In this document: positions 1-64,000 of the stretch, one piece after another | How positions within the stretch are numbered: the first letter of the stretch is position 1 | How the letters are laid out: every line of letters starts with the position of its first letter | Assembly: GCF_003148495.1 (NCBI RefSeq) | Contig: NZ_QGGH01000001.1 | Coordinates: 1,012,347-1,076,346, forward strand | Direction: 5' to 3' | DNA length: 64,000 nt | Source of the DNA: Mesorhizobium loti | Lineage (GTDB): Bacteria > Pseudomonadota > Alphaproteobacteria > Rhizobiales > Rhizobiaceae | Notes under the pieces: generated by a model | Database searches by the model: none | The model's input: only the letters and a program-made list of their open reading frames with translations | What the model was told of the DNA's origin: nothing | Program-made: the position numbers and the translations under genes

Positions 1-43
1 AATCATCGCTTCCACAGGTGGCGCCCAGCGCACCTGATCTTTC

Positions 44-847
44 CTAGCGGCAGGCGCGATAACCGTTCTTGCGGTTCTTGATGTCGAAATGGAAATGGTT
101 GCGGTGGTCGTAATTGTAGCCGGGGCCGAGCACGGTGGTGAAATACTGGCAGCCATCGGCGCGCACATTGTTGAGGAAGCCGCGGGTGCGGAAGGCGAAC
201 AGGCCGGGCTTGCGCACATCGATATCGTCGCCATTGTTGAGCTCGATGCTCATGACGTCGAGCGCATTGCCCTTACCGTGCTCGGACAAGACACCTTCGC
301 CGGCGATGTTGCGGCAGGAATAGCTGGAGCCCTGGTGGATGGTCTTCACGCCGGAGAAATAGCGCCAGCGGGCCGAGGGAACGAGTTCGTTCCTGGTCCA
401 GCCGGCAAAGGTGGCGGCCATGTCGCAGGTCAGCGTCGCGGCGGGCTTCATCTGGATGTTGCCGATGGCCGAGACCTTGACCGGATAATCGATGCCGCAC
501 TGGCCTTCATGGATCGGCACCAGGTCGGTGAAGGCAACATCGAGGCGCTTCAATTGCTGGCGACAATCGGTTTCGCTGGCCGGCATTTGCTCGACCGGGG
601 ACATCGGCTCGTCCATGCGCGGATAAGCGGCCTGGGTCATGTAGGGATTGGAGGGAACGAGCTTCTGCATGCCTGTGTATTGCGGCACGGCTGAAGTCTG
701 GGAGCCGACGTCGACGGCCGGTTCAAGCGACAGCACGCTGCCGGTGTTGCAGGCGGAAACCGCCACGAGGGCAAGGCCGGCGGCAAGCCCACCGATTGCC
801 ATGCGCATGCGTCTCGATTGCCGTACGGCGGCAAATATCCCGGCCAT
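44..847 (-). CDS. Extensin-like domain lipoprotein
   Basis: A 267-aa exported protein of the extensin-like C-terminal family (PF06904 type), common in Rhizobiales and of unknown biochemical role, probably in the envelope. The N-terminus has basic residues, a hydrophobic stretch at about 18-31 and a lipobox-like LVAVSAC with Cys33, so a lipoprotein is likely. The extensin-like domain covers about 92-267 and contains the family's spaced cysteines, the LSEHGKGNALDV segment and a C-terminal HRNHFHFDI block rich in His. The first ATG is kept because an AGGG precedes it; ATGs at residues 14 and 16 would still leave the signal peptide. The next gene upstream on the same strand is a paralogue, suggesting an old duplication. 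Confidence 0.85.
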   Translation of the reverse strand: MAGIFAAVRQSRRMRMAIGGLAAGLALVAVSACNTGSVLSLEPAVDVGSQTSAVPQYTGMQKLVPSNPYMTQAAYPRMDEPMSPVEQMPASETDCRQQLKRLDVAFTDLVPIHEGQCGIDYPVKVSAIGNIQMKPAATLTCDMAATFAGWTRNELVPSARWRYFSGVKTIHQGSSYSCRNIAGEGVLSEHGKGNALDVMSIELNNGDDIDVRKPGLFAFRTRGFLNNVRADGCQYFTTVLGPGYNYDHRNHFHFDIKNRKNGYRACR

Positions 848-964
848 TCGCGGAATCCCTGTCCCTAGATCTCGGGCATTTTAACGATCAAGGGTAAAGG
901 AAAACTCAGTGCCCGCGTTCATGCCTGCGGCCGAATTGCGGCACGCGGCCCCGGCCAACCATCT

Positions 965-2164
965 TCACTGGCAGAACGTCCCGCCGTGCCGGCGCGGTTC
1001 GAGATCAAGATGGAAATGCAAGGAATGATCGGCGTCGGCGCCTGGGCCGAGCACGGTCTTGAAGGGTCCGCAGGCGGCCTTGCGCACGGCGTTGAGGAAT
1101 TTGCCGTCCTTCTCGGGCGGCGCAGGGCCGACCTCGATCTTTTTGCCATCCGATAGCGTGAAGCTGGCGATGTCGAGCGCGTTGCCGAAGGCGTGCTCCG
1201 ACAGTTTCCGGGTGCCATGACGTGGCCGGCAAACAAAGGCCGATGCCTGGCTGATCGATTTCAGGTCTGCGCCGAATTCGACTTTCGCCGCCGGCTGGAT
1301 CACATCGGCGGCAAAACGGGCCGCCGCCTCGGCCAGCGGGCAGTTGAGTTCGGTGCCGGGGGCAATCGCGATCGACTTGCCGAGTGTCTTCAACACCAGG
1401 GGATAGGGGATCGAGCAGCCGATTTCTGGATCGCTTTCCGCCTTGTGCTCCTCGAATTCGACGCCGAGCGCCTTCAGCCGTTCGCGGCAAGCGACTTCCC
1501 CGGCGGGCATCTTGCTATCGGGGAGATCGGCCGAGCGCGGATCGGGCAGCATCTTCTCGTCGCCTGCTTCGGCCGGCTTTTGCTGCGGCGCAACGGCCGG
1601 CGGCTCATCCTCGGGTTCTGCGATGTCCGGCTTTTGTGTCGGAATCGGCGCGACCGCTGGTGGTTTCGGCTCGCTTTCCGTATCGGTTGAGGGTTCGTGT
1701 GCCGACGGCTCGGGAAGTGCCTGCTTCTTCTGGTGGGATTCTTCTTCACCGATACGGGCGGGCGCTCGGGCGGTGTTCGGAGCTTCCGTTTTCTGCTCCT
1801 CGGTCTTTGCAGCGTCGGCCTTTGGAGCGTCGGCCGGTCGTGGCTCGGGCAACGGAATACCAGGCTCTGGTGCCGGGACACCGGATCCGGGTATCGGGAT
1901 ACCAGCTGGCGAGGACGGCAAATCCTGCGGTTTCTGCCGTGCCTGGTTCGGCGTGACGTGCCGTTTGCCCCGCGGTTTCAGGCGCTGCCCGCCCCGCGGT
2001 TTGAGGGGCTGGTCGGCTCGCGGTGTCAGAGGCTGCTCCATCCGCGGCGTTAGCGGCTTGTGATGCCGATGGCGATGTCTGGCCTCGGCCGGCATCACCA
2101 GCAAAGCCGTGACGGCCATGAGCAATGCGACCCTGCATGTTCGGGAAAAGACAATCGACCCCAT
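965..2164 (-). CDS. Extensin-like family protein with long proline-rich linker
   Basis: A 399-aa exported protein with the same C-terminal extensin-like domain as its downstream neighbour (about residues 225-399; LSEHAFGNALDI and SLHFHLDLEPRR correspond to the same blocks in the paralogue). A signal peptide (hydrophobic 8-25, ending near AEA) is followed by a His-rich stretch (HRHRHHK), four similar repeats of the type PLTPR/PLKPR, and a Pro/Glu/Lys-rich disordered region to about 220. That region could span the periplasm or bind envelope polymers (inference). The ATG at 2164 is chosen over an in-frame TTG three codons earlier because GAGG sits just upstream. Function unknown. Confidence 0.85.
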   Translation of the reverse strand: MGSIVFSRTCRVALLMAVTALLVMPAEARHRHRHHKPLTPRMEQPLTPRADQPLKPRGGQRLKPRGKRHVTPNQARQKPQDLPSSPAGIPIPGSGVPAPEPGIPLPEPRPADAPKADAAKTEEQKTEAPNTARAPARIGEEESHQKKQALPEPSAHEPSTDTESEPKPPAVAPIPTQKPDIAEPEDEPPAVAPQQKPAEAGDEKMLPDPRSADLPDSKMPAGEVACRERLKALGVEFEEHKAESDPEIGCSIPYPLVLKTLGKSIAIAPGTELNCPLAEAAARFAADVIQPAAKVEFGADLKSISQASAFVCRPRHGTRKLSEHAFGNALDIASFTLSDGKKIEVGPAPPEKDGKFLNAVRKAACGPFKTVLGPGADADHSLHFHLDLEPRRHGGTFCQ

Positions 2165-2227
2165 GGCCCTCAACGGCGCCGAGGCAAGGAGGTTGCCTTG
2201 GCCGCATCACGAACGGTAACCACGTCG

Positions 2228-2653
2228 TTACGCGCCGATCGCTTCCAGCCCTTCCTCCAGCCAGTCGGCGAGCAGCGGCATGCCAAGCAGGTATTTTGCG
2301 GTGCGCTTGTTGGCGCGTTCGCGCGCCGCGGCAAGCGCGTCCGCCCATTCGGCGGCGTCGTAGTCGCCGCGGCCGACCCAGGCCAGCGCGATCAGTTCGG
2401 CTGCTTCATCGACATTGAGGTCGTTAATCAACTCGCGCAGCTCTTCTTCGGTAAGGTTCTCGGAGCTTTCCTCGGCAAGGCCATCATGGTGATGGTTGAC
2501 ATGGGACTCGCCGTCGAGCTCGACCTCGTGCTCCGAGCCATCGGCATAGTCTTCGTTGACGGCGGCACTCAGCGCTTTGGCCTTGAGGATGAACAGACGC
2601 ACGGTGTCGGGACCGATCGAAAGCTCCCAGTCCTTTTCAAGCCGCTGCTGCAC
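2228..2653 (-). CDS. DUF3775 family protein
   Basis: An acidic cytoplasmic protein of the DUF3775 family, found in alphaproteobacteria, function unknown. The core reads SIGPDTVRLFILKAK near the N-terminus, an acidic His-containing middle, then a helical C-terminus (AAELIALAWVGRG, YLLGMPLLADWLEEG). The frame is open up to an ATG at 2770, but the stretch between holds three perfect copies of an 18-bp direct repeat that would translate as ARISAL repeats. A GTG at 2653 preceded by GGGAG at 7-nt spacing gives a 141-aa protein matching the conserved region, so I place the start there. Start choice is the main uncertainty. Confidence 0.7.
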   Translation of the reverse strand: MQQRLEKDWELSIGPDTVRLFILKAKALSAAVNEDYADGSEHEVELDGESHVNHHHDGLAEESSENLTEEELRELINDLNVDEAAELIALAWVGRGDYDAAEWADALAAARERANKRTAKYLLGMPLLADWLEEGLEAIGA

Positions 2654-2666
2654 GAGCAGTCTCCCA

Positions 2667-2720
2667 AGTGCCGAAATCCTGGCAAGTGCCGAAATCCTGG
2701 CAAGTGCCGAAATCCTGGCC
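2667..2720. repeat. Three tandem copies of an 18-bp direct repeat
   Basis: AAGTGCCGAAATCCTGGC occurs three times in a row with no mismatch, just upstream of the proposed GTG start of the DUF3775 gene (5' leader on the minus strand). Because 18 is a multiple of three, copy-number change would keep any longer reading frame open. Confidence 0.9.
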
Positions 2721-2836
2721 GATGATAACGGATTTGCAGCATCCGTCACCTGATGTTCTCCCGCACGCATTTTTCCGGGATGAAACGGCGGGCGCTTGGC
2801 GTTAGTGTTGCATTCTCACCCCTCAAGGAGGCTTCG

Positions 2837-3373
2837 ATGCATAAAAGAATGCTGATCCAGGCGGCGACTGCCCTTGTCGCGCTGCAGTTCCTTGCCGTTC
2901 CTGTGTTTGCCGCGGGCAGTGGCGGTGGCAGCGATCAGACCGTCACCCAGTGCAAGAAGGGCGAAGTCTGGGACAAGAAGAAGAAAAAGTGCGTCGCGCC
3001 CCAGGAAGGCATGCTCGACGACGACAGCATCTATGATGCGGGCCACGCGCTGGCGATGGCCGGGCGCTACGACGAGGCGATTGCCGTGCTCAGCCTCGCC
3101 GCCAACAAGCAGGATCCGCGTATCCTCAACTATCTCGGCTATTCGCATCGCCATTCCGGCCGCGTCACCGTCGGCCTCGGCTATTACGAGGAAGCGCTGC
3201 GCATCGATCCCAACTATACGCTGGTGCGCGAATATCTCGGCGAAGCGCATCTGCAGATCGGCGATCTGGCCGGCGCCCAGCAGCAGTTGATGGAGATCGA
3301 GAAGCGGACCGGCAAGGGTTCGCGCGAATACGGTATGCTGTCCGAGCAGATCGACCATTTCATGAGGAGCTGA
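2837..3373 (+). CDS. Secreted tetratricopeptide-repeat protein
   Basis: A 178-aa exported protein. The N-terminus is a clear signal peptide (KR, hydrophobic 6-24, cleavage near VFA-AG), followed by a Gly/Ser linker and a Cys-Lys-Lys-rich segment (CKKGEVWDKKKKKCV), then TPR-like helices from about 55 to 160 (DAGHALAMAGRYDEAIAVL, ILNYLGYSHRHSGRV, YYEEALRIDPNYTLVREYLG). TPR units mediate protein-protein contacts; partner unknown. The ATG at 2837 has an ideal AAGGAGG at 2825-2831; the frame extends 28 codons further up but without a ribosome site. A strong intrinsic terminator follows the stop, so it appears to be monocistronic. Confidence 0.85.
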   Translation: MHKRMLIQAATALVALQFLAVPVFAAGSGGGSDQTVTQCKKGEVWDKKKKKCVAPQEGMLDDDSIYDAGHALAMAGRYDEAIAVLSLAANKQDPRILNYLGYSHRHSGRVTVGLGYYEEALRIDPNYTLVREYLGEAHLQIGDLAGAQQQLMEIEKRTGKGSREYGMLSEQIDHFMRS

Positions 3374-3396
3374 AAAGACACCAGGGGTTCTTAGGA

Positions 3397-3426
3397 GCGG
3401 CCGCGAGCGATCGCGGCCGCTTTTTT
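3397..3426 (+). terminator. Intrinsic terminator of the TPR gene
   Basis: Perfect 10-bp stem GCGGCCGCGA / TCGCGGCCGC around a GCGA tetraloop, followed directly by six T. It lies 24 nt after the TPR stop codon. Confidence 0.95.
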
Positions 3427-3546
3427 GTTACCCCTCGGACTTATTAGCCGCTCTCGACTGATGAAAGCGGGGATGATTTTTGCAAAACCGATTTTTGGAC
3501 GTGAAAAACCCGCGAAGATTGCTATATTCAGGGAAATTGCGGTGAA

Positions 3547-3588
3547 ACGGTTCCGTTAGCCCGAGGCTGCCGGACCGTTTTCTTTTTG
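3547..3588 (+). promoter_or_regulatory. Terminator-like hairpin in the greA leader
   Basis: ACGGTTCCG (3547-3555) pairs with CGGACCGT (3571-3578) with one bulge; an inner stem AGCC/GGCT closes a CGA loop; TTTCTTTTTG follows at once. This has the form of an intrinsic terminator yet sits 60 nt before the greA start, after the previous gene has already been terminated at 3426. It is therefore likely an attenuator or the 3' end of a leader RNA. E. coli greA is known to have a leader terminator giving GraL RNAs; functional equivalence here is inference. Confidence 0.65.
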
Positions 3589-3647
3589 TACCCATCGACA
3601 AGGCTTTCCCCGAAACGCGGGGGTGGCAGCAGGAAAGGTCAGGCATC

Positions 3648-4121
3648 ATGAACAAGGTCCCGATGACAGGCGAGGGGTTCGCGTCATTGAAGGAAGAACT
3701 GCGTTGGCGCCAGCAGGAAGAGCGGCCGCGCATCATCGAGGCGATCTCCGAAGCGCGCTCGCATGGCGACCTGTCCGAAAATGCCGAGTATCATGCCGCC
3801 AAAGAGTCGCAGAGCCTCAATGAGGGCCGCGTCAACGAGCTTGAAGATTATATCGCGCGCGCCGAGGTGATCGACGTGAGCAAGCTCAGCGGCGACAAGA
3901 TCAAGTTCGGCGCCACCGTGGTGCTGGTCGACGAGGACACCGAGGAGAAGAAGACCTACCGGATCGTCGGCGACCAGGAAGCGGACGTGAAGTCCGGCCG
4001 CATCTCGATCTCCTCGCCGATCGCGCGTGCGCTCATCGGCAAGGAAGTCGGCGACGCCATCGAAGTCAACGCGCCGGGCGGTGCCAGGGGGTATGAGATC
4101 GTCCAGGTGCAATTTATTTAG
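3648..4121 (+). CDS. greA: Transcription elongation factor GreA
   Basis: A 157-aa GreA, the usual length. GreA binds the RNA polymerase secondary channel and stimulates cleavage of backtracked RNA. The N-terminal coiled coil (1-75) carries the tip segment [20 protein letters not shown], whose D-L-S-E-N-A acidic motif positions the catalytic metal. The C-terminal globular domain ends with [19 protein letters not shown] and a [11 protein letters not shown] tail. AGGAAAGG lies shortly upstream. The gene stands alone between terminators, with the leader hairpin described separately. Confidence 0.97.
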
Positions 4122-4127
4122 GTCGAA

Positions 4128-4160
4128 AGCCCGGCTATTAAGCCTTTAGCGGGCTATTTG
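4128..4160 (+). terminator. Probable greA terminator
   Basis: AGCCCG (4128-4133) pairs with CGGGCT (4150-4155), followed by ATTTGTTT. Short stem and interrupted T tract, so only moderate support; position 7 nt after the greA stop fits. Confidence 0.5.
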
Positions 4161-4180
4161 TTTCAATCACAAACGCCGCG

Positions 4181-4348
4181 CCGCCCCTCATCTGGCTGCC
4201 GCCATCTTCTCCCCGTGAACGGGGAGAAGGACGCCTTTATTGATGATTCCGGCAATTCTCAGCGTTGCAAAGAAGGTGCCGGCGTTGCCGCCAGCTTCTT
4301 TCCCGTTCACGGGGAGAAATGCCCAGCAGGGCAATGAGGGGCAGCGCC
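4181..4348. repeat. REP-like palindromic pair (opposed copies)
   Basis: Copy 1 contains CTTCTCCCCGT-GA-ACGGGGAGAAG with CCCCTCATCTGG upstream. Copy 2, in the opposite orientation, has an imperfect CTTCTTTCCCGT...ACGGGGAGAAA and ends GCAATGAGGGGCAGCGCC. The same family recurs near 24.4, 50.9 and 59.9 kb, with a variant near 37.7 and 38.3 kb, always between genes. Confidence 0.85.
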
Positions 4349-4364
4349 AGCCTCCCGATTGAAT

Positions 4365-5354
4365 TCAATTCTTACCAGCATTGGGCCTGCCAAGGACCTG
4401 AAGTCCCGCCAGCCTCTCTGCTTCCGCCACCGCCTCCGCCGGCGCAACGCGCTCCCCAGGCGCGGCCAAAAGCGTCGATGCATAGGGCCCGCGCGGGCCG
4501 GTCAAACCCGGCTCGGTCGCCAGGAACACCGCAACCGTCGGCAGGCCGAAAGCGCTGGCAAGGTGGGTCAGCCCGGTGTCGGCGCCGATGACCAGCGTCG
4601 AGCGGCCGATGAATGCGGCGATCTCGGCCAGCGGCGATTTCGGCACCACGACCGTTGACGGAACGGCCCCCGCAATCGCTTCGGCCACGGTTTTCTCACG
4701 CTCGTTCGACCATGTGGTGAACGGCGTCATTCCCCGCTCAACCAGCAGGCGGGCGGCTTCGATCCAGTCCTGGACGGGCCATTTCTTGTCTTCGCGGCTG
4801 GTGCCGTGCAGCAGGAAGGCGGTTTTACCGGGGATGTTGGCCAGATTGCCGGCCGGCGGCACGATGCCGGAGTCCAGCGTCGAAAGATCGGGCTGATAGC
4901 CGAGCGCCAGGCCGAACAGCCGCCGCGTCCGCTCGATGGCGTGCAGGTTGCGCGGCACGGCATAGATGACATCGTAGAACAGCGTCGCTGAGGGTTCGCG
5001 CGCGCTGGAGCGGTCGAAGCCGGCAATGGGTGCGCCCGCCTGTCTTGCCACCAGAGCCGATTTCAGCAGGCCTTGCGCGTCGATAACCAGGTCGTAGCGG
5101 CAATCGCGCAAGGTGCGACGCAAGGCGGCCGCCTCGCGCCAGGTACCGCCATCGAGCAGCGCCTTGCGCCAGCGCCGGATCGCCACCGTGTGGATCCTGT
5201 CGATTGCCGGGTGAAGCGCCACGATGCCGGCGAATGCTTCTTCGACGCACCAGTCGAAGGTTATGTCCGGCCGCTGGCGGCGGACATCCTCGACGGCCGG
5301 AAAGGTGTGGATGACATCGCCCATCGAGGATGTCTTGACGATCAGCACCTTCAT
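4365..5354 (-). CDS. waaC: Lipopolysaccharide heptosyltransferase I
   Basis: A 329-aa GT9-family heptosyltransferase, which adds the first heptose from ADP-heptose to Kdo2-lipid A on the inner face of the membrane. Family marks: N-terminal VKTSSMGDVIHTFPAVEDV with the conserved Gly-Asp, LVIDAQGLLKSALVA, LLHGTSREDKKWPVQDW at the start of the nucleotide-binding domain, and ADTGLTHLASAFGLPTVAVF near the C-terminus. Last gene of an apparent hldD-waaF-waaC operon read leftward; its start overlaps the waaF stop by 4 bp (ATGA), indicating translational coupling. The tail has an acidic/Ala-rich stretch (AEAVAEAERLAGL). Confidence 0.93.
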   Translation of the reverse strand: MKVLIVKTSSMGDVIHTFPAVEDVRRQRPDITFDWCVEEAFAGIVALHPAIDRIHTVAIRRWRKALLDGGTWREAAALRRTLRDCRYDLVIDAQGLLKSALVARQAGAPIAGFDRSSAREPSATLFYDVIYAVPRNLHAIERTRRLFGLALGYQPDLSTLDSGIVPPAGNLANIPGKTAFLLHGTSREDKKWPVQDWIEAARLLVERGMTPFTTWSNEREKTVAEAIAGAVPSTVVVPKSPLAEIAAFIGRSTLVIGADTGLTHLASAFGLPTVAVFLATEPGLTGPRGPYASTLLAAPGERVAPAEAVAEAERLAGLQVLGRPNAGKN

Positions 5355-6358
5355 GCCGCGGCCGGGATTTCCAGCAGGCGGTCCGCTGCCGCCGCGACCT
5401 GGCCGACTTCAAGCGTCTTCAGGCAGTTGAGGTGGCCGAGCGGGCAGACCTTCTGGTGGCATGGCGAGCACGACAGGCCAAGCCAGACCAGTTCCCGGTG
5501 CTCGGCCAGCGGCGGCGTGTTCTCGGGCGAGGTCGAGCCATAGACGGCTACGATCGGCGTGCCGACGGCGGCCGCGACATGCATCAGCCCGCTGTCGTTG
5601 GACACCGCCAGCCTGGCGGCTGATAGCAGGTCGATGGCGTCCTCCAGCCGCGTCTGCCCGGCGAGGTCGACGAGGCCAGGGGCAAGGGCGGCGATTTCCG
5701 CCGTCACGTCGCGGTCGTTCTTCGAACCGAACAGTGCGACTTTCAAACCTTTGCCCATGAAATCGCGGGCAAGACCCGCATAGCTTTCGCTCGGCCAGCG
5801 CTTGGCGGGGCCGAATTCGGCGCCGGGCATCAGTGCCACGAATTTCTGCGGCGCCAGCCCGAAGCGGTCGAGCAGCGTGACCTGGTTTTTCGTGTCCACG
5901 CTCAGCCGGGGCGCCCGGAAGCTGCCGCCCTGGGCGAGGCCGAAATAGGCCTGCGCGGTGCGTCGTTTGACGCTGTCGGGCAGCGGTACGATGTCGGTCA
6001 ACAGGCCGTAGCGCATTTCCCTGAGATTGCCGACACGGCGCGGAATGCGGGCAAAGAACGGGATCAGCGCCGATTTCCAGCTGCCCGGCAGGATATAGGC
6101 CATGTCGTAGCGGCCGCGCAGCAGGCGGCCGAAGCGGCGGCGATGGGTGAATTCGAGCGCGCCGGGTTTGAGCGGAAAGTCGATCTGCTGGCGGATTTCG
6201 GGCATGCGCTTGACCAGCGGCGCGGCCCAGGCCGGCGCCAGCACATCGATGGCTGCGTTGGGATGCAGCTCCTTCAGCGCCGAAAACAGGCACTGCGCCA
6301 TCACCATGTCGCCCACCCAGCGTGGGCCGATCACGAGGATCGTTGGGCTTTCAGCCAT
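5351..6358 (-). CDS. waaF: Lipopolysaccharide heptosyltransferase II
   Basis: A 335-aa GT9 heptosyltransferase, expected to add the second heptose to the LPS core. It has the WaaF-type opening [19 protein letters not shown], a [16 protein letters not shown] segment, the [21 protein letters not shown] motif typical of WaaF, and [31 protein letters not shown] at the donor site (quoted in part: [10 protein letters not shown]). A C-terminal cysteine cluster ([17 protein letters not shown]) is also a WaaF hallmark. It overlaps the 3' end of hldD by 28 bp and the start of waaC by 4 bp. Confidence 0.94.
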
Positions 6359-7281
6359 TCGACATAGTCTCTGACACCGGTTTCCACTGTCCGGAATTGG
6401 CCATTGTAACCGGCCGCGCGCAAACGGGACATATCAGCTTGCGTAAAGCTCTGGTAGCTGCCCTTGAGATGGTCGGGGAAGGTGATGAACTCGATTTCGC
6501 CCTTGCCCAGCGTGTCGATCACCGTTTCGGCGATGGCGCGGAAGGGCTGGGCGCGGCCGGTGCCGCAATTGAAGATGCCGCTTGAGCCCCGTTTCCACAG
6601 CCACAGATTGACGTCGGCGACGTCGCCGACATGGATGAAATCGCGGCTCTGTTCGCCCGGTCCGAAGCCATCGTAAGCGCCGAACAGTTTGGGATTTTCG
6701 CCGCGCCCGACCTGGTTGAACAGATGGAAGGCGACCGAGGCCATAGCGCCCTTATGCGCCTCGCGCGGGCCATAGACGTTGAAATAGCGCAGGCCCGCGA
6801 CCTGCGAATGATCGGTGTCGAAGACGGTGCGCCTGACATAGTCGTCGAACAGTTTCTTCGAATAGGCGTAGACGTTGAGCGGCCGCTCGAGCGCCGGCTC
6901 TTCGCGAAACTCGGAACCGCCGCCATAGACGGAAGCCGAGGAGGCGTAGAGGAAGGGCACGCGCAGCGCCTGGCAGGCATGCAGCAGCCGCTTCGAGTAA
7001 GCAAAATTCACCTCCATCATGAACTTGCCGTTCCACTCGGTGGTGGTCGAGCAGGCGCCCTGGTGGAAGACGGCCTCGATGCGGCCGAGCGAGCCGGCCT
7101 CCATGCGGGGCAGGAAATCGTCCTTGTCGAGATAGTCGGCGATCTGCAAGTCGGCGAGATTGGCGATCTTGTGGCCATCGGTGAGGTCGTCGACGACGAA
7201 GATGTCGTCATGCCCTTCGGCATTCAGTGCGGCGACGATGTTGGAGCCGATCATGCCGGCGCCGCCCGTGACGATGATCAT
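6331..7281 (-). CDS. hldD: ADP-L-glycero-D-manno-heptose 6-epimerase
   Basis: A 316-aa extended short-chain dehydrogenase/epimerase converting ADP-D,D-heptose to ADP-L,D-heptose, the last step in heptose donor synthesis. The N-terminal Rossmann motif [12 protein letters not shown] is followed by [10 protein letters not shown]; the [14 protein letters not shown] stretch is characteristic of HldD; the YAYSKKLFD segment supplies the Tyr-x-x-x-Lys catalytic pair; [19 protein letters not shown] fits the substrate pocket. First gene of the leftward operon with waaF and waaC. The 164-bp gap to the divergent transporter gene should hold the promoter. Confidence 0.95.
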
Positions 7282-7445
7282 GTGGTTGGCCCTGATACGC
7301 GTTTCACTTGCCGATTCCGGCCCTTATAAGGGAGGCAGGGTGGGCTGTCGATAAAGCAGGCAACGGAGCGGATGTCACAGTGGCGCCGCAAAGCTTCCGC
7401 TTCAGTCGGTTTGTGCCGCTCGGCATGATCGTGAGGGACAAAGAA

Positions 7446-8078
7446 ATGCCGTCGACCGAACTGCTGCTGGCGTTTTTCGCCACCACGGCGATCTTCGCCT
7501 ACATTCCCGGCCCGGCGATGCTCTACGCCGCCGCGCAGACGATGGCGCGCGGCCGTTGGTCCGGCCTGACGGCGGCGCTGGGCATTCATCTGGGCGGCTA
7601 TGTGCATGTCTTCGCCGCCGCCGCCGGCCTGTCGGTGCTATTTCACGCCGTGCCGACGCTGTACATGGCGGTCAAGCTGATTGGCGCGCTCTATCTGATC
7701 TGGCTCGGCGTCTCGCTGTTTCGCAAGCGCGCGGAGGGTGACACGGCGCTGCCCGCGATCGAGCGGAAATCGGCACGACGTGCCTTTTTCGAGAGCATCA
7801 CCGTCGAGGTGCTCAATCCGAAAACGGCGATCTTCTTCATGGCATTCCTGCCGCAGTTCATCGATGCCGCGGCGGCATTTCCGGTCTGGCTGCAGTTCGT
7901 CGTGCTGGGCACAACAGTCAATCTGATGTTCTCTTCGGCCGATGTCGTCTGCGTGTTCCTGGCGGGCGCCGTGATCGGCCGTTTGCGGCGTTCGAGCCGT
8001 GCACAGCAACTGATGCAGCGGGCCGGCGGCGCGATGCTGGTTGGGCTTGGTGTCCATGTCGCCTTGCAGAAGAGCTGA
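7446..8078 (+). CDS. LysE/RhtB-family amino-acid exporter
   Basis: A 210-aa inner-membrane protein with about six hydrophobic segments, of the LysE/RhtB family that exports amino acids or related metabolites; substrate unknown. Family marks are the N-terminal IPGPAMLYAAAQTMARGRWSG (PGP motif), GALYLIWLGVSLFRK, and LNPKTAIFFMAFLPQF. The start at 7446 has GAGGG nearby; an ATG seven codons earlier is possible. It sits inside the heptose locus but has no obvious link to LPS. Confidence 0.85.
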   Translation: MPSTELLLAFFATTAIFAYIPGPAMLYAAAQTMARGRWSGLTAALGIHLGGYVHVFAAAAGLSVLFHAVPTLYMAVKLIGALYLIWLGVSLFRKRAEGDTALPAIERKSARRAFFESITVEVLNPKTAIFFMAFLPQFIDAAAAFPVWLQFVVLGTTVNLMFSSADVVCVFLAGAVIGRLRRSSRAQQLMQRAGGAMLVGLGVHVALQKS

Positions 8079-8235
8079 CCGCCCGGGCCTCGCGGTCATG
8101 CCCTGCCGTTGCACTGCATGGATTTGCGGTATATCGGCTTTTGCCATGAACGATCTGGGCCATGAACGATCCGGCCTGTCTGATGATGATGACCAGCAAG
8201 ATTGAAATCGGCCTTTTCCATGCGTTGCCAGTGAC

Positions 8236-9729
8236 ATGATCAAGCACAATCCGCCTTCTCCCGAACCCCTGCACCGCGCCATTGCGCGGTTCGGCCAGGC
8301 CACCGTGCTGGTGGTCGGCGACTTCATCCTCGACCGTTTCGTCAATGGCGTCATCGAGCGGATCTCGCCGGAAGCGCCGATCCCGGTGCTGCACGGGCGC
8401 GGCGAGACCTCGACCATGGGCGGCGCCGGCAATGTCGTGGCCAACATCGTTTCGCTCGGCGCTGCCGCTGTTCCTGTCTCGGTCATCGGCACCGATGTAG
8501 CGGGCGACAGCCTGGTGCGGATGCTCGGCGAGCTTGGCGTCGACACGGCTGGCCTGGCGCAGGAGCGCGGCCGCATGACCTCGTCGAAGAGCCGCTTCAG
8601 CGCGCTCAACCAGCAGGTGCTTCGCTTCGACGAGGAGGAAATCAAGCCGCTGGGTGCTGCGGAGCGCGCCGGCCTGATCCGGCATTTCCGCGATGCACTG
8701 CCGCGCGCCGACATCGTCATCCTGTCCGACTACGGCAAGGGCATCCTGCTCGACGGCGTCGCCGCTGATCTGATCGCCATCTGCCGCGAGGCGGGAAAAC
8801 CGGTGCTGGTCGACCCGAAGGGCCGCGACTATGCGCGCTATGCCAGGGCGACCGCCATCACCCCCAACCGCAAGGAACTTGGCGAGGCGGTCGGCCATGC
8901 GGTCTTCGCCGATGACGAGATTGTGGCTGCGGCACGCCAGCTGATTTCGGCGCACAGTTTCGACTTCGTCGTTGCGACGCGCAGCGAAAAGGGCATGAGC
9001 GTGGTCGGCCCGACCGAGGCACGCCACATCGCCACCCAGGCGCGCGAAGTGTTCGACGTCTCGGGCGCCGGCGACACGGTGATCGCGAGCTTTGCGCTGG
9101 CATTGGCCGTAGGCGCCGATACCGTCATGGCGGCCTCGATCGCCAATGCGGCTGGCGGCGTCGTGGTGGGCAAGCGCGGCACCGCGCGGCTGACGGTCGA
9201 GGAACTCACCGGCGCGCTGTTCCGCTCGCATGGACCGACCGCCCACAAGGACGCCATCCTCGATGCCGCATCGGCCGCGCGCATGGTCGCGGCGTGGAAG
9301 GAAGAAGGCTTGAGCGTCGGCTTCACCAATGGCTGCTTCGACATCCTGCATGCCGGCCATGTCAGCCTCTTGCACGCGGCGCGCAGCCAGTGCGACCGGC
9401 TGGTGCTCGGCCTCAACAGCGATGCCTCGGTGCGGCGTCTGAAGGGGGCAGGGCGGCCGGTCAACGACCAGCACGACCGCGCCTGCGTGCTGGCGGCGCT
9501 CGCCTCGGTCGATGCGGTCGTGGTGTTCGAGGAAGATACGCCGCTGGCGCTGATCGAAGCGCTGCTGCCCGACATACTGGTCAAGGGCGCCGATTACACC
9601 GTCGACACCGTGGTCGGCGCCGATGTGGTGCAGAAAGCCGGCGGCCGCGTCGTGCTGGTCGATCTCGTCGCCGGCAAGAGCACCACCAACACAATCGGCA
9701 AATTGCGCGCTGGCGGCACGACAAACTGA
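8236..9729 (+). CDS. hldE: Bifunctional heptose-7-phosphate kinase / heptose-1-phosphate adenylyltransferase
   Basis: A 497-aa two-domain enzyme for two steps of ADP-heptose synthesis. Residues 1-330 form a PfkB/ribokinase-type kinase, with GGAGNVVAN (about 62-70) and the catalytic-base motif GAGDT (277-281). Residues 355-497 form a cytidylyltransferase-like domain with FTNGCFDILHAGH, whose HAGH (372-375) is the HxGH nucleotide-binding motif, and LVKGADYTVDTVVGADVV. Full length with both active sites intact. gmhA starts 7 bp after its stop, so hldE-gmhA-gmhB is probably one operon. Confidence 0.96.
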   Translation: MIKHNPPSPEPLHRAIARFGQATVLVVGDFILDRFVNGVIERISPEAPIPVLHGRGETSTMGGAGNVVANIVSLGAAAVPVSVIGTDVAGDSLVRMLGELGVDTAGLAQERGRMTSSKSRFSALNQQVLRFDEEEIKPLGAAERAGLIRHFRDALPRADIVILSDYGKGILLDGVAADLIAICREAGKPVLVDPKGRDYARYARATAITPNRKELGEAVGHAVFADDEIVAAARQLISAHSFDFVVATRSEKGMSVVGPTEARHIATQAREVFDVSGAGDTVIASFALALAVGADTVMAASIANAAGGVVVGKRGTARLTVEELTGALFRSHGPTAHKDAILDAASAARMVAAWKEEGLSVGFTNGCFDILHAGHVSLLHAARSQCDRLVLGLNSDASVRRLKGAGRPVNDQHDRACVLAALASVDAVVVFEEDTPLALIEALLPDILVKGADYTVDTVVGADVVQKAGGRVVLVDLVAGKSTTNTIGKLRAGGTTN

Positions 9730-9736
9730 GGGTTTC

Positions 9737-10309
9737 ATGTCCGACTTGAACGATTATCTGGTCCGCTCGGCGGCTGCCATATCAGCCACGGTCGAGCGCG
9801 ACCTGACCAGCGAGATGGAGCGGGCGGCGAGCGCCGTCGTATCGGCGCTTTCGTCGGGGAAAGCCTTGCTGATCTGCGGCAATGGCGGCTCGGCCAGCGA
9901 CGCCATCCACATTGCCGGCGAACTGGTCGGCCGTTTCCTGAAGGAGCGCAAGGCCTACAACGTCATCGCGCTGCCGGCCAATGCCGCCGTGCTGACGGCC
10001 TGGGGCAACGACTATGGCTTCGACACGGTGTTTTCGCGCCAGGTCGAGGCGCATGGCGCGGCCGGCGGTGTGCTTCTGGCAATCTCGACCAGCGGCAATT
10101 CGCCGAGCATCCTCGCTGCCGCCGAACAGGCGCGGATGATGGACATGACGGTGATCAGCCTGACCGGCGACACCGGCGGCAAGCTGAAGCCTTTGTCCGA
10201 CATTCTGCTCAACGTGCCGTCGACCTCGACGCCGATCATCCAGCAGGGGCATCTGTGCCTCTATCATTATCTGTGCGAGGTGGTCGAAGCGCGTCTCAGC
10301 AATGGCTGA
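9737..10309 (+). CDS. gmhA: Phosphoheptose isomerase
   Basis: A 190-aa SIS-domain isomerase that converts sedoheptulose 7-phosphate to D-glycero-D-manno-heptose 7-phosphate, the entry step to ADP-heptose. LLICGNGGSASDAIHIAGEL and LLAISTSGNSPSILAA are the two SIS phosphosugar motifs; the C-terminal IQQGHLCLYHYLCE block supplies the conserved zinc/catalytic Gln and His. The ATG at 9737 matches the family N-terminus; the frame stays open upstream inside hldE but without support. It overlaps gmhB by 8 bp. Confidence 0.95.
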   Translation: MSDLNDYLVRSAAAISATVERDLTSEMERAASAVVSALSSGKALLICGNGGSASDAIHIAGELVGRFLKERKAYNVIALPANAAVLTAWGNDYGFDTVFSRQVEAHGAAGGVLLAISTSGNSPSILAAAEQARMMDMTVISLTGDTGGKLKPLSDILLNVPSTSTPIIQQGHLCLYHYLCEVVEARLSNG

Positions 10310-10961
10310 CTCCACGACGTCCGGCCCCTATCCGCTTGCGGAGCCCGGCCTATGGGTCGAGCGGGTCGGCCGGACGGTGTTTCCCGCCGGTACGCCGGCG
10401 CTGTTCCTCGACCGAGACGGCACCATCAACGTCGATACCGGTTATCCCGACGATCCAGCCGAAATGGTGCTGCGCGCGGATATAGCCGCAGCGATCTCTG
10501 CCGCCAACCGCGCCGGCATTCCCGTCATCATCGTCACCAACCAGTCGGGCATCGCGCGCGGCTATTACCGTTGGGGCGATTTCGCTGCCGTCAATGGCCG
10601 CGTGCTGGAATTGCTAGGTGGCGAGGGCGCATTCGTCGACATGGTGCTGGCCTGCGCCTATCACGAAGCGGGCTCCGGCCCGCTTGCGGTCGCCGATCAT
10701 CCGATGCGCAAGCCCAATCCGGGCATGCTGCTGGAGGCGGCCAAACGCCTCGGGCTCGATCTGCGGCGTTCGCTGATCGTCGGCGACAAGAAGGCGGACA
10801 TGGAGGCGGGACAGCGTGCCGGCCTCTCGCAGGGCTGGCTGGTCGACGGGCAAGCGGCAGTTCAATCGGGCTTCACGGTCGGGCCATGGCGCGACCGCGA
10901 GGATTTCAACGGCCTGCTCGCCGCAATAGCGGGACTTGGTGCCGTGTCAGGCGAGCGGTGA
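10302..10961 (+). CDS. gmhB: Heptose-1,7-bisphosphate 7-phosphatase
   Basis: A 219-aa HAD-superfamily phosphatase removing the 7-phosphate from heptose 1,7-bisphosphate, between the two HldE reactions. Motif I is LFLDRDGTIN, with Asp nucleophile and Asp acid/base; VIIVTNQSGIARGYY is motif II; MRKPNPGMLLEA gives the Lys; LIVGDKKADMEAG is motif IV. A roughly 35-residue N-terminal extension precedes motif I. The zinc-binding Cys set of E. coli GmhB is not obvious (only one Cys in the insert), so the metal loop may differ. Overlaps gmhA by 8 bp. Confidence 0.9.
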   Translation: MADSTTSGPYPLAEPGLWVERVGRTVFPAGTPALFLDRDGTINVDTGYPDDPAEMVLRADIAAAISAANRAGIPVIIVTNQSGIARGYYRWGDFAAVNGRVLELLGGEGAFVDMVLACAYHEAGSGPLAVADHPMRKPNPGMLLEAAKRLGLDLRRSLIVGDKKADMEAGQRAGLSQGWLVDGQAAVQSGFTVGPWRDREDFNGLLAAIAGLGAVSGER

Positions 10962-10965
10962 CGGC

Positions 10966-11760
10966 TCACGCCGGATCGTTGTCTCGCCAGGCTTCATAAA
11001 GCTTGGCCTCGGTGGCGAACGAATAGACCATCACCATCATCGAATAGACGAAGCCGTGCCGGCCGCACAGGAAGTAGCGCTTGGCCAGGTAGAATTTCAG
11101 GAAGTTGCCGAGCGGCGACAGCACTAGCTTTACCAAGCCTGGCTTCTTGCCCCTCTCGACCAGCGTGGCAACCTTGAGGCTGGAGTAGGTGTTGGCCCTG
11201 GCCAAGTCCTCCGCGATGCTCATTTCGCGGCGGTGCAGCAGCACGCCATTTTCAATCGTGCCGGTTTCGCCCGGCACCTCGAACGATTCATGGACCCGCA
11301 AGTTGAGGTCCATGGTGGCCTTGTCTCGGCGGAAGAGACGCAGCAGCCTGTTGTGCAGCACCCAGCGGTGCGCATAGCCATAGCCTTTCAGCTTGTCGCG
11401 GCGCCTTATGTACCATCCGTCGAAGCCGACATTGCGAGGCTGCGTCACGTCCATGATCGACTGCCTGAGCAGGTCGTCGATGGCCTCATCGGCTTCAATC
11501 GAAAGGCACCATGGCTGCGTGGCCTGATCGAGGGCGAATTGCCGCTGGCGGGGAAAACCCGGCCAGTCGTTGTGAAACAGCCTGATCGGGTAGCCCTTGG
11601 CGATGAACTCCTGGACGACGTCCAGGGTGCTGTCCGTCGAGCCTGAATCGACGACGATGATCTCGGCGCAGAAGTCGACGCTTTCCAGGCACTGGCCGAT
11701 CATGTCGGCTTCGTTCATGCAGATGACCAGCGCCGAAACCGGGCTAGCAAATCGAGTCAT
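10966..11760 (-). CDS. WaaE-like family 2 glycosyltransferase (LPS core)
   Basis: A 264-aa GT-A glycosyltransferase of family 2, similar in layout to WaaE/KdtX enzymes that add a hexose to the heptose region of the LPS core. VSALVICMNEADMIGQCLESV is the donor-binding start, EIIVVDSGSTDSTLD the first acidic motif, and LSIEADEAID corresponds to the WaaE-type DADE metal motif with Glu in the first position. The middle has WYIRRRDKLKGYGYAHRW; the C-terminal part is basic and hydrophobic, suiting membrane association. It converges on gmhB with a 4-bp gap. Sugar specificity cannot be read from sequence. Confidence 0.8.
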   Translation of the reverse strand: MTRFASPVSALVICMNEADMIGQCLESVDFCAEIIVVDSGSTDSTLDVVQEFIAKGYPIRLFHNDWPGFPRQRQFALDQATQPWCLSIEADEAIDDLLRQSIMDVTQPRNVGFDGWYIRRRDKLKGYGYAHRWVLHNRLLRLFRRDKATMDLNLRVHESFEVPGETGTIENGVLLHRREMSIAEDLARANTYSSLKVATLVERGKKPGLVKLVLSPLGNFLKFYLAKRYFLCGRHGFVYSMMVMVYSFATEAKLYEAWRDNDPA

Positions 11761-11828
11761 GGTCCCACCCTACGGCACACTGTTCTCGGAATTGCGCTGC
11801 TTTGCGCCATCTGTTTTTACGCAATCCC

Positions 11829-11889
11829 CAAGCGCTAAGCGCTTTCCCAGGAAAACCGTTACACACTTTTTCTGGAATTGCTTTAGGAA
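11829..11889. repeat. Hairpin repeat element (CCG...CACTTTT type)
   Basis: AAGCGCT-A-AGCGCTT (11830-11844) is followed by CCAGGAAAA (11847-11855) pairing with TTTTTCTGG (11867-11875, one G-T pair) around CCGTTACACAC, then AATTGCTTTAGGAAA. The plan matches the elements at 30.7 and 40.3 kb (a palindrome, then a hairpin with AACCG...CAC in the loop). It sits in the 264-bp gap between the Lrp-type gene and the WaaE-like gene. Confidence 0.55.
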
Positions 11890-12024
11890 ACCAACAGGGC
11901 GGGCCACGGCAGAACGATCCGGCTTTCTACACGACAGCCTATCGAATGCCAAAGCGGCCCTGATATGGCGAAGCCCGCAACCCGCATCTGCCACGCCCGA
12001 TGTGGCGCTGGCGTTCAAACCGAC

Positions 12025-12504
12025 TCAGGGCTGTGCAAACGAGACCAGCCCTTCATCCTTGACCCGGCGGATGGTGAGTGCGGTGCGCACCGTGTCGACA
12101 TTGGGGGTCGAAGTCAGCTCCTCGATGACGAAGGTCTGGAAGGCGCCGAGGTCGCTTGCCACGCAATGCAGCAGGAAATCGGATTCGCCCGACACCATCC
12201 AGGCGTCGCGTACGATCGGCCAGCCGCGGGTGCGTTCGGCAAAGGTGCGCAACTCGGCGTCGGCCTGGTGATGCAGGCCGATCAAGCAGAAGGCGACGAC
12301 ATCGAGGCCGAGCGCCGGTGCATTGAGCAAAGCGCGGTAGCCGCGGATGATGCCGGCTTCCTCCAGCCGCTTGACGCGGCGCAGGCATGGTGGCGCAGAA
12401 ATACCGACGCGGTTCGACAGTTCGACATTGGTCATGCGGCCGTCGCCCTGCAGTTCGCGCAGGATCTTCCAGTCGATGGCGTCGAGGTCGGCCTTGAGCG
12501 GCAT
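12025..12504 (-). CDS. Lrp/AsnC-family transcriptional regulator
   Basis: A 159-aa Lrp/AsnC regulator, which senses amino acids or related ligands as an octamer. The N-terminal HTH (LDAIDWKILRELQGDGRMTN, ISAPPCLRRVKRLEEAG) is followed by a RAM ligand domain (ALGLDVVAFCLIGL, ESDFLLHCVASDLGAFQTFV). The start at 12504 (MPLKADLD) matches the family; an ATG 11 codons earlier would add an unconserved tail. It diverges from trxB; a near-perfect palindrome lies 27-45 bp upstream of the start and is a likely autoregulatory site. Confidence 0.9.
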   Translation of the reverse strand: MPLKADLDAIDWKILRELQGDGRMTNVELSNRVGISAPPCLRRVKRLEEAGIIRGYRALLNAPALGLDVVAFCLIGLHHQADAELRTFAERTRGWPIVRDAWMVSGESDFLLHCVASDLGAFQTFVIEELTSTPNVDTVRTALTIRRVKDEGLVSFAQP

Positions 12505-12530
12505 GAGGGCTCTCGAGAAGTCAGGGGCAA

Positions 12531-12549
12531 CACGCAAGAATCTTGCGTG
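12531..12549. promoter_or_regulatory. Palindromic operator candidate upstream of the Lrp gene
   Basis: CACGCAAGA-A-TCTTGCGTG: 9-bp perfect arms around one central base, between lrp-type and trxB genes. Lrp-family proteins often bind such symmetrical sites upstream of their own gene; whether it also serves trxB, 206 bp away, is unknown. Confidence 0.6.
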
Positions 12550-12755
12550 ATTTTGTAATTAAACGACTTCGCTGTCCATTCCATCCCTCGCCCGGAATAT
12601 TTCGCAGGATCAGGCGGGCAACAGGGTGCGACAAAGCTTTCCGGGGACGAACGCCAACTTGCCTTGCTGGTGTCGTGGGCAACACTTACATTACGCGCGA
12701 TACAGACCGAGTTTTCCATGCCGCAATTGCCGGCAGCCCTCCGCAGAGGCTTTAG

Positions 12756-13730
12756 ATGACCACCAAGCACGCGCCCGTTCTCATCATCGGTTCCGGCCCG
12801 GCCGGCTATACGGCAGCGGTCTACGCCGCCCGCGCCATGCTGAAGCCGATGCTGGTTGCCGGGCTGCAGCAGGGCGGCCAATTGATGATCACCACCGATG
12901 TCGAGAACTATCCCGGCTTCGCCGACCCCATCCAGGGTCCGTGGCTGATGGAGCAGATGCTCAAGCAGGCCGAGCATGTCGGCACCGACATCATCAACGA
13001 CATCATCACCGAGGTCGACCTCAATGTGCGGCCGTTCCGCGCCAAGGGCGATTCCGGCACCACCTACACCGCCGACGCACTGATCATCGCCACCGGCGCG
13101 CAAGCGAAATGGCTGGGCATTCCGACCGAACAGACCTTCATGGGCTTCGGTGTCTCGGCCTGCGCCACATGCGACGGTTTCTTCTATCGCGGCAAGGATG
13201 TCGCGGTCATCGGCGGCGGCAATTCAGCGGTGGAAGAGGCGCTCTACCTGTCGAACCTCGCCAGGAGCGTTACTGTCATTCACAGGCGCAACGATTTCCG
13301 CGCCGAACGCATCCTGCGCGAGCGGCTCTTGAAGAAGGACAATGTCCGCGTCATCTGGGACACGATCGTCGACGAGATCACCGGCCGTCCCGGCAAGACG
13401 CCGCTGCCGCCTTCGGTCGAGGGCCTGAAGCTGCGCAACGCGGTGACTGGCGAGGAAACGCATCTGAAGATCGACGGCGTGTTCGTGGCCATCGGCCACG
13501 CGCCGGCGGTCGAACTGTTCGCCGGCAAGCTGAAGCAGAAGCCGAACGGCTATCTGTGGACGGCGCCGGATTCGACCCGCACCGACGTGCCTGGCGTGTT
13601 CGCGGCCGGCGATGTGACCGACGACATCTACCGCCAGGCAGTGACGGCGGCAGGGCTCGGCTGCATGGCCGCACTTGAGGCGGAGAAATATCTGGCCGGC
13701 ATCGAAGTGCACCGCGAAGCGGCCGAGTAG
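12756..13730 (+). CDS. trxB: Thioredoxin-disulfide reductase
   Basis: A 324-aa low-molecular-weight thioredoxin reductase using NADPH and FAD to reduce thioredoxin in the cytoplasm. GSGPAGYTA (12-20) binds FAD; the redox pair is Cys136-Ala-Thr-Cys139 in the typical SACATCDGFF setting; GGGNSAVEEALYL (153-165) binds NADPH; the C-terminal GVFAAGDVTDDIYRQAVTAAG is the second FAD motif. Full length with nothing missing. The lsrB-type regulator follows 79 bp downstream on the same strand. Confidence 0.97.
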   Translation: MTTKHAPVLIIGSGPAGYTAAVYAARAMLKPMLVAGLQQGGQLMITTDVENYPGFADPIQGPWLMEQMLKQAEHVGTDIINDIITEVDLNVRPFRAKGDSGTTYTADALIIATGAQAKWLGIPTEQTFMGFGVSACATCDGFFYRGKDVAVIGGGNSAVEEALYLSNLARSVTVIHRRNDFRAERILRERLLKKDNVRVIWDTIVDEITGRPGKTPLPPSVEGLKLRNAVTGEETHLKIDGVFVAIGHAPAVELFAGKLKQKPNGYLWTAPDSTRTDVPGVFAAGDVTDDIYRQAVTAAGLGCMAALEAEKYLAGIEVHREAAE

Positions 13731-13809
13731 AGAGTTCAGAGAGCGGCTTAGAAACGCCGTGTAAAAGCCTGATTTTTCATTCAGACGCCAAAACAGAACG
13801 AGGGGTATC

Positions 13810-14706
13810 ATGGCGTTGGACTGGGACAAGCTACGCGTGTTTCACGCTGCGGCGGAGGCGGGGTCTTTTACCCATGCGGCCGAGACATTGCATCTGTCGC
13901 AATCGGCGATCTCGCGGCAGGTCAGCGCACTCGAGCATGATGTCGGCGTGCCGCTCTTCAACCGCCACGCCCGCGGGCTGGTGCTGACCGAGCAGGGCGA
14001 AATGCTGTTCCGCACGGCGCATGACGTGCTGATGAAGCTTGAGACCATCAAGTCACGACTGACCGAGACCAAGGACCGCCCGTCGGGCGTGCTTCGGGTG
14101 ACGACGACGGTGGGCTTGGGCGCCGGCTGGCTGACCGAGCGGGTGCAGGAATTCATCGAGCTCTATCCCGAAATCAGCCTGCAGCTGATCCTCGCCAACG
14201 AGGAACTCGACCTCACCATGCGCCAGGCCGACTGCGCCATCCGGCTGCGCCAGCCGCAGCAACCGGACCTGATCCAGCGCCGCCTGTTCACCGTGCATTT
14301 CCACCTCTACGCGGCGCCATCCTATGTCGCCAAGCACGGCAAGCCGGCTTCCGTCGCCGAGCTGAAGAGCCATCGCATCGTCACCTTCGGCGTGCCGGTG
14401 CCCTCGCATCTGTCGGAGCTGAACTGGCTTGAAACGGTCGGTGATTTCGACGGTGGACAAAGGGTGCCGACGCTGCAGATCAACGACATCTTGTCGATCA
14501 AGCGTGCGGTGCAGGGCGGTGCCGGCATCGCCATGCTTCCCGACTATGTGATCAGCAAGGACTCCGACCTGGTGCAATTGCTGCCGGAGACCGAAGTGCC
14601 GTCCTTCGACACCTATTTCGCCTATCCCGACGCGATGAAGAACCAGGCCAAGCTGCACGTGTTCCGCGATTTCATCATTGCCAAGGCCAGGAGCTGGTCC
14701 TTCTGA
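13810..14706 (+). CDS. lsrB: LysR-family regulator, LsrB/VtlR type
   Basis: A 298-aa LysR regulator. The HTH (FTHAAETLHLSQSAISRQVS, about 20-39) and ligand-binding domain (90-295) are complete. From memory, S. meliloti lsrB lies just downstream of trxB near the AbcR RNA genes, and the Brucella/Agrobacterium counterparts (VtlR/LsrB) activate AbcR2 and envelope or oxidative-stress functions; the same layout here supports the name. Redox sensing through several cysteines has been described for LsrB, but this copy shows a single Cys, residue 142. GAGGGG precedes the ATG. Confidence 0.8.
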   Translation: MALDWDKLRVFHAAAEAGSFTHAAETLHLSQSAISRQVSALEHDVGVPLFNRHARGLVLTEQGEMLFRTAHDVLMKLETIKSRLTETKDRPSGVLRVTTTVGLGAGWLTERVQEFIELYPEISLQLILANEELDLTMRQADCAIRLRQPQQPDLIQRRLFTVHFHLYAAPSYVAKHGKPASVAELKSHRIVTFGVPVPSHLSELNWLETVGDFDGGQRVPTLQINDILSIKRAVQGGAGIAMLPDYVISKDSDLVQLLPETEVPSFDTYFAYPDAMKNQAKLHVFRDFIIAKARSWSF

Positions 14707-14725
14707 TTTTCTCGCTGTTCTGAAG

Positions 14726-15223
14726 TTAATCCCGCCAGGGCGTCAGGCGAGGCAGCCAGCCGGGCACGTTGCGGCGGTAGGTCTCGTATTCGACGCCGTA
14801 GCGGTGGGCCAATGTCGGCTCTTCGTAGAACCGCACGAAGGAGCCCATGGCAATCGCGCCGATGACGACATAGGCGACCAGCGTCCAGCTCGAGAACAGC
14901 AGCGCCTGACCCAGGATGATCGACAGCACGGCGACATACATCGGGTTGCGGACATGGCGGTAGATGCCGCCGATCACCAGCCTTTCGGTCGGGGCGACCG
15001 GAGCGGGCGTGCCGAGGCCCTCAAGCGCAAAGCGACCGAAGGCATGCAGGAGTGCTGCGATCGCGGCGACGATCAGGAGCCCGCCAACAGGCGCAAAGCC
15101 CGGCAGGCTTGACCAAGGCAAGCCCCAGCGGTCTGTCAACAGCCAAGGCACCAGCCCGGCAACCACGCAGGGCGCCGCAATGAAGAAGGCCGCACTGCCG
15201 GCGATCGCCGAAAACGCCCGCAT
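14726..15223 (-). CDS. Isoprenylcysteine carboxyl methyltransferase-like membrane protein
   Basis: A 165-aa integral membrane protein of the ICMT/phospholipid-methyltransferase superfamily. About four hydrophobic segments are followed by the C-terminal motif GGIYRHVRNPMYVAV and FVRFYEEPTLAHRYGVEYETYRRNVPGWLP (quoted in part: EEPTLAHRYG...YETYRRNVP), where the RHxxNPMY and EE...Y...Y residues bind S-adenosylmethionine in the family. The natural substrate is unknown in bacteria of this type. Start at 15223 is preceded by GGGGAGGA. It converges on lsrB with a 19-bp gap. Confidence 0.8.
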   Translation of the reverse strand: MRAFSAIAGSAAFFIAAPCVVAGLVPWLLTDRWGLPWSSLPGFAPVGGLLIVAAIAALLHAFGRFALEGLGTPAPVAPTERLVIGGIYRHVRNPMYVAVLSIILGQALLFSSWTLVAYVVIGAIAMGSFVRFYEEPTLAHRYGVEYETYRRNVPGWLPRLTPWRD

Positions 15224-15422
15224 TGGCTGCTTCCTCCCCGATTGCCTTAGAAATGAACGCCTGCTGCCCGCTTCCACATCATCACGCAGTTTTCGCAATT
15301 TGGGGCAAAAACCGGTGGGGATTCGCGATTCTCTAGTGACAATCGCCCGGTTCAGCGCTCCATTTTGACGATTCTGCTGGTCCTATTGGCTCCTGGAATG
15401 GGTTAGACCACAGCCTGCGTCT

Positions 15423-15445
15423 TTTTGCATGCGTGTGTTGCAAAA
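15423..15445 (+). promoter_or_regulatory. Inverted repeat (LysR-box form) upstream of the AbcR-like RNA
   Basis: TTTTGCA (15423-15429) and TGCAAAA (15439-15445) form a perfect 7-bp inverted repeat with 9-nt spacer, the T-N11-A form bound by LysR regulators. It ends 32 bp before a TATATA (15478-15483) that would serve as -10, so it lies near -43 to -65 relative to the inferred start, the usual activator position. LsrB/VtlR, encoded 0.7 kb upstream, is the natural candidate. Confidence 0.6.
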
Positions 15446-15488
15446 TAGATGCTTGTTTCTTGGGCATGATGAGCACATATATAGATCA

Positions 15489-15602
15489 TCTCCTGGGCGC
15501 GTTCTCCTCCCATTAGCGCCCTAGAGTGTTCCCCTCTGGAGGTTAGCCTTAACAGGCACTTCCAATCAAACTCAGCCGGATCTTCGTTGATCCGGCTTTT
15601 TT
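15489..15602 (+). ncRNA. abcR: AbcR-like (alpha-r15) trans-acting small RNA
   Basis: A likely Hfq-dependent sRNA of about 114 nt, the size of AbcR RNAs, which repress many ABC-transporter mRNAs in rhizobia and Brucella. GGGCGC (15495-15500) pairs with GCGCCC (15516-15521) around a 15-nt loop containing CTCCTCCC, an exposed anti-Shine-Dalgarno motif typical of the family. A small AGAG/CTCT stem follows, then a terminator: AGCCGGATC / GATCCGGCT around TTCGTT and six T (15574-15602). Locus near lsrB fits. The 5' end is estimated from a TATATA at 15478. No open reading frame with a ribosome site is present. One copy only is seen. Confidence 0.72.
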
Positions 15603-15716
15603 GTTGCCTGTGCCCTGCTGGGTTGACCAAAAAATCCATCACAATTGCCACGTAACAGTGACATGTAACCTCTGGTAACATATCCCGGACGGCCGCGACC
15701 TGCTATGTACAGCATA

Positions 15717-15909
15717 GGACGCGGTGTGGTTCGAACGGGAGATGGGGGCATCACTCGTACGGCCCGGGCTCAGGCGGCTACCGCGTCCGAACCGTTTCTT
15801 CCGCCGAGTTCGGCGGCATCAAATGCGGCGGACCTGCCGTTTTACCTCCCAAGGAAACGGTCCGCGAACAAAACGACGTCCGGTCCCCGCCGGGCGTCGT
15901 TTTCTTTTT
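15717..15909 (+). ncRNA. Candidate structured noncoding RNA
   Basis: A noncoding stretch of about 190 nt with three consecutive helical domains. Domain 1: GGACGCGGT (15717-15725) / ACCGCGTCC (15780-15788), 9 bp perfect. Domain 2: ACCGTTTC (15791-15798) / GAAACGGT (15854-15861), enclosing CCGCCG-AGTT-CGGCGG and an ACCTCCC motif. Domain 3: AAACGACG (15871-15878) / CGTCGTTT (15895-15902) with inner CCGG/CCGG and a TTTTCTTTTT tract, an intrinsic terminator. No protein gene reads into it on the plus strand. I cannot assign it to a known family; 6S, tmRNA, SRP and RNase P signatures were not found. Promoter not identified. Confidence 0.5.
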
Positions 15910-15910
15910 G

Positions 15911-15934
15911 CCCCTCGAACCGAGGTTCGAGGGG
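15911..15934. repeat. Perfect hairpin after the EF-G-like gene
   Basis: CCCCTCGAAC-CGAG-GTTCGAGGGG, 10-bp perfect stem, lies 20 bp beyond the stop of the leftward EF-G-like gene. There is no T tract after it on that strand; the adjacent hairpin at 15871-15902 followed by TTTTGTT on the minus strand could act as the true leftward terminator. Confidence 0.7.
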
Positions 15935-15953
15935 TGTGTGATGGTGCTACGGG

Positions 15954-18005
15954 TCAGGCAGCCTTGCCGTCGGTGTTCATCGCCTCGTCGGCCAGACGGC
16001 CGGTGAGTTCGGCCATGTGGTCGAAGACGGCACGGTAGCTGGCGACGCCCGCGGTCGCCGAGCGCAACTCGATGATCAGGTCGCCGATCTCGGCTTGCGG
16101 CATGGTTGCCTCGACAACATCCCATCCCGGCCAGTCAGGCCGCGCGTCATAGCCGAGGATCTGGCCGCGCCGCTGCGGGATGAGTGCGATGATCTTCGAG
16201 GTGGCGTCGGACGGTGTGACGATCTCGACCTTCATCACCGGTTCCAGAAGCACAGGCGAGCACGCGGCCATGCCTTCCTTCATGGCCAGCCTGGCCGCCA
16301 TCTGGAAGGCCATGTCGGAGGAATCGACCGCGTGGTAGGAGCCATCCGACAGGTTGACGGCGACATCGACGACGGGAAAGCCGAGCGGCCCAGACTTCAG
16401 ATAATCGCGCACGCCGGTTTCGACCGACTGGATGTAGGTCTTCGGCACGACGCCGCCGGTGATGGTGTCGGTGAACTGGAAGCCGGAGCCGCGCGGCAGC
16501 GGCTTGATCTCGATCACCACGTCGCCGAACTGGCCATGGCCGCCGGACTGTTTCTTGTGACGGCCGCGCTGCTGCGCCGGTTTGCGGATCGTCTCGCGAT
16601 AGGGCACCGCCGGTGCATGGCCTTCGACCGGTATCTGGTTCTTGCCCTCCAGCCGTTCGCGCACGACACGCAGATGCATCTCGCCATGGCCCGACAGCAC
16701 GGTTTCGGCCGAGTCCTGGTTGTGACGCAGGCTGAGCGACGGGTCTTCCTCGGCCAGCCGCTGTATGGCGGCCGACATCTTCACTTCGTCCTTGCGCTCC
16801 TTGGGGCGCAGTGCGAAGGCGAAGACCGGTTGCGGCGGCTCGAACTGGAACAGCTGTTTGGCGCCGCCCTTGGCCGAGCTCAGCGTCTGGCCGGTCTTGA
16901 CCTCATCCAGCTTGCCCAGCGCCACCGTGTCACCGGCCTTGGCGATGGTCAGCTTGGACTGGTCCTTGCCGAGCATCCGGTAGATGCCGGAGACCTTGGC
17001 CGTGTCGCCGCCGGGCAGCCAGAGTTCGGAACCGTCGACGACCTGACCGGACAGGACGCGCGACACCGACAGCTTGCCGCCATGCGGCGTGTGGATGGTC
17101 TTCATCACCTGGACCAAGGTCGCGGCGCCGTCGGGTGCGCCGAGCCGCTTGCGGGTCGCCTCGATGTCCGGCGCGTCGTGGCGGATCGCCTTCAGGAGGC
17201 GCAGCACGCCGTTGCCCTTCTCGGCGGTGCCGATCAGCACTGGCGTTACCGCGCCGTCGCGCAGATCGGCGGCAAGGTCGTCGAAGATCGCGTCCTTGGG
17301 TGGCTCGATCTCCTCGAGCAGCTGTTCCATCAGATGGTCGTCATGGTCGGCCAGCGTTTCCAGCATGGAGAAGCGCGCCTCCAGTTCGCGCGCCTTGTCG
17401 TCGCCCGGTATCTGAGCCACCTCGCTTTCGGCATACTCGCGATAGATGTAGGCGCGCTCCAGCGCCAGATCGATCGAGCCGATGACGACGCCATCCTTGC
17501 GCAACGGAATCTGGCGCAACAGCAGCGGCACCGCGCTGGCCGGCTGCAGCATCTTCAGCGTGTCGCGCACGCCGGCGATTGCCTTGTCGACCTTGTTGAG
17601 GAACAGGATGCGCGGCACGCCGAGATCGTCGAGCTTGCGCATGATCAACTGCAGGGCGGGGATCTTCTTTTCGTCGGCCTCGGCTACGACCACCGCGAGG
17701 TCGCAGGCGGCCAGCACCGGCTCGGCCTCGAAGGAAAATTCGATGGAGCCGGGACAGTCGACGAAGGTGATCTGCTCGCCCATGAATTCAGCGGTGGCGA
17801 TTGTCGCCTCGACGCTCATGGCGTGGGCGCGCGCCTCGGGCGAATGATCCGAAACGGTATTGCCTGATGAAACGGGATTTTGTCGGGGAATTGAGCCCGT
17901 ACGGGCCAGTATGGCTTCGAGAAGTGTCGTCTTACCGCTTGCAAAGGGACCGACTATGGCAATGCATTTCGGTCCCGTGCGTCGTCCTCCGGCGCGAGTA
18001 CCCAT
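15954..18005 (-). CDS. Elongation factor G-like translational GTPase
   Basis: A 683-aa EF-G paralogue (the fusA2-like group), separate from the main fusA usually found in the str operon. The GTPase domain has G1 GPFASGKT (19-26), G3 DCPGSIEF in place of the usual DTPGHVDF, and G4 NKVDK. Domains II-V follow, including a domain IV stretch RGRHKKQSGGHGQFGDVVIE and domain V with AEIGDLIIELRSATAGVASY. The altered switch II suggests a specialised role such as ribosome recycling or quiescence (inference). GGAGGT precedes the ATG at good spacing. Isolated transcription unit. Confidence 0.88.
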   Translation of the reverse strand: MGTRAGGRRTGPKCIAIVGPFASGKTTLLEAILARTGSIPRQNPVSSGNTVSDHSPEARAHAMSVEATIATAEFMGEQITFVDCPGSIEFSFEAEPVLAACDLAVVVAEADEKKIPALQLIMRKLDDLGVPRILFLNKVDKAIAGVRDTLKMLQPASAVPLLLRQIPLRKDGVVIGSIDLALERAYIYREYAESEVAQIPGDDKARELEARFSMLETLADHDDHLMEQLLEEIEPPKDAIFDDLAADLRDGAVTPVLIGTAEKGNGVLRLLKAIRHDAPDIEATRKRLGAPDGAATLVQVMKTIHTPHGGKLSVSRVLSGQVVDGSELWLPGGDTAKVSGIYRMLGKDQSKLTIAKAGDTVALGKLDEVKTGQTLSSAKGGAKQLFQFEPPQPVFAFALRPKERKDEVKMSAAIQRLAEEDPSLSLRHNQDSAETVLSGHGEMHLRVVRERLEGKNQIPVEGHAPAVPYRETIRKPAQQRGRHKKQSGGHGQFGDVVIEIKPLPRGSGFQFTDTITGGVVPKTYIQSVETGVRDYLKSGPLGFPVVDVAVNLSDGSYHAVDSSDMAFQMAARLAMKEGMAACSPVLLEPVMKVEIVTPSDATSKIIALIPQRRGQILGYDARPDWPGWDVVEATMPQAEIGDLIIELRSATAGVASYRAVFDHMAELTGRLADEAMNTDGKAA

Positions 18006-18198
18006 AACTGACCTCCACTCAGGCGTTTCCCGTAGGACCGACTGGCATGCATGGTTCAGGCGTGGTCAATCGGTCCTGAGCGGCGGCCGGCCTGTTCGAC
18101 CGTCGCGGGCGGGGTTCTTTTCAAGTGCCACCTGCCCAAAGCCATCGTCCCACTTGTTTGCCGGCAGGGCAAGAAAAATAGAAATCTTCGCTGTGGCC

Positions 18199-19731
18199 TC
18201 AGGCGCTCAGCGCCAAGGGTTCGGCGTGGACGGCGCGCAGGGAAGCAACCTTGTCGCGCGGTGCCGGCCTGCCGAAGAAATAGCCCTGGAACCGATTGCA
18301 GCCGGCGGCCTTGGCGAGGGCGAACTCCTCTTGCGTCTCGACGCCTTCGGCGACGATAGTGACGTCCTGGATGCGCGCGATCTGCGCCAGCGCCGAAACG
18401 AAGATCTGCGCCACCTGGTCATGGGCGAGGCTGCGGATGTAGGAACGGTCGATCTTGATGCTGTCGATGGGCAAGGTCTTCAGATAGTTGAAGCCGCAAT
18501 GGCCGGTGCCGAAATCGTCGAGCGCGATGTGGAAGCCGAGGCCGCGCAACGCTTCGAGGCGTCGCAGGATCTCGGGCGTCGCGGCGGTCGCCACCGTTTC
18601 GGTGATCTCGATGACGAATTGCGCGGCGGAACGGCCGGTCTCCTTCAACACGCGGTCGCACATGGTGACGATCTCGTCGCGCTTCAGCTGTTCGCCGGAG
18701 ACGTTGATCGAGATGCGGCGACCGGGGAGGAAGTGGCCGATGTCGGCGCAAGCCCGCTTGAACACCCATTCGCCGAGCATGTCGATCAGGGTCGAGCGCT
18801 CGGCGATCGGAATGAATTCGGCCGGCGAGATCAGGCCGCGAACCGGATGGCGCCAGCGGATCAGCCCTTCGAAACCATAAGCGGATCCGTCCGGGTTGAC
18901 GATGGGCTGGTAGTGCAGTTCGAGTTCGCCGAGATAGACGGCCGCACGCAGTTCCCGTTCGATCAGGCGGCGGTAGCGCTTGTCGGACAGCATCTCCTCG
19001 TCGAACACGGTGACGCGGCCACGGCCCGCCGCCTTGCTTTCATAGAGCGCCAGGTCGGCAACCAGCATCAGTTCCGTCGTGTTGGAGGCATGTGTCGGCG
19101 CCAGTGCCACGCCGATGGAAATGGAGAGCGGGATGGTCTTGCCCTCATGCGATTTGCCGGCCCGCATGGTGTCGAGCAATTGCCTGACATCCTTGTTGAT
19201 GGCGGCGAGATCGCCGTGGGGAATGATGACGCCGAACTCGTCGCCGCCGAGCCGTCCGACCAGGCCGCCGGCAAAGATGCGCTCTGACGTCTTGACCAGA
19301 TATGCCAAGGCGAGGTCGCCGAACTGATGCCCGAACGTATCGTTGAGCTGCTTGAAATGATCGACGTCGATCAGCAGCAAGGTCGCATCGCGCCGGTCGC
19401 GCATGCTGCCGAGACTGTCATGAAGCGCTTCCAGGAAATAGCGGCGGGTCATCGCCCCCGTCATCGCGTCCCTGGTCAGGAAATGATGTTTTTCCGCCTC
19501 GGCGACGGCCGCCGACCGCAAGCGATGGACGACGCTGCTGCGCATATACATCAGCGCCAGCAGGGCCAGGCCGGTGGCCAGGATCGAGACGGTGAAGGAG
19601 GCGCCCGAGGGCAGGTTTTGCGAGATGTCGAAAGCGCCGAGCACCGCGGCACCGATGCTGATCAAAAGCAACAATTGAATGCCGCGATAGATGCGGCCGC
19701 TGTGGTCCCTGATCGTCGCCAGTATGCTCAT
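18199..19731 (-). CDS. Membrane GGDEF-EAL c-di-GMP protein
   Basis: A 510-aa membrane protein with two transmembrane segments (about 16-34 and 46-62), a GGDEF domain (80-245) and an EAL domain (255-505). The diguanylate cyclase site reads LGGDEFG and looks intact; no RxxD inhibitory site precedes it. The phosphodiesterase site has EGLIR in place of EALxR, then INVS, EITE, LDDFGTGH, IKID, EGVET and QGYFFGRP, so all metal and catalytic residues are present. It may act in either direction on c-di-GMP. The start is the second in-frame ATG (19731), with GGGGTG upstream; using the first adds nine residues. Confidence 0.9.
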   Translation of the reverse strand: MSILATIRDHSGRIYRGIQLLLLISIGAAVLGAFDISQNLPSGASFTVSILATGLALLALMYMRSSVVHRLRSAAVAEAEKHHFLTRDAMTGAMTRRYFLEALHDSLGSMRDRRDATLLLIDVDHFKQLNDTFGHQFGDLALAYLVKTSERIFAGGLVGRLGGDEFGVIIPHGDLAAINKDVRQLLDTMRAGKSHEGKTIPLSISIGVALAPTHASNTTELMLVADLALYESKAAGRGRVTVFDEEMLSDKRYRRLIERELRAAVYLGELELHYQPIVNPDGSAYGFEGLIRWRHPVRGLISPAEFIPIAERSTLIDMLGEWVFKRACADIGHFLPGRRISINVSGEQLKRDEIVTMCDRVLKETGRSAAQFVIEITETVATAATPEILRRLEALRGLGFHIALDDFGTGHCGFNYLKTLPIDSIKIDRSYIRSLAHDQVAQIFVSALAQIARIQDVTIVAEGVETQEEFALAKAAGCNRFQGYFFGRPAPRDKVASLRAVHAEPLALSA

Positions 19732-20014
19732 CTCATCACCCCTACACCCCGCCGGCAAGGGCTAGAGGGCAGGCGTTAAAAAGCCCTTGAGGCGGCCACG
19801 CCTGGTCGGCGATTTGGCCGCCAGTCCCGGTGATCGAACGTTCATGGTTAAGAAGCCTGCCGCGGATGCCGTCAGGATGGCGGAGAAGGTTGATCGCAGT
19901 TGCACGGCGCGGCATATCGGAGGAAGGTGCCGGCTTGCGCCAATGTCATTTGCGCCAACGCCCGGACAGGCGGTGTTCTGCCGCCAGCCGGTCAGAGATC
20001 AAGGACCATCGACC

Positions 20015-20410
20015 ATGAAGATCATTGCCTGTGGCAGCGTGCCAACCGTCATAGCGCCCGAAAAATACTTCACCGGCCGGGTGCTGCAGACGCCCATCAT
20101 CGAGAAAGAGGCACCGGCGCGGCTACGGGCCACGCTGGTCAGCTTTGAGCCGGGCGCGCGCACCCACTGGCATACGCATCCGCTTGGCCAGACGCTCTAT
20201 GTCACCGTGGGCGCCGGGCTTGCCCAGACATGGGGCGAACCGGTTCAGGAGATCAGGGCCGGCGACGTCATATCCTTTGCGCCAGGCGAAAAGCACTGGC
20301 ATGGCGCGGCGCCGAAATCGGCGATGACGCATATCGCCATGCAGGAGGCGCTCGACGATGTCCATGTCGATTGGCTGGAGCCGGTCAGCGGCGAGCAGTA
20401 TGGCAAGTGA
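20015..20410 (+). CDS. Cupin-domain protein
   Basis: A 131-aa single-domain cupin, a small beta-barrel that often binds metal. Motif 1 is GARTHWHTHPLGQTLYVTVGAG and motif 2 GDVISFAPGEKHWHGAAP, together giving the usual His-His-Glu/Gln-His metal set (Gln replaces Glu in motif 1). Such proteins resemble the carboxymuconolactone-decarboxylase-associated cupins; no specific reaction can be assigned. The ATG at 20015 has AAGGA at 20001-20005; the frame extends further up without a ribosome site. A bidirectional terminator follows. Confidence 0.85.
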   Translation: MKIIACGSVPTVIAPEKYFTGRVLQTPIIEKEAPARLRATLVSFEPGARTHWHTHPLGQTLYVTVGAGLAQTWGEPVQEIRAGDVISFAPGEKHWHGAAPKSAMTHIAMQEALDDVHVDWLEPVSGEQYGK

Positions 20411-20430
20411 TGTTATCTGGCCAATACGAA

Positions 20431-20454
20431 AAACCCGGCGTCGAGCCGGGTTTT
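20431..20454. terminator. Bidirectional intrinsic terminator
   Basis: AAACCCGGC-GTCGA-GCCGGGTTTT lies between the convergent cupin and aspartate aminotransferase genes. T tracts on both strands (TTTTC forward, TTTTTCG reverse) suit termination of both. Confidence 0.9.
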
Positions 20455-20479
20455 CATTGATTGCGATGCCATGCGCCGA

Positions 20480-21736
<1,257 letters not shown>

Positions 21737-21877
21737 TCATGTCGCATGATTTCGCGCAGTGCAAGCATTGTCGGCTGATCCAGGTCTCAAGGAGCTGTGA
21801 TCGGCAACAATAAATTCATTAACAGACGGTAGAGGCTTGAGTGGCAGGATCGCAATCCAATTGCGGAGCGAGGAACC

Positions 21878-22774
21878 GTGTCGCGCAGCGTCGGGCTTGC
21901 CCACATCATCCGTCAGGACGACGGCACCTCCACCGGTGTCTGGGGCATCTACACGCTGCAAAGCGCCTTCCAGCCGATCTTCGCCTTCAACGAAGGCAAG
22001 CTGTCGGTGGCCGCGTTCGAAGGGCTGATCCGGCCGTTCCGTGACGGCGAGCCGCAATCGCCGATGAATTTCTTCTCGACCTGCCCGGCCGCCGACCGTC
22101 TGCACATCGAGGCGCTGACCAGGACGCTGCATCTTCTGAACGCCGGCGCCTGCCTGCCGCAGGAGGCGTCGATCTTCGTCAATTTCGATCCGTCGGTGTT
22201 CACCGAACGCACCGTTGCCGACGCCGCCTTGCGCGAAATGCGGCTGGTGCTGCATGAGGCCGGCATCGATCCGCGCCGTGTCGTCTGCGAGGTGACCGAG
22301 CAGCGGTCGGCATCGCAGGAAACCCTGCACAACTTTGTCGCGGCGCTGAGAGCCAACGGCTTTCGCATCGCCGTCGACGATTATGGCGCCGACGATTCCG
22401 ACATCAACCGCATCAAGGAGCTGAAGCCGGATATCGTCAAGTTCGATGCCTTCTGGATCACGCAACTGATGGAATCCGGTGCCGGCTTCGCGTTGCTGAC
22501 CACCATGGTGAAAAGCTTCGAGGAGCAAGGCATCCGCACGGTATTCGAGGGCATCGAGGAGGGCTGGCAATTGGAGCTTGCCGAGAAGTCAGGGGCGTCG
22601 ATGGTGCAGGGTTTCGTGCTGGCGCGGCCCGAACTGGCGCCGACCAGTTTTCGCGTCTTCGGCAAGACCAGGCAGGCACCTGTCGTTGCTGCCGTCGGCG
22701 ACACGCCTGCTCCAGCCCCGGCACCGCATTCGGCGCGGCCGGTGAAGGCGTTCGGGCGCAGGGTGGCGTCATGA
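21878..22774 (+). CDS. EAL-domain protein (first of an overlapping pair)
   Basis: A 298-aa soluble protein that is essentially one EAL domain (about 25-260) with a Pro/Ala-rich tail. Site residues: FEGLIRP (EGL for EAL, Arg kept), FVNFDP, CEVTEQ, VDDYGADDSD (DDFG loop altered to DDYG), IVKFD, EGIEE, QGFVLARP. The main metal ligands are present but loop 6 is unusual, so activity is uncertain; it could be a c-di-GMP binding effector. GTG start with GAGG upstream. It overlaps the next EAL gene by 4 bp (ATGA), so the two are coupled. Confidence 0.85.
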   Translation: MSRSVGLAHIIRQDDGTSTGVWGIYTLQSAFQPIFAFNEGKLSVAAFEGLIRPFRDGEPQSPMNFFSTCPAADRLHIEALTRTLHLLNAGACLPQEASIFVNFDPSVFTERTVADAALREMRLVLHEAGIDPRRVVCEVTEQRSASQETLHNFVAALRANGFRIAVDDYGADDSDINRIKELKPDIVKFDAFWITQLMESGAGFALLTTMVKSFEEQGIRTVFEGIEEGWQLELAEKSGASMVQGFVLARPELAPTSFRVFGKTRQAPVVAAVGDTPAPAPAPHSARPVKAFGRRVAS

Positions 22775-23619
22775 GGCCTGAACGGCGGCGCAATGTCGGC
22801 GATGCGATCCAGGTCGACGAAGTCGGCATCGAATACGGCATCTATGGCGAGTTCCGGCTGCGCAGCGCCTATCAGCCGATTTTGGCGCCGCGTGGTCGGT
22901 TCCTTCATGCTGTCGCGGTCGAAGCTCTGATCGAGCCGCACCGTGCCGGCCGGCCCGGCGCACCGCGGGTTTTCTTCGAAAGCATTGCCGCCTCGGACCG
23001 GCTGTTTGTCGAGACCATGTGCCGGGCGCTGCATCTCAGGAATTTTCGCAACATCGGCGTCGACGGGCTCGATCTGTTCTTCAACTACAATCCGCTGATC
23101 AACGACCATCCCGGGCGAGCGTTGGCCGAGATCCGGCTGATGACCAGGCATCTCGCCGATTTCGGCCTCGCGCCGGCCATGCTGGTCTGCGAAATCACCG
23201 AACAGGCCGCCGATGACGCGCTTCTTGCCCGGTTGGCGCGCGAAATGCGGCGCGACGGCATCCGCATCGCCATCGACGATTTCGGCACCGGGCACTCGAC
23301 CGAGGAGCGGGTGAGCCTGCTCAGGCCCGATATCGTCAAGATCGACGGCACCTGGTTCGCCGAGTTCTGCCGCCACGCTGCCGCCGAGCGGTTCTTCCGC
23401 CCGCTGGTTTCCAGCCTGCATGACCGTGGCGCCAAGGTGCTGGTCGAGGGCATCGAGCAGCCCACCCATCTGCGCGTCGCGCTCGAAGGCGGCGTCGACC
23501 TGCTGCAGGGTTTTCTTCTCGCCCGCCCCGCGCTTGCCGGCACGGTATTCGAGGAAAAACCGCTGGTCATCGATACGCTGCTGGGCAGGGACAACAAGGT
23601 CGTGCCCCTTTTTGGCTAG
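22771..23619 (+). CDS. EAL-domain protein (second of an overlapping pair)
   Basis: A 282-aa single-domain EAL protein similar in layout to the preceding one. It has VEALIEPH, where Glu stands at the position of the substrate-phosphate Arg of ExLxR, then FFNYNP, CEITEQ, IDDFGTGHST, IVKIDGTWF, EGIEQ and QGFLLARP. Metal ligands and loop 6 look intact, so the missing Arg is the main defect. The two proteins complement each other's weak positions (Arg in one, DDFG in the other), which would suit a heterodimer (inference). No regulatory domain is fused. Confidence 0.85.
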   Translation: MRPERRRNVGDAIQVDEVGIEYGIYGEFRLRSAYQPILAPRGRFLHAVAVEALIEPHRAGRPGAPRVFFESIAASDRLFVETMCRALHLRNFRNIGVDGLDLFFNYNPLINDHPGRALAEIRLMTRHLADFGLAPAMLVCEITEQAADDALLARLAREMRRDGIRIAIDDFGTGHSTEERVSLLRPDIVKIDGTWFAEFCRHAAAERFFRPLVSSLHDRGAKVLVEGIEQPTHLRVALEGGVDLLQGFLLARPALAGTVFEEKPLVIDTLLGRDNKVVPLFG

Positions 23620-23761
23620 GGCATGCCGACGATTGGTGCCGTGAGCGCCCTTGGACGCTTTGCATCAGCGGCGCTGATGGTCGTACCAAAACAAATCATT
23701 GGTTGAGGACGCCGCCGCTGCGATAGTTGCGCCAGTGGAGACAGCGCTCGGGGGAATAGCC

Positions 23762-24370
23762 ATGATACTGTACAGCATGATCGACAGCGGCAATTGCTAC
23801 AAGCCGCGCCTGCTGATGGCCAAGCTTGGCCTTGCGTTCACCACTATCGAGGTGAGCTCGCACACCGGCGACACGCGCAAAGCCGATTTTGTCGCCAAGA
23901 ACCCGAACGCCATGGTGCCGCTGCTCGAACTCGATGACGGCCGGCGGCTGGCCGAATCCAATGCCATCCTGCTCTATCTCGCCGAAGGCACGCGCTTCCT
24001 GCCGGTCGACAGATATGAGCGCGGGCTCGCCTACCAATGGCTGTTCTTCGAACAGTACAGCCACGAACCCTACATCGCCGTGCGCAAGGCGCTGCTGACC
24101 TTTCCAGAAAGAGCCGCGGATGCAACGCCGGAGCGGCTGGCGGTGACGCTGGAGCGCGGCAACAAGGCGCTCGGCGTGATGAACAAGCATCTGGAAAACA
24201 ACGCCTTCTTCGCCGGTGGCGCGCTCAGCGTCGCCGATATCGCGCTCTATGCCTATACGCATACGGCAGAGCAGGGCGGCTTCCAGCTCGACGCCTATCC
24301 GGCGGTGGCGGCGTGGCTGAAAAGGGTGGAGGCCGATCCGGGGCATGTGCCGATCGAGTGGGTGGGATAA
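23762..24370 (+). CDS. Glutathione S-transferase family protein
   Basis: A 202-aa GST with N-terminal thioredoxin-like domain (1-78) and helical C-terminal domain. It starts MILYSMIDSGNCYKPRL, with Ser9 and Asn11-Cys12 at the glutathione-activating edge; NPNAMVPLLELDDGRRLAESNAILLYLA contains the cis-Pro and the SNAI glutathione gamma-glutamyl site. The C-terminal half has GALSVADIALYAYTHTA with the N-capping box. Substrate unknown. The ATG at 23762 follows GGGGAA; upstream in-frame sequence is poorly supported. Confidence 0.88.
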   Translation: MILYSMIDSGNCYKPRLLMAKLGLAFTTIEVSSHTGDTRKADFVAKNPNAMVPLLELDDGRRLAESNAILLYLAEGTRFLPVDRYERGLAYQWLFFEQYSHEPYIAVRKALLTFPERAADATPERLAVTLERGNKALGVMNKHLENNAFFAGGALSVADIALYAYTHTAEQGGFQLDAYPAVAAWLKRVEADPGHVPIEWVG

Positions 24371-24405
24371 GCAACGCCGACGATTGGCGAAAGCCGTACC
24401 ACAGC

Positions 24406-24570
24406 GTCCTTCTCCCCGTCTCTATACGGGGAGAAGATGGCGGCAGCCAGATGAGGGGCGGCGCCAACCTTTCCTAGTCAGTACTATACTAAATGGGCAG
24501 TTCTGAAGCGTCGGCGCTGCCCCTCATCGCCCTGCCGGGCACTTCTCCCCGTATAGAGACGGGGAGAAGG
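24406..24570. repeat. REP-like pair in opposed orientation
   Basis: Two copies of the family face each other: CTTCTCCCCGTCTCTATACGGGG..., ending in CAGATGAGGGGCGGCGCC, and the inverse GGCGCTGCCCCTCATCGCC... with CCCCGTATAGAGACGGGGAG. The 427-bp gap between the GST and cold-shock genes otherwise holds only the terminator below. Confidence 0.85.
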
Positions 24571-24606
24571 ATGCTGTATCGCCGGCAGCGCTCAACCCCA
24601 GACAGC

Positions 24607-24630
24607 AAAAAGGCGGGATAAATCCCGCCT
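24607..24630 (-). terminator. Leftward intrinsic terminator, probably of cspA
   Basis: On the minus strand AGGCGGGAT-TT-ATCCCGCCT is followed by TTTT. It lies about 170 nt after the cold-shock stop codon with nothing else reading leftward between them. Confidence 0.75.
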
Positions 24631-24797
24631 TCCCATGCTTGGTAGCCTGATCGGGAGCGTCCGGTCCGGGCTGGCAGCTATCTGCTGATCCAGCTTGTCG
24701 GGTCTTTCCGCTCCAGCGCGCTTCTCGCGCGACTGTCAGTACATCCGTGACTTGCCGCGCGCCCCGAACTCTCGCCCGGCGCGCGCACTTCGCAAAA

Positions 24798-25010
24798 TCA
24801 GGCTGCCTTGCTCAGAGATCCAGCGGACGACTTGCCAGTGCGGCGGTCCTGCTCGATCTCGAAGTTGATCTTCTGGCCTTCGACCAGGGTCGACAGTCCA
24901 GCACGCTCGACAGCGGAGATGTGGACGAAAACGTCCGCGCCGCCCGCGTCAGGCTGAATGAAGCCGAAGCCCTTGGTGGCGTTGAACCACTTGACCGTTC
25001 CAGTTGCCAT
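24798..25010 (-). CDS. cspA: Cold-shock protein
   Basis: A 70-aa CspA-family RNA chaperone, one OB fold. RNP1 is KGFGFIQP and RNP2 VFVHIS; the opening [14 protein letters not shown] is standard. The C-terminus carries a short basic/Ser tail ([15 protein letters not shown]). These proteins melt mRNA structure and often respond to cold or growth phase. The inferred promoter leaves a 5' leader of about 130 nt, typical of csp genes whose translation is controlled by leader structure. Confidence 0.95.
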
Positions 25011-25149
25011 TTTAGATAGTCCTTCAACATTTGCTTTAGTTTGACCAGACCGAGGTCCAGCCGGTGTGCATCGAGATTTTGGAGATAGACGTCAGCAAAC
25101 GCGAAGATCGCGAGGCCCGGATCGATCGGCCGAAATATCAATGGAACGC

Positions 25150-25178
25150 ATATAGGCTGGTTTCGCATAAAAAACAAG
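25150..25178 (-). promoter_or_regulatory. Promoter of the cold-shock gene
   Basis: On the minus strand CTTGTT (25178-25173) is followed after 17 nt by CTATAT (25155-25150), close to the alphaproteobacterial housekeeping consensus. Expected start near 25143. Confidence 0.6.
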
Positions 25179-25287
25179 ACTGCGTGAGAAAGCCGTGATC
25201 GCGGCGCTGCCCAACGGCTGCCCCAATCTGCTGAAAACGTTGCGACAGATCACGCTGTCCTCGAGCGGCGGATCAGGGGAGAGGACC

Positions 25288-25617
25288 ATGAAAACCATTC
25301 TGCTTGCCGCCTGCCTGACGCTGGTGGCCGCCGAGGCGCAGGCGGTCTCGCGCTACGATCCGACCCGCATGAGTTGCGGCAAGGTTCAGGCGACGATCGC
25401 CCGGCAGGGCGCCGTCATACTGCGCTACCAGTCGACACGTGTGCCGGGATTGCCGCTCTATGACCGCTATGTGCAGAGCCAGCAATTCTGCACCATGGGC
25501 GAGGTGAGGACGCGCGCCTACGTGCCGAGCGCCGACACCAAGTCCTGCCCGGTCTACAATTGCAAGCGGCCGGACAATGACCGGCATTTCCGCCGGCGGT
25601 TCTTCCATAACAATTAA
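25288..25617 (+). CDS. Small secreted cysteine-containing protein
   Basis: A 109-aa exported protein of unknown function. MKTILLAACLTLVAAEAQA is a clear signal peptide with cleavage after AQA. The mature part contains RMSCGKVQATIARQGAVILRY, QQFCTMGEV and SCPVYNCK; four mature cysteines could form two disulfides. The basic, His/Arg/Asn-rich tail (DNDRHFRRRFFHNN) is notable. A GGGGAGAGG lies ahead of the ATG at 25288. Similar small proteins are common in rhizobia as uncharacterised periplasmic proteins. Confidence 0.8.
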   Translation: MKTILLAACLTLVAAEAQAVSRYDPTRMSCGKVQATIARQGAVILRYQSTRVPGLPLYDRYVQSQQFCTMGEVRTRAYVPSADTKSCPVYNCKRPDNDRHFRRRFFHNN

Positions 25618-25644
25618 GGGCTTCTCAACCGGCAGCGATTGCTC

Positions 25645-26535
25645 TCAATCTCGAATGTGTTCCATGAGCATGGACACGAACTGCGTCACTTTTTGTGGGC
25701 GAAAGCGCGCCGCCGGATAAACCACGTGAATGCCGCCCGAGGGCAGCTCCCAGTCCGGCAGCATATGGACGAGGCGACCCTGCGACAGATAATCGACGAC
25801 GAGATAGTCCGGCAAAACCGCCACCCCGCCGCCGGCCAGCGTGGCTTCCAGTACCGCCGGGGTTGAGTTGATGGAGAACGCCTCGCGCATGGTGACGGTG
25901 CGAGGCTCAAAATCATCTCGCGTGAAGCTCCAGGTAAAGGGCTTGCGCAGCACGGCATTGGCAACGAGCGGCAAGGGAGAAAGATCTTCTGGCTTGTCCA
26001 CCCTGACCCCGGCGGCGAAATCCCGCGACGCGACCAGAATTTGCCGGAAAGTGCCTATGCGGCGGGCCTGCTGGCTGGAGTCTTCAAGCCAGCCAACCCG
26101 GATGGACAGGTCTATCTTGTTGCCGATCAAATCAATTATGGCATCGGAAATGAACAGTTCGACGCCGCAGGCAGGAAATTTCTGGCGAAAGCGGGCGGCG
26201 ATCGGGGCCAGCACGATCGCGCCATAGTCATTGGATGCGGAAACGCGCAGCACACCAGCCACTTCGGTATTGATCTCGCCGACCTCAGCGACTGCCTCTT
26301 CAACATCCCGCAGGATCAGAACGCAGCGTGCGTGCAAAAGGCGGCCTGCTTCGGTCGGCTCGAGCCGCCGCGTCGTACGCACGAGAAGCGCGGTCTTAAG
26401 CTCGGTTTCAAGGCGGGCGACCTGTTGGCTGACGACGGCTTTCGTGATGCCAAGTCGCTCGGCTGCCCGGGTAAACGAGCCTGCGTCGATCACGGTGGCA
26501 AAATAGGCGAGGCGGTTGAGGTTGATTGGTTCCAC
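25645..26535 (-). CDS. LysR-family regulator divergent from the MBL-fold gene
   Basis: A 296-aa LysR regulator of the AaeR/DmlR-like group. HTH: FTRAAERLGITKAVVSQQVARLE (about 21-43; quoted in part: ITKAVVSQQV). The effector domain spans 90-290 (VLRVSASNDYGAIVLAPIAARF). It diverges from the MBL/SnoaL genes and probably controls them and itself, as is usual for LysR genes. The 161-bp gap contains an ATACA-GTG-TGTAT palindrome. Confidence 0.88.
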   Translation of the reverse strand: MEPINLNRLAYFATVIDAGSFTRAAERLGITKAVVSQQVARLETELKTALLVRTTRRLEPTEAGRLLHARCVLILRDVEEAVAEVGEINTEVAGVLRVSASNDYGAIVLAPIAARFRQKFPACGVELFISDAIIDLIGNKIDLSIRVGWLEDSSQQARRIGTFRQILVASRDFAAGVRVDKPEDLSPLPLVANAVLRKPFTWSFTRDDFEPRTVTMREAFSINSTPAVLEATLAGGGVAVLPDYLVVDYLSQGRLVHMLPDWELPSGGIHVVYPAARFRPQKVTQFVSMLMEHIRD

Positions 26536-26563
26536 GTGACGCCTCAGATTGTAAGCTTATGCC

Positions 26564-26576
26564 ATACAGTGTGTAT
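26564..26576. promoter_or_regulatory. Possible LysR operator
   Basis: ATACA-GTG-TGTAT in the divergent gap, 29 bp before the LysR start and 121 bp before the MBL start. Short, AT-rich, and resembling a LysR half-site pair; weak support. Confidence 0.35.
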
Positions 26577-26696
26577 TATTATAGACAATTTATCAATTAA
26601 TCCAGTGGAGGTACCTTCCGCGCTGTTCGCTCAACCAGAGACGGACCCGCGGACTGCCATCGCGGCCTGACCTCATTCACGCACCGGAGATATTCC

Positions 26697-27599
26697 ATGT
26701 TCACGAGGAGACAGATCATGAAGACCTCATTGGCCCTTGGCGCAACCGCCGTTTTCGCCCCCATCGACAGCAGCCAGGCCGCCAGCGCCAAGCTTGGCTG
26801 GAAACATTTCCCGGCAGGTCCAAACGGCTTCTTCCGTGCTCCGGTGCTGCTGTCGGGACCGAGCGAAGCCCTGTTGATCGACGGCGGCTTCACCTATCCG
26901 GACGGCAGGGCGCTCGCCGATGCCATCAAGGCAACCGGCAAGAAGCTGACCACCATCTACGTCACTCAGTCCGATCCCGATTACTACTTCAGCCTGAAGC
27001 CGGTGCGGGAGGCCTTCCCGGAAGCAAAAGTGATCGCTGCCTCCACCACGCTGGACGCCATCAAGGGCAATGTGGAAAAGAAGCTCGCCGTCTGGGGCCC
27101 ACAATTGAAGGAAAATGGTCCGCAGGCGCTGTCCGACATCGTCTTCCCGGAGGCCTTCGACGGCGCAAAGCTGACCGTCGATGGCGAGACTGTCGAGATC
27201 GTCAATGCGGAACAAGGACTAGCCAACCGCCGATATCTGTTCGTGCCGTCGCTCAATGCCGTTTTCGGCGGGGTGATGATCTTCTCGGGCGTTCATGTCT
27301 GGACCGCTGACACGCAAACCAAGGAAAGCCGCGCCGCTTGGGTCAAGACGCTGGATGCGATCGCTGCCCGCAAGCCCGCCGTCGTGGTGCCTGGCCACAT
27401 GGCCCTCGATGCCGCGATCGGTCCTTCGGCCGTGGAGTTCACCAGGTCCTATCTGCTCGCCTTCGAGGAAGAGCTGGACAAGGCGGCCGACAGCGCCGCG
27501 TTGAAGGCAGCCATGGAGGCCCGCTTCCCCGGCCTCGGTATGGGTGTAGCCCTCGATATCGGATCCAAGGTCGCCAAGGGCGAGATGAAGTGGGGCTGA
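26697..27599 (+). CDS. Exported MBL-fold-like protein lacking the canonical metal motif
   Basis: A 300-aa protein with an N-terminal export signal (RRQIMKTSLALGATAVF, resembling a short Tat/Sec signal ending near SQA). The fold follows the metallo-beta-lactamase pattern: LLIDGGFTYPDG, IYVTQSDPDYYFSLKP, VIAASTTLDAI, GGVMIFSGVHVW and VVVPGHM. At the place of HxHxDH it reads QSDPDYYF, so two of the metal histidines are absent while later His residues remain. Activity may be lost or changed. The first SnoaL-like gene starts one base after its stop; likely an operon under the divergent LysR. Confidence 0.75.
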   Translation: MFTRRQIMKTSLALGATAVFAPIDSSQAASAKLGWKHFPAGPNGFFRAPVLLSGPSEALLIDGGFTYPDGRALADAIKATGKKLTTIYVTQSDPDYYFSLKPVREAFPEAKVIAASTTLDAIKGNVEKKLAVWGPQLKENGPQALSDIVFPEAFDGAKLTVDGETVEIVNAEQGLANRRYLFVPSLNAVFGGVMIFSGVHVWTADTQTKESRAAWVKTLDAIAARKPAVVVPGHMALDAAIGPSAVEFTRSYLLAFEEELDKAADSAALKAAMEARFPGLGMGVALDIGSKVAKGEMKWG

Positions 27600-27600
27600 G

Positions 27601-27990
27601 ATGGCGACGAACCTCGATTTGATCCGCAGAACCTACGAGGGAACTTCCGAGGAGAACGGCCGCAATCTGCTGGCCGTTCTTTCCCCCGATATCGAATGGA
27701 CCGAGGCGGAAGGATTCCCCTATGCCGGCACCTATGTCGGTGTCGACGCCCTGATGCAGGGTGTCTTCAAGCGGCTTGGCTCGGAATGGACCGGGTATCA
27801 CGCCGACGTGCACAGCTTCATTGCCGATGGCGAGCGGGTGGCGGCCTTCGGCGTGTATTCCGGTACGTACAAGGCGACAGGAAAATCCATGACGGCTCCC
27901 TTCGCTCACCTCTACGAACTGCGGGACGGCAAGATCATCCGTATGCGGCAGTATGTCGATACGGTGCTCGTCGCGCGCGCACTGACCTGA
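27601..27990 (+). CDS. SnoaL-like (NTF2-fold) protein
   Basis: A 129-aa NTF2-like protein of the SnoaL/ketosteroid-isomerase superfamily. LIRRTYEGTSEENGRNLLAVLSPDIEWTEA opens the fold, GVDALMQGVFKRLGSEW and ADGERVAAFGVYSGTYKATGKSMTAPFAHLYELRDGKI are characteristic strands (quoted in part). It begins one base after the MBL stop and is followed 27 bp later by a related gene, so the three form a unit. These proteins act as isomerases, hydrolases or ligand binders; the reaction here is unknown. Confidence 0.82.
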   Translation: MATNLDLIRRTYEGTSEENGRNLLAVLSPDIEWTEAEGFPYAGTYVGVDALMQGVFKRLGSEWTGYHADVHSFIADGERVAAFGVYSGTYKATGKSMTAPFAHLYELRDGKIIRMRQYVDTVLVARALT

Positions 27991-28017
27991 CAACCACACA
28001 ACCCAAGGAGACATCGA

Positions 28018-28501
28018 TGCTGCAACTTAAATCCTTTGCGGCCGCTGCTTTCGCAGTCGTGGCCCTTGCCGCCGTCGCAAATGCGGGAACACCAAGCCCG
28101 TCAAGGCAGTGCAGCAACAGGAACTAACCCAGAAAAACAAGGCGCTCGTCCTGAAGGCCTATCAAGCGCTGTTCGGCGATCATGATCTCACCGCGCTGGA
28201 CCGTTATTGGGCCGAGGCTTACATTCAGCATAACCCGACGATGACGGATGGCCGAGACTCGGTCAAAAAGCTTCTCAAAAGCGTGGGAGTTGCTCATTGG
28301 CCGAAACAGACGGTCGACTTCAAGCGGGTGGTCGCCGAAGGCGACCTCGTCATGACCCAGGTCGTTCAGCCTAAAACAGCTGACACGCCCGAAACCGTCA
28401 TCATGGATATTTTCCGCGTTAAAAACGGTAAGATCGCCGAGCATTGGGACGTGATGCAGCCAGTGCCTGCCAACCCGGCCAACAAGCGCCCGATGTACTG
28501 A
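28018..28501 (+). pseudogene. Secreted SnoaL-like protein with a frameshift after the signal peptide
   Basis: An AAGGAG at 28003-28008 introduces an ATG at 28018 encoding a signal peptide (MLQLKSFAAAAFAVVALAAV, ending ANA). That frame stops after 36 codons at 28126. The SnoaL-like domain continues in another frame to 28501 (ALVLKAYQALFGDHDLTALD, VMTQVVQPKTA, MDIFRVKNGKIAEHWDVMQP). Adding one G to the GGG at 28085-28087 joins them as ANA-GNTKPVKAVQQQE. Either a true one-base deletion, a slippage site, or a sequencing error. A cytoplasmic form could still start at GTG 28109, but without a good ribosome site. Confidence 0.75.
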
Positions 28502-28532
28502 TCCAGGCTTCTAGTCCGGCACCGGCAACCAC

Positions 28533-29102
28533 TCAAAACCCGAAGGAAACCTGCGCCGGTGGCGGCGGGCCGACGCGCACGCCTTCCATGGCCAGCATCT
28601 TCTCCTTGGTGACCGAGCCGCCCGGCGCCGAGAAGCCGCCGATCTTGCCGCCGGCGGCAAGGATGCGATGGCAAGGGATGACCAGCGGCACCGGATTGGC
28701 GCCAAGCGCCGCCCCGGTCTCACGGGCGAGCCCTGCATGGCCGGCGGTTTTTGCCAGCTCGCCATAGGTGGTAGTTTCGCCGAAGGACAGTTTTCGCGCC
28801 GCGTCGTAAATGGCGAGGCGGAAATCGTCGACGCCGTCGAGATCGACCGGCACGCCGGAGAAATCGACGTCCTCGCCCGCCGCATAGGCTTTGATCGCTG
28901 CGATCAGCTCGACCACCCATGGCGGCTGCGCCGTGGAGGCGGAAACGCCGCCATGGCGCAGCAGGCGCCGCTCCACCGCCTCGCGGCTGCGTTCGGGCAG
29001 GCAGAGCCGGATCAGGCCCTTTTCGCTCCACGCAATGCCCATGAAACCGATCACTGTTTCTAACACTGCGTGGCCGGCCGTGATCGAAGCTGTCGTGTCC
29101 AT
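28533..29102 (-). CDS. ogt: Methylated-DNA-protein cysteine methyltransferase
   Basis: A 189-aa O6-alkylguanine-DNA alkyltransferase, which transfers the alkyl group to its own cysteine. The active site is IPCHRIL within NPVPLVIPCHRILAAGGKIGGFS (quoted in part), with the helix YGELAKTAGHAGLARETGAALG ahead (Arg finger at ARETG). The N-terminal domain is less conserved. Two adjacent ATGs (29105 and 29102) follow AAGGA; the second gives the better 7-nt spacing. The C-terminal tail VGPPPPAQVSFGF is atypical. Confidence 0.9.
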   Translation of the reverse strand: MDTTASITAGHAVLETVIGFMGIAWSEKGLIRLCLPERSREAVERRLLRHGGVSASTAQPPWVVELIAAIKAYAAGEDVDFSGVPVDLDGVDDFRLAIYDAARKLSFGETTTYGELAKTAGHAGLARETGAALGANPVPLVIPCHRILAAGGKIGGFSAPGGSVTKEKMLAMEGVRVGPPPPAQVSFGF

Positions 29103-29283
29103 CATGCGTTCCTTTCCGCAAAGTGGCGAAAACCGGGATTCGTCCCAGTACATATCCAGAACAATATGGCATCACCGCCCGCGTCTCGCCACCCGAAAAC
29201 CACCTGGTAGCCCCGATTGCCGGTCATGAATCGCTGGTGTAAGGGATTTCTTAACAACCCGACAAATCGGACCCGAGCGCGGC

Positions 29284-30186
29284 TTGCCAGCAAAACTCAA
29301 CCTTATCGCGATCGGCGTGATCCTGGCCGCCGCCGGCATCAGCGGCTGCACGTCGACCTCGCAGATGAAATCTGCGCCTGCTCTTACCGAAACCGCGACC
29401 GTCGCCGGCACTGACGCCGGCTTCACCGTGCCGCTGCCGGAGACCGTTTCGGTGCTGCCGGAATCATCCGGTATTGCCCCCGTTCAGACAGCCGAGCTGC
29501 CGCTCGATCCCACCGCGCAACCGGCGGCAGTGACCGCCGCCTTCGCCGGTTCGACGCCGGCGGCACCAGCCGTGCCCGCCGTGATGACCGCCAATGCCTG
29601 GCAGGCGCCGCCGCCGGCAAATGCGAGCGAGCCGGTCAAGGCGGCCGAGAGCTATACGACCGCGGGGCTCGTCATGCCGGCGACCGCCAAGGGCGACCGG
29701 ATGCCCGGCGTCCAGCAGGTCGCCTATGTCGTGCCGCAGAATCCGGCCGCCCTGGTGCAGGGTCCGGTCGGGCCGACGGAAGAACACGCGACGGGCGTGC
29801 GTGGCGATGTCGAGCGGCTGATCGAGAAATATGCCGCACTCTACCAAGTGCCGGTGGACCTGGTGCGCCATGTCGTCAACCGCGAGAGCACCTTCAACCC
29901 GAAAGCCTACAATAATGGCCATTGGGGGCTGATGCAGATCAAGCACGCGACGGCGCGCGGCATGGGCTATGACGGACCGGCCAAGGGCCTGTTCGACGCC
30001 GAGACCAATCTGAAATATGCGGTCAAATATCTGCGCGGCGCCTGGCTGGTGGCGGGCGGCAATGCCAAGAAGGCCGACTGGCTCTACCAGACCGGCTACT
30101 ATTTCGACGCCAAGCGCAAGGGCCTGCTCGAGGCAACCGGCCTCGGTGTCGACCGCAAGCGCCGCCGCCTGCAGCCCGACGCCTGA
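29284..30186 (+). CDS. Lytic transglycosylase lipoprotein
   Basis: A 300-aa exported SLT-type lytic transglycosylase that cleaves peptidoglycan with formation of 1,6-anhydro-muramic acid. A signal peptide ends in a lipobox-like GISGC (Cys22). Residues 30-165 are Ala/Pro/Thr-rich and disordered. The catalytic domain (170-290) has RESTFNPKAYNNGHWGLMQIK with catalytic Glu201, then YLRGAWLVAGGN and a YQTGYYFDAKRKG tail. TTG start, as no ATG is in frame upstream; the ribosome site is weak. GNAT gene follows 5 bp after the stop. Confidence 0.87.
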   Translation: MPAKLNLIAIGVILAAAGISGCTSTSQMKSAPALTETATVAGTDAGFTVPLPETVSVLPESSGIAPVQTAELPLDPTAQPAAVTAAFAGSTPAAPAVPAVMTANAWQAPPPANASEPVKAAESYTTAGLVMPATAKGDRMPGVQQVAYVVPQNPAALVQGPVGPTEEHATGVRGDVERLIEKYAALYQVPVDLVRHVVNRESTFNPKAYNNGHWGLMQIKHATARGMGYDGPAKGLFDAETNLKYAVKYLRGAWLVAGGNAKKADWLYQTGYYFDAKRKGLLEATGLGVDRKRRRLQPDA

Positions 30187-30191
30187 GCGCG

Positions 30192-30680
30192 ATGCCTGAA
30201 CCGCGCCCGCCGGCTCTGAACGACATCCGGCTGCGCAAGATCCTCGACGAGACGCTGGTTCCGCCGCATTGGCCGGACGGTTTTGTCATGCGTAGCTTCG
30301 AGCCCGGTGATGCGCTGCCCCTGCATGCGCTGTTGACCGAGGTGTTCGACGACGGTGCCGATGGTCCGTTCGACGAGTGGTGGCCGCGTATCGCGGACGA
30401 TCCCGAATTCGACCCGGCACTGTGCTTCCTCGTCATCGACGCCAAGGGCCGGCTGGCGGCGGCGGCGCTGTGCTGGACCCGCGCCTTCGTGAAGGACCTT
30501 GCCGTTCATCCCGAGGCGCGTGGCAAGGGTATTGGCGAGGCGCTGATGTGGCACGCCTTCGCCATTTTTCACGAACGCGGCGCCGATCATGTCGACCTCA
30601 AGACCAACACGGTCGAGAATCCCGCCGCCGTCCGGCTCTACGAGCGGCTGGGGATGATGCCTGTCGCCTGGGAAGGCTAA
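30192..30680 (+). CDS. GNAT-family N-acetyltransferase
   Basis: A 162-aa GNAT acetyltransferase. The acetyl-CoA binding motif is AVHPEARGKGIGEALMWHAF (R-G-K-G at about 113-116), followed by VDLKTNTVENPAAVRLYERLGM with the Asn-Pro-x-x-Leu-Tyr element. Substrate unknown. It lies 5 bp after the lytic transglycosylase and may be co-transcribed. Its stop codon TAA is the first part of the downstream hairpin repeat, so the C-terminus may have been defined by repeat insertion. Confidence 0.87.
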   Translation: MPEPRPPALNDIRLRKILDETLVPPHWPDGFVMRSFEPGDALPLHALLTEVFDDGADGPFDEWWPRIADDPEFDPALCFLVIDAKGRLAAAALCWTRAFVKDLAVHPEARGKGIGEALMWHAFAIFHERGADHVDLKTNTVENPAAVRLYERLGMMPVAWEG

Positions 30681-30780
30681 AGCGCGTCGCGTTTGAACGG
30701 ATTCAGGCGACGCGCTTTAGGTCTTTGTTTTTAGGCATGTCGTTTTCCCAAAACCGAGGTCACTTTTGGGCGACATGCAT
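30679..30780. repeat. Two-hairpin intergenic repeat, copy A
   Basis: AAAGCGCGTCGC (30679-30690) pairs perfectly with GCGACGCGCTTT (30707-30718), followed by GGTCTTTGTTTT and a second hairpin containing CCCAAAACCGAGG-TCACTTTTGGG. Near-identical to 40273-40375. It overlaps the TAA of the GNAT gene. In total the 410-bp gap to the ABC transporter gene is filled mainly by this and the next element. Confidence 0.88.
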
Positions 30781-30965
30781 TAGGGTGTGCTGATATTCAG
30801 GTGATACCGGCCTGAAAAGCGACGGTTCCCTGCGCTTCCCCGTTCTACTGCATCGCAGTAGAACGGTGCTCATGTACTTCAAGTACGCTCCGCTCCGGTT
30901 CTCGGTATCAGCCGCTTTCGACTCGGCCTGACCTGAATCTCAACACACCCTAATGCATGTCGCCC
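30768..30965. repeat. 198-bp palindromic element with 22-bp terminal inverted repeats
   Basis: The outer 22 bp (30768-30789 and 30944-30965) are perfect inverted repeats. Inside are ATTCAGGT (30795) / ACCTGAAT (30931), CCGTTCTACTGC-ATC-GCAGTAGAACGG (30840-30866) and GTACTT-C-AAGTAC. It shares its outer blocks and a CTCCGGTTCTCGG core with the element at 37008-37105. No coding capacity; resembles a MITE or large REP-type cruciform. Confidence 0.85.
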
Positions 30966-31090
30966 CACGCAGGAATGGCGTGATTTGGGAACCCAAAGCG
31001 CTGCTTCGCATTCAATGGAAGGTGGGGTCTGACAAGCTGCCGGCGCGTGGGAGGATTTTCCGTCGCCGACCGCAGAGGACATCCACCATC

Positions 31091-32359
31091 ATGAAGCTTT
31101 TTCACGCACTCCTGGCGCTCGGCGTCGCCACCATGCTGGTTGGCACGCCGGCGCGGGCCGTCGAGCTGTCGATCGTGTCGGGCGATACCGGCGACGGCAT
31201 CAAGGTGCTGCGCGAGATCCTCGACCGTTACGAGAAAGACAGCGGCAACAAGGTCAGCATCGTCGTCATGCCGACGTCCGGGACCGACCAGTTCGGCCAG
31301 TACCGGCTTTGGCTCGCCGCGGGAAACAGCGACATCGACGTCTACCAGACCGATGTCATCTGGGCGCCGCAGCTTGCCAGCCAGCTCGTGGATTTGACCG
31401 CAGCGACCAAGGACATCGTAGCTGAGCATTTCCCATCGATCATCCAGTCGCAGACCGTCAATGGCAAGCTCGTCGCCTTGCCGATCTTCACCGATGCGCC
31501 GGCGCTCTACTACCGCAAGGATCTCCTCGACAAATATGGCGCCAAGGCGCCAGCCACCTGGAAGGAACTGGCAGACACCGCCAAGCTGGTCATGGACAAG
31601 GAGCGTGCGGCCGGCAATCGGGATATCTGGGGCTTCGTCTTCCAGGGCAATGCCTATGAGGGGCTGACCTGCGACGCGCTCGAATGGGTGATGTCGAATG
31701 GCGGCGGCCAGATCATCGAGCCGGACGGCTCCATCTCCATCAACAACCCAAAAGCGGCGGCGATGCTCGATATGATCAAGGGCTGGGTCGGGACCATCGC
31801 GCCTCCCGGCGTACTCGCCTACCAGGAAGAGGAATCGCGCGGCGTCTGGCAGACCGGCAACGCGGTCTTCATGCGCAACTGGCCCTATGCCTATGCACTC
31901 GGCAACGGCGAGGGCTCGCCGATCACGGGCAAGTTCGACGTGGCACCGCTGCCGGCCGGCACCGGCGAAGGCGCCCGAGCGGTCGCGACCCTGGGCGGCT
32001 GGAACCTCGCCGTCTCCAAATATTCGAAGCATCCGGATGCCGCGATCGAGCTGGTCAAGTTCATCGCCTCGCCCGCGATGCAGAAATACCGGACGCTGAA
32101 GACGTCCAACCTGCCGACTATCCAGGCGCTCTATGACGATGCCGACATCGCCAGGGAACAGCCGATTGTTCCGCGCTGGAAGCGGATCTTTCTCAATGCG
32201 GTGCCGCGCCCCTCGGCCGCGACCAGGATCAAATACAACGAGGCGTCGAGCCAGTTCTGGAACGCCGTTCACAACACGCTCTCGGGCGACGGCACTGCCG
32301 CCGACAATCTGGCCGACCTCGAAGCGATGCTGACCAAGCTGAAGGGCCGGGGCTGGTGA
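31091..32359 (+). CDS. Sugar ABC transporter substrate-binding protein
   Basis: A 422-aa periplasmic family-1 solute-binding protein, of the disaccharide type (resembles trehalose/maltose binders of the ThuE/LpqY group; inference from pattern). Signal peptide 1-23 ends ARA. Typical segments: GTDQFGQYRLWLAAGNSDIDVYQTDVIW (part), LPIFTDAPALYYRKDLLDKYG, APATWKELADTAK, and AVSKYSKHPDAAIELVKFIASPAMQ. The ATG at 31091 matches the signal peptide; earlier in-frame codons lie in repeat DNA. First gene of a three-gene importer set with two permeases; no ATPase follows. Confidence 0.9.
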   Translation: MKLFHALLALGVATMLVGTPARAVELSIVSGDTGDGIKVLREILDRYEKDSGNKVSIVVMPTSGTDQFGQYRLWLAAGNSDIDVYQTDVIWAPQLASQLVDLTAATKDIVAEHFPSIIQSQTVNGKLVALPIFTDAPALYYRKDLLDKYGAKAPATWKELADTAKLVMDKERAAGNRDIWGFVFQGNAYEGLTCDALEWVMSNGGGQIIEPDGSISINNPKAAAMLDMIKGWVGTIAPPGVLAYQEEESRGVWQTGNAVFMRNWPYAYALGNGEGSPITGKFDVAPLPAGTGEGARAVATLGGWNLAVSKYSKHPDAAIELVKFIASPAMQKYRTLKTSNLPTIQALYDDADIAREQPIVPRWKRIFLNAVPRPSAATRIKYNEASSQFWNAVHNTLSGDGTAADNLADLEAMLTKLKGRGW

Positions 32360-32411
32360 CGCGACGATGCCGGGGCATCCGCCCGGCGGGACCACAACGA
32401 GCGGGTGCGAG

Positions 32412-33380
32412 ATGACAAGAATGAAACCGCTACCTGAAACAGCCAGGGCTGCGCACTCGCCGTTGACGGCACAGCGCGTTCGCTCGGCGTGGCTTTTCCT
32501 GGCGCCAATGCTTCTGGTGCTCGCCGCGGCGGCCGGCTGGCCGCTTGCCCGCACGGTCTATTTCAGCTTCACCGACGCCTCGCTGGCCGACCTCGACGCG
32601 CGCCAATGGGTCGGCTTTGCCAATTACTTCTCGGTGCTGCACATGCCGAGCGGCCGCAACCTCTACGATGGTCTGCTCGTCGACCCGGTCTGGTGGCGTG
32701 CCGTCTGGAACACGGTGCGTTTCACTGTGATTTCGGTGACCTGCGAGACCACCCTCGGCATGATCGTTGCCCTGGTTCTCAATGCCGAATTCCCAGGCCG
32801 CGGCATCGTCAGGGCGGCGATCCTGATCCCTTGGGCTATCCCGACGATCGTCTCGGCGAAGATGTGGCAATGGATGCTCAACGACCAGTTCGGCATCATC
32901 AACGTCGTGCTGCTCAACCTCGGCCTGATCAGCGGCAAGATCGCCTGGACGGCCAACGCCGACACGGCGATGGCGGCGGTCCTCATCGTCGATATCTGGA
33001 AGGCGACACCGTTCATGACGCTGCTCATCCTGGCCGCGCTGCAGATGCTGCCGAGGGAGATCATAGAGGTCGCCAGGCTAGACGGCGCCAATCCGTGGCA
33101 GATCTTCTGGCGGGTGACCTTGCCGCTCATCCGCCCGGCGGTGATGGTGGCCGTGATCTTCCGCGCGCTCGATGCACTGCGCATCTTCGACCTGATCTAT
33201 GTGCTGACGCCCAACAATGTGCACACCAAGTCGATGTCGGTGTTCGCCCGCGAGAACCTGTTCGAGTTCGACAAGTTCGCCTATGGCTCCGCCGCCTCGA
33301 CCTTGCTCTTCCTGATCCTCGCTCTGCTCACCATCGTCACCATCCGGATCGGCCGGATAAGCCTGGACGGAGGCCGCTGA
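32412..33380 (+). CDS. Sugar ABC transporter permease (MalF-like)
   Basis: A 322-aa inner-membrane permease with six predicted membrane segments. Opening SAWLFLAPMLLVLAAAAGWPLARTVYFSF is typical of MalF/UgpA-type subunits (part quoted). The EAA loop that contacts the ATPase reads EVARLDGANPWQIFWRVTLP. Start at ATG 32412, seven codons after which basic residues lead into the first membrane segment; exact start uncertain. It lies 52 bp after the binding-protein gene and 1 bp before the second permease. Confidence 0.9.
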   Translation: MTRMKPLPETARAAHSPLTAQRVRSAWLFLAPMLLVLAAAAGWPLARTVYFSFTDASLADLDARQWVGFANYFSVLHMPSGRNLYDGLLVDPVWWRAVWNTVRFTVISVTCETTLGMIVALVLNAEFPGRGIVRAAILIPWAIPTIVSAKMWQWMLNDQFGIINVVLLNLGLISGKIAWTANADTAMAAVLIVDIWKATPFMTLLILAALQMLPREIIEVARLDGANPWQIFWRVTLPLIRPAVMVAVIFRALDALRIFDLIYVLTPNNVHTKSMSVFARENLFEFDKFAYGSAASTLLFLILALLTIVTIRIGRISLDGGR

Positions 33381-33381
33381 T

Positions 33382-34206
33382 ATGTGGATCCTGAAGCGCA
33401 CGGCCTTTTACCTGCTGGTCGGGGGGATCGTCTTCGTCGCGGTGTTCCCGTTCTACTACGCCATCGTCACCAGCCTGAAATCGGGGACCGATCTGTTTCG
33501 GGCCGATCTGTGGCCGACGACGATCAGTCTCGCAAACTACAAGAGCGTGCTGACCGAGGGCAGCTTCGTAAGAAACCTGTTGAACTCGCTCTTCGTCTCC
33601 GGCGCGGTCGTCGGGCTGTCGCTGTTGCTCGGGGTCACCGCCGCCTATGCGCTGGCACGTATTCGATTCCGCGGCCGCTCGGCCCTGCTGTTCACAATCC
33701 TGTCGGTGTCGATGTTCCCGCAGGTGGCACTGCTGGCCGGGCTGTTCGAACTGGTCCGCATGTTCGGTCTCTACAATTCGCTGTTCGCGCTGATCTTCTC
33801 CTACATGATCTTCACCTTGCCGTTCACCGTCTGGGTGCTCACCACCTTCGTCCGCGATCTGCCGGTCGAGGTCGAGGAGGCGGCGATCCTCGACGGCGCG
33901 ACGCCGTGGATCATCATCACGCGTGTCTTCCTGCCGCTGATGTGGCCGGCGCTGGCGACCACCGGCCTGCTGGCCTTCATCGGCGCGTGGAACGAGTTCC
34001 TGTTTGCGCTGACATTCACCTCCAACAACGCACAGCGGACCGTGCCGGTGGCGATCGCGCTGCTCTCCGGCAACTCGCAGTTCGAGATCCCATGGGGCAA
34101 CATCATGGCGGCATCGGTGATCGTCACGGTGCCGCTGGTGGTGCTGGTCCTGATCTTCCAGCGCAAGATCGTCTCCGGCCTCACCGCCGGCGGGGTTAAA
34201 GGGTGA
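33382..34206 (+). CDS. Sugar ABC transporter permease (MalG-like)
   Basis: A 274-aa permease with six membrane segments, of the MalG/UgpE type. N-terminal FPFYYAIVTSLKSGTDLF, then NYKSVLTEGSFVRNLLNS, and EAA loop EEAAILDGATPWIIITRVFLP followed by FIGAWNEFLFALTF. It starts one base after the upstream permease stop. The operon ends here, without an ATP-binding subunit, so a shared ATPase (such as an MsmK/UgpC-like protein) encoded elsewhere is required. Confidence 0.9.
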   Translation: MWILKRTAFYLLVGGIVFVAVFPFYYAIVTSLKSGTDLFRADLWPTTISLANYKSVLTEGSFVRNLLNSLFVSGAVVGLSLLLGVTAAYALARIRFRGRSALLFTILSVSMFPQVALLAGLFELVRMFGLYNSLFALIFSYMIFTLPFTVWVLTTFVRDLPVEVEEAAILDGATPWIIITRVFLPLMWPALATTGLLAFIGAWNEFLFALTFTSNNAQRTVPVAIALLSGNSQFEIPWGNIMAASVIVTVPLVVLVLIFQRKIVSGLTAGGVKG

Positions 34207-34225
34207 GGAGTGGTCGGCGAAGTTC

Positions 34226-34486
34226 TCAGATGTCCGGCGCGTTGCCGATCTTCCGCTTGAGATCAATTGCCCAGGCATTGTCGGCCACCACTTGCGGGCA
34301 GCGCAGGGACGCCGGCGCTGCGACCCAAGGCGCCGGTCGCTCCATGTCGATTGGCGTCAGCGGGTTTTCCAGCGCATTGTGAACCGCTTCACATAGGCGG
34401 CCGCCGGCCAATGCTAACGTTGCGTCACTACACCATTTCAGCCGATCCGGGATCGTCGATTGGCTGGGCACAGGAGGAGGCTGCAC
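34226..34486 (-). pseudogene. Internally deleted duplicate of the adjacent small gene
   Basis: The end of this 86-codon frame reads LRCPQVVADNA directly followed by WAIDLKRKIGNAPDI. These are the N-terminal (LRCPQVVADNA) and C-terminal (WALELKKKIGNAPDI) pieces of the intact neighbour at 34556-34891, joined after loss of about 75 internal codons. DNA identity is near complete over the 34-bp block around GGCATTGTCGGCCACCACTT. The first 45 codons have no counterpart. A remnant with no expected function. Confidence 0.75.
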
Positions 34487-34520
34487 CGGCTTGCGTCAGC
34501 TCCTCCATGGCGGGTTCCGG

Positions 34521-34540
34521 GGCGGGTTTCGGAACCCGCC
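34521..34540 (+). terminator. GC-rich hairpin between convergent units
   Basis: GGCGGGTT-TCGG-AACCCGCC followed by TTCTTG on the plus strand. GGCGGGTTCC at 34509-34518 can pair alternatively with GGAACCCGCC. Possible weak terminator for the importer operon, or a folding switch; the T tract is poor. Confidence 0.4.
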
Positions 34541-34555
34541 TTCTTGCGCGATCTT

Positions 34556-34891
34556 CTAGATATCCGGTGCGTTGCCGATCTTCTTCTTCAGCTCCAGCGC
34601 CCAGGCGCGGCCCTCGTCGCCGCCCCACAGCAGCCAGGCGATATAGCCGGCCGACGGGTTTTGCTCATTGCCGTAGTTCTTGCCGCGCTTGTCGATCTCG
34701 TGGCGGGCGAAATAGCTGACCATACGGCGGATGGTGGAGGGGGCGAGCTTTTCGCGGTTCTTCAGTTCGGTGGCGCGGGCGACGCCAATCTCGGTGCCGC
34801 CACGGCCAAATTCTTCGCGCAGCCTGAGGCCCTTGGCGGCATTGTCGGCCACCACTTGCGGGCAGCGCAGGTCGATCTCGCCGTCGTGCAT
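34556..34891 (-). CDS. Small uncharacterised protein, possibly phage-derived
   Basis: A 111-aa protein. The central part RGGTEIGVARATELKNREKLAPSTIRRM (part) and VSYFARHEIDKRGKNYG, then SAGYIAWLLWGGDEGRAWALELKKK. I recall this pattern from small proteins in rhizobial prophages, but cannot name a family. GGGGGA precedes the ATG closely. A deleted copy lies 70 bp downstream, so the region has undergone duplication. Surroundings show no integrase or other phage genes. Confidence 0.6.
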   Translation of the reverse strand: MHDGEIDLRCPQVVADNAAKGLRLREEFGRGGTEIGVARATELKNREKLAPSTIRRMVSYFARHEIDKRGKNYGNEQNPSAGYIAWLLWGGDEGRAWALELKKKIGNAPDI

Positions 34892-35070
34892 TTTGTCCCC
34901 CAGGCTGGGCAGGCTTTAACCCGCGGTGAGAATGCGGGAAAGCCGGACGGGTTCCACATCCGAGGAATTCGGAAAGAAACTGTCCACCAAGGCGGCAGGT
35001 CGCACCTTGCCTGCACTCATCCGGTTGCTAAGCTTCGCCCGCGTGGGGCTTTGCTAGAACCGGAGGAAAT

Positions 35071-35496
35071 ATGATGCGGCTTCTGCTCTCCAGCCTTGCC
35101 ACCCTGATACTTGCCGCTCCGCTCTTTGTCGGCGCCGCACGAGCCGCCGACGACTGCGCCAATGCGCAGGACCAGGCGACCATGGACGAATGCGCCGGCA
35201 AGGATTTCGACGCGGCCGACAAGAAGCTCAACGAGGCCTACAGGCAGATCGCGGGCCGGCTGAAGGACAATGCTGGGTCGAAGAAACTTCTGGTCGATGC
35301 ACAGCGCGCCTGGGTCGCCTTCCGCGACGCCGAATGCGCCTTCCAGGGCGGCCCACCCGAAACCGCCGGCAGCGTCCGTCCGATGGTGGTCGCCAATTGC
35401 CAGGCGGGGCTCACCAACCTCAGGCTGAAGGATTTTCAGGGCTATCTCCATTGCGAGGAAGGTGTCCTGGACTGTCCGGTGCCGGCGGCGCAGTAG
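35071..35496 (+). CDS. Lysozyme-inhibitor LprI-like (DUF1311) protein
   Basis: A 141-aa exported protein of the LprI N-terminal domain family (formerly DUF1311). Signal peptide 1-25 ends ARA. The domain has DDCANAQDQATMDECAGKDFDAADKKLNEAYRQI (part) and LLVDAQRAWVAFRDAECAF, the WxxFRDxxC signature, with six cysteines in all. LprI of mycobacteria inhibits lysozyme; many homologues are uncharacterised. GGAGG lies 5 nt before the ATG. Confidence 0.88.
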   Translation: MMRLLLSSLATLILAAPLFVGAARAADDCANAQDQATMDECAGKDFDAADKKLNEAYRQIAGRLKDNAGSKKLLVDAQRAWVAFRDAECAFQGGPPETAGSVRPMVVANCQAGLTNLRLKDFQGYLHCEEGVLDCPVPAAQ

Positions 35497-35635
35497 CGTA
35501 CTCCGACGCTCGGGAAGGTTTGGCCCGTCATCGCCGCGCGCGTGCAAGAATGTCGGAACCGATCGTCGCCAAACGTCCTTGGGTCGCAGAGCAACCGCGC
35601 CGGTACGCCGGCGCCGCGACTTGAAGGAGCCGACC

Positions 35636-36379
35636 ATGATCACCTTTCCCAACGAATCCGCCAGATACCGCACCGCGCGCGAAAAACTGCTGCGCAAGGA
35701 AATCGAGCTGCGCCGCGTCATGGAGGAGGTCGCCGAGGCTCGGCGCGCGCTGCCGCCGGGCGGGCTGATCCGCCAGGACTATGAGTTCGACGCGCTGGAT
35801 ACCGAGGGAAGGCCCGCCAAGGTCAAATTTTCGGAGCTGTTCGCGCCGGGCAAGGACAGCTTGATCCTCTACAACATGATGTTTCCGCGCCACCCGCAGG
35901 AGACGCGCGAGGTTGCAACCAGCGGCGGCACGGCGAAGCTCGCCCGGCCGGACCAGCCATGCCCGTCCTGCACGGCGTTGCTCGACCAGTTCGACGGCGC
36001 GGTCGGCCATCTCGAAGCCGCCGGCCTCAATTTCGCTGTGGTGGCCAAGACCGCACTCGAAAACCTGGTCACGCTCGGCCGAGACAGAGGCTGGCGCAAC
36101 ATGCGGCTGGTGTCGTCGGCCGGCAACAGCTTCAAGCGCGACTACAATGCCGAGGATGCCGACGGCGCGCAGATCCCGCTGCTGTCGGTGTTCCATCGCG
36201 ACGCCGACGGCATCCGCCATTTCTGGTCGTCGGAGCTCGGCTTCGCACCGTCGGAGCCCGGCCAGGACCCGCGCGCCATCGGCACCTGCGAGATCCTGTG
36301 GAATTTGATGGATTTCACGCCGGAAGGGCGGCCAGAGTGGAACGAGCAGCTGCAGTATGGGGAGGCGTGTTGCCACTGA
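35636..36379 (+). CDS. DUF899 thioredoxin-like protein
   Basis: A 247-aa protein of the DUF899 family, with a thioredoxin-like fold and unknown reaction. Family marks: ARRALPPGGLIRQDYEF, LILYNMMFP, CPSCTALLDQFDGAVGHLEAAGLNFAVVAK (CPSC as a CxxC-type site), GWRNMRLVSSAGNSFKRDYN, and SVFHRDADGIRHFWSSEL. Start at ATG 35636 follows GAAGGAG. The C-terminal tail ACCH adds two cysteines and a histidine. Confidence 0.87.
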   Translation: MITFPNESARYRTAREKLLRKEIELRRVMEEVAEARRALPPGGLIRQDYEFDALDTEGRPAKVKFSELFAPGKDSLILYNMMFPRHPQETREVATSGGTAKLARPDQPCPSCTALLDQFDGAVGHLEAAGLNFAVVAKTALENLVTLGRDRGWRNMRLVSSAGNSFKRDYNAEDADGAQIPLLSVFHRDADGIRHFWSSELGFAPSEPGQDPRAIGTCEILWNLMDFTPEGRPEWNEQLQYGEACCH

Positions 36380-36451
36380 GGGGCCGGGCGAAGCGCAACC
36401 TCACCGCATCTGCCGCGTTGGACCTTCGAGGATCCAACACGGAGAGTATCG

Positions 36452-37000
36452 ATGAGACGCCATCTCACCATTGCCACGCTGGCCCTTCTGGCCGGCGTGC
36501 CCGCGGCTTTCGCCCAACAGTCCTTGCCTGCCGACGTGCCACCGGTTTCGGGCAACAAGGTCGACACCGAGACGTTCTCCAGGTCGCTGGTCAGCGCCAA
36601 CCGCTTCAAGATCGAGAGCAGCAAGCTGGCCGAGGAGAAGGGTGTCGCCGCCGACGTCAGGGAATTCGCCGCGCTGATGGTCAAGGACCACACCAGGGCC
36701 GGCCAGGATTTCGTGGCAGCGCTGGAGAGGAGCCAGACCACCGCGTCGGTGACCCCGGAAGGCCCGCCGCTGCTGCCGAAGGACCAGGCGATGCTGGACC
36801 AGCTCAAGGCGCTGGATGGCGAGGCCTTCCAGGCCAAATACATCACCTTGCAGACCGAGGCGCACAAGCAGGCGGTGGCGCTGTTTTCCACCTACGCGCG
36901 ATCGGGCGACGACCCGGCGCTGAAGGAGTTCGCCAAGAAGACGCTGCCGACGCTGAAGATGCATGAGAAGCGTCTGAGGGATGTGGCGGCGGCGCATTAA
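36452..37000 (+). CDS. DUF4142 exported protein
   Basis: A 182-aa periplasmic protein of the DUF4142 family (ferritin-like helical bundle, unknown function). Signal peptide 1-21 ends AFA. Typical stretches: FSRSLVSANRFKIESSKLAEEKG, VREFAALMVKDHTRAGQDF, and LFSTYARSGDDPALKEFAKKTLPTLKMHEKRL (part). In rhizobia these occur near stress genes. Isolated gene; a palindromic repeat follows 8 bp after the stop. Confidence 0.88.
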   Translation: MRRHLTIATLALLAGVPAAFAQQSLPADVPPVSGNKVDTETFSRSLVSANRFKIESSKLAEEKGVAADVREFAALMVKDHTRAGQDFVAALERSQTTASVTPEGPPLLPKDQAMLDQLKALDGEAFQAKYITLQTEAHKQAVALFSTYARSGDDPALKEFAKKTLPTLKMHEKRLRDVAAAH

Positions 37001-37007
37001 CGCGTGC

Positions 37008-37105
37008 CAATATTCAGGTGATGCCGGCCTGCAAACGATGGTTTCCGCTCCGGTTCTCGGAAACCATCGTTTTAGGCTCGGCCTGACCTGAATCTCAACA
37101 CACGT
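37008..37105. repeat. Palindromic element, short form
   Basis: ATTCAGGT (37012) / ACCTGAAT (37086) outer pair, GATGCCGGCCTG and CTCGGCCTG flanks, and a perfect 15-bp inner stem AAACGATGGTTTCCG (37033-37047) / CGGAAACCATCGTTT (37058-37072) with a CTCCGGTTCT loop. Same outer blocks and loop as the 198-bp element at 30768. Confidence 0.85.
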
Positions 37106-37132
37106 CGGCGGCCATTGTGAGGGAAGGCACCC

Positions 37133-37597
37133 ATGCCCAAGATCGACCTGTCCGCCGTGCCCGTCCGCAAAGGCTCCGGCTACCCTGCGCCCTTCGATGC
37201 CCCCTGCGCCACCCGCACGCGTCGCCGCCTGGGCGATGCCGGTGGCCTCACCGATTTCGGTGTCAACCTGATGACATTGCCATCAGGCGGCTGGTCCAGC
37301 CAGCGCCACTGGCACAGCCATGAGGACGAGTTCGTCTATCTGCTGGAGGGCGAACTGACGCTGGTCGAGGATGGCGGCGAGACGCTGCTCAGGGCCGGCG
37401 ATTGCGCGACGTTTGCCAAGAACAGCGGCAACGGTCACCACCTGATCAACCGGTCCGCCACGACCGCGCTTTATCTGGAGGTCGGCTCGCGCTTTCAGGA
37501 CGATGTCATCACTTGCTCCGACATCGACATGATGAGCCCGAGCTCCGACGGGCGTTTCCTGCACAAGGATGGCACGCCGTATCCGGGGCAGGGGTGA
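37133..37597 (+). CDS. Cupin-domain protein
   Basis: A 154-aa cupin. Motif 1: SQRHWHSHEDEFVYLLEGELTLVE (part), with two His and a Glu for metal binding; motif 2: GDCATFAKNSGNGHHLIN. The family often precedes aldehyde- or sugar-modifying functions, but no reaction can be assigned. The ATG follows GAGGGAAGG at 8-nt spacing. It is followed by REP elements and the RidA pair. Confidence 0.87.
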   Translation: MPKIDLSAVPVRKGSGYPAPFDAPCATRTRRRLGDAGGLTDFGVNLMTLPSGGWSSQRHWHSHEDEFVYLLEGELTLVEDGGETLLRAGDCATFAKNSGNGHHLINRSATTALYLEVGSRFQDDVITCSDIDMMSPSSDGRFLHKDGTPYPGQG

Positions 37598-37666
37598 GCC
37601 CTGGACTATGGTTCGGCGCTGGCGTTCCACCGGCGGAAGGATAAGCTCCCGGCAATTACAGGATGG

Positions 37667-37800
37667 CGCCAAGGCCCCCTCATCCGACCGCTTCGCGGCC
37701 ACCTTCTCCCCGAGGGGAGAAGAGGGAAGCGTTGGCGCTGCAAGTTTCCTCTCCCCTCGGGGAGAGGTCAGCCGAGCGAAGCGGAGGCTGGGTGAGGGGG
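37667..37800. repeat. REP-like element (CGAGGGGAG variant), copy 1
   Basis: CCCCCTCATCCGACCGCTTC, CTTCTCCCCGAGGGGAGAAG and the inverse CCTCTCCCCTCGGGGAGAGG with GAAGCGGAGGCTGGGTGAGG. It precedes the first RidA gene and matches 38304-38496 before the second, which has an extra 40-50 bp inside. Confidence 0.88.
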
Positions 37801-37837
37801 CTTGCGCGACGATCCTGCAAACCCAGGGAGGAGTGCC

Positions 37838-38230
37838 ATGAAGAAGGAAATCATCGAAGTGCCGGTGCTGTCGGCCGCCGTGCGCGCGCTCGGCGTGCCG
37901 CTGTCGCTGGTGACCAGGGCCGCGGGGCTGGTCTTCGTCTCCGGCACGCCGCCGCTCGACATCTCGACCGGCAGGCTGGTCAAGGGCGACATCGAAACGC
38001 AGACCGAAGCGTCGCTGAAGGCGCTGAAGCACTGCCTGGAAGCGGCCGGCACTTCGCTGGACAATGTGGTGATGGTGCGCATCTACGCCGTCAATTCCGG
38101 CTTCTACAACGCCATCAACCGTGTCTATGCCAAGCATTTTCCCGAAAACCCGCCATCGCGGACCTTCGTGCCGGTGGCGTCATGGCCGATGGAGTTCGAC
38201 ATCGAAATCGAGTGCGTGGCAACGGCTTGA
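37838..38230 (+). CDS. RidA-family protein (first tandem copy)
   Basis: A 130-aa RidA/YjgF-family protein. RidA deaminates reactive enamine/imine intermediates. Conserved parts: GTPPLDISTGRLVKGDIETQ, SLKALKHCLEAAGTSLDNVV, and PPSRTFVPVASWP with the carboxylate-binding Arg, plus IEIECVA with the conserved Glu. GGGAGGAG lies upstream of ATG 37838. It is one of two tandem copies (687 bp apart); the central 40-odd residues are identical between them. Confidence 0.9.
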   Translation: MKKEIIEVPVLSAAVRALGVPLSLVTRAAGLVFVSGTPPLDISTGRLVKGDIETQTEASLKALKHCLEAAGTSLDNVVMVRIYAVNSGFYNAINRVYAKHFPENPPSRTFVPVASWPMEFDIEIECVATA

Positions 38231-38303
38231 ACCCTGGACCATGCGTCGGCGCTGGCGTTCCGCCAGTGCCGGGATAAGCTCCCGCCAATTGAAGGTTGGC
38301 GCA

Positions 38304-38496
38304 AAGGCCCCCTCATCCGACCGCTTCGCGGCCACCTGTGCCTGGGCGAGTCACTTGCCTCGCCCGTCCTTCGGACCCCCGAGGGGAGAAGAGGTTGCGT
38401 TGGCGCTGGTTGGCGCCCGACGCTGACGGGCTCCTCTCCCCTCGGGGAGAGGTCAGCCGAGCGAAGCGGAGGCTGGGTGAGGGGGCCTTGGCGCCA
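38304..38496. repeat. REP-like element (CGAGGGGAG variant), copy 2
   Basis: Matches the element at 37667-37800, with an insert GTGCCTGGGCGAGTCACTTG... between the GCGGCCACC and CGAGGGGAGAAGAG parts, and a GTTGGCGC duplication. Fills the 294-bp gap between the RidA copies. Confidence 0.88.
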
Positions 38497-38524
38497 GCCC
38501 ATCTAAACCAGAGGGAGGATCACC

Positions 38525-38917
38525 ATGAAGAAAGAAATCATCGAAGTGCCGGTCATGTCGGCCAAGGTGCGGGCGCTCGGCCTGCCCTGTTCGACAGCGG
38601 TGAAGGCCAACGGCTTCGTGTTCATTTCGGCGACGCCGCCGGTGGACATGGTGACCGGCGAGATGGTGCGCGGCGACATCGAGGTGCAGGCCGAGGCGTC
38701 GCTGAAGGCGCTGAAACATTGCCTGGAAGCGGCCGGCACCTCGCTGGACAATGTGGTGATGGTGCGCATCTACGCCGTCAACTCCGGCTTCTACAACGCT
38801 ATCAACCGGGTCTATGCGAAGTACTTCAGCACGAACCCGCCGGCGCGGAGTTTTGTGCCGGTGGCGTCATGGCCGATGGAGTTTGATATCGAGATCGAGT
38901 GCGTCGCGGTGGCGTGA
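38525..38917 (+). CDS. RidA-family protein (second tandem copy)
   Basis: A 130-aa RidA paralogue of the same length as the upstream copy. N- and C-termini (MKKEIIEVPV, FVPVASWPMEFDIEIECVA) and residues about 57-98 are identical to copy 1, while residues 11-56 differ much more (CSTAVKANGFVFISATPPVD here). The key Arg (PPARSFVPV) is kept. The uneven divergence suggests gene conversion or selection on the substrate-facing N-terminal half. GGGAGG precedes the ATG. Confidence 0.9.
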   Translation: MKKEIIEVPVMSAKVRALGLPCSTAVKANGFVFISATPPVDMVTGEMVRGDIEVQAEASLKALKHCLEAAGTSLDNVVMVRIYAVNSGFYNAINRVYAKYFSTNPPARSFVPVASWPMEFDIEIECVAVA

Positions 38918-39098
38918 GCTGGGTCTCCCTTCTCCCAAGGCTGGGTCAGGTTCGTACCGGATTCGGCCTTTCTGATTTGCGACACGCATGCCCTTCAACG
39001 CAGTCGCCGTTTGCCTGCGCTGTGCAGCGGCGTTAGGTTGCCCACGGGTGGTCCGGTGCCTCCACGCGCCAACGCGACTGCTCGAGGAAGCTGGAACC

Positions 39099-40274
39099 AT
39101 GAGCACGAGCCCACTACGCGTGGCGGTCGTTGGTGGCGGGATCGGCGGCGCCGCCACCGCTGCCGCCCTGCTTCAACGTGGCATGGACGTCCGTCTCTAC
39201 GAGCAGGCGGCGGTGCTGGCCGAGGTTGGCGCCGGCGTCGCGATCCAACCGAACGGTGTGCGGATGCTTCGGCGGCTCGGCCTCGGTGACGAGTTGATCC
39301 GTTCGGGTGCCAGATGGATCGACCCACAGTTTCGTCGCGCCGATGGCTCCTATGCGGCTGCGATGTGGCCGCCCGAGCTTGCCGGCCAGATCGAGTTTTA
39401 CGGCATGCACCGCGCCGATTTGCTGGCAATGTTCGTCGACCGGCTACCTGCCGACATCGTCAAGGCTGGCCACAGATGCATCGCCTTCGAGCAGGATGAT
39501 GATGAGGCCGTCATCACTTTCGCCAATGGTGTGCGCAGCACGGCCGACGTCGTGATCGCGGCTGACGGCATCCATTCGACCCTTCAGCAGTTCGTCGTCG
39601 CTCCGTCCGCCCCGCTCTATTCGGGATCGGTCGCCTATCGAGGGGTGATATCGGCGGCTGGTGTCTCGTGGTCGCCAGGAGCGATGCGCAACTGGCTCGG
39701 TGCAGGCAGGCATTTCCTCGTCTTCCCGGTGCGCGCCGGACAGCTCATCAACTACGTCGGCTTCGTCACGACCGATGAGCCGATGAAGGAGTCATGGTCG
39801 GCACGGGGCGATCCCGCCGCCCTTGCCCGGGAGTTCGCCGGCTGGGATCCAATGGTCGAGACGATCATTGCCCAGGTGAAAGCGACGTTTCGGTGGGGCC
39901 TGTTCGATCGCGAGCCACTCGCAGCCTGGACGCGCGGGCGCCTGACCCTTTTGGGTGACGCCGCCCACCCGATGCTGCCGCATATCGGGCAAGGAGCCAA
40001 TCAGGCGATCGAGGACGCCGTTGCCTTGGCGACGGTGCTGAGCCACGCAGACCGCAAGTCAGCCCCACGGGCGCTGCTGCTCTACGAGCAACTGCGGCGC
40101 GAGCGCACTGCCGGCGTCCAGCGCATGTCGCGCGTGAGTGGTGCTCGCTATGACGCCTCTAGCGGCGACTTGCATAGCCGCGACCGCAAGCTTGACGCCC
40201 AGCGGCAGGAACGCGCCTGGGTCTGGAATTACGACGCCTATGCCGAAGCCGAGGCCGCCGCCGCGTCGCTCTAA
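39099..40274 (+). CDS. FAD-dependent aromatic monooxygenase
   Basis: A 391-aa flavoprotein hydroxylase of the salicylate/3-hydroxybenzoate hydroxylase type. GGGIGGAATAAAL (12-24) binds FAD, VVIAADGIHSTLQQ holds the DG motif, and RLTLLGDAAHPMLPHIGQGANQAIEDA (part) the GD motif with the usual PxxGQG. Substrate unknown; no catabolic genes lie beside it. The ATG at 39099 follows GAGGAAGC; longer frames lack support. Its TAA overlaps the downstream hairpin repeat. Confidence 0.88.
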   Translation: MSTSPLRVAVVGGGIGGAATAAALLQRGMDVRLYEQAAVLAEVGAGVAIQPNGVRMLRRLGLGDELIRSGARWIDPQFRRADGSYAAAMWPPELAGQIEFYGMHRADLLAMFVDRLPADIVKAGHRCIAFEQDDDEAVITFANGVRSTADVVIAADGIHSTLQQFVVAPSAPLYSGSVAYRGVISAAGVSWSPGAMRNWLGAGRHFLVFPVRAGQLINYVGFVTTDEPMKESWSARGDPAALAREFAGWDPMVETIIAQVKATFRWGLFDREPLAAWTRGRLTLLGDAAHPMLPHIGQGANQAIEDAVALATVLSHADRKSAPRALLLYEQLRRERTAGVQRMSRVSGARYDASSGDLHSRDRKLDAQRQERAWVWNYDAYAEAEAAAASL

Positions 40275-40370
40275 AGCGCGTCGCGTTTGAGCGGATTCAG
40301 GCGACGCGCTTTAGGTCTTTGCTTTATGCATGTTGTTCTCGCAAAACCGGGGCCACTTTTGCGCGATGCA

Positions 40371-40375
<5 letters not shown>
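40273..40375. repeat. Two-hairpin intergenic repeat, copy B
   Basis: AAAGCGCGTCGC...GCGACGCGCTTT as in copy A, with one base different in the loop, then GCAAAACCGGGGCCACTTTTGC. It starts in the stop codon of the monooxygenase and runs 5 bp into the carB stop region (GCATTAGGCA), so it fills the whole gap between these convergent genes. Confidence 0.88.
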
Positions 40376-43874
<3,499 letters not shown>

Positions 43875-44016
43875 GTCATAGGTCCGTTTGGCGGGCGGCT
43901 TGCACAAAAAACCGGGACGGGAAGACCCGGCCGGTTGTGCTCGCGATTCTGGTATCAGGCTAGGAGGGCCTTATAGGGAAGAGTTTTGCGGGATGTAACC
44001 CCGAAAATGAGGGATT

Positions 44017-44131
44017 GGGCAGTAGGGCAGTAGGGCAGTAGGGCAGTAGGGCAGTAGGGCAGTAGGGCAGTAGGATGGCTTCGTGCGCCTTCTAAAACAT
44101 ACTGCCTTACTGCCCTACTGCCTTACTCCCC
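44017..44131. repeat. Octamer array (GGGCAGTA)7 facing an inverted array
   Basis: Seven perfect tandem copies of GGGCAGTA (44017-44072), then 27 bp, then TACTGCCT-TACTGCCC-TACTGCCT-TACTCCCC (44100-44131), which are inverse copies. The two blocks can pair into a long hairpin. It lies between carB and the SH3 gene, 6 bp from the latter's stop. Confidence 0.92.
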
Positions 44132-44137
44132 TAAATT

Positions 44138-45097
44138 CTAATCCCCCAGCGCCAGCTGATCCGTGATCTCGAAGCGTTCGGACACGCCGACGCGGATCAT
44201 GTTCAGGCTGCCTTCGCGGGTGAAGCGGAAGTCGCTGGGCGCGTCGGAGCCTGCCGGCTGGCCGGCGACGAAGGAGATGATACGCGTGCCGCCGTCTGGC
44301 CAGGTGATCGTGACGTCGGCCTTGTCGCTGCCCTTGCGCACGACGCTGACCGCGCAACGCGTCATCGGTTCGCCGACATAGCGGGCACACGGAATTTCAT
44401 TGGCGGCATGGCCGGACGGCGGTTCCAGCCGCGCGACGGTCTGCGAGTCAGGTGGCGGGGCAGTGGATGCCCGGGCCGCGACCGGCTCTTCGATCTCGCC
44501 GGTCGTCGGGTTTTCCTGCGCAGCGAAAGCCAGGCCGTAGGCATCCTGCATGGCCGTCCGGCCGATTTCGGCGGCTGATTTCTGCGTGCTTTCGGCGCCG
44601 GTCACCGGATCGGCGCCGCCAAGCCGCGCCGTCAGGTCGGGCGGTGGCTGTGGCTGTGCAGGGATATCCGAGCCGGTGGCGACAGCATCCGCGCTGTTTG
44701 CCGCGGCCGGCGCATCGGCCGGTTTTGTCTCGCCTTCGACATAGGGGGCCGGATTGAGCGGGATGAGGTAGCGCGCCGGCGCCCATCCGCTGGCCTTCGG
44801 ATCGTCGGATTCAACCTTGCACCACTGATGGCCGTCAATGTCGTTGCAACCGAGATTTTTCACACGCGCACCACTGGCCAGGCGTGTCTCGGTCTTGCCG
44901 ATCGGCGATGGCTTGGTGCGGAGATTGAGAAGATCATCCGGCGCCAGGCCGGTCACGATGGAGATGACGAGTTCCGGCGCCTCTTCGGCCATCTCTTCAG
45001 CCATAGTGGGGGCAATGGCCAGCCATGCCGCCATCAGCAGCGGCACAGCAATCAGCGCATGCAGGGTTGTTCGGAGCGTAACTGTGCGCCTCATCAT
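44138..45097 (-). CDS. Exported SH3-domain protein
   Basis: A 319-aa exported protein. Signal peptide about 1-33 (ends TMA). A bacterial SH3 domain at about 44-112 (LLNLRTKPSPIGKTETRLASG, GHQWCKVES, GWAPARYL) is followed by a Pro/Ala-rich linker. The C-terminal domain (230-319) has CARYVGEPMTRCAVSVVRKGSDKADVTITWPDGG (part) and SLNMIRVGVSERFEI, seen in other rhizobial envelope proteins. Probably binds cell-wall or protein ligands. Reading is leftward, separated from carB by the octamer array. Confidence 0.85.
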   Translation of the reverse strand: MMRRTVTLRTTLHALIAVPLLMAAWLAIAPTMAEEMAEEAPELVISIVTGLAPDDLLNLRTKPSPIGKTETRLASGARVKNLGCNDIDGHQWCKVESDDPKASGWAPARYLIPLNPAPYVEGETKPADAPAAANSADAVATGSDIPAQPQPPPDLTARLGGADPVTGAESTQKSAAEIGRTAMQDAYGLAFAAQENPTTGEIEEPVAARASTAPPPDSQTVARLEPPSGHAANEIPCARYVGEPMTRCAVSVVRKGSDKADVTITWPDGGTRIISFVAGQPAGSDAPSDFRFTREGSLNMIRVGVSERFEITDQLALGD

Positions 45098-45246
45098 TTG
45101 GCCGTGCGCGGATACTCAAAGACACCATGCCGCGACGGATCGAGCCCGCCGCATGCCCGGCCGGTTTTATAAGGGACGACGCGTCGCCATGTAAGTCCGA
45201 AAATTCGACCGCCGTTTCGCCCGTGCCAGCCCAGCCCGCCAGACCG

Positions 45247-45286
45247 TGAGCAAGCTCAGCCTGAGGCATGAGCAAGCTCAGCCTGA
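45247..45286. repeat. 18-bp direct repeat at a 22-bp period
   Basis: TGAGCAAGCTCAGCCTGA occurs at 45247-45264 and 45269-45286. The second copy runs into the 3' end of the metallophosphoesterase gene and contains its stop region; further GTGAGCCC motifs follow. Origin unclear. Confidence 0.7.
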
Positions 45287-46036
45287 CATAAATCCGGTCC
45301 TGAGCCCGTGAGCCCATTCCGGCCGGCCCGCTTGTTCGGCCTGTCTGGCCGCGGCCTCATGGTCGTAGTCGACGGCGATGGCCTCGAAGCGGTCGGGCTG
45401 ACCCGCGCCGCCCAAGGTGACGATGCCATAGCGCGCATGCGGCGAGCCCTGCTCGGAAACATGGGCCGGCGGCGTCGAATCGTCGTAGGCAGGGCAGCCG
45501 ATGCTACCCGGGTTGAAGATGACGGGACCGTCGGGGATGCGGATCAGTTCCGGGCGGTGGCTGTGGCCGCACAGCGCGATGCGGTAGGCGGGGTCGAGCA
45601 CCTTCAGCCGGCGCCGGATTGCCGCCAGCGGCGCGCGCACCAACTGGCCATTGACGATCGTATCGGCGAGATATTTCTCGTCGTGGTCGGGGCGGGCGTG
45701 GAAGGCGATGACGCAGGGAGTGATCTCCAGCGTCAGCGGCTGGGCGAAAAGCACCTGGCGCTGTGTCTCGGTCAGCCGCTCCTGCGCATAGACATCGGAG
45801 GCCCACATGGTCTCGTCGGCCGGGTCGGCGGCGACGCGGCGGTCGTGGTTGCCGCGCACCGTCGGCAGGTTCAGCGCCTGCAGCCGCGCAAACGTCTCGC
45901 GCGGCCACAGCGGGCCGGACACGCTGTCGCCGAGATTGACGGTCAGATCGGCGCCGCCGCGCCGCCGCAGATCCTCCAGCGCAGCGTCTAGCGCCAGCAC
46001 ATTGCCATGGATATCGGCGAGGACGGCGATGCGCAT
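45278..46036 (-). CDS. Calcineurin-like metallophosphoesterase
   Basis: A 252-aa metallophosphoesterase of the YfcE/MJ0936 type. All metal motifs are present: VLADIHGN (Asp8, His10), NLGDSVSGP, VRGNHDRR, FHARPDHDEKY, LCGHSHRPEL, and FNPGSIGCPAYD. Such enzymes cleave phosphodiesters or phosphomonoesters; the substrate is unknown. Complete, with no signal peptide, so cytoplasmic. The 3' end is overlapped by a short direct repeat. The ArsR gene lies 64 bp upstream on the same strand. Confidence 0.9.
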   Translation of the reverse strand: MRIAVLADIHGNVLALDAALEDLRRRGGADLTVNLGDSVSGPLWPRETFARLQALNLPTVRGNHDRRVAADPADETMWASDVYAQERLTETQRQVLFAQPLTLEITPCVIAFHARPDHDEKYLADTIVNGQLVRAPLAAIRRRLKVLDPAYRIALCGHSHRPELIRIPDGPVIFNPGSIGCPAYDDSTPPAHVSEQGSPHARYGIVTLGGAGQPDRFEAIAVDYDHEAAARQAEQAGRPEWAHGLRTGFMSG

Positions 46037-46100
46037 AAGAGGAGCTCCGGTGGTGAGGCAGCGTTTCCTCTCCCCCGTTTTGCGGGAGCGAGGAACATCC

Positions 46101-46457
46101 TCAGGCGTGGATTTCGATGTCGTGGCCGCCGACCGCCGGCAGGGCCGGATCGTCGCCGGCGGCGGCGATGACGCTGTCGAGCAGGCCGGGGAAGCGGGCG
46201 TCGAGATCGGCGCGGCGCAGCGTGATCATGCGGTTGGTTCCGACCACCTCGGCGCGGGTGACGCCGGCCTCGCGCAGTTTGGCCAGGTGGTAGCTCAGAT
46301 TGGTCTTCGAGCCGAGATCGAGGAACTGGCTGCAGTTCAGCGGCACGCCTTGCTTGCTGGCGAGATAGCGCACGATGGCGAGCCGGGTCGGGTCGCCGAG
46401 CACGCCAAGCACGATCGGCAGGCTGATCTGGTCCGTATTGGGGTGTGGCAAGGTCAT
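46101..46457 (-). CDS. ArsR-family transcriptional regulator
   Basis: A 118-aa ArsR-type winged-helix regulator: LGVLGDPTRLAIVRYLASKQ, then LGSKTNLSYHLAKLREAGVTRAEVVGTNRMITLR (part) as recognition helix and wing. One Cys (Cys42) is present, but not the CxC metal site, so it may sense something other than arsenic. It diverges from an MFS transporter with an inverted repeat in the gap, so it probably represses that pump. Confidence 0.88.
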   Translation of the reverse strand: MTLPHPNTDQISLPIVLGVLGDPTRLAIVRYLASKQGVPLNCSQFLDLGSKTNLSYHLAKLREAGVTRAEVVGTNRMITLRRADLDARFPGLLDSVIAAAGDDPALPAVGGHDIEIHA

Positions 46458-46632
46458 GGCTCGAAACTAAGCACAGTCGGGGCCGATTTCAACGCATCCG
46501 TCCTTTTGTGCCCGTACACACTGTTTCTCCGCTTCGCGACCGTGCTGACCGACCGTGCTGACACAGGGCTGTCAGGAGGGTTCTGCTATTTTCCCCTGAC
46601 TTCATTGACATCATGCCCTGTTATGTCCAATT

Positions 46633-46650
46633 GTTCAATAACTTTTGAAC
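46633..46650. promoter_or_regulatory. Operator candidate for the ArsR-type regulator
   Basis: GTTCAA-TAACTT-TTGAAC, a perfect 6-bp inverted repeat with 6-nt spacer, lies 14 bp before the MFS start. A TTGACA at 46605-46610 upstream could be its -35. The site would block transcription or initiation of the MFS gene when bound. Confidence 0.5.
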
Positions 46651-46664
46651 TAAGGATATCAGCC

Positions 46665-47843
46665 ATGGACAAGCGCCTCTTCTGGCTTGCGCTCGGATCG
46701 TTCACGATCTCGACCGAAGGCTTTGTCATCTCCAGCCTTCTGCCCGATATCGCGGCGGACGCCGGCATCTCCATTCCGCTGGCCGGCACGCTGATCACCG
46801 CCTTCGCACTCGCTTACGCGGTCGGTACGCCGATCCTGGCGACGCTGACCGGCGAATGGGACCGGCGCCGCGTCATCCTGTGGACGCTGGTGTTCTTCGT
46901 GCTCGGCAACATCGCCGCCGCCCTGAGCTCCTCCTTCGAACTGCTGCTGATCGCGCGCATCGTCATGGCGCTGTCGTCGGGCCTGTTCGCGGCAACCGCG
47001 CAAGGCACCGCGGTGGCGCTGGTCGATGACCATCACCGGGCGCGTGCCATCGCCGTCGTCGTGGGCGGCACGACAGTGGCCGTTGCGGTCGGCGCACCGC
47101 TCGGCGCCCTTGTTGCGGCCTTCGCCGGCTGGCGCGGCACCTTCTATGCCATCGCCGGGCTCGGTGCGCTTGCCGGTGCGATCCTGTGGTACCGACTGCC
47201 GCAGGGCATCGTTGGCACCAGGCTGCCCTTGAAGCGCAGGCTGGCGGCTGCGATGCGTCCAGGCGTGATGCCGATCCTTTTGACGACAGTGCTGGCGCTG
47301 ATCGGCGCCTTCACCGTCTTTGCCTATGTCGCGCCATTGGCCATCGAGGGCGGCGGGCTCAGCCAGATCGCGCTGCCCGGCATGCTGCTCGCCTTCGGCG
47401 TCGGTGCCGTCATCGGCAACATTGCCGGCGGCCAGGCAGCCGATCGGTTCGGCGCGACGCATACCGTTGGCTGGTCGCTGGCGCTGAGCGCCGCCATGCT
47501 GGTCTTGCTGTCGGTCATACCGGCCTTCCTGCCGCACCATATTGCCGGGCCGGCGCTGATGGCGATGATGGTGCCGTGGGGCATCGTCGGCTGGGCGTTC
47601 CCACCAGCGCAGGCGAGCCGCATCATCAAGCTGGCGCCCGATGCCGCCCCGATCGTGCTGTCGCTCAACGCCTCGGCGCTCTATCTCGGCGTGGCGCTGG
47701 GCGCCGTGGTCGGTGGTGCGGTGCTGCGCTACGGCGCGCCGGCCGATCTCGGCCTAGTCGCCGCGATCTTCCCGATCATCGCGCTGGGCGTCGTACTGGC
47801 CGGCCGCTGGGTGGCCCGGCCGGCCGCCATGCCGGCTGAGTAG
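46665..47843 (+). CDS. MFS efflux transporter (DHA1, AraJ-like)
   Basis: A 392-aa transporter with about 12 membrane segments. ISTEGFVISSLLPDIAADAGISIPLAGTLITAFALAYAVGTP (part) is typical of the AraJ/YdhP branch of drug:H+ antiporter-1. GEWDRRRVIL fits loop 2-3, and a GGTTVAVAVGAPLGALV motif C suits an exporter. The frame runs on far upstream, but the ATG at 46665 follows AAGGA and matches family starts. Divergent ArsR regulator. Confidence 0.88.
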   Translation: MDKRLFWLALGSFTISTEGFVISSLLPDIAADAGISIPLAGTLITAFALAYAVGTPILATLTGEWDRRRVILWTLVFFVLGNIAAALSSSFELLLIARIVMALSSGLFAATAQGTAVALVDDHHRARAIAVVVGGTTVAVAVGAPLGALVAAFAGWRGTFYAIAGLGALAGAILWYRLPQGIVGTRLPLKRRLAAAMRPGVMPILLTTVLALIGAFTVFAYVAPLAIEGGGLSQIALPGMLLAFGVGAVIGNIAGGQAADRFGATHTVGWSLALSAAMLVLLSVIPAFLPHHIAGPALMAMMVPWGIVGWAFPPAQASRIIKLAPDAAPIVLSLNASALYLGVALGAVVGGAVLRYGAPADLGLVAAIFPIIALGVVLAGRWVARPAAMPAE

Positions 47844-47871
47844 GTCCTGTTGGCAACACCGGCCCAACGCC

Positions 47872-48330
47872 TCAGGGCGTGGCCGGCGGCAGATCGAAAT
47901 CCAGCGCGGCGATCTCATCGAGAGCCGCGCGCAGCCTTTCCGCCTTGTCGTTGCCGGCCACGTCCTCGAAACGCTGCTGGGCGATGTGCCACAGCTTCAT
48001 CGCCTCATCGAGCTTGACCAGACCCTGCGGCGTCAACCGCACGCGCTTGATGCGGCGGTCGTCCGGGTCGGCGAAGGTCTCGACATAGCCGTCGCGGATC
48101 AGCGGCTTCAGCGTATGGCCGAGCGCCGACAGGTCCATGATCAGCGACGCGGCGATGGCGCCCATCGCCGGCTCGTCGCCGATATGGATCTGGTAGAGCA
48201 GGCCCTGCTGCGTGGCCTTCAGGCCCGAAGGAGCCATGACATCATCATAGAACTGGCCGAGCTTGCGCGCCGCTCGACGCAGCATAGCGTTGTTGCAGAG
48301 GGTCAGGCCGGGCAGGGTGTCCTTTGACAT
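47872..48330 (-). CDS. MarR-family transcriptional regulator
   Basis: A 152-aa MarR-type regulator. Winged helix: IGDEPAMGAIAASLIMDLSALGHTLKPLIRDGYVE (part), wing FADPDDRRIKRVRLTPQG, helices at both ends for dimerisation. A single Cys (Cys12, LTLCNNAMLRRAARKL) lies near the N-terminus, the position of the redox Cys in OhrR-type regulators, so thiol sensing is possible. It diverges from an SDR gene with two strong palindromes at the promoter. Confidence 0.9.
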   Translation of the reverse strand: MSKDTLPGLTLCNNAMLRRAARKLGQFYDDVMAPSGLKATQQGLLYQIHIGDEPAMGAIAASLIMDLSALGHTLKPLIRDGYVETFADPDDRRIKRVRLTPQGLVKLDEAMKLWHIAQQRFEDVAGNDKAERLRAALDEIAALDFDLPPATP

Positions 48331-48396
48331 GATGGGTCCTTGGCGCCGACGAATGATATCCGGCCGCTGCCTCCCAAATAATCCTCGTTGCGATCA

Positions 48397-48450
48397 TTGA
48401 CAAGATAGTGGCATATGCCTATTTCGCCATTAGTGGTATATGCCACTAAT
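48397..48450 (+). promoter_or_regulatory. SDR promoter with two MarR-type palindromes
   Basis: TTGACA (48397-48402), 17 nt, TATTTC (48420-48425). Palindrome 1, GGCATATGCC (48410-48419), sits in the spacer; palindrome 2, ATTAGTGGTATATGCCACTAAT (one mismatch, 48429-48450; 22 bp), covers the expected start. The half-site AGTGGYATATGCC is shared by both. This is the layout of a repressor-controlled promoter. Confidence 0.7.
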
Positions 48451-48548
48451 TGAAATCAGATAGCTTTGCCGGCAAGGCGAGGGTGATTGCCCACGGTACC
48501 GGCGGCCAGGTCGAAACGAAGCAAATCAGTCGAAGAAGGAACAGGACA

Positions 48549-49343
48549 ATGAGTGGACAGAGCAACAAGGGCACGGCGGTCGTCACCGGTGCTTCGGCGG
48601 GCATCGGCGCGGTCTATGCGGACCGGCTGGCAGGGCAGGGCTACGATTTGGTGCTGGTGGCGCGGCGCGCCGACCGGCTGGAAGAGCTGGCCGAGAAGCT
48701 GCGTTATGCCTACGGCCGCAAGGTCAGCGTGATCAGCGCCGATCTCGCCGACGACAATGACGTCCGCCGCGTCGAGCAGGCAGTATCAGCCGACGAGAGC
48801 GTGACGCTGCTGGTCAACAATGCCGGCATTGGTGGTGCGCAGGTGGTGGCGACGGCAGACGCCGATGCGGCCGAGCGCATGATCAAGGTCAATGTCATCG
48901 CCTTGACACGCCTGACCCGCGCCGTGCTGCCGGGGTTTTTGGCGCGCAACCGTGGCGCCGTCGTCAACATCGCCTCGGTGCTCGCCTTCGACACCTCGTT
49001 CGGCGGCATCTACAGCGGCACCAAGGCCTATGTCGTCAACTTCACCGAGGCCCTGCAGCGCGAGGTCGCGGGTACCAAGGTGAAGGCCCAGGTGGTGCTG
49101 CCCGGCGCGACCCGGACAGATTTCTGGGAAATTGCCGGCAGCGATATCGACCAGCTTCCGAAGGAAATCATCATGACGGCCGACGATCTGGTCGATGCCG
49201 CACTTGTCGGCCTGGCCAAGGGCGAAGCCGTTACCGTGCCGGGGCTTGCCGACGCCGCCAAGCTCGACACGTTCCTTGGCGCACGGCAGGCCTTCTACGG
49301 CAGCCTGCACGCCGACAAGCCAGCGGCACGCTACGCGGCTTGA
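48549..49343 (+). CDS. Short-chain dehydrogenase/reductase
   Basis: A 264-aa classical SDR oxidoreductase. NADP-binding TGASAGIG (13-20), ADLADDNDV, NNAGIGG (90-96), Ser at about 143 and the catalytic Tyr155-x-x-x-Lys159 (YSGTKAYV). It has the arrangement of the YqjQ/DltE-like group and probably prefers NADPH, as ARRADR follows the second strand. Substrate unknown. AAGGA precedes ATG 48549. Regulation by the divergent MarR protein is suggested by the palindromic promoter. Confidence 0.9.
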   Translation: MSGQSNKGTAVVTGASAGIGAVYADRLAGQGYDLVLVARRADRLEELAEKLRYAYGRKVSVISADLADDNDVRRVEQAVSADESVTLLVNNAGIGGAQVVATADADAAERMIKVNVIALTRLTRAVLPGFLARNRGAVVNIASVLAFDTSFGGIYSGTKAYVVNFTEALQREVAGTKVKAQVVLPGATRTDFWEIAGSDIDQLPKEIIMTADDLVDAALVGLAKGEAVTVPGLADAAKLDTFLGARQAFYGSLHADKPAARYAA

Positions 49344-49364
49344 AGCAAGGCGTGGCGGTTGGCA

Positions 49365-49964
49365 TTACGCCGACCGCCACATCGGGACGATCGAGGCGGC
49401 CAGCACCAGTCCCAGCACGATGTTGAGCGCGCGCCATTGCCATTCGGTCTTGAGCAGCCGGGCCAGCAGCATGCCGGCCACGCACCAAAGCGACAGCGAG
49501 GCGGCGGCGGCGAGGCCGAAGGTGGCGCCGAGCAGCAGCGCGAGTTGCATCGGCCCGCTGGCCAGGGCCGCGAACGAGGCTGCGGCGCCCAGCCCCATCG
49601 CCCAGCCCTTGGGGTTCATCCATTGGATGCCGGCGCCGCCGAGAAAGCTGTTCGGTCTGGCCATGGTCACATCCAGATTGGGCGGTCCGCTGCGACCGAT
49701 CTTGATCGCCAGCCAGACGAGATAGAGCGAGCCGATGACCTTCATCGCCAGCTGCAGCGAGGGCACGGCAAGCAGCAGGCCGGCGAGCCCGGCGGCAGCG
49801 GCACCCGTCACCGTGGCAAGGCCAGCGGCGCTGCCGACCAGCAAGGGCACGGAACGGCGAAAGCCGAACTGCGCGCCGGATGCGGTCGACAGGGTCGTGG
49901 CGATGCCGGGCGTGGTGGTGGCAACGATGGCAAACAGGACGAGAGGGATGATGGGCTCGAACAT
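49365..49964 (-). CDS. LysE-family transporter
   Basis: A 199-aa membrane protein with about six segments. TTTPGIATTLSTASGAQFGFRRSV (part) and IGSLYLVWLAIKI, then GIQWMNPKGWAMGLGAA carry the family's conserved PG and NPK motifs. Likely an exporter of an amino acid or related compound; the divergent LysR gene is the probable controller, as in lysE-lysG pairs. The start at 49964 has GAGGAAG at good spacing; the frame continues upstream without support. Confidence 0.88.
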   Translation of the reverse strand: MFEPIIPLVLFAIVATTTPGIATTLSTASGAQFGFRRSVPLLVGSAAGLATVTGAAAAGLAGLLLAVPSLQLAMKVIGSLYLVWLAIKIGRSGPPNLDVTMARPNSFLGGAGIQWMNPKGWAMGLGAAASFAALASGPMQLALLLGATFGLAAAASLSLWCVAGMLLARLLKTEWQWRALNIVLGLVLAASIVPMWRSA

Positions 49965-50028
49965 GCAGCTTCCTCTGTGGGACCGCCATCGTAGCCATGC
50001 ACTAACTTCAGTAAATGCAATGTTTGCT

Positions 50029-50061
50029 ATGCTTGGCATTAGGATACATAATGCCAAGCAT
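50029..50061. promoter_or_regulatory. Perfect 13-bp inverted repeat over the LysR start codon
   Basis: ATGCTTGGCATTA (50029-50041), 7-nt spacer, TAATGCCAAGCAT (50049-50061). The second arm includes the ATG at 50051, and the AGGA ribosome site spans the first arm end and spacer. It could be the regulator's own operator in DNA or a hairpin hiding the ribosome site in RNA. Confidence 0.7.
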
Positions 50062-50929
50062 GATCCGAAATCTCGACATGGCGCTGATCCGCACCTTCGT
50101 GACCGTCGCCGACAAGGCCAGTATGACGGCGGCGGCCAACGCGCTGCACCTGACGCAAGGTGCTGTCAGCCAGCAGGTCAAGCGGCTCGAGGAGGCGCTC
50201 GGTTCCAGCCTGTTTGAGCGCGATCGGCGCGGCTTGCGGTTGACGCGTGCCGGCGAACAGCTGTTCGGCAAGGGCAAGCGCCTGCTTGGCCTGAATGACG
50301 AAATCTGGGCCGAAATGGCAGGTACGCCGATGGTCGGGCAGGTGCGGCTCGGCGTGCCTTACGACCTTGTCGGCACCTTGCTGGCGCCGGTGCTGAAAAC
50401 CTATGCCGAGACCTATCCGCAGGTCGAGATATCGTTGGTCTGCGCCTCGTCGCCGGAACTGACTGCTGCCCTTGCGGCCGGGACCATCGACCTTGCGGTG
50501 ATCGAGGAACGCGTCGGTCCGTCGGCGGGCGAATGCCTTGCCATCGACCGGCTGGTCTGGGTCGGCGCCAAGGGCGGCGTTGCCCGCGCCAAGCGGCCGC
50601 TGCCGGTGTCGATCGTCGCCGACACCTGCGCTTTCCGCCCAGCGGTGCTGGCGGCGCTCAGCGAGCATGGGCTGGAGTGGCGCACGGTGTTCGAAAACGG
50701 CAACATCGACGCGACGACGGCGACGGTGCGGTCGGACCTTGCGGTGACCACCTGGCTGGCCTCCACGGTGCCGGCCGATCTCGACATATTGCCATCTGAG
50801 TCAGGCCTACCGCCGCTGCCGAATTTTGCCATCAACCTGCATCTTCCGAGGCATGGGGTAGGCCCGGCGGCGCAGGAATTCGCGCGGCATATCCGCGAGG
50901 GGCTGGCACGGCGGCCGCAGGCGGCTTGA
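50051..50929 (+). CDS. LysR-family regulator divergent from lysE-type gene
   Basis: A 292-aa LysR regulator. HTH region MTAAANALHLTQGAVSQQVKRLE (part) at about 25-45, effector domain 95-285 (GQVRLGVPYDLVGTLLAPVL). Two starts are possible: ATG 50051 with AGGA at 6-nt spacing, or ATG 50060 (MIRNLDMALIRTF), which matches LysR N-termini better. It probably controls the divergent LysE exporter and itself through the inverted repeat covering its start. Confidence 0.87.
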   Translation: MPSMIRNLDMALIRTFVTVADKASMTAAANALHLTQGAVSQQVKRLEEALGSSLFERDRRGLRLTRAGEQLFGKGKRLLGLNDEIWAEMAGTPMVGQVRLGVPYDLVGTLLAPVLKTYAETYPQVEISLVCASSPELTAALAAGTIDLAVIEERVGPSAGECLAIDRLVWVGAKGGVARAKRPLPVSIVADTCAFRPAVLAALSEHGLEWRTVFENGNIDATTATVRSDLAVTTWLASTVPADLDILPSESGLPPLPNFAINLHLPRHGVGPAAQEFARHIREGLARRPQAA

Positions 50930-50943
50930 ACGCTTCGCTCCGC

Positions 50944-51130
50944 TGGAGCACCCCTCATCCGTCTCGGCGCTGCGCGCCGATCCACCTTCTCCCACAAGGG
51001 GAGAAGGCAAGATTGCGCGCATGTCCCTGCCAATTACCGACGTTAAAGATTGGCCGAGCCACATGCCCCAGGCTCCGCCTTCTCTCCTTGTGGGAGAAGG
51101 TGGCCGAGCGAAGCTCGGTCGGATGAGAGG
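50944..51130. repeat. REP-like pair, CTTCTCCCACAAGGGGAGAAG variant
   Basis: CCCCTCATCCGTCTCGGCGC...CCTTCTCCCACAAGGGGAGAAGG and the inverse copy CTTCTCTCCTTGTGGGAGAAGG...GGTCGGATGAGAGGTG flank a 60-bp spacer. Fills the gap between the LysR and DHFR-like genes. Confidence 0.85.
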
Positions 51131-51161
51131 TGCTCCAGCTTGGCGCCACGTTTCGGCAGTT

Positions 51162-51812
51162 CTATTTCCAGTTCTTGCGCCGCTCGATCTCGGCGTCGGA
51201 TGGCTCGCCTGTGACAAACGACCCGGTCTTGATCTCGCTGGATCGTTCGTAGGTCGCCATGATGACGCCGGTGCTGGAGGCCTGCGACTTGATAAGCTTG
51301 AAGGCGGCCGGCATCGCGCCATCGCCGAACAGCCGCTTGCCCTTGCCCAGCAATAGCGGGAAGATCATCAGCCGGATCTCGTCGATCAGCCCGTTGGCGA
51401 GCAAGGTCTGGATCAGATTGCCAGATCCCTGGATGAGCAAGTCAGGTCCATCCTCCTGCTTGAGGCGGCGCAACGTCGCGACGATATCCGGCCCAAGCGA
51501 TTGCGTGTTCTGCCAGGTGAGAGTGTCAGGCCGATGCGTCGCCACATATTTGGTCGCAGGGTTGAAGGCATCCGCGATCGGATCTTTCTGATACGGCCAG
51601 TACGCGGCGAAGATGTCGTAGGTTCTGCGGCCGAGCAGCAGGGCGAAGGGTTTGGAGAAGAGTTCATCCATTGCCACGCCCGCCACCTCGTCAAAGTAGT
51701 GGAAGGTCCAGCCGCCGAACTTAAAGCCGCCGACCGGGTCCTCTTCCGGACCGCCGGGCGCCTGCATGACGCCGTCGAGGCTGACGAATGTCGCAGCGAT
51801 GATCTTTCTCAT
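51162..51812 (-). CDS. Dihydrofolate reductase/RibD C-terminal domain protein
   Basis: A 216-aa protein of the RibD C-terminal/DHFR-like family. RKIIAATFVSLDGVMQAPGG is the typical opening, followed by LLLGRRTYDIFAAYWP, KYVATHRPDTLTWQNTQSL (part), DLLIQGSGNLIQTLLANGLIDE (part) and FPLLLGKGKRLF. Such proteins bind NADPH; most have no known physiological substrate. The C-terminus has a basic, polar tail (DAEIERRKNWK). Start 51812 is preceded by GGGAG. Confidence 0.88.
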   Translation of the reverse strand: MRKIIAATFVSLDGVMQAPGGPEEDPVGGFKFGGWTFHYFDEVAGVAMDELFSKPFALLLGRRTYDIFAAYWPYQKDPIADAFNPATKYVATHRPDTLTWQNTQSLGPDIVATLRRLKQEDGPDLLIQGSGNLIQTLLANGLIDEIRLMIFPLLLGKGKRLFGDGAMPAAFKLIKSQASSTGVIMATYERSSEIKTGSFVTGEPSDAEIERRKNWK

Positions 51813-51920
51813 TCCAATCTCCCGTTTCTTCAACCCACGCCGTCGTGGCCGGACTTCAACCCAAGGACGGGCGACCGCCTACCGGTCCGACAGGACATGT
51901 GAAATTTTGGCAAGCCACCG

Positions 51921-52775
51921 TCATTTGCGAGGTCCGGTGCGCGGTCTGGCGTCGAGACTTTTCGACGAGAACCAGACATCGCCGAAGATGGCGGTGGCGG
52001 TGCGGTCCGGCGCCTTGTCCTGCACCAGCCAGATCGAGCGGCTGCTCGCGGCCTGCTCGCGCGTCGGGATCGTCGCCGCAGGGTCGGCAATCGAGGCGCC
52101 GACACAGGGAATGAACCACGATCGCATGAACGGATCGCAGGCGAAGCCGTTTTCGGTGCGGGTCACCATCACCGCCAGCGGGACGCGCTCGGCCGGGCGC
52201 CAGGGAAAGATCATGCGGCCGCGTGGCCGCAACGCCTTCAGCCACCCAGCCGGCGGTGCAGCAACGCCCGCATTGACATAGATGATGTCGGATGCCGGCA
52301 ACGGCGTCGTCACGGCATCGCCATGGACGACCGTTACATTGCCATAGGCTTCGAGATTTTGTCGCGCGAGATCGGCCAGCTTTTCGTCGAGTTCGAAAGC
52401 GGTGACGGTGCCGCTGGGCGACACCAGCCTGGCCAGCGCCGCGGTGTAGTAGCCGGTGCCGGCGCCGATATGGCAAACGGCTTCGCCGGGTTTTGGTGCG
52501 AGCTTTCCGATCCACATGGCGTGCAGGAACGGCTCGCCATTGTTGATGCCCTTGTCGTCGTCGAGCGCCACCAGCACGTTCTGGTAGATGTGGGCCGGAT
52601 CGGCGCTCGGCGTCGTGACCTTGCCGTTGCCGGCGATGATCGTCCACGGTCCGGGACCGAGAAACGCTTCGCGCGGCACCTCGGCGAAAACCGTCTCCAG
52701 GCGCGGATCGGGCGAGGAGGCGTTGGCGGCCATCAGCCGCGCGTAGAATTTCCTGATGTCTTCGATCCGGGTCAT
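51921..52775 (-). CDS. Protein-L-isoaspartate methyltransferase-like protein
   Basis: A 284-aa SAM-dependent methyltransferase of the PCMT fold. VFAEVPREAFLGPGPWTII and AHIYQNVLVALDD resemble the PCMT N-terminal part; SAM motif I is VCHIGAGTGYYTAALARL, then TAFELDEKLADLARQNL and GDAVTTPLPASDIIYVNAG (part). It is longer than usual Pcm (about 210-220 aa), with an extra C-terminal section (FACDPFMRSWFIPCVGAS), as in a separate alphaproteobacterial group, so repair of isoaspartate is not certain. ATG 52775 is chosen over one five codons earlier. Confidence 0.78.
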   Translation of the reverse strand: MTRIEDIRKFYARLMAANASSPDPRLETVFAEVPREAFLGPGPWTIIAGNGKVTTPSADPAHIYQNVLVALDDDKGINNGEPFLHAMWIGKLAPKPGEAVCHIGAGTGYYTAALARLVSPSGTVTAFELDEKLADLARQNLEAYGNVTVVHGDAVTTPLPASDIIYVNAGVAAPPAGWLKALRPRGRMIFPWRPAERVPLAVMVTRTENGFACDPFMRSWFIPCVGASIADPAATIPTREQAASSRSIWLVQDKAPDRTATAIFGDVWFSSKSLDARPRTGPRK

Positions 52776-52861
52776 GATGCCGGAGAACATAGCGCGGATT
52801 GCCGATTTGTCGCGAGGCTACCCTCTGCGCAGAGGGCAGCCGGCTCTCGGCGAGGCGGCGC

Positions 52862-54226
52862 TCAGCCGACCCCGAATATGGTATCGTAAAGCAGCTTGAA
52901 GTTAAGCACCAGGATGATCGCGGCAACCACCCAGGCAAGGGCTGCGACGCCGCGCGGAATGGCGAGGTTGCCCATCTTCTTCTTGTCTGAGACGAACTGT
53001 ACCAGTGGGACGACCGCGAAGGGCAACTGCATCGACAGGATCACCTGGCTGAACACCAGCAACTGGCCGGTGCCCTTTTCGCCATAGAGCGCGGTGACGA
53101 TCACCACCGGGACGATGGCGAGGCCGCGCGTCAGGAGCCGGCGTGCCCAGTTGGGAATGCGCAGGCGCAGGAAGCCTTCCATGATGATCTGGCCGGCAAG
53201 CGTTGCGGTCACCGTCGAGTTCAGGCCGGATGCCAGTAGAGCGACGGCGAACAGGATCGATGCGATGCTGAGGCCGAGCAGCGGCGACAGCAGCTCGAAG
53301 GCCTGGCTGATTTCGGCGACATCCTGGTGGCCGGTGTTGTGGAAGGCGACTGCCGATACGATCAGGATCGAGGCGTTGACGAACAAAGCCAGCATCAGGG
53401 CGATGGTCGAGTCCGTCGTTGCCCATTTGATGGCGTCGCGCTTGCCCTTGTCGGTGCGTTCATAGGCGCGGGTCTGCACGATCGAGGAGTGCAGATAGAG
53501 ATTATGCGGCATGACGGTGGCGCCGATGATGCCGATGGCGATGTAGAGCATCGCCGGATTTGTGACGATTTCCGACGACGGCACGAACATGGCATGCAGG
53601 ATCGAGCCGGCCGGCGGGGCGGCGACGAAGATTTGGATGGCGAAGCAGCTGAAGATGATGATCAAAAGCGCGATGACGAAGGCTTCGAGATAGCGGAAGC
53701 CCTTGTTCATCAGCAGAAGCACGAGGAAGGCGTCGAGCGCCGTCAGCATCGCGCCGCCGATCAGAGGAATGCCGAACAGAAGCTGCAGCGCGATCGCCGT
53801 GCCGATGACCTCGGCCAGGTCGCAAGCGATGATGGCCAGCTCGCAGGCGATCCACAGCACGAAGTTGACCGGACGCGGATAATAGGCGCGGCAGGCCTGG
53901 GCAAGGTCGCGGCCGGTGGCGATGCCGAGCCGTGCTGCCAGCGCCTGCAGCAGGATCGCCATCAGGTTGGACAGCATGATGATGAACAGCAGCGTGTAGC
54001 CGAACTGCGCGCCGCCGGCGAGGTCGGTCGCCCAGTTGCCTGGGTCCATATAGCCGACCGAGACCATGTAGCCGGGACCCATGAAGGCGAACAGGCGACG
54101 GAACCAGACGCCCGAATTCGGCACCGCGATGGAGGAATTGACTTCGCGCAGGCTGGGCTGTTCGTCCTCGTCGGGCCCGGCGAACCGCCATGAGGAACGG
54201 GAGGCTGTGGCTTCGGCTTCGGACAT
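52862..54226 (-). CDS. mntH: Nramp-family manganese transporter
   Basis: A 454-aa proton-coupled Mn(II)/Fe(II) importer with about 11 membrane segments. Metal-site motif DPGNW (61-65) in segment 1 and [15 protein letters not shown] in segment 6 are intact. N-terminal 40 residues are soluble and acidic. Divergent from mntR, which should repress it when manganese is ample. In rhizobia MntH supports Mn-dependent superoxide dismutase and symbiosis; that is known from relatives. Confidence 0.95.
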
Positions 54227-54453
54227 GAGGGGAGGCTTTCCGCGAAACTGGGCGATGTTCCCTTAAGCTATGCCATGGCTCAACATTATGCAATATGCTA
54301 TATTTCATTGTTCGTGCTTTTTATTGAGCTGCTGCCAATGTGCGAAAGGGGGCAGGCGGTTGCGCCTGTGGGGGAATGCAAATAAACGGCCTGAAGAATC
54401 AGAGCCCGTGCTATAAAAGCAGCGACGGCTAAAACTCCGAGGAGGAGCGCGTA

Positions 54454-54906
54454 GTGGCGCTGAAGAACAGACCAGTCCCGCGCGAGCCACTGCCTGACGC
54501 CAACGTCCATTCGGAGGGCTTCCGGCAGACGCGCGAAGCGCGCCGCAGCGCGCTTGTCGAGGACTATGTCGAGTTGATCGCCGACCTGATCGAGGACGGC
54601 AACGAGGCGCGCCAGGTCGACATCGCAGCAAGGCTTGGCGTTGCCCAGCCGACCGTGGCCAAGATGCTGAGCAGGCTGTGCGCCGACGGTCTGGTGTCGC
54701 GAAAACCCTATCGCGGCGTGTTCCTGACCGATGCCGGGCGCAAGGTCGCGGAGGAAAGCCGCATCCGCCACCACACGGTGGAAGCCTTTTTGCGCTCGCT
54801 CGGCGTCAGTGCCGAAACGGCGCGCATCGATGCCGAGGGTATCGAGCATCATGTCAGCGCCGAGACGCTGGAAGCTTTTCGGAAGGCGATGACGGCGGCG
54901 CGCTGA
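54454..54906 (+). CDS. mntR: Manganese-responsive DtxR-family regulator
   Basis: A 150-aa MntR/DtxR-type regulator. [31 protein letters not shown] (part), then [34 protein letters not shown] (part) with the His-His and Glu metal ligands, and [14 protein letters not shown]. As in other alphaproteobacterial copies it lacks the SH3-like third domain. GTG start with GGAGGAG at 54440-54446. Divergent from mntH; the 227-bp gap has AT-rich TGCAATATGCTATATT-like symmetry that could be its operator. Confidence 0.92.
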
Positions 54907-55005
54907 GCCGCACCCGCCGCCGGATTTCCACTGCCTCCGGAACCCTCGCACGCCAAGCACGTTGCTTCTGACACCCGCGCAAGTCGCGCGGCAAGGGAGG
55001 AAGCG

Positions 55006-55194
55006 ATGGGCGTTGAACAGGCACCGACCGCAAAGGGCAAGCAAGCGGCCAAGGGACTGAAACAGGCGGCGGCGAAGGACGAGCGCAAGACCGAGGCCGA
55101 AACCGGCCATCCGCTGAAAAAGGGCGCGGCGCGTTTCGAGGAGCGTTCGAAGAGCTCCGACGGCAAGAGTGCCGGCGCCAAGCAGAAAGATTAG
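55006..55194 (+). CDS. Small Lys/Ala-rich protein
   Basis: A 62-aa hydrophilic protein of unknown function, with GGGAGGA right before the ATG. It is rich in Lys, Ala, Glu and Gly (GKQAAKGLKQAAAKDERKTE), without hydrophobic segments or cysteines, so probably disordered; such small proteins may bind nucleic acid or act in stress. No family recognised. The good ribosome site is the main support. Confidence 0.6.
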   Translation: MGVEQAPTAKGKQAAKGLKQAAAKDERKTEAETGHPLKKGAARFEERSKSSDGKSAGAKQKD

Positions 55195-55273
55195 ACGTCT
55201 GTCAGGCCGACGTCAGCGGTTTTGGGTGAAAGCCGTCGGTCGAGACGTGGTGGCGCTTCAGCAAACCGTTCTC

Positions 55274-57361
55274 TCACTCACGGACATCCTGCACCCAGCT
55301 GCGCGGGTGGCCGTCGACGCGGAACTGGAAGATGAAATAGGGCGGGATGCAGGTGCCCTTGCCGGCTTTTGCTTGCGCCAGATCGTCATAGCCTGCCGTG
55401 CAGATATAGTCCTCGCGGCAGGGATGGGCCTTGTCGCAGGCGCGCAGGCCGGCGGTCTTGGTGAACTCCCTGGTGCAGAATTTGTGGTCCTTGCCCGACG
55501 CGACACAGTCGTTGAAGCCGGTCTTGGCCAATCTGCCGCACGTCGCCTCGTCGGGAAGCTTGTCGCAGCTTGCCTTGCTCAGCATGCCGCCGGGAAAGCC
55601 GCCGGTCTTCTGCTGCGGATTGTCGTAGCGCTGGCGCGCGGCACCATAGCCGGCGAGCTTCACTAAGGGTTTCTTGTCCCTTGCCGGGTCGATGGCGCAG
55701 GCCTTGGCGGTGGCCGGCGACAGGCGGCAATACTGGTCGTTACCCCAGGTCGACATTTTGATCTCGCCGAACTCGACGGGATCACCTACCGCCGTGCCGG
55801 CCTCGCTGACGCAGGTGCCGAAGCCCGGATGGATGGCGCTTTCATGGACGCCAGCGCAGCGCAGGCCCGCGCCGCAGCTCCAGTCCTTGAAGCTTGGATC
55901 CTCGCCGCGATAGCAGATCGAGCCCCAGCCATTGTAGAGGTCGGTGCCTTTCAGCGCCGCGGCATATTTCGCATCAGGTCGGGCGGCGAAGCCTCTGACG
56001 AAATCCGGATGGCCGCCGGCGGCGAACTGCTCGACGATGGCGCGGCGGCGCGGCAGGTCGGCGAAGAAGACGGCCGAGCCCGGCACGAAGACGGCGTTGC
56101 GGCGCGGCTCGCTGGCCGGATCGGCGCCGGTGTAGTGGAAACCGGCTATGCCATGGGTCTGATGGCAGCCGGTGCAGCTCATCTCGTTGAGTCGCAATTC
56201 GAAGCCGGCCACCGACTTGATGGTCGAGAGCGTGTTGCCTTTGGCGACATAGTCCCTGAGCGCCTTGTCGATGTCGGCGTCGTCGACCAGCCCGTAGGCG
56301 ATGTTGTTCTGCGACCGGCTCAGCCCGCCGGGTGCAACGGAGACGGCGCTCTTGGCCAGGAATTTTTCGTCGATGACCAGCCGGCCATGATCGAGGTCGT
56401 AGATGTTGCGGTCGGTGAGCAGCCATTTGGTGAAGGACGGCTTGTCGGCCAGCACGGTGGCGCGGTCGATCTGGTTTTCCATCTTCGCTTCATAGAAGCT
56501 GGACGTCGCCGGATCCCATTTGAAGATCTTCAGCAGATACTCGGCGTGGCCGCCGAAATCGCGCCGCGTCGAGGCCGACAGCCTGAGCACCTGCATGTTG
56601 AGTTCGAGGCGCATGATCTGCGACGAATTCAGCATGGCGCCTGACAGCGGCCCTTCGTCGGAGCGCAGCCAGGCGGCAAGCTGGTCGGGTGGTAGGTCCT
56701 TCTGGCCGGCGGCGAGCCAGCGCTGGGCAACATCGGCGCAGGACACATCGGTGGCGCTTGGCAGGTCCTTCGAGGCGCGGGCCTGCGCCTGCCTGGGTTT
56801 GGCGTTGAACACCAGGCTCATGGTCAGCGGCAGGCGCGAGGAAATGCGCTGGCTTGCCTTTCCCTTGGCCGGCTTTTCCGCCACCGAATAGTGGAAGCGG
56901 TAGATCAGCCGGATCTCGCCGCATTCGGTGTGGCCGAGATAGCCGCGATCCATGCGGTTGACGACGCCGGTGAGGTCCAGCGTCGAGCCGTCGTCATCGA
57001 TGTATTTCGGGTTGAATTTCTGGCTGGCGTCCTTCGACTTCGCCATGGCAGCGACATAGGGGTCCGGACTGGTCTTCGGTTCGTCGGCGATCTGCTGTTT
57101 GACGGTGTCGCGCACCGTCGCCAGTGCCGGCACCGAAAACAGGCCGCGATTGTCGACCTCACGGGTGAGGCCGAGTGCCGGTCCGAGCAGACGGCTGATC
57201 GAGAGGCCGCCGCGCTCGAGCGCCTGCAAGGTGGCGGGGTCGGTGACGGCAACGCTGGAATCGAGCGTCACCGCGCCGGCGGCCCGCAAGCCGAGGCAAA
57301 ACAACGCCGCAATCAGCGACAGGAACGAACCGATCCTCCTCAAGCCCAATACATCCCCCAT
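55274..57361 (-). CDS. Large exported protein with one CxxCH haem motif
   Basis: A 695-aa exported protein I cannot assign to a named family. After a signal peptide (about 1-31, SFLSLIAALFCLGLRAAGA) comes a mixed domain with GVVNRMDRGYLGHTECGEIR and IYRFHYS, a haem-attachment motif CTGCH (396-400, followed by QTHGIAGFHYTGAD), and a Cys-rich C-terminal third with about 20 cysteines (SCGAGLRCAG, CREDYICTAGYDD). This suggests a periplasmic c-type cytochrome fused to a disulfide-rich domain. Start at ATG 57361; the frame is open 49 codons earlier but those lack a signal. It is alone on its strand. Confidence 0.75.
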   Translation of the reverse strand: MGDVLGLRRIGSFLSLIAALFCLGLRAAGAVTLDSSVAVTDPATLQALERGGLSISRLLGPALGLTREVDNRGLFSVPALATVRDTVKQQIADEPKTSPDPYVAAMAKSKDASQKFNPKYIDDDGSTLDLTGVVNRMDRGYLGHTECGEIRLIYRFHYSVAEKPAKGKASQRISSRLPLTMSLVFNAKPRQAQARASKDLPSATDVSCADVAQRWLAAGQKDLPPDQLAAWLRSDEGPLSGAMLNSSQIMRLELNMQVLRLSASTRRDFGGHAEYLLKIFKWDPATSSFYEAKMENQIDRATVLADKPSFTKWLLTDRNIYDLDHGRLVIDEKFLAKSAVSVAPGGLSRSQNNIAYGLVDDADIDKALRDYVAKGNTLSTIKSVAGFELRLNEMSCTGCHQTHGIAGFHYTGADPASEPRRNAVFVPGSAVFFADLPRRRAIVEQFAAGGHPDFVRGFAARPDAKYAAALKGTDLYNGWGSICYRGEDPSFKDWSCGAGLRCAGVHESAIHPGFGTCVSEAGTAVGDPVEFGEIKMSTWGNDQYCRLSPATAKACAIDPARDKKPLVKLAGYGAARQRYDNPQQKTGGFPGGMLSKASCDKLPDEATCGRLAKTGFNDCVASGKDHKFCTREFTKTAGLRACDKAHPCREDYICTAGYDDLAQAKAGKGTCIPPYFIFQFRVDGHPRSWVQDVRE

Positions 57362-57537
57362 TGTACGGGCAATGCTACAGGCCTCGCACACTCTCGACCA
57401 GAGCGCTGAGGCCGCCATGCCAGCACCGCTGCGGTCTGGAAAAATGCTGTGACTTGGCGCAACCATTGGGATAATTGTTTGTTGGGTTGAGCCGGCCTTG
57501 CCGGACAACGGGGAAGTTCGCAGCGCGAGGAGTTGCC

Positions 57538-58467
57538 ATGCTCTGGAAGGGCCGTCGTCAGAGTGACAATATCGAGGACGACCGCAGCGACAGCGGCGGT
57601 GGCGGACTCGGTGGCGGCAGCCCTGGTCAGTTCCGCATTCCGATCGGCGGCCGCGCCGGTGGCGGCGGCAGCATCTTCCTTGTCATCCTGGTGGTGCTGG
57701 CTGGATGGTATTTCGGCTTCGATCCGTCGACGATCCTGGGTGGCGGCGATGGCGGCCTGCTGCCGGGCGGCGGCGGCCAGATCACCGACAACAGCGGCGG
57801 TAGCCAGGACAGCGGCGCCACACCGGCCAATGACGAGATGAAGCAGTTCGTGGCCACCGTGTTGGCCGAGACCGAGGACACCTGGACCGGCATCTTCAAA
57901 TCGCAGGGGCTGACCTATGAGGACCCGAAGCTGGTGCTGTTTTCCGGCCAGGTCCGCTCAGCCTGCGGCTTTGCCTCCGCGGCGGCCGGACCGTTTTATT
58001 GTCCCGGCGACCACAAGGTCTATCTCGACATGACCTTCTTCCAGCAGCTCGACCAGCAGTTTGGCGCTTCGGGCGAATTCGCCCGCGCCTATGTGATCGC
58101 GCATGAGGTCGGCCACCACGTGCAGAACCTGACCGGCATCATGTCCAAGTTCAACCAGATGCGGCAAGGCATGAGCGAAGCCGACGCCAACCAGATGTCG
58201 GTACGCATCGAGCTTCAGGCCGACTGCTTCGCCGGCGTGTGGGCCCACTACACCGCGCAGAAGGGCATATTGGAGCAGGGCGACATCGAGAGCGCTCTGA
58301 ACGCCGCCAAGCAGATTGGCGACGACACGCTGCAGAAGAAGACGCAGGGCTATGTCGTGCCGGAAAGCTTCAACCACGGCACCTCGCAGCAGCGGCAGAC
58401 CTGGCTGGCGCGCGGCTACAAGAGCGGCAAGCTTTCGGATTGCAACACGCTGAGCGGCCCGATTTGA
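57538..58467 (+). CDS. ypfJ: YpfJ-like neutral zinc metallopeptidase
   Basis: A 309-aa membrane-anchored zinc protease-like protein. Residues 1-42 are Gly/Asp-rich and cytoplasmic; one membrane segment at about 45-60; the rest is outside. The zinc motif HEVGHH (189-194) in AYVIAHEVGHHVQNLTG, preceded by CGFASAAAGPFYCPGDHKVYLD (part), and ELQADCFAGVWAHYT with the third ligand. Function in cell-envelope or protein turnover is not established. The ATG at 57538 follows GCGAGGAG. Confidence 0.92.
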   Translation: MLWKGRRQSDNIEDDRSDSGGGGLGGGSPGQFRIPIGGRAGGGGSIFLVILVVLAGWYFGFDPSTILGGGDGGLLPGGGGQITDNSGGSQDSGATPANDEMKQFVATVLAETEDTWTGIFKSQGLTYEDPKLVLFSGQVRSACGFASAAAGPFYCPGDHKVYLDMTFFQQLDQQFGASGEFARAYVIAHEVGHHVQNLTGIMSKFNQMRQGMSEADANQMSVRIELQADCFAGVWAHYTAQKGILEQGDIESALNAAKQIGDDTLQKKTQGYVVPESFNHGTSQQRQTWLARGYKSGKLSDCNTLSGPI

Positions 58468-58488
58468 CGAGACTGTTTCCCGAGATGA

Positions 58489-58512
58489 CCTGACGGCCAA
58501 GACGCCGTCAGG
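58489..58512. repeat. Hairpin between ypfJ and the MFS gene
   Basis: CCTGACGGC-CAAGAC-GCCGTCAGG, 9-bp perfect stem without a T tract, 21 bp after the ypfJ stop. Could stabilise the 3' end or be a weak terminator. Confidence 0.6.
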
Positions 58513-58548
58513 GGATGTCAGGATGAAAGAATCCGGCCTGTTCCCTTA

Positions 58549-58576
58549 TTGTTCCTTGCGGCCGGCTCGCCTATAA
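58549..58576 (+). promoter_or_regulatory. Promoter of the TetA-like MFS gene
   Basis: TTGTTC (58549-58554), 16 nt, CTATAA (58571-58576), close to the alphaproteobacterial consensus. It would give a leader of about 40 nt. Confidence 0.55.
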
Positions 58577-58623
58577 GGTGCGTCCGCCTGCGCCCCAGGG
58601 CGAGCAGAGGAGCTTGACCCATC

Positions 58624-59889
58624 ATGATCGACCCCAAAACCGCCAGACGGGGCCTTGCGCTCGTCTTCACCACGCTGCTGCTCGACATTATCGGCTTCGG
58701 CATGATCATGCCGGTGCTGCCGGCCTATCTCCGGGAATTGACCGGGGTCAGCATCAGCGGAGCGGCGATCGAAGGCGGCTGGCTATTCTTCGTCTATGCG
58801 GCGATGCAGTTCTTCTTCGCGCCCATCATGGGCGGCTTGAGCGATCGGTTCGGACGCCGGCCGATCCTGCTCGCCTCGGTGCTGACGTTTTCCATCGACA
58901 ATCTGATCTGCGCCGTCGCCTGGTCCTATCCGATGCTGTTCATCGGGCGCGTGCTGGCCGGCATTTCGGGCGCCAGCTATTCGACGACATCGGCCTTCAT
59001 CGCCGACATTTCGAACGATGAGAACCGGGCGAAGAATTTCGGCCTGCTTGGCATCGCCTTCGGCGTCGGCTTCGTCATCGGGCCGGTCCTGGGCGGGCTG
59101 CTCGGCACGTTCGGACCCCGCGTGCCGTTCTATTTCGCCGCCGGGCTTGCCTTCGTGAACTTCCTGATTGCGTTGTTCTTCCTGCCGGAAACGCTCGATG
59201 ACAAGCATCGCCGCCGCTTCGAGTGGAAACGCGCCAACCCTGTCGGCACGCTTCTGCAGATGCGCCAATACAAGGGCATCGGCTGGATCGGGCTCACCTT
59301 CTTCCTGATGACGCTCGGCCACATGATGTATCCGGCGGTCTGGTCGTTCGTTTCCAATTATCGCTATGGCTGGAGCGAGCAGCAGATCGGTTTCTCACTC
59401 GGCGCCTTCGGCCTGTGCGGAGCGATCGTCATGGCGACGGTGCTGCCGCGCGTGATCCCCAGGCTTGGCGAGTGGAAGACGGCGGTAATCGGTCTTGCCT
59501 TCACCGCGCTCAGCGCCTTCGGCTACGCCTTCGCGTCGCAAGGCTGGATGATCTATGCGGTGATCGTCGTCGGCTGTCTCGAAGCGCTGGCCGATCCGCC
59601 GCTGAGGAGCCTCGCCGCTGCCAAGGTGCCGCCTTCGGCGCAGGGTGAGTTGCAGGGCGCGATGACCTCGATCTTCTCGATCACCTCGATCATCACGCCG
59701 CTGCTCTATACCGCGATCTTTTCGTGGTTCACTGGGGCAAGCGCGCCGGTGACCTTCGGCGGCGCGCCCTATCTGGTTGGTGCGTGTTTCCTGACACTGG
59801 CAGTCATCGTCTTCGTCACGAAAGTGGCAAGGCCCGTGGCGCGCACGAATGTCACCGCCGGTGTTGCCGAAAATGGAGCACAGATATGA
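58624..59889 (+). CDS. TetA-type MFS transporter
   Basis: A 421-aa MFS drug:H+ antiporter with 12 membrane segments, of the TCR/Tet branch. LLLDIIGFGMIMPVLPAYLREL with conserved Asp, motif A as GGLSDRFGRRPILLAS, and GISGASYSTTSAFIADIS with motif C nearby. A tetracycline-resistance function is possible but most homologues in soil bacteria are not proven to carry tetracycline. The ATG is preceded by GAGGAGC. Followed by REP elements and the convergent carA. Confidence 0.88.
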   Translation: MIDPKTARRGLALVFTTLLLDIIGFGMIMPVLPAYLRELTGVSISGAAIEGGWLFFVYAAMQFFFAPIMGGLSDRFGRRPILLASVLTFSIDNLICAVAWSYPMLFIGRVLAGISGASYSTTSAFIADISNDENRAKNFGLLGIAFGVGFVIGPVLGGLLGTFGPRVPFYFAAGLAFVNFLIALFFLPETLDDKHRRRFEWKRANPVGTLLQMRQYKGIGWIGLTFFLMTLGHMMYPAVWSFVSNYRYGWSEQQIGFSLGAFGLCGAIVMATVLPRVIPRLGEWKTAVIGLAFTALSAFGYAFASQGWMIYAVIVVGCLEALADPPLRSLAAAKVPPSAQGELQGAMTSIFSITSIITPLLYTAIFSWFTGASAPVTFGGAPYLVGACFLTLAVIVFVTKVARPVARTNVTAGVAENGAQI

Positions 59890-59926
59890 GCCATGACAGC
59901 CGCATCCGGTGCGAGGCTATGAGAGG

Positions 59927-60110
59927 TTTGCGCCGCCCCTCATTGCCCTGTCGGGCATTTCTCCCCGTATAGTGACGGGGAGAAAGACGCCGTTTTCGCT
60001 GCTTTCGCTAATCGTCGACGTTGCAATAAGAGCGCCGAGGTCGCCACAGCTCCCTTCTCCCCGTTCACGGGGAGAAGATGCCGGCAGGCAGATGAGGGGC
60101 AGCGCTAACG
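59927..60110. repeat. REP-like pair between MFS gene and carA
   Basis: CCCCTCATTGCCCTGTCGGG with TTCTCCCCGTATAGTGACGGG..., then the inverse CTTCTCCCCGTTCACGGGGA... ending CAGATGAGGGGCAGCGC. Same family as at 4.2 and 24.4 kb. Separates convergent genes. Confidence 0.88.
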
Positions 60111-60117
60111 GATCGAG

Positions 60118-61335
60118 TTAAGCCCGCTCGGCCAGCAATTCCTCGCCACGCTTTTCGCGGATCAAATTGACGAAGCGGCGGAACAGATAGTGCGAATCCT
60201 GCGGGCCGGGTGAAGCCTCGGGATGATGCTGGACCGAGAACACCGGCCGGCCGGTGAGCGTGATGCCGCAGTTCGAACCGTCGAATAGCGAGACGTGGGT
60301 TTCCTCGACGCCTGAAGGCAGCGAGTCGGCATCGACGGCAAAGCCGTGGTTCATCGAGACGATCTCGACCTTGCCAGTGGTGTGATCCTTGACCGGATGG
60401 TTGGCGCCGTGATGGCCCTGGTGCATCTTGGCGGTCTTGCCGCCGAGCGCCAGCGCCAGCATCTGATGGCCGAGGCAGATGCCGAACACCGGGATGTCGG
60501 TTTTCAACAGGTCCTGGATGACAGGCACGGCATAGTCGCCCGTGGCTTCCGGATCACCGGGGCCGTTGGAGAGGAAGATGCCGTCCGGCTGCATGGCGAG
60601 GATTTCCTCGGCACCGGTCTTGGCGGGCACCACGGTGACCTTGGCGCCAAGGCCGGCGAGCAGGCGCAATATGTTGCGCTTGACGCCGTAGTCGATGGCA
60701 ACGACATGCATGGTCGGCTCGGCCTGTTCGCCAAAGCCTTCATTCCAAACCCAGGGCGTCTCGCGCCAGACGGAGGACTGGCCCGACGTGACTTCCTTGG
60801 CGAGGTCAAGCCCGATCAGGCCCGACCATGCGGCGGCGCGGCGCTTCAGATCGTCGAGGTCGAACACGCCGTCGGGCGCATGCGCGATGACGGCATTGGG
60901 CATGCCCTTTTCGCGGATCAGCGCGGTGAGCGCGCGCGTGTCGATGCCCGAGAGCGCCACGATGCCACGCTTCTTCAGCCATTGGTCGAGACCGGTGCCG
61001 GCGCGGTAGTTGGACGGGTTGGTGACATCGGCCTTGAACACGGCGCCGACGGCGCCGGCGCGGGCGGCTGGATTGAGGTCCTCGATGTCCTCGTCATTGG
61101 TACCGATGTTGCCGATATGCGGGAAGGTGAAGGTGACGATCTGGCCGGCATAGGACGGGTCGGTGAGGATTTCCTGGTAGCCGGTGAGTGCCGTGTTGAA
61201 GCAGACTTCGGCTACGGCGGAGCCGGTGGCGCCGAGACCGCGACCTTCGATGACGGTGCCGTCGGCCAGCACCAACAGCGCGGTCGGCTTTTCTGTTGCC
61301 CAGGCGGGCGTCGAGGCGGCGGTCATCTCGGCCAT
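60118..61335 (-). CDS. carA: Carbamoyl-phosphate synthase small subunit
   Basis: A 405-aa glutaminase subunit supplying ammonia to CarB. The N-terminal CPSase domain has GTVIEGRGLGATGSAVAEVCFNTALTGYQEILTDPSYAGQ (part), and the class I amidotransferase domain has GICLGHQ with the nucleophilic Cys, and HHPEASPGP with His/Glu. An AGGAG lies 7 nt before the ATG at 61335; an earlier in-frame start would add an unconserved leader. It is 17 kb from carB on the same strand, unlike the usual carAB operon of enterics. Confidence 0.95.
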   Translation of the reverse strand: MAEMTAASTPAWATEKPTALLVLADGTVIEGRGLGATGSAVAEVCFNTALTGYQEILTDPSYAGQIVTFTFPHIGNIGTNDEDIEDLNPAARAGAVGAVFKADVTNPSNYRAGTGLDQWLKKRGIVALSGIDTRALTALIREKGMPNAVIAHAPDGVFDLDDLKRRAAAWSGLIGLDLAKEVTSGQSSVWRETPWVWNEGFGEQAEPTMHVVAIDYGVKRNILRLLAGLGAKVTVVPAKTGAEEILAMQPDGIFLSNGPGDPEATGDYAVPVIQDLLKTDIPVFGICLGHQMLALALGGKTAKMHQGHHGANHPVKDHTTGKVEIVSMNHGFAVDADSLPSGVEETHVSLFDGSNCGITLTGRPVFSVQHHPEASPGPQDSHYLFRRFVNLIREKRGEELLAERA

Positions 61336-61611
61336 GGCGGCACTCCTATCGGGTTGCGCGCTTCCATAGGCCAAGGGGCCATCCGCGCAGCAAACGGCGC
61401 CAAGCGGCGATTTCGCAGCTTCCACGCAGTCAAGCTTCAGTTCATGCAAGGCCCAGTACATAGGGGAAGGGGCCAGGGCGGTCAATGATCATGCGAAATG
61501 CGGCCCCGATTTATTTCATCGAGCAATATCATAGGCTTGCCCTGACATATCAGGGTTTGCGTTGGCTCGCACCCGGCGCTATTGTCCGCGCCGATCGAAG
61601 GAGAATGCACC

Positions 61612-62061
61612 ATGCGCGGCAAAATCGCCGAATCCCTGAAGAGCGCGATGAAGGCGCAGGACAAGCACCGGCTGCCGACATTGCGGCTGATCCAGGCCGC
61701 CATTCACGACCGCGACATCGCCAATCGCGGTTCGGCCAAGGAGCCGGCCAGCGACGAGGAGATCCTGCAGATCCTGGCCAAGATGGTGAAGCAGCGCGAG
61801 GAATCGGCCAAGGCCTTCGACGACGGCAAGCGGCCGGAACTGGCCGCGCAGGAGCGCGGCGAGATGGAAATCATCCGCGCCTTCCTGCCGACGCAGCTGG
61901 ACGATGCCGCCATCCAGGCTGCGGCACGCGAGGCGATCGCGGCGACGGGAGCGGCCAGCCAGAAGGACATGGGCAAGGTGATCGCCGCGCTGAAGCAGAA
62001 ATATGCCGGCCAGATGGATTTCGGCAAGGCGAGCGGCATCGTCAAGAACCTGTTGCAGTAG
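61612..62061 (+). CDS. yqeY: GatB/YqeY-domain protein
   Basis: A 149-aa protein of the GatB/YqeY family, related to the tail domain of the GatB amidotransferase subunit and thought to bind tRNA. Conserved: MRGKIAESLKSAMKAQDKHR, LPTLRLIQAAIHDRDIANRG, EEILQILAKMVKQREESAKAF, and the C-terminal GKASGIVKNLL. AAGGAG precedes ATG 61612. It diverges from carA, an arrangement common in Rhizobiales. Function is unproven. Confidence 0.92.
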   Translation: MRGKIAESLKSAMKAQDKHRLPTLRLIQAAIHDRDIANRGSAKEPASDEEILQILAKMVKQREESAKAFDDGKRPELAAQERGEMEIIRAFLPTQLDDAAIQAAAREAIAATGAASQKDMGKVIAALKQKYAGQMDFGKASGIVKNLLQ

Positions 62062-62162
62062 GCTTTCCCGCCCCGTCGGTAGTGATGCGCGGAGGCGAGG
62101 TTGGAGATCAAGGCAAAGGCAAACCCGGTTCTTGCCAGTTGCGTTAGCGACCCCTGCCGGTT

Positions 62163-63146
62163 TTACGGCCCCTTGCAGATCGGCACCGGCTGCGGCGGCG
62201 GTGCCGGGTGATCCTTCCTGTATTGAGCGATGATCGGCTCGAGGGTCTTTCGCGGCCAGAATTTCGGCGTGCCGATTTCCTTCAGGCAGGATGCGTTCCA
62301 ATAGGCGCCCGACTGCGAACGGTTGGACGCTACCGCGGCGATGTCGCGCGATTCAGGGTAGATGTAGAGCGTCGTCGGGTTGTCCTTCACCATCGAGATG
62401 ATCTGTTGCGCGTCCGCCGGCGACCAGCTGGTGCAGCCATTGCTGCGGCCGCCGGCATAGTCCACCAGCTTGCCGAACGGCACATAACCGTCGTGGTCGG
62501 CATGCGAGCTGTTCGGGCTTTTGCGCAGGCACATGCCGTGCAGCACCTGGGCCGCGTGGCCGCCGATCACCCTCTGTCTGGCGTTCGCAGCTTCGCCTTC
62601 GCCGTCGAACTGGATGAAGGTGCGCTGGAAAGCCACGTCCTGTTTCGCACCGGTGCGGTAGTAGCCTTTGAACGAGGTTTTCGCCTCGCGGGTCATGTAG
62701 CCGCCGCCGGCCGTCAACGATGAATCCATCGCATTGCCGAAGTTCTTCGCGCATCGTTTGCCATTCGAAAAATCGACAGTGCCTTTCAGGTTGCGGCCGC
62801 CGCCATGACCCGACGAGATCGCGCGAAACGACTGGCTGGCTTCGCATATGACGTAATACCGGCGCCCGAGCACGCCATTACCCAGATCGCCGGGGCGTGT
62901 GGCATCCATGGCGAAGTAGCAGGGGTTCTTGACGGCACCTTGCGCGACCTTCATCAGGTAAAGCGCGCGCGCTCGTTCCAGAACCACCTGTGAGATCTGA
63001 CCGTCGCTGTCGCCAACATGGGCCTGCAGCCAGGCTGGAACGCCTGATGGTGCGGCAGAGGATCGAGCCGACACCGTCAAGGCAATGACGGCGACGAGGA
63101 GGCTGAGGATCGGGACGATGCCCAGGGGGACGAATCTCAGCCGCAC
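62163..63146 (-). CDS. L,D-transpeptidase-like (YkuD_2) exported protein
   Basis: A 327-aa exported protein resembling murein L,D-transpeptidase catalytic domains of the YkuD_2 group, which form peptidoglycan cross-links. Signal peptide about 1-31. SSGHGGGRNLKGTVDFSNG (part) and HGMCLRKS, then GGRSNGCTSW with Cys238 as nucleophile in the SNGC motif. An N-terminal region with LERARALYLM and CYFAMD precedes, and the tail is Pro-rich (PAPPPQPVP). The 410-bp gap upstream holds little recognisable. Confidence 0.82.
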   Translation of the reverse strand: MRLRFVPLGIVPILSLLVAVIALTVSARSSAAPSGVPAWLQAHVGDSDGQISQVVLERARALYLMKVAQGAVKNPCYFAMDATRPGDLGNGVLGRRYYVICEASQSFRAISSGHGGGRNLKGTVDFSNGKRCAKNFGNAMDSSLTAGGGYMTREAKTSFKGYYRTGAKQDVAFQRTFIQFDGEGEAANARQRVIGGHAAQVLHGMCLRKSPNSSHADHDGYVPFGKLVDYAGGRSNGCTSWSPADAQQIISMVKDNPTTLYIYPESRDIAAVASNRSQSGAYWNASCLKEIGTPKFWPRKTLEPIIAQYRKDHPAPPPQPVPICKGP

Positions 63147-63556
63147 GGGTTCACTTCTCCTGCCAAGACCGTTTCCTTGCGGTGTTGCCGCCGGGAATCA
63201 ATCATAAAGGGCCTCGCATTATCAGGCGAAACACATCTTGTTTAGCGCCCCCTTTGTTTAGCGCGCTCTGCCGAAGCCCGCACAAAGAGCCCATGAAAGG
63301 AGGTCGATGCGCGCAAACGCGACCTACGCCGACATGCTGGCTCCAGGCTTGCGGCGAACGTCTCCGCATCTTTGACTGTCCGCGATTTTCGTTCCCTACG
63401 GATTGAGCTATCATTTGATTCTGGCGCGGCCCGCGCCTCCTCCCTCCGCTGGGAAAGCATAATTCGTGCGGGGCTATCCGATCATCGAAACCGACTGTCC
63501 GAGCACTTGGCATAAGGAGGGGTTGCGAAAACCGCTCGCACCAGGAGGTTTTGCAA
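63147..63556. other. 410-bp intergenic stretch
   Basis: Between the divergent L,D-transpeptidase-like gene and the ATPase gene. It contains a possible 22-codon frame from 63307 (AAAGGAGG three bases before its ATG, MRANATYADMLAPGLRRTSP...), which may be chance, and no repeats of the families found elsewhere. Promoters of both flanking genes are expected here but I could not place them. Confidence 0.4.
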
Positions 63557-64000
63557 TGAAGCTATCTGCGCCCGTCTACCATTTGAAGCGTCAAGCCAGG
63601 TTGTTGTCCCGCGAGGGCAAGATTGCGCTCCACGAAGCGCTTGATCGTGTTGCAGTACAGGAAGGTTTCAGCAGCTGGAGCCTGCTTGCAGCCAAGGCAG
63701 CCGAGGTGGGGCCTGCCGGAACATTGTTTGCGCAACTGGCGCCCGGCGATCTCGTTCTGGTGGGTGCACGACCCGGCCACGGCAAAACGCTGATGAGCCT
63801 CGAACTCGCAATCGAAGCCATGAAGTCCGGCCATCGCGGCGTGTTCTTCACGTTGGAATATACGCAACGAGATGTGCTCGACCGGTTTCGCGCCATCGGG
63901 GCGGATCCTGCACGGTTCAACGACCAGTTCGTCTTCGATAATTCCGACGCCGTCAGCGCCGACTACATCGTCAGGACGTTGAGCTCGGCGCCGCGCGGCA
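63557..64000 (+). CDS. DnaB/RecA-like ATPase, 3' end outside the window
   Basis: The first 148 codons of a gene that continues past the window end. A perfect AGGAGGT (63544-63550) lies 6 nt before the ATG. A helical N-terminal part (KLSAPVYHLKRQARLLSREG, LHEALDRVAVQEGFSSWSLL) leads to a RecA-type ATPase core with Walker A GARPGHGKT and then FFTLEYTQRDVLDRF, as in DnaB-family helicases (the LEM/LEY stretch). Either a stand-alone DnaB-like helicase or a related regulator; the missing part would decide. Confidence 0.75.

Follow-up and report, generated by a model that had tools for sequence, protein, structure and literature searches.

What is encoded in the intergenic DNA at 15716-15909 of the window, the whole 64,000-nucleotide stretch of Mesorhizobium loti DNA that was analysed? 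A preliminary description had noticed long stems and a terminator there and had considered an undescribed sRNA outside the known families, a suggestion now supported by both covariation and an Rfam scan. On comparative evidence, 15716-15909 is a free-standing, structured small RNA gene on the plus strand, with its own terminator and probably its own promoter. It displays the features by which trans-encoded bacterial sRNAs are recognized, namely an intergenic position, a terminator, a conserved structure, and the lack of a conserved frame, together with a promoter predicted from conservation and spacing. The family is real and conserved, on strong comparative evidence, and is undescribed within the literature searched. 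The existence of its transcript, and with it transcription and function, we infer from comparative sequence.

The sRNA sits between the AbcR (ar15) sRNA gene (15488..15602, plus strand; Rfam RF02345 at 44.8 bits, gathering score 40) and an oppositely read, convergent EF-G-like gene (15954..18005, minus strand), an open reading frame named from its translation. Another open reading frame, at 13810..14706 on the plus strand, encodes a LysR-type regulator, named LsrB/VtlR at the AbcR locus.

Layout and conserved structure of the RNA gene

The predicted RNA is modular, and all of its elements are read from the plus strand. It probably starts at A15716, the A before GGACGCGG, and ends with the terminator tail at 15909. 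Domain 1 (D1, 15717..15788) is closed by a 9-bp stem, GGACGCGGT/ACCGCGTCC, that joins 15717-15725 with 15780-15788, and bears an apical hairpin (15736..15757) of the form CGGG-a-GATG(GGGG)CATC-a-CTCG with the core UGGGGGCA. A linker of variable length and sequence (15789..15824) leads into domain 2 (D2, 15825..15865), which consists of a conserved 5′ part, GCGGCGGACCTG, its partner GGTCCGC, and an ACCTCCC loop resembling an anti-Shine-Dalgarno sequence (15844..15850). The intrinsic terminator (15870..15909) is composed of a 15-pair stem (15870-15903) and a T-rich tail to 15909, and the U-rich tail TTTTCTTTTT is the sole Hfq-related feature visible in the RNA sequence. The terminator is a palindrome with T-runs on both strands; it may be bidirectional and also serve the convergent EF-G-like gene. 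Directly beyond it lies a perfect inverted repeat, CCCCTCGAACC/GGTTCGAGGGG (window 15911-15934), and a similar repeat occurs in 11 of 90 genus loci under a strict pattern.

Structural conservation was assessed in an alignment (A4) of 47 sequences hand-picked for diversity out of 107 copies, for which a structure of 40 pairs was written down; near-identical copies, a split copy, copies holding D1 only, L076 with its long linker, and seven later-found diverged forms were omitted. Standard pairs occupy 98.1% of the pair cells in these 47 homologs. Covariation among orthologs, the check named in the preliminary description, came out favorably: 16 of the 40 pairs and 60 cells have changed on both sides, compared with shuffled means of 6.4 and 10.4 and none of 500 shuffles reaching the observed values, and shifting the partners lowers pairing to 32-46%, figures to be read in the light of a structure derived partly from the same sequences, and so favored by one of the controls, and of kinship, which can also exceed shuffles. 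This support is drawn mainly from the terminator, with the closing stem and the apical hairpin also contributing.

The individual elements differ in how they have fared. The closing stem, already described as a perfect 9-bp helix, is present and conserved, with 100% of its cells paired and double-sided changes in two of its nine pairs; its counterpart in the diverged homolog L331 reads GGACACGG/CCGTGTCC. The terminator stem likewise stands, with 97.6% of cells paired across the 47 aligned sequences and, for 11 of its 14 pairs, at least one sequence showing a double-sided change. The 8-bp perfect stem proposed between them, ACCGTTTC/GAAACGGT (15791-15798 with 15854-15861), exists in the window but is not conserved, as 64.2% of its cells are paired compared with 62.5% in shuffles, 15 of 500 of which score as high. 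The conserved pairing of D2 joins GCGGACC (15828-15834) with GGTCCGC (15859-15865); it is kept in 98.5% of cells, with zero double-sided changes of its own in the 47 sequences. Thermodynamic folding gives -91.7 kcal/mol for the plus strand, against -78.3 ± 4.5 for 200 shuffles (z -2.96, one of 200 as good), and a z of -1.85 for the minus strand, with nine of 200 shuffles as good.

Domain 1 is the most constant part of the RNA, with 34 invariant columns over 61 distinct sequences. The hairpin core UGGGGGCA is found in 46 of the 47 aligned sequences and in 16 of 17 loci from other genera; among the latter, the core TGGGGGCA is likewise present in 16 of the 17 copies, L281 being one G short. The letters of the apical stem vary while pairing persists: most copies have GAUG/CAUC, L312 has AGUG/CACU, L282 has GGGAAUG/CAUUCCC, L224 has CUGG/CCAG, and L112 has CCGG/CCGG lower down. 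In the diverged forms, the part that remains is D1 with its G-loop, and L312 and L294 appear to hold D1 alone. Only the 5′ part of D2 is left in L282, L283, and L331, where it precedes the terminator and the partner is gone; GCGGCGGACCTG (window 15825-15836) is thus retained as sequence without a pairing partner in L282 and L283, and partly in L331.

Several single copies depart from this layout. The linker of L076 (genome G050) is about 60 nt longer than that of L070 and possibly contains an extra hairpin. L053 and L075 are two parts of one sRNA split across both ends of a single contig (G044, contig C9) whose ends resemble each other in inverted orientation, a pattern that would fit an insertion element within the linker between D1 and D2. 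Extra copies of D1 occur away from AbcR in L071 (G064, C4:128784-128973), L072 (G079, C41), and L073 (G030, C73, two copies); they are without the upstream box described below but have another upstream stretch in common. A groEL-like gene precedes the L071 copy, and integrase-like and MucR-like open reading frames lie near the L072 copy, all named from their translations. A switch between the terminator and the 5′ stem (GGACGC with GCGTCC of the terminator), noticed by eye, was dropped because the terminators of L067 and L077 have no GCGTCC string and the 5′ stem is still kept.

Upstream of the RNA, the box GTAAC-a-GTGAC-at-GTAAC-ctctg-GTAAC (15652..15679, plus strand) is a putative site of an OmpR-type response regulator, and the semi-conserved columns just upstream of AGGACGCG suggest a -10-like element, TGCTATGT (15701..15708, plus strand). 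Among 159 distinct upstream sequences, the box begins 64-67 bases ahead of the RNA's GGAC in 145 when the first match is used (142 with the last match), at 62 in five, and at 52-53 in two; the remaining seven, three of which are extra copies, have no match to the pattern. It is unique in its own genome with up to three mismatches. A sigma-70 scan found no -35/-10 pair upstream, which would fit an activator-dependent promoter. The box is likely bound by an OmpR-type response regulator, a class suggested by the repeats: such regulators usually have direct repeats spaced by some ten bases, according to the accessible portion of PMC9275681, and the GTAAC starts in the box are spaced 13 and 10. Among individual regulators, ChvI was rejected since its Sinorhizobium meliloti motif, as cited in the accessible text of PMC9731502, consists of GCC repeats and does not fit, and CenR since TGA-N8-TGA (PMC9275681, same portion) does not fit either; the accessible parts of the BvrR literature (PMC9491525; PMC10538546) hold no GTAAC motif that we could find.

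Distribution and genomic neighborhood

Within the genus, the sRNA is nearly universal. A blastn search with 15640-15960 matched 98 of 99 genus genomes, some over part of the query only, and all 96 of those with at least 90% completeness and at most 5% contamination; 90 genus loci were fetched for comparison. Across the family, 394 genomes from 109 genera were scanned with covariance models. A model of D1 (R1) matched 31 of them with E values no higher than 0.01, spread over 12 genera, and a whole-RNA model (R2, 190 positions) matched 34 with E values under 1e-12, drawn from those same 12 genera; with the limit relaxed to 0.1, the R2 scan returned 79 rows, many of them chance-like and several covering the terminator only. 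Among the matches listed (80 of at least 117 stretches, strict pattern), the sRNA is found in Mesorhizobium, Aminobacter, Pseudaminobacter, Aquamicrobium, and a few unclassified isolates or MAGs.

Weaker copies were sought behind the lysR gene in 40 further family genomes, picked mainly by lysR similarity and the lack of a strong match. The R2 scan of these regions gave credible copies in four, L327 and L331 at E of about 2e-5 and L312 and L340 at about 0.01, with the G-loop visible by eye in all four, and none in the other 36. Together with G385 (L282), G153 (L283), and G227 (L294), they make up diverged or eroded forms in seven further genera. Beyond the family, an R2 scan of 397 genomes of the order returned only weak rows, the best at E 2.4e-5, and an R1 scan of 240 genomes of the class, the source genome included, matched that genome alone; these covariance scans evaluate only a small number of candidates in each genome, and weak copies could escape them. 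The three best rows outside the family (L296-L298) were rejected, being without trxB and EF-G matches and showing LysR similarity in L297 alone, at 28%, as was a weak row inside it (L295) without trxB, LysR, or EF-G-type neighbors. A plasmid collection gave zero matches.

The genomic setting is well preserved. AbcR lies beside the sRNA in 85 of the 90 genus loci. Of the five exceptions, L071, L072, and L073 are the extra copies elsewhere, L075 is the far half of the copy that is divided between the two ends of a contig, and L078 is a 31-base chance match. In all 13 loci from other genera that were read at length (L279-L290 and L294), the sRNA is located after trxB and the lysR gene; an EF-G-like ortholog is present in 11 of the 13, at a distance that varies and sometimes exceeds 1 kb. 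The ar15 family scores at or above gathering in 11 of the 13 as well, L294 having instead a match to suhB, of the same clan, and L287 neither. For three further genera (L101, L136, L112), the lysR gene falls within the same 8-kb locus.

AbcR itself occurs in two to four tandem copies in L335, L337, L339, and L342, among the 40 lysR-anchored regions; L339 (G197) has four copies, and L285 (G162), which also carries the new sRNA, has three.

Of 116 family genomes, 114 contain an ortholog of the lysR gene, and in many genera AbcR occurs in the absence of this sRNA. On a lysR tree of 64 rows, in which 22 of 58 inner branches are open, presence and absence change 13 times, compared with a shuffled mean of 20.9. 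Such a patchy distribution would fit an old gene that has resided here and has been lost repeatedly.

Candidate partners of the G-loop and competing explanations

The two loops of the RNA have had different histories. The CCTCCC motif of D2 is present in 51 of 60 genus-level copies (alignment A2) but in only six of 17 loci from other genera, and one of those six, L282, has it in the linker rather than in D2. The idea that ACCTCCC could pair with ribosome sites, raised in the preliminary description, finds partial support in these counts. Pairing between the loops of D1 and D2 is unlikely to be a conserved function because CCTCCC is absent from 11 of the 17 other-genera loci and the G-loop core persists in 10 of these 11. 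By eye, the linker of L282 (G385), a copy that has lost the D2 loop, contains a small GATC-CTCCC-GATC hairpin with a C-rich loop.

The sRNA would most likely act by base pairing, and a candidate partner is encoded next door. The AbcR loop CTCCTCCCATT (15504..15514, plus strand) contains motif M1 (aSD1), and the AbcR segment GTTCCCCTC (15528..15536, plus strand) contains M2 (aSD2), the motifs being those of PMC5461406 and PMC8844928. As far as the accessible text of these two papers goes, M1 (CUCCCA) and M2 (GUUCCC) are required for regulation in Brucella (PMC5461406) and correspond to aSD1 and aSD2 in S. meliloti (PMC8844928), where AbcR governs many transport and metabolic mRNAs. The UGGGGGCA hairpin of D1 may mimic a Shine-Dalgarno-type target and pair with these C-rich motifs; read from the sequences, UGGGGG can pair with M1 at the cost of one G-U and GGGGGC with M2 at the cost of two. 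A regulator binding the box would turn the sRNA on, AbcR would be titrated or destabilized, and its repression of transport and metabolic genes would be relieved. The lineage-limited CCUCCC loop of D2 could, in addition, pair with ribosome-binding sites of mRNAs.

Pairing calculations lend this scheme a mixed picture. Among five partner segments, unequal in length, that of aSD2 gives the lowest duplex energy for all 17 hairpins (16 homologs and one extra copy), by margins from 0.9 kcal/mol up and of about 1 in L280, L340, L229, and L282. When the letters of aSD2 are shuffled, five of 13 hairpins reach p under 0.05; when the hairpin stems are reshuffled, two of 20 do so for aSD2 (both p 0.022) and none of 20 for aSD1, with mean z of -0.66 and -0.26, the hairpins being non-independent and one AbcR segment serving for all. 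Accessibility-aware predictions place the best site on the cognate AbcR at aSD1 (five) or aSD2 (six) in 11 of 11 loci. The predicted pairing is weak, at -3.6 to -7.2 kcal/mol; at least two of eight dinucleotide-shuffled AbcRs do better in each of the 11 loci, as do at least three of six in a separate run on five loci. Any G-loop would land on M1 or M2, because these are the open C-rich stretches of AbcR, and the G-U wobbles against them do not evolve into perfect pairs. Co-occurrence of the sRNA with AbcR carries little weight, since AbcR is nearly universal. Pairing of the G-loop with AbcR is accordingly best described as plausible and unproven.

We regard an independent sRNA gene whose G-loop binds and antagonizes AbcR as the best explanation, with a probability of roughly one in three. 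A fuller version is put forward tentatively: a two-RNA module kept by synteny, in which a response regulator bound at the GTAAC box would induce the G-loop RNA, which would in turn sequester the neighboring AbcR through its two anti-Shine-Dalgarno motifs and which, in Mesorhizobium and near relatives, bears an anti-Shine-Dalgarno loop of its own. A doubtful but serious competitor is an ordinary trans-acting sRNA whose CCUCCC loop in D2 pairs with the Shine-Dalgarno regions of mRNAs, D1 serving mainly to protect the 5′ end or to pair with C-rich mRNAs. The frequency of CCTCCC in the genus-level copies speaks for it, and AbcR1/2 and NfeR1 are known to act through anti-Shine-Dalgarno motifs, according to the accessible text of PMC8844928; the scarcity of CCTCCC in copies from other genera, set against the near-constancy there of the G-loop core, tells against it. 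Rather unlikely is a protein-binding RNA in which an RNA-binding protein recognizes the UG-GGGG-CA hairpin and has its activity titrated by the RNA. Its near-invariant loop and closing pairs above a covarying stem are what a site recognized by structure and letters together would look like, but the locus offers no linked candidate protein. We know of no such protein-binding hairpin motif in alphaproteobacteria.

The two remaining explanations dispense with a regulatory RNA or make it a message. A conserved DNA element combined with a bidirectional terminator of the convergent EF-G-like gene could account for the palindrome GATGGGGGCATC with its G-centre and for the T-runs on both strands, but it is very improbable in view of the double-sided changes in the closing stem, which lie 66-68 alignment columns apart, the near-constant spacing to the box, and the D1 copies distant from the EF-G-like gene (L071-L073). 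Most improbable is a short protein gene with the conserved start TG GGG GCA. The preliminary description was not strictly correct in reporting no open frame, given that open reading frames of 78 and 104 aa on the plus strand and of 115 and 60 aa on the minus strand cross or overlap 15717-15909, and NTG GGG GCA hardly varies. When the frame that begins at the conserved TGGGGGCA is followed in 32 homologs, however, its length ranges from 8 to 183 codons and its residues are conserved nowhere outside the constant hairpin, which leaves no conserved protein.

An antagonist of AbcR at its own locus would be of wider interest. The S. meliloti AbcR paper, in its accessible portion, names AbcR sponges as still to be searched for (PMC8844928), and AbcR matters in Brucella too. 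A conserved sRNA at the AbcR locus, with its own box and an AbcR-complementary G-loop, is a concrete and cheaply testable sponge candidate, and it adds a new RNA family to the annotation of Mesorhizobium, Aminobacter, and relatives.

Relation to known RNAs

The RNA falls outside the families catalogued in Rfam. The scan, suggested at the outset as a check, yielded no match for 15717-15909 at gathering score, and a known family was rejected for 15716-15909 at that score and again with the E limit raised to 10. The rows at E up to 10 (6C, FourU, ctRNA, RhlA thermometer, and BSnc120, with sodF on the minus strand) are all far below gathering; 6C RNA (RF01066), for instance, scores 23.3 bits (E 0.97) against a gathering score of 47. 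At the same threshold, neither AbcR/ar15 (RF02345), which matches only the neighbor at 15488-15602, nor MmgR/alphaR8 (RF00519) gives a row at the RNA. As for the AbcR motifs, which in that family are CUCCCA within the first hairpin and GUUCCC between the hairpins, 15716-15909 contains CCTCCC once, in D2, and GTTCCC zero times.

The openly accessible main-text literature on Mesorhizobium sRNAs yielded no prior description and one genome-wide study, of Mesorhizobium huakuii 7653R (PMC5596092). Its MH_s candidates are, like the new sRNA, intergenic and from the same genus, and were derived from conservation and RNA-seq; Table 1, in the accessible text, gives 40 of them by coordinates without sequences. 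In all 12 complete genomes compared, the new sRNA and speF share a strand, with the sRNA 238-428 kb farther downstream; in 7653R this distance corresponds to about 3.92-4.11 Mb on the minus strand, and Table 1 is empty between 3.49 and 4.35 Mb. From synteny rather than from compared sequences, we infer that the new sRNA is absent from the 40 candidates. MH_s25, of apt strand and size, was set aside because synteny speaks against it.

Among characterized RNAs, AbcR1/AbcR2 (alpha-r15, RF02345) shares with the new sRNA its intergenic region and strand, its own terminator, and a C-rich, anti-Shine-Dalgarno-like loop, which the Mesorhizobium form carries in D2; the new sRNA differs in its fold, its constant G-loop, and its own upstream box. 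MmgR/alphaR8 (RF00519, suhB) likewise has a C-rich anti-Shine-Dalgarno core, as in D2, but consists of a weak hairpin, that core, and a terminator, with no G-loop domain described in the accessible part of PMC12559287. The closest analogy in proposed mechanism is CrfA of Caulobacter, which, according to that same portion, sponges four alphaR8 sRNAs (SisA-D) by pairing a G/A-rich stem loop with UUUCCUCCCU (PMC12559287). The likeness, drawn from the published description of CrfA, lies in the proposed pairing of a G-rich loop with the C-rich core of an sRNA, and the partner families, ar15 and alphaR8/suhB, share Rfam clan CL00108; unlike CrfA, the new sRNA would have AbcR rather than alphaR8 as its partner, and it is encoded at that partner's locus.
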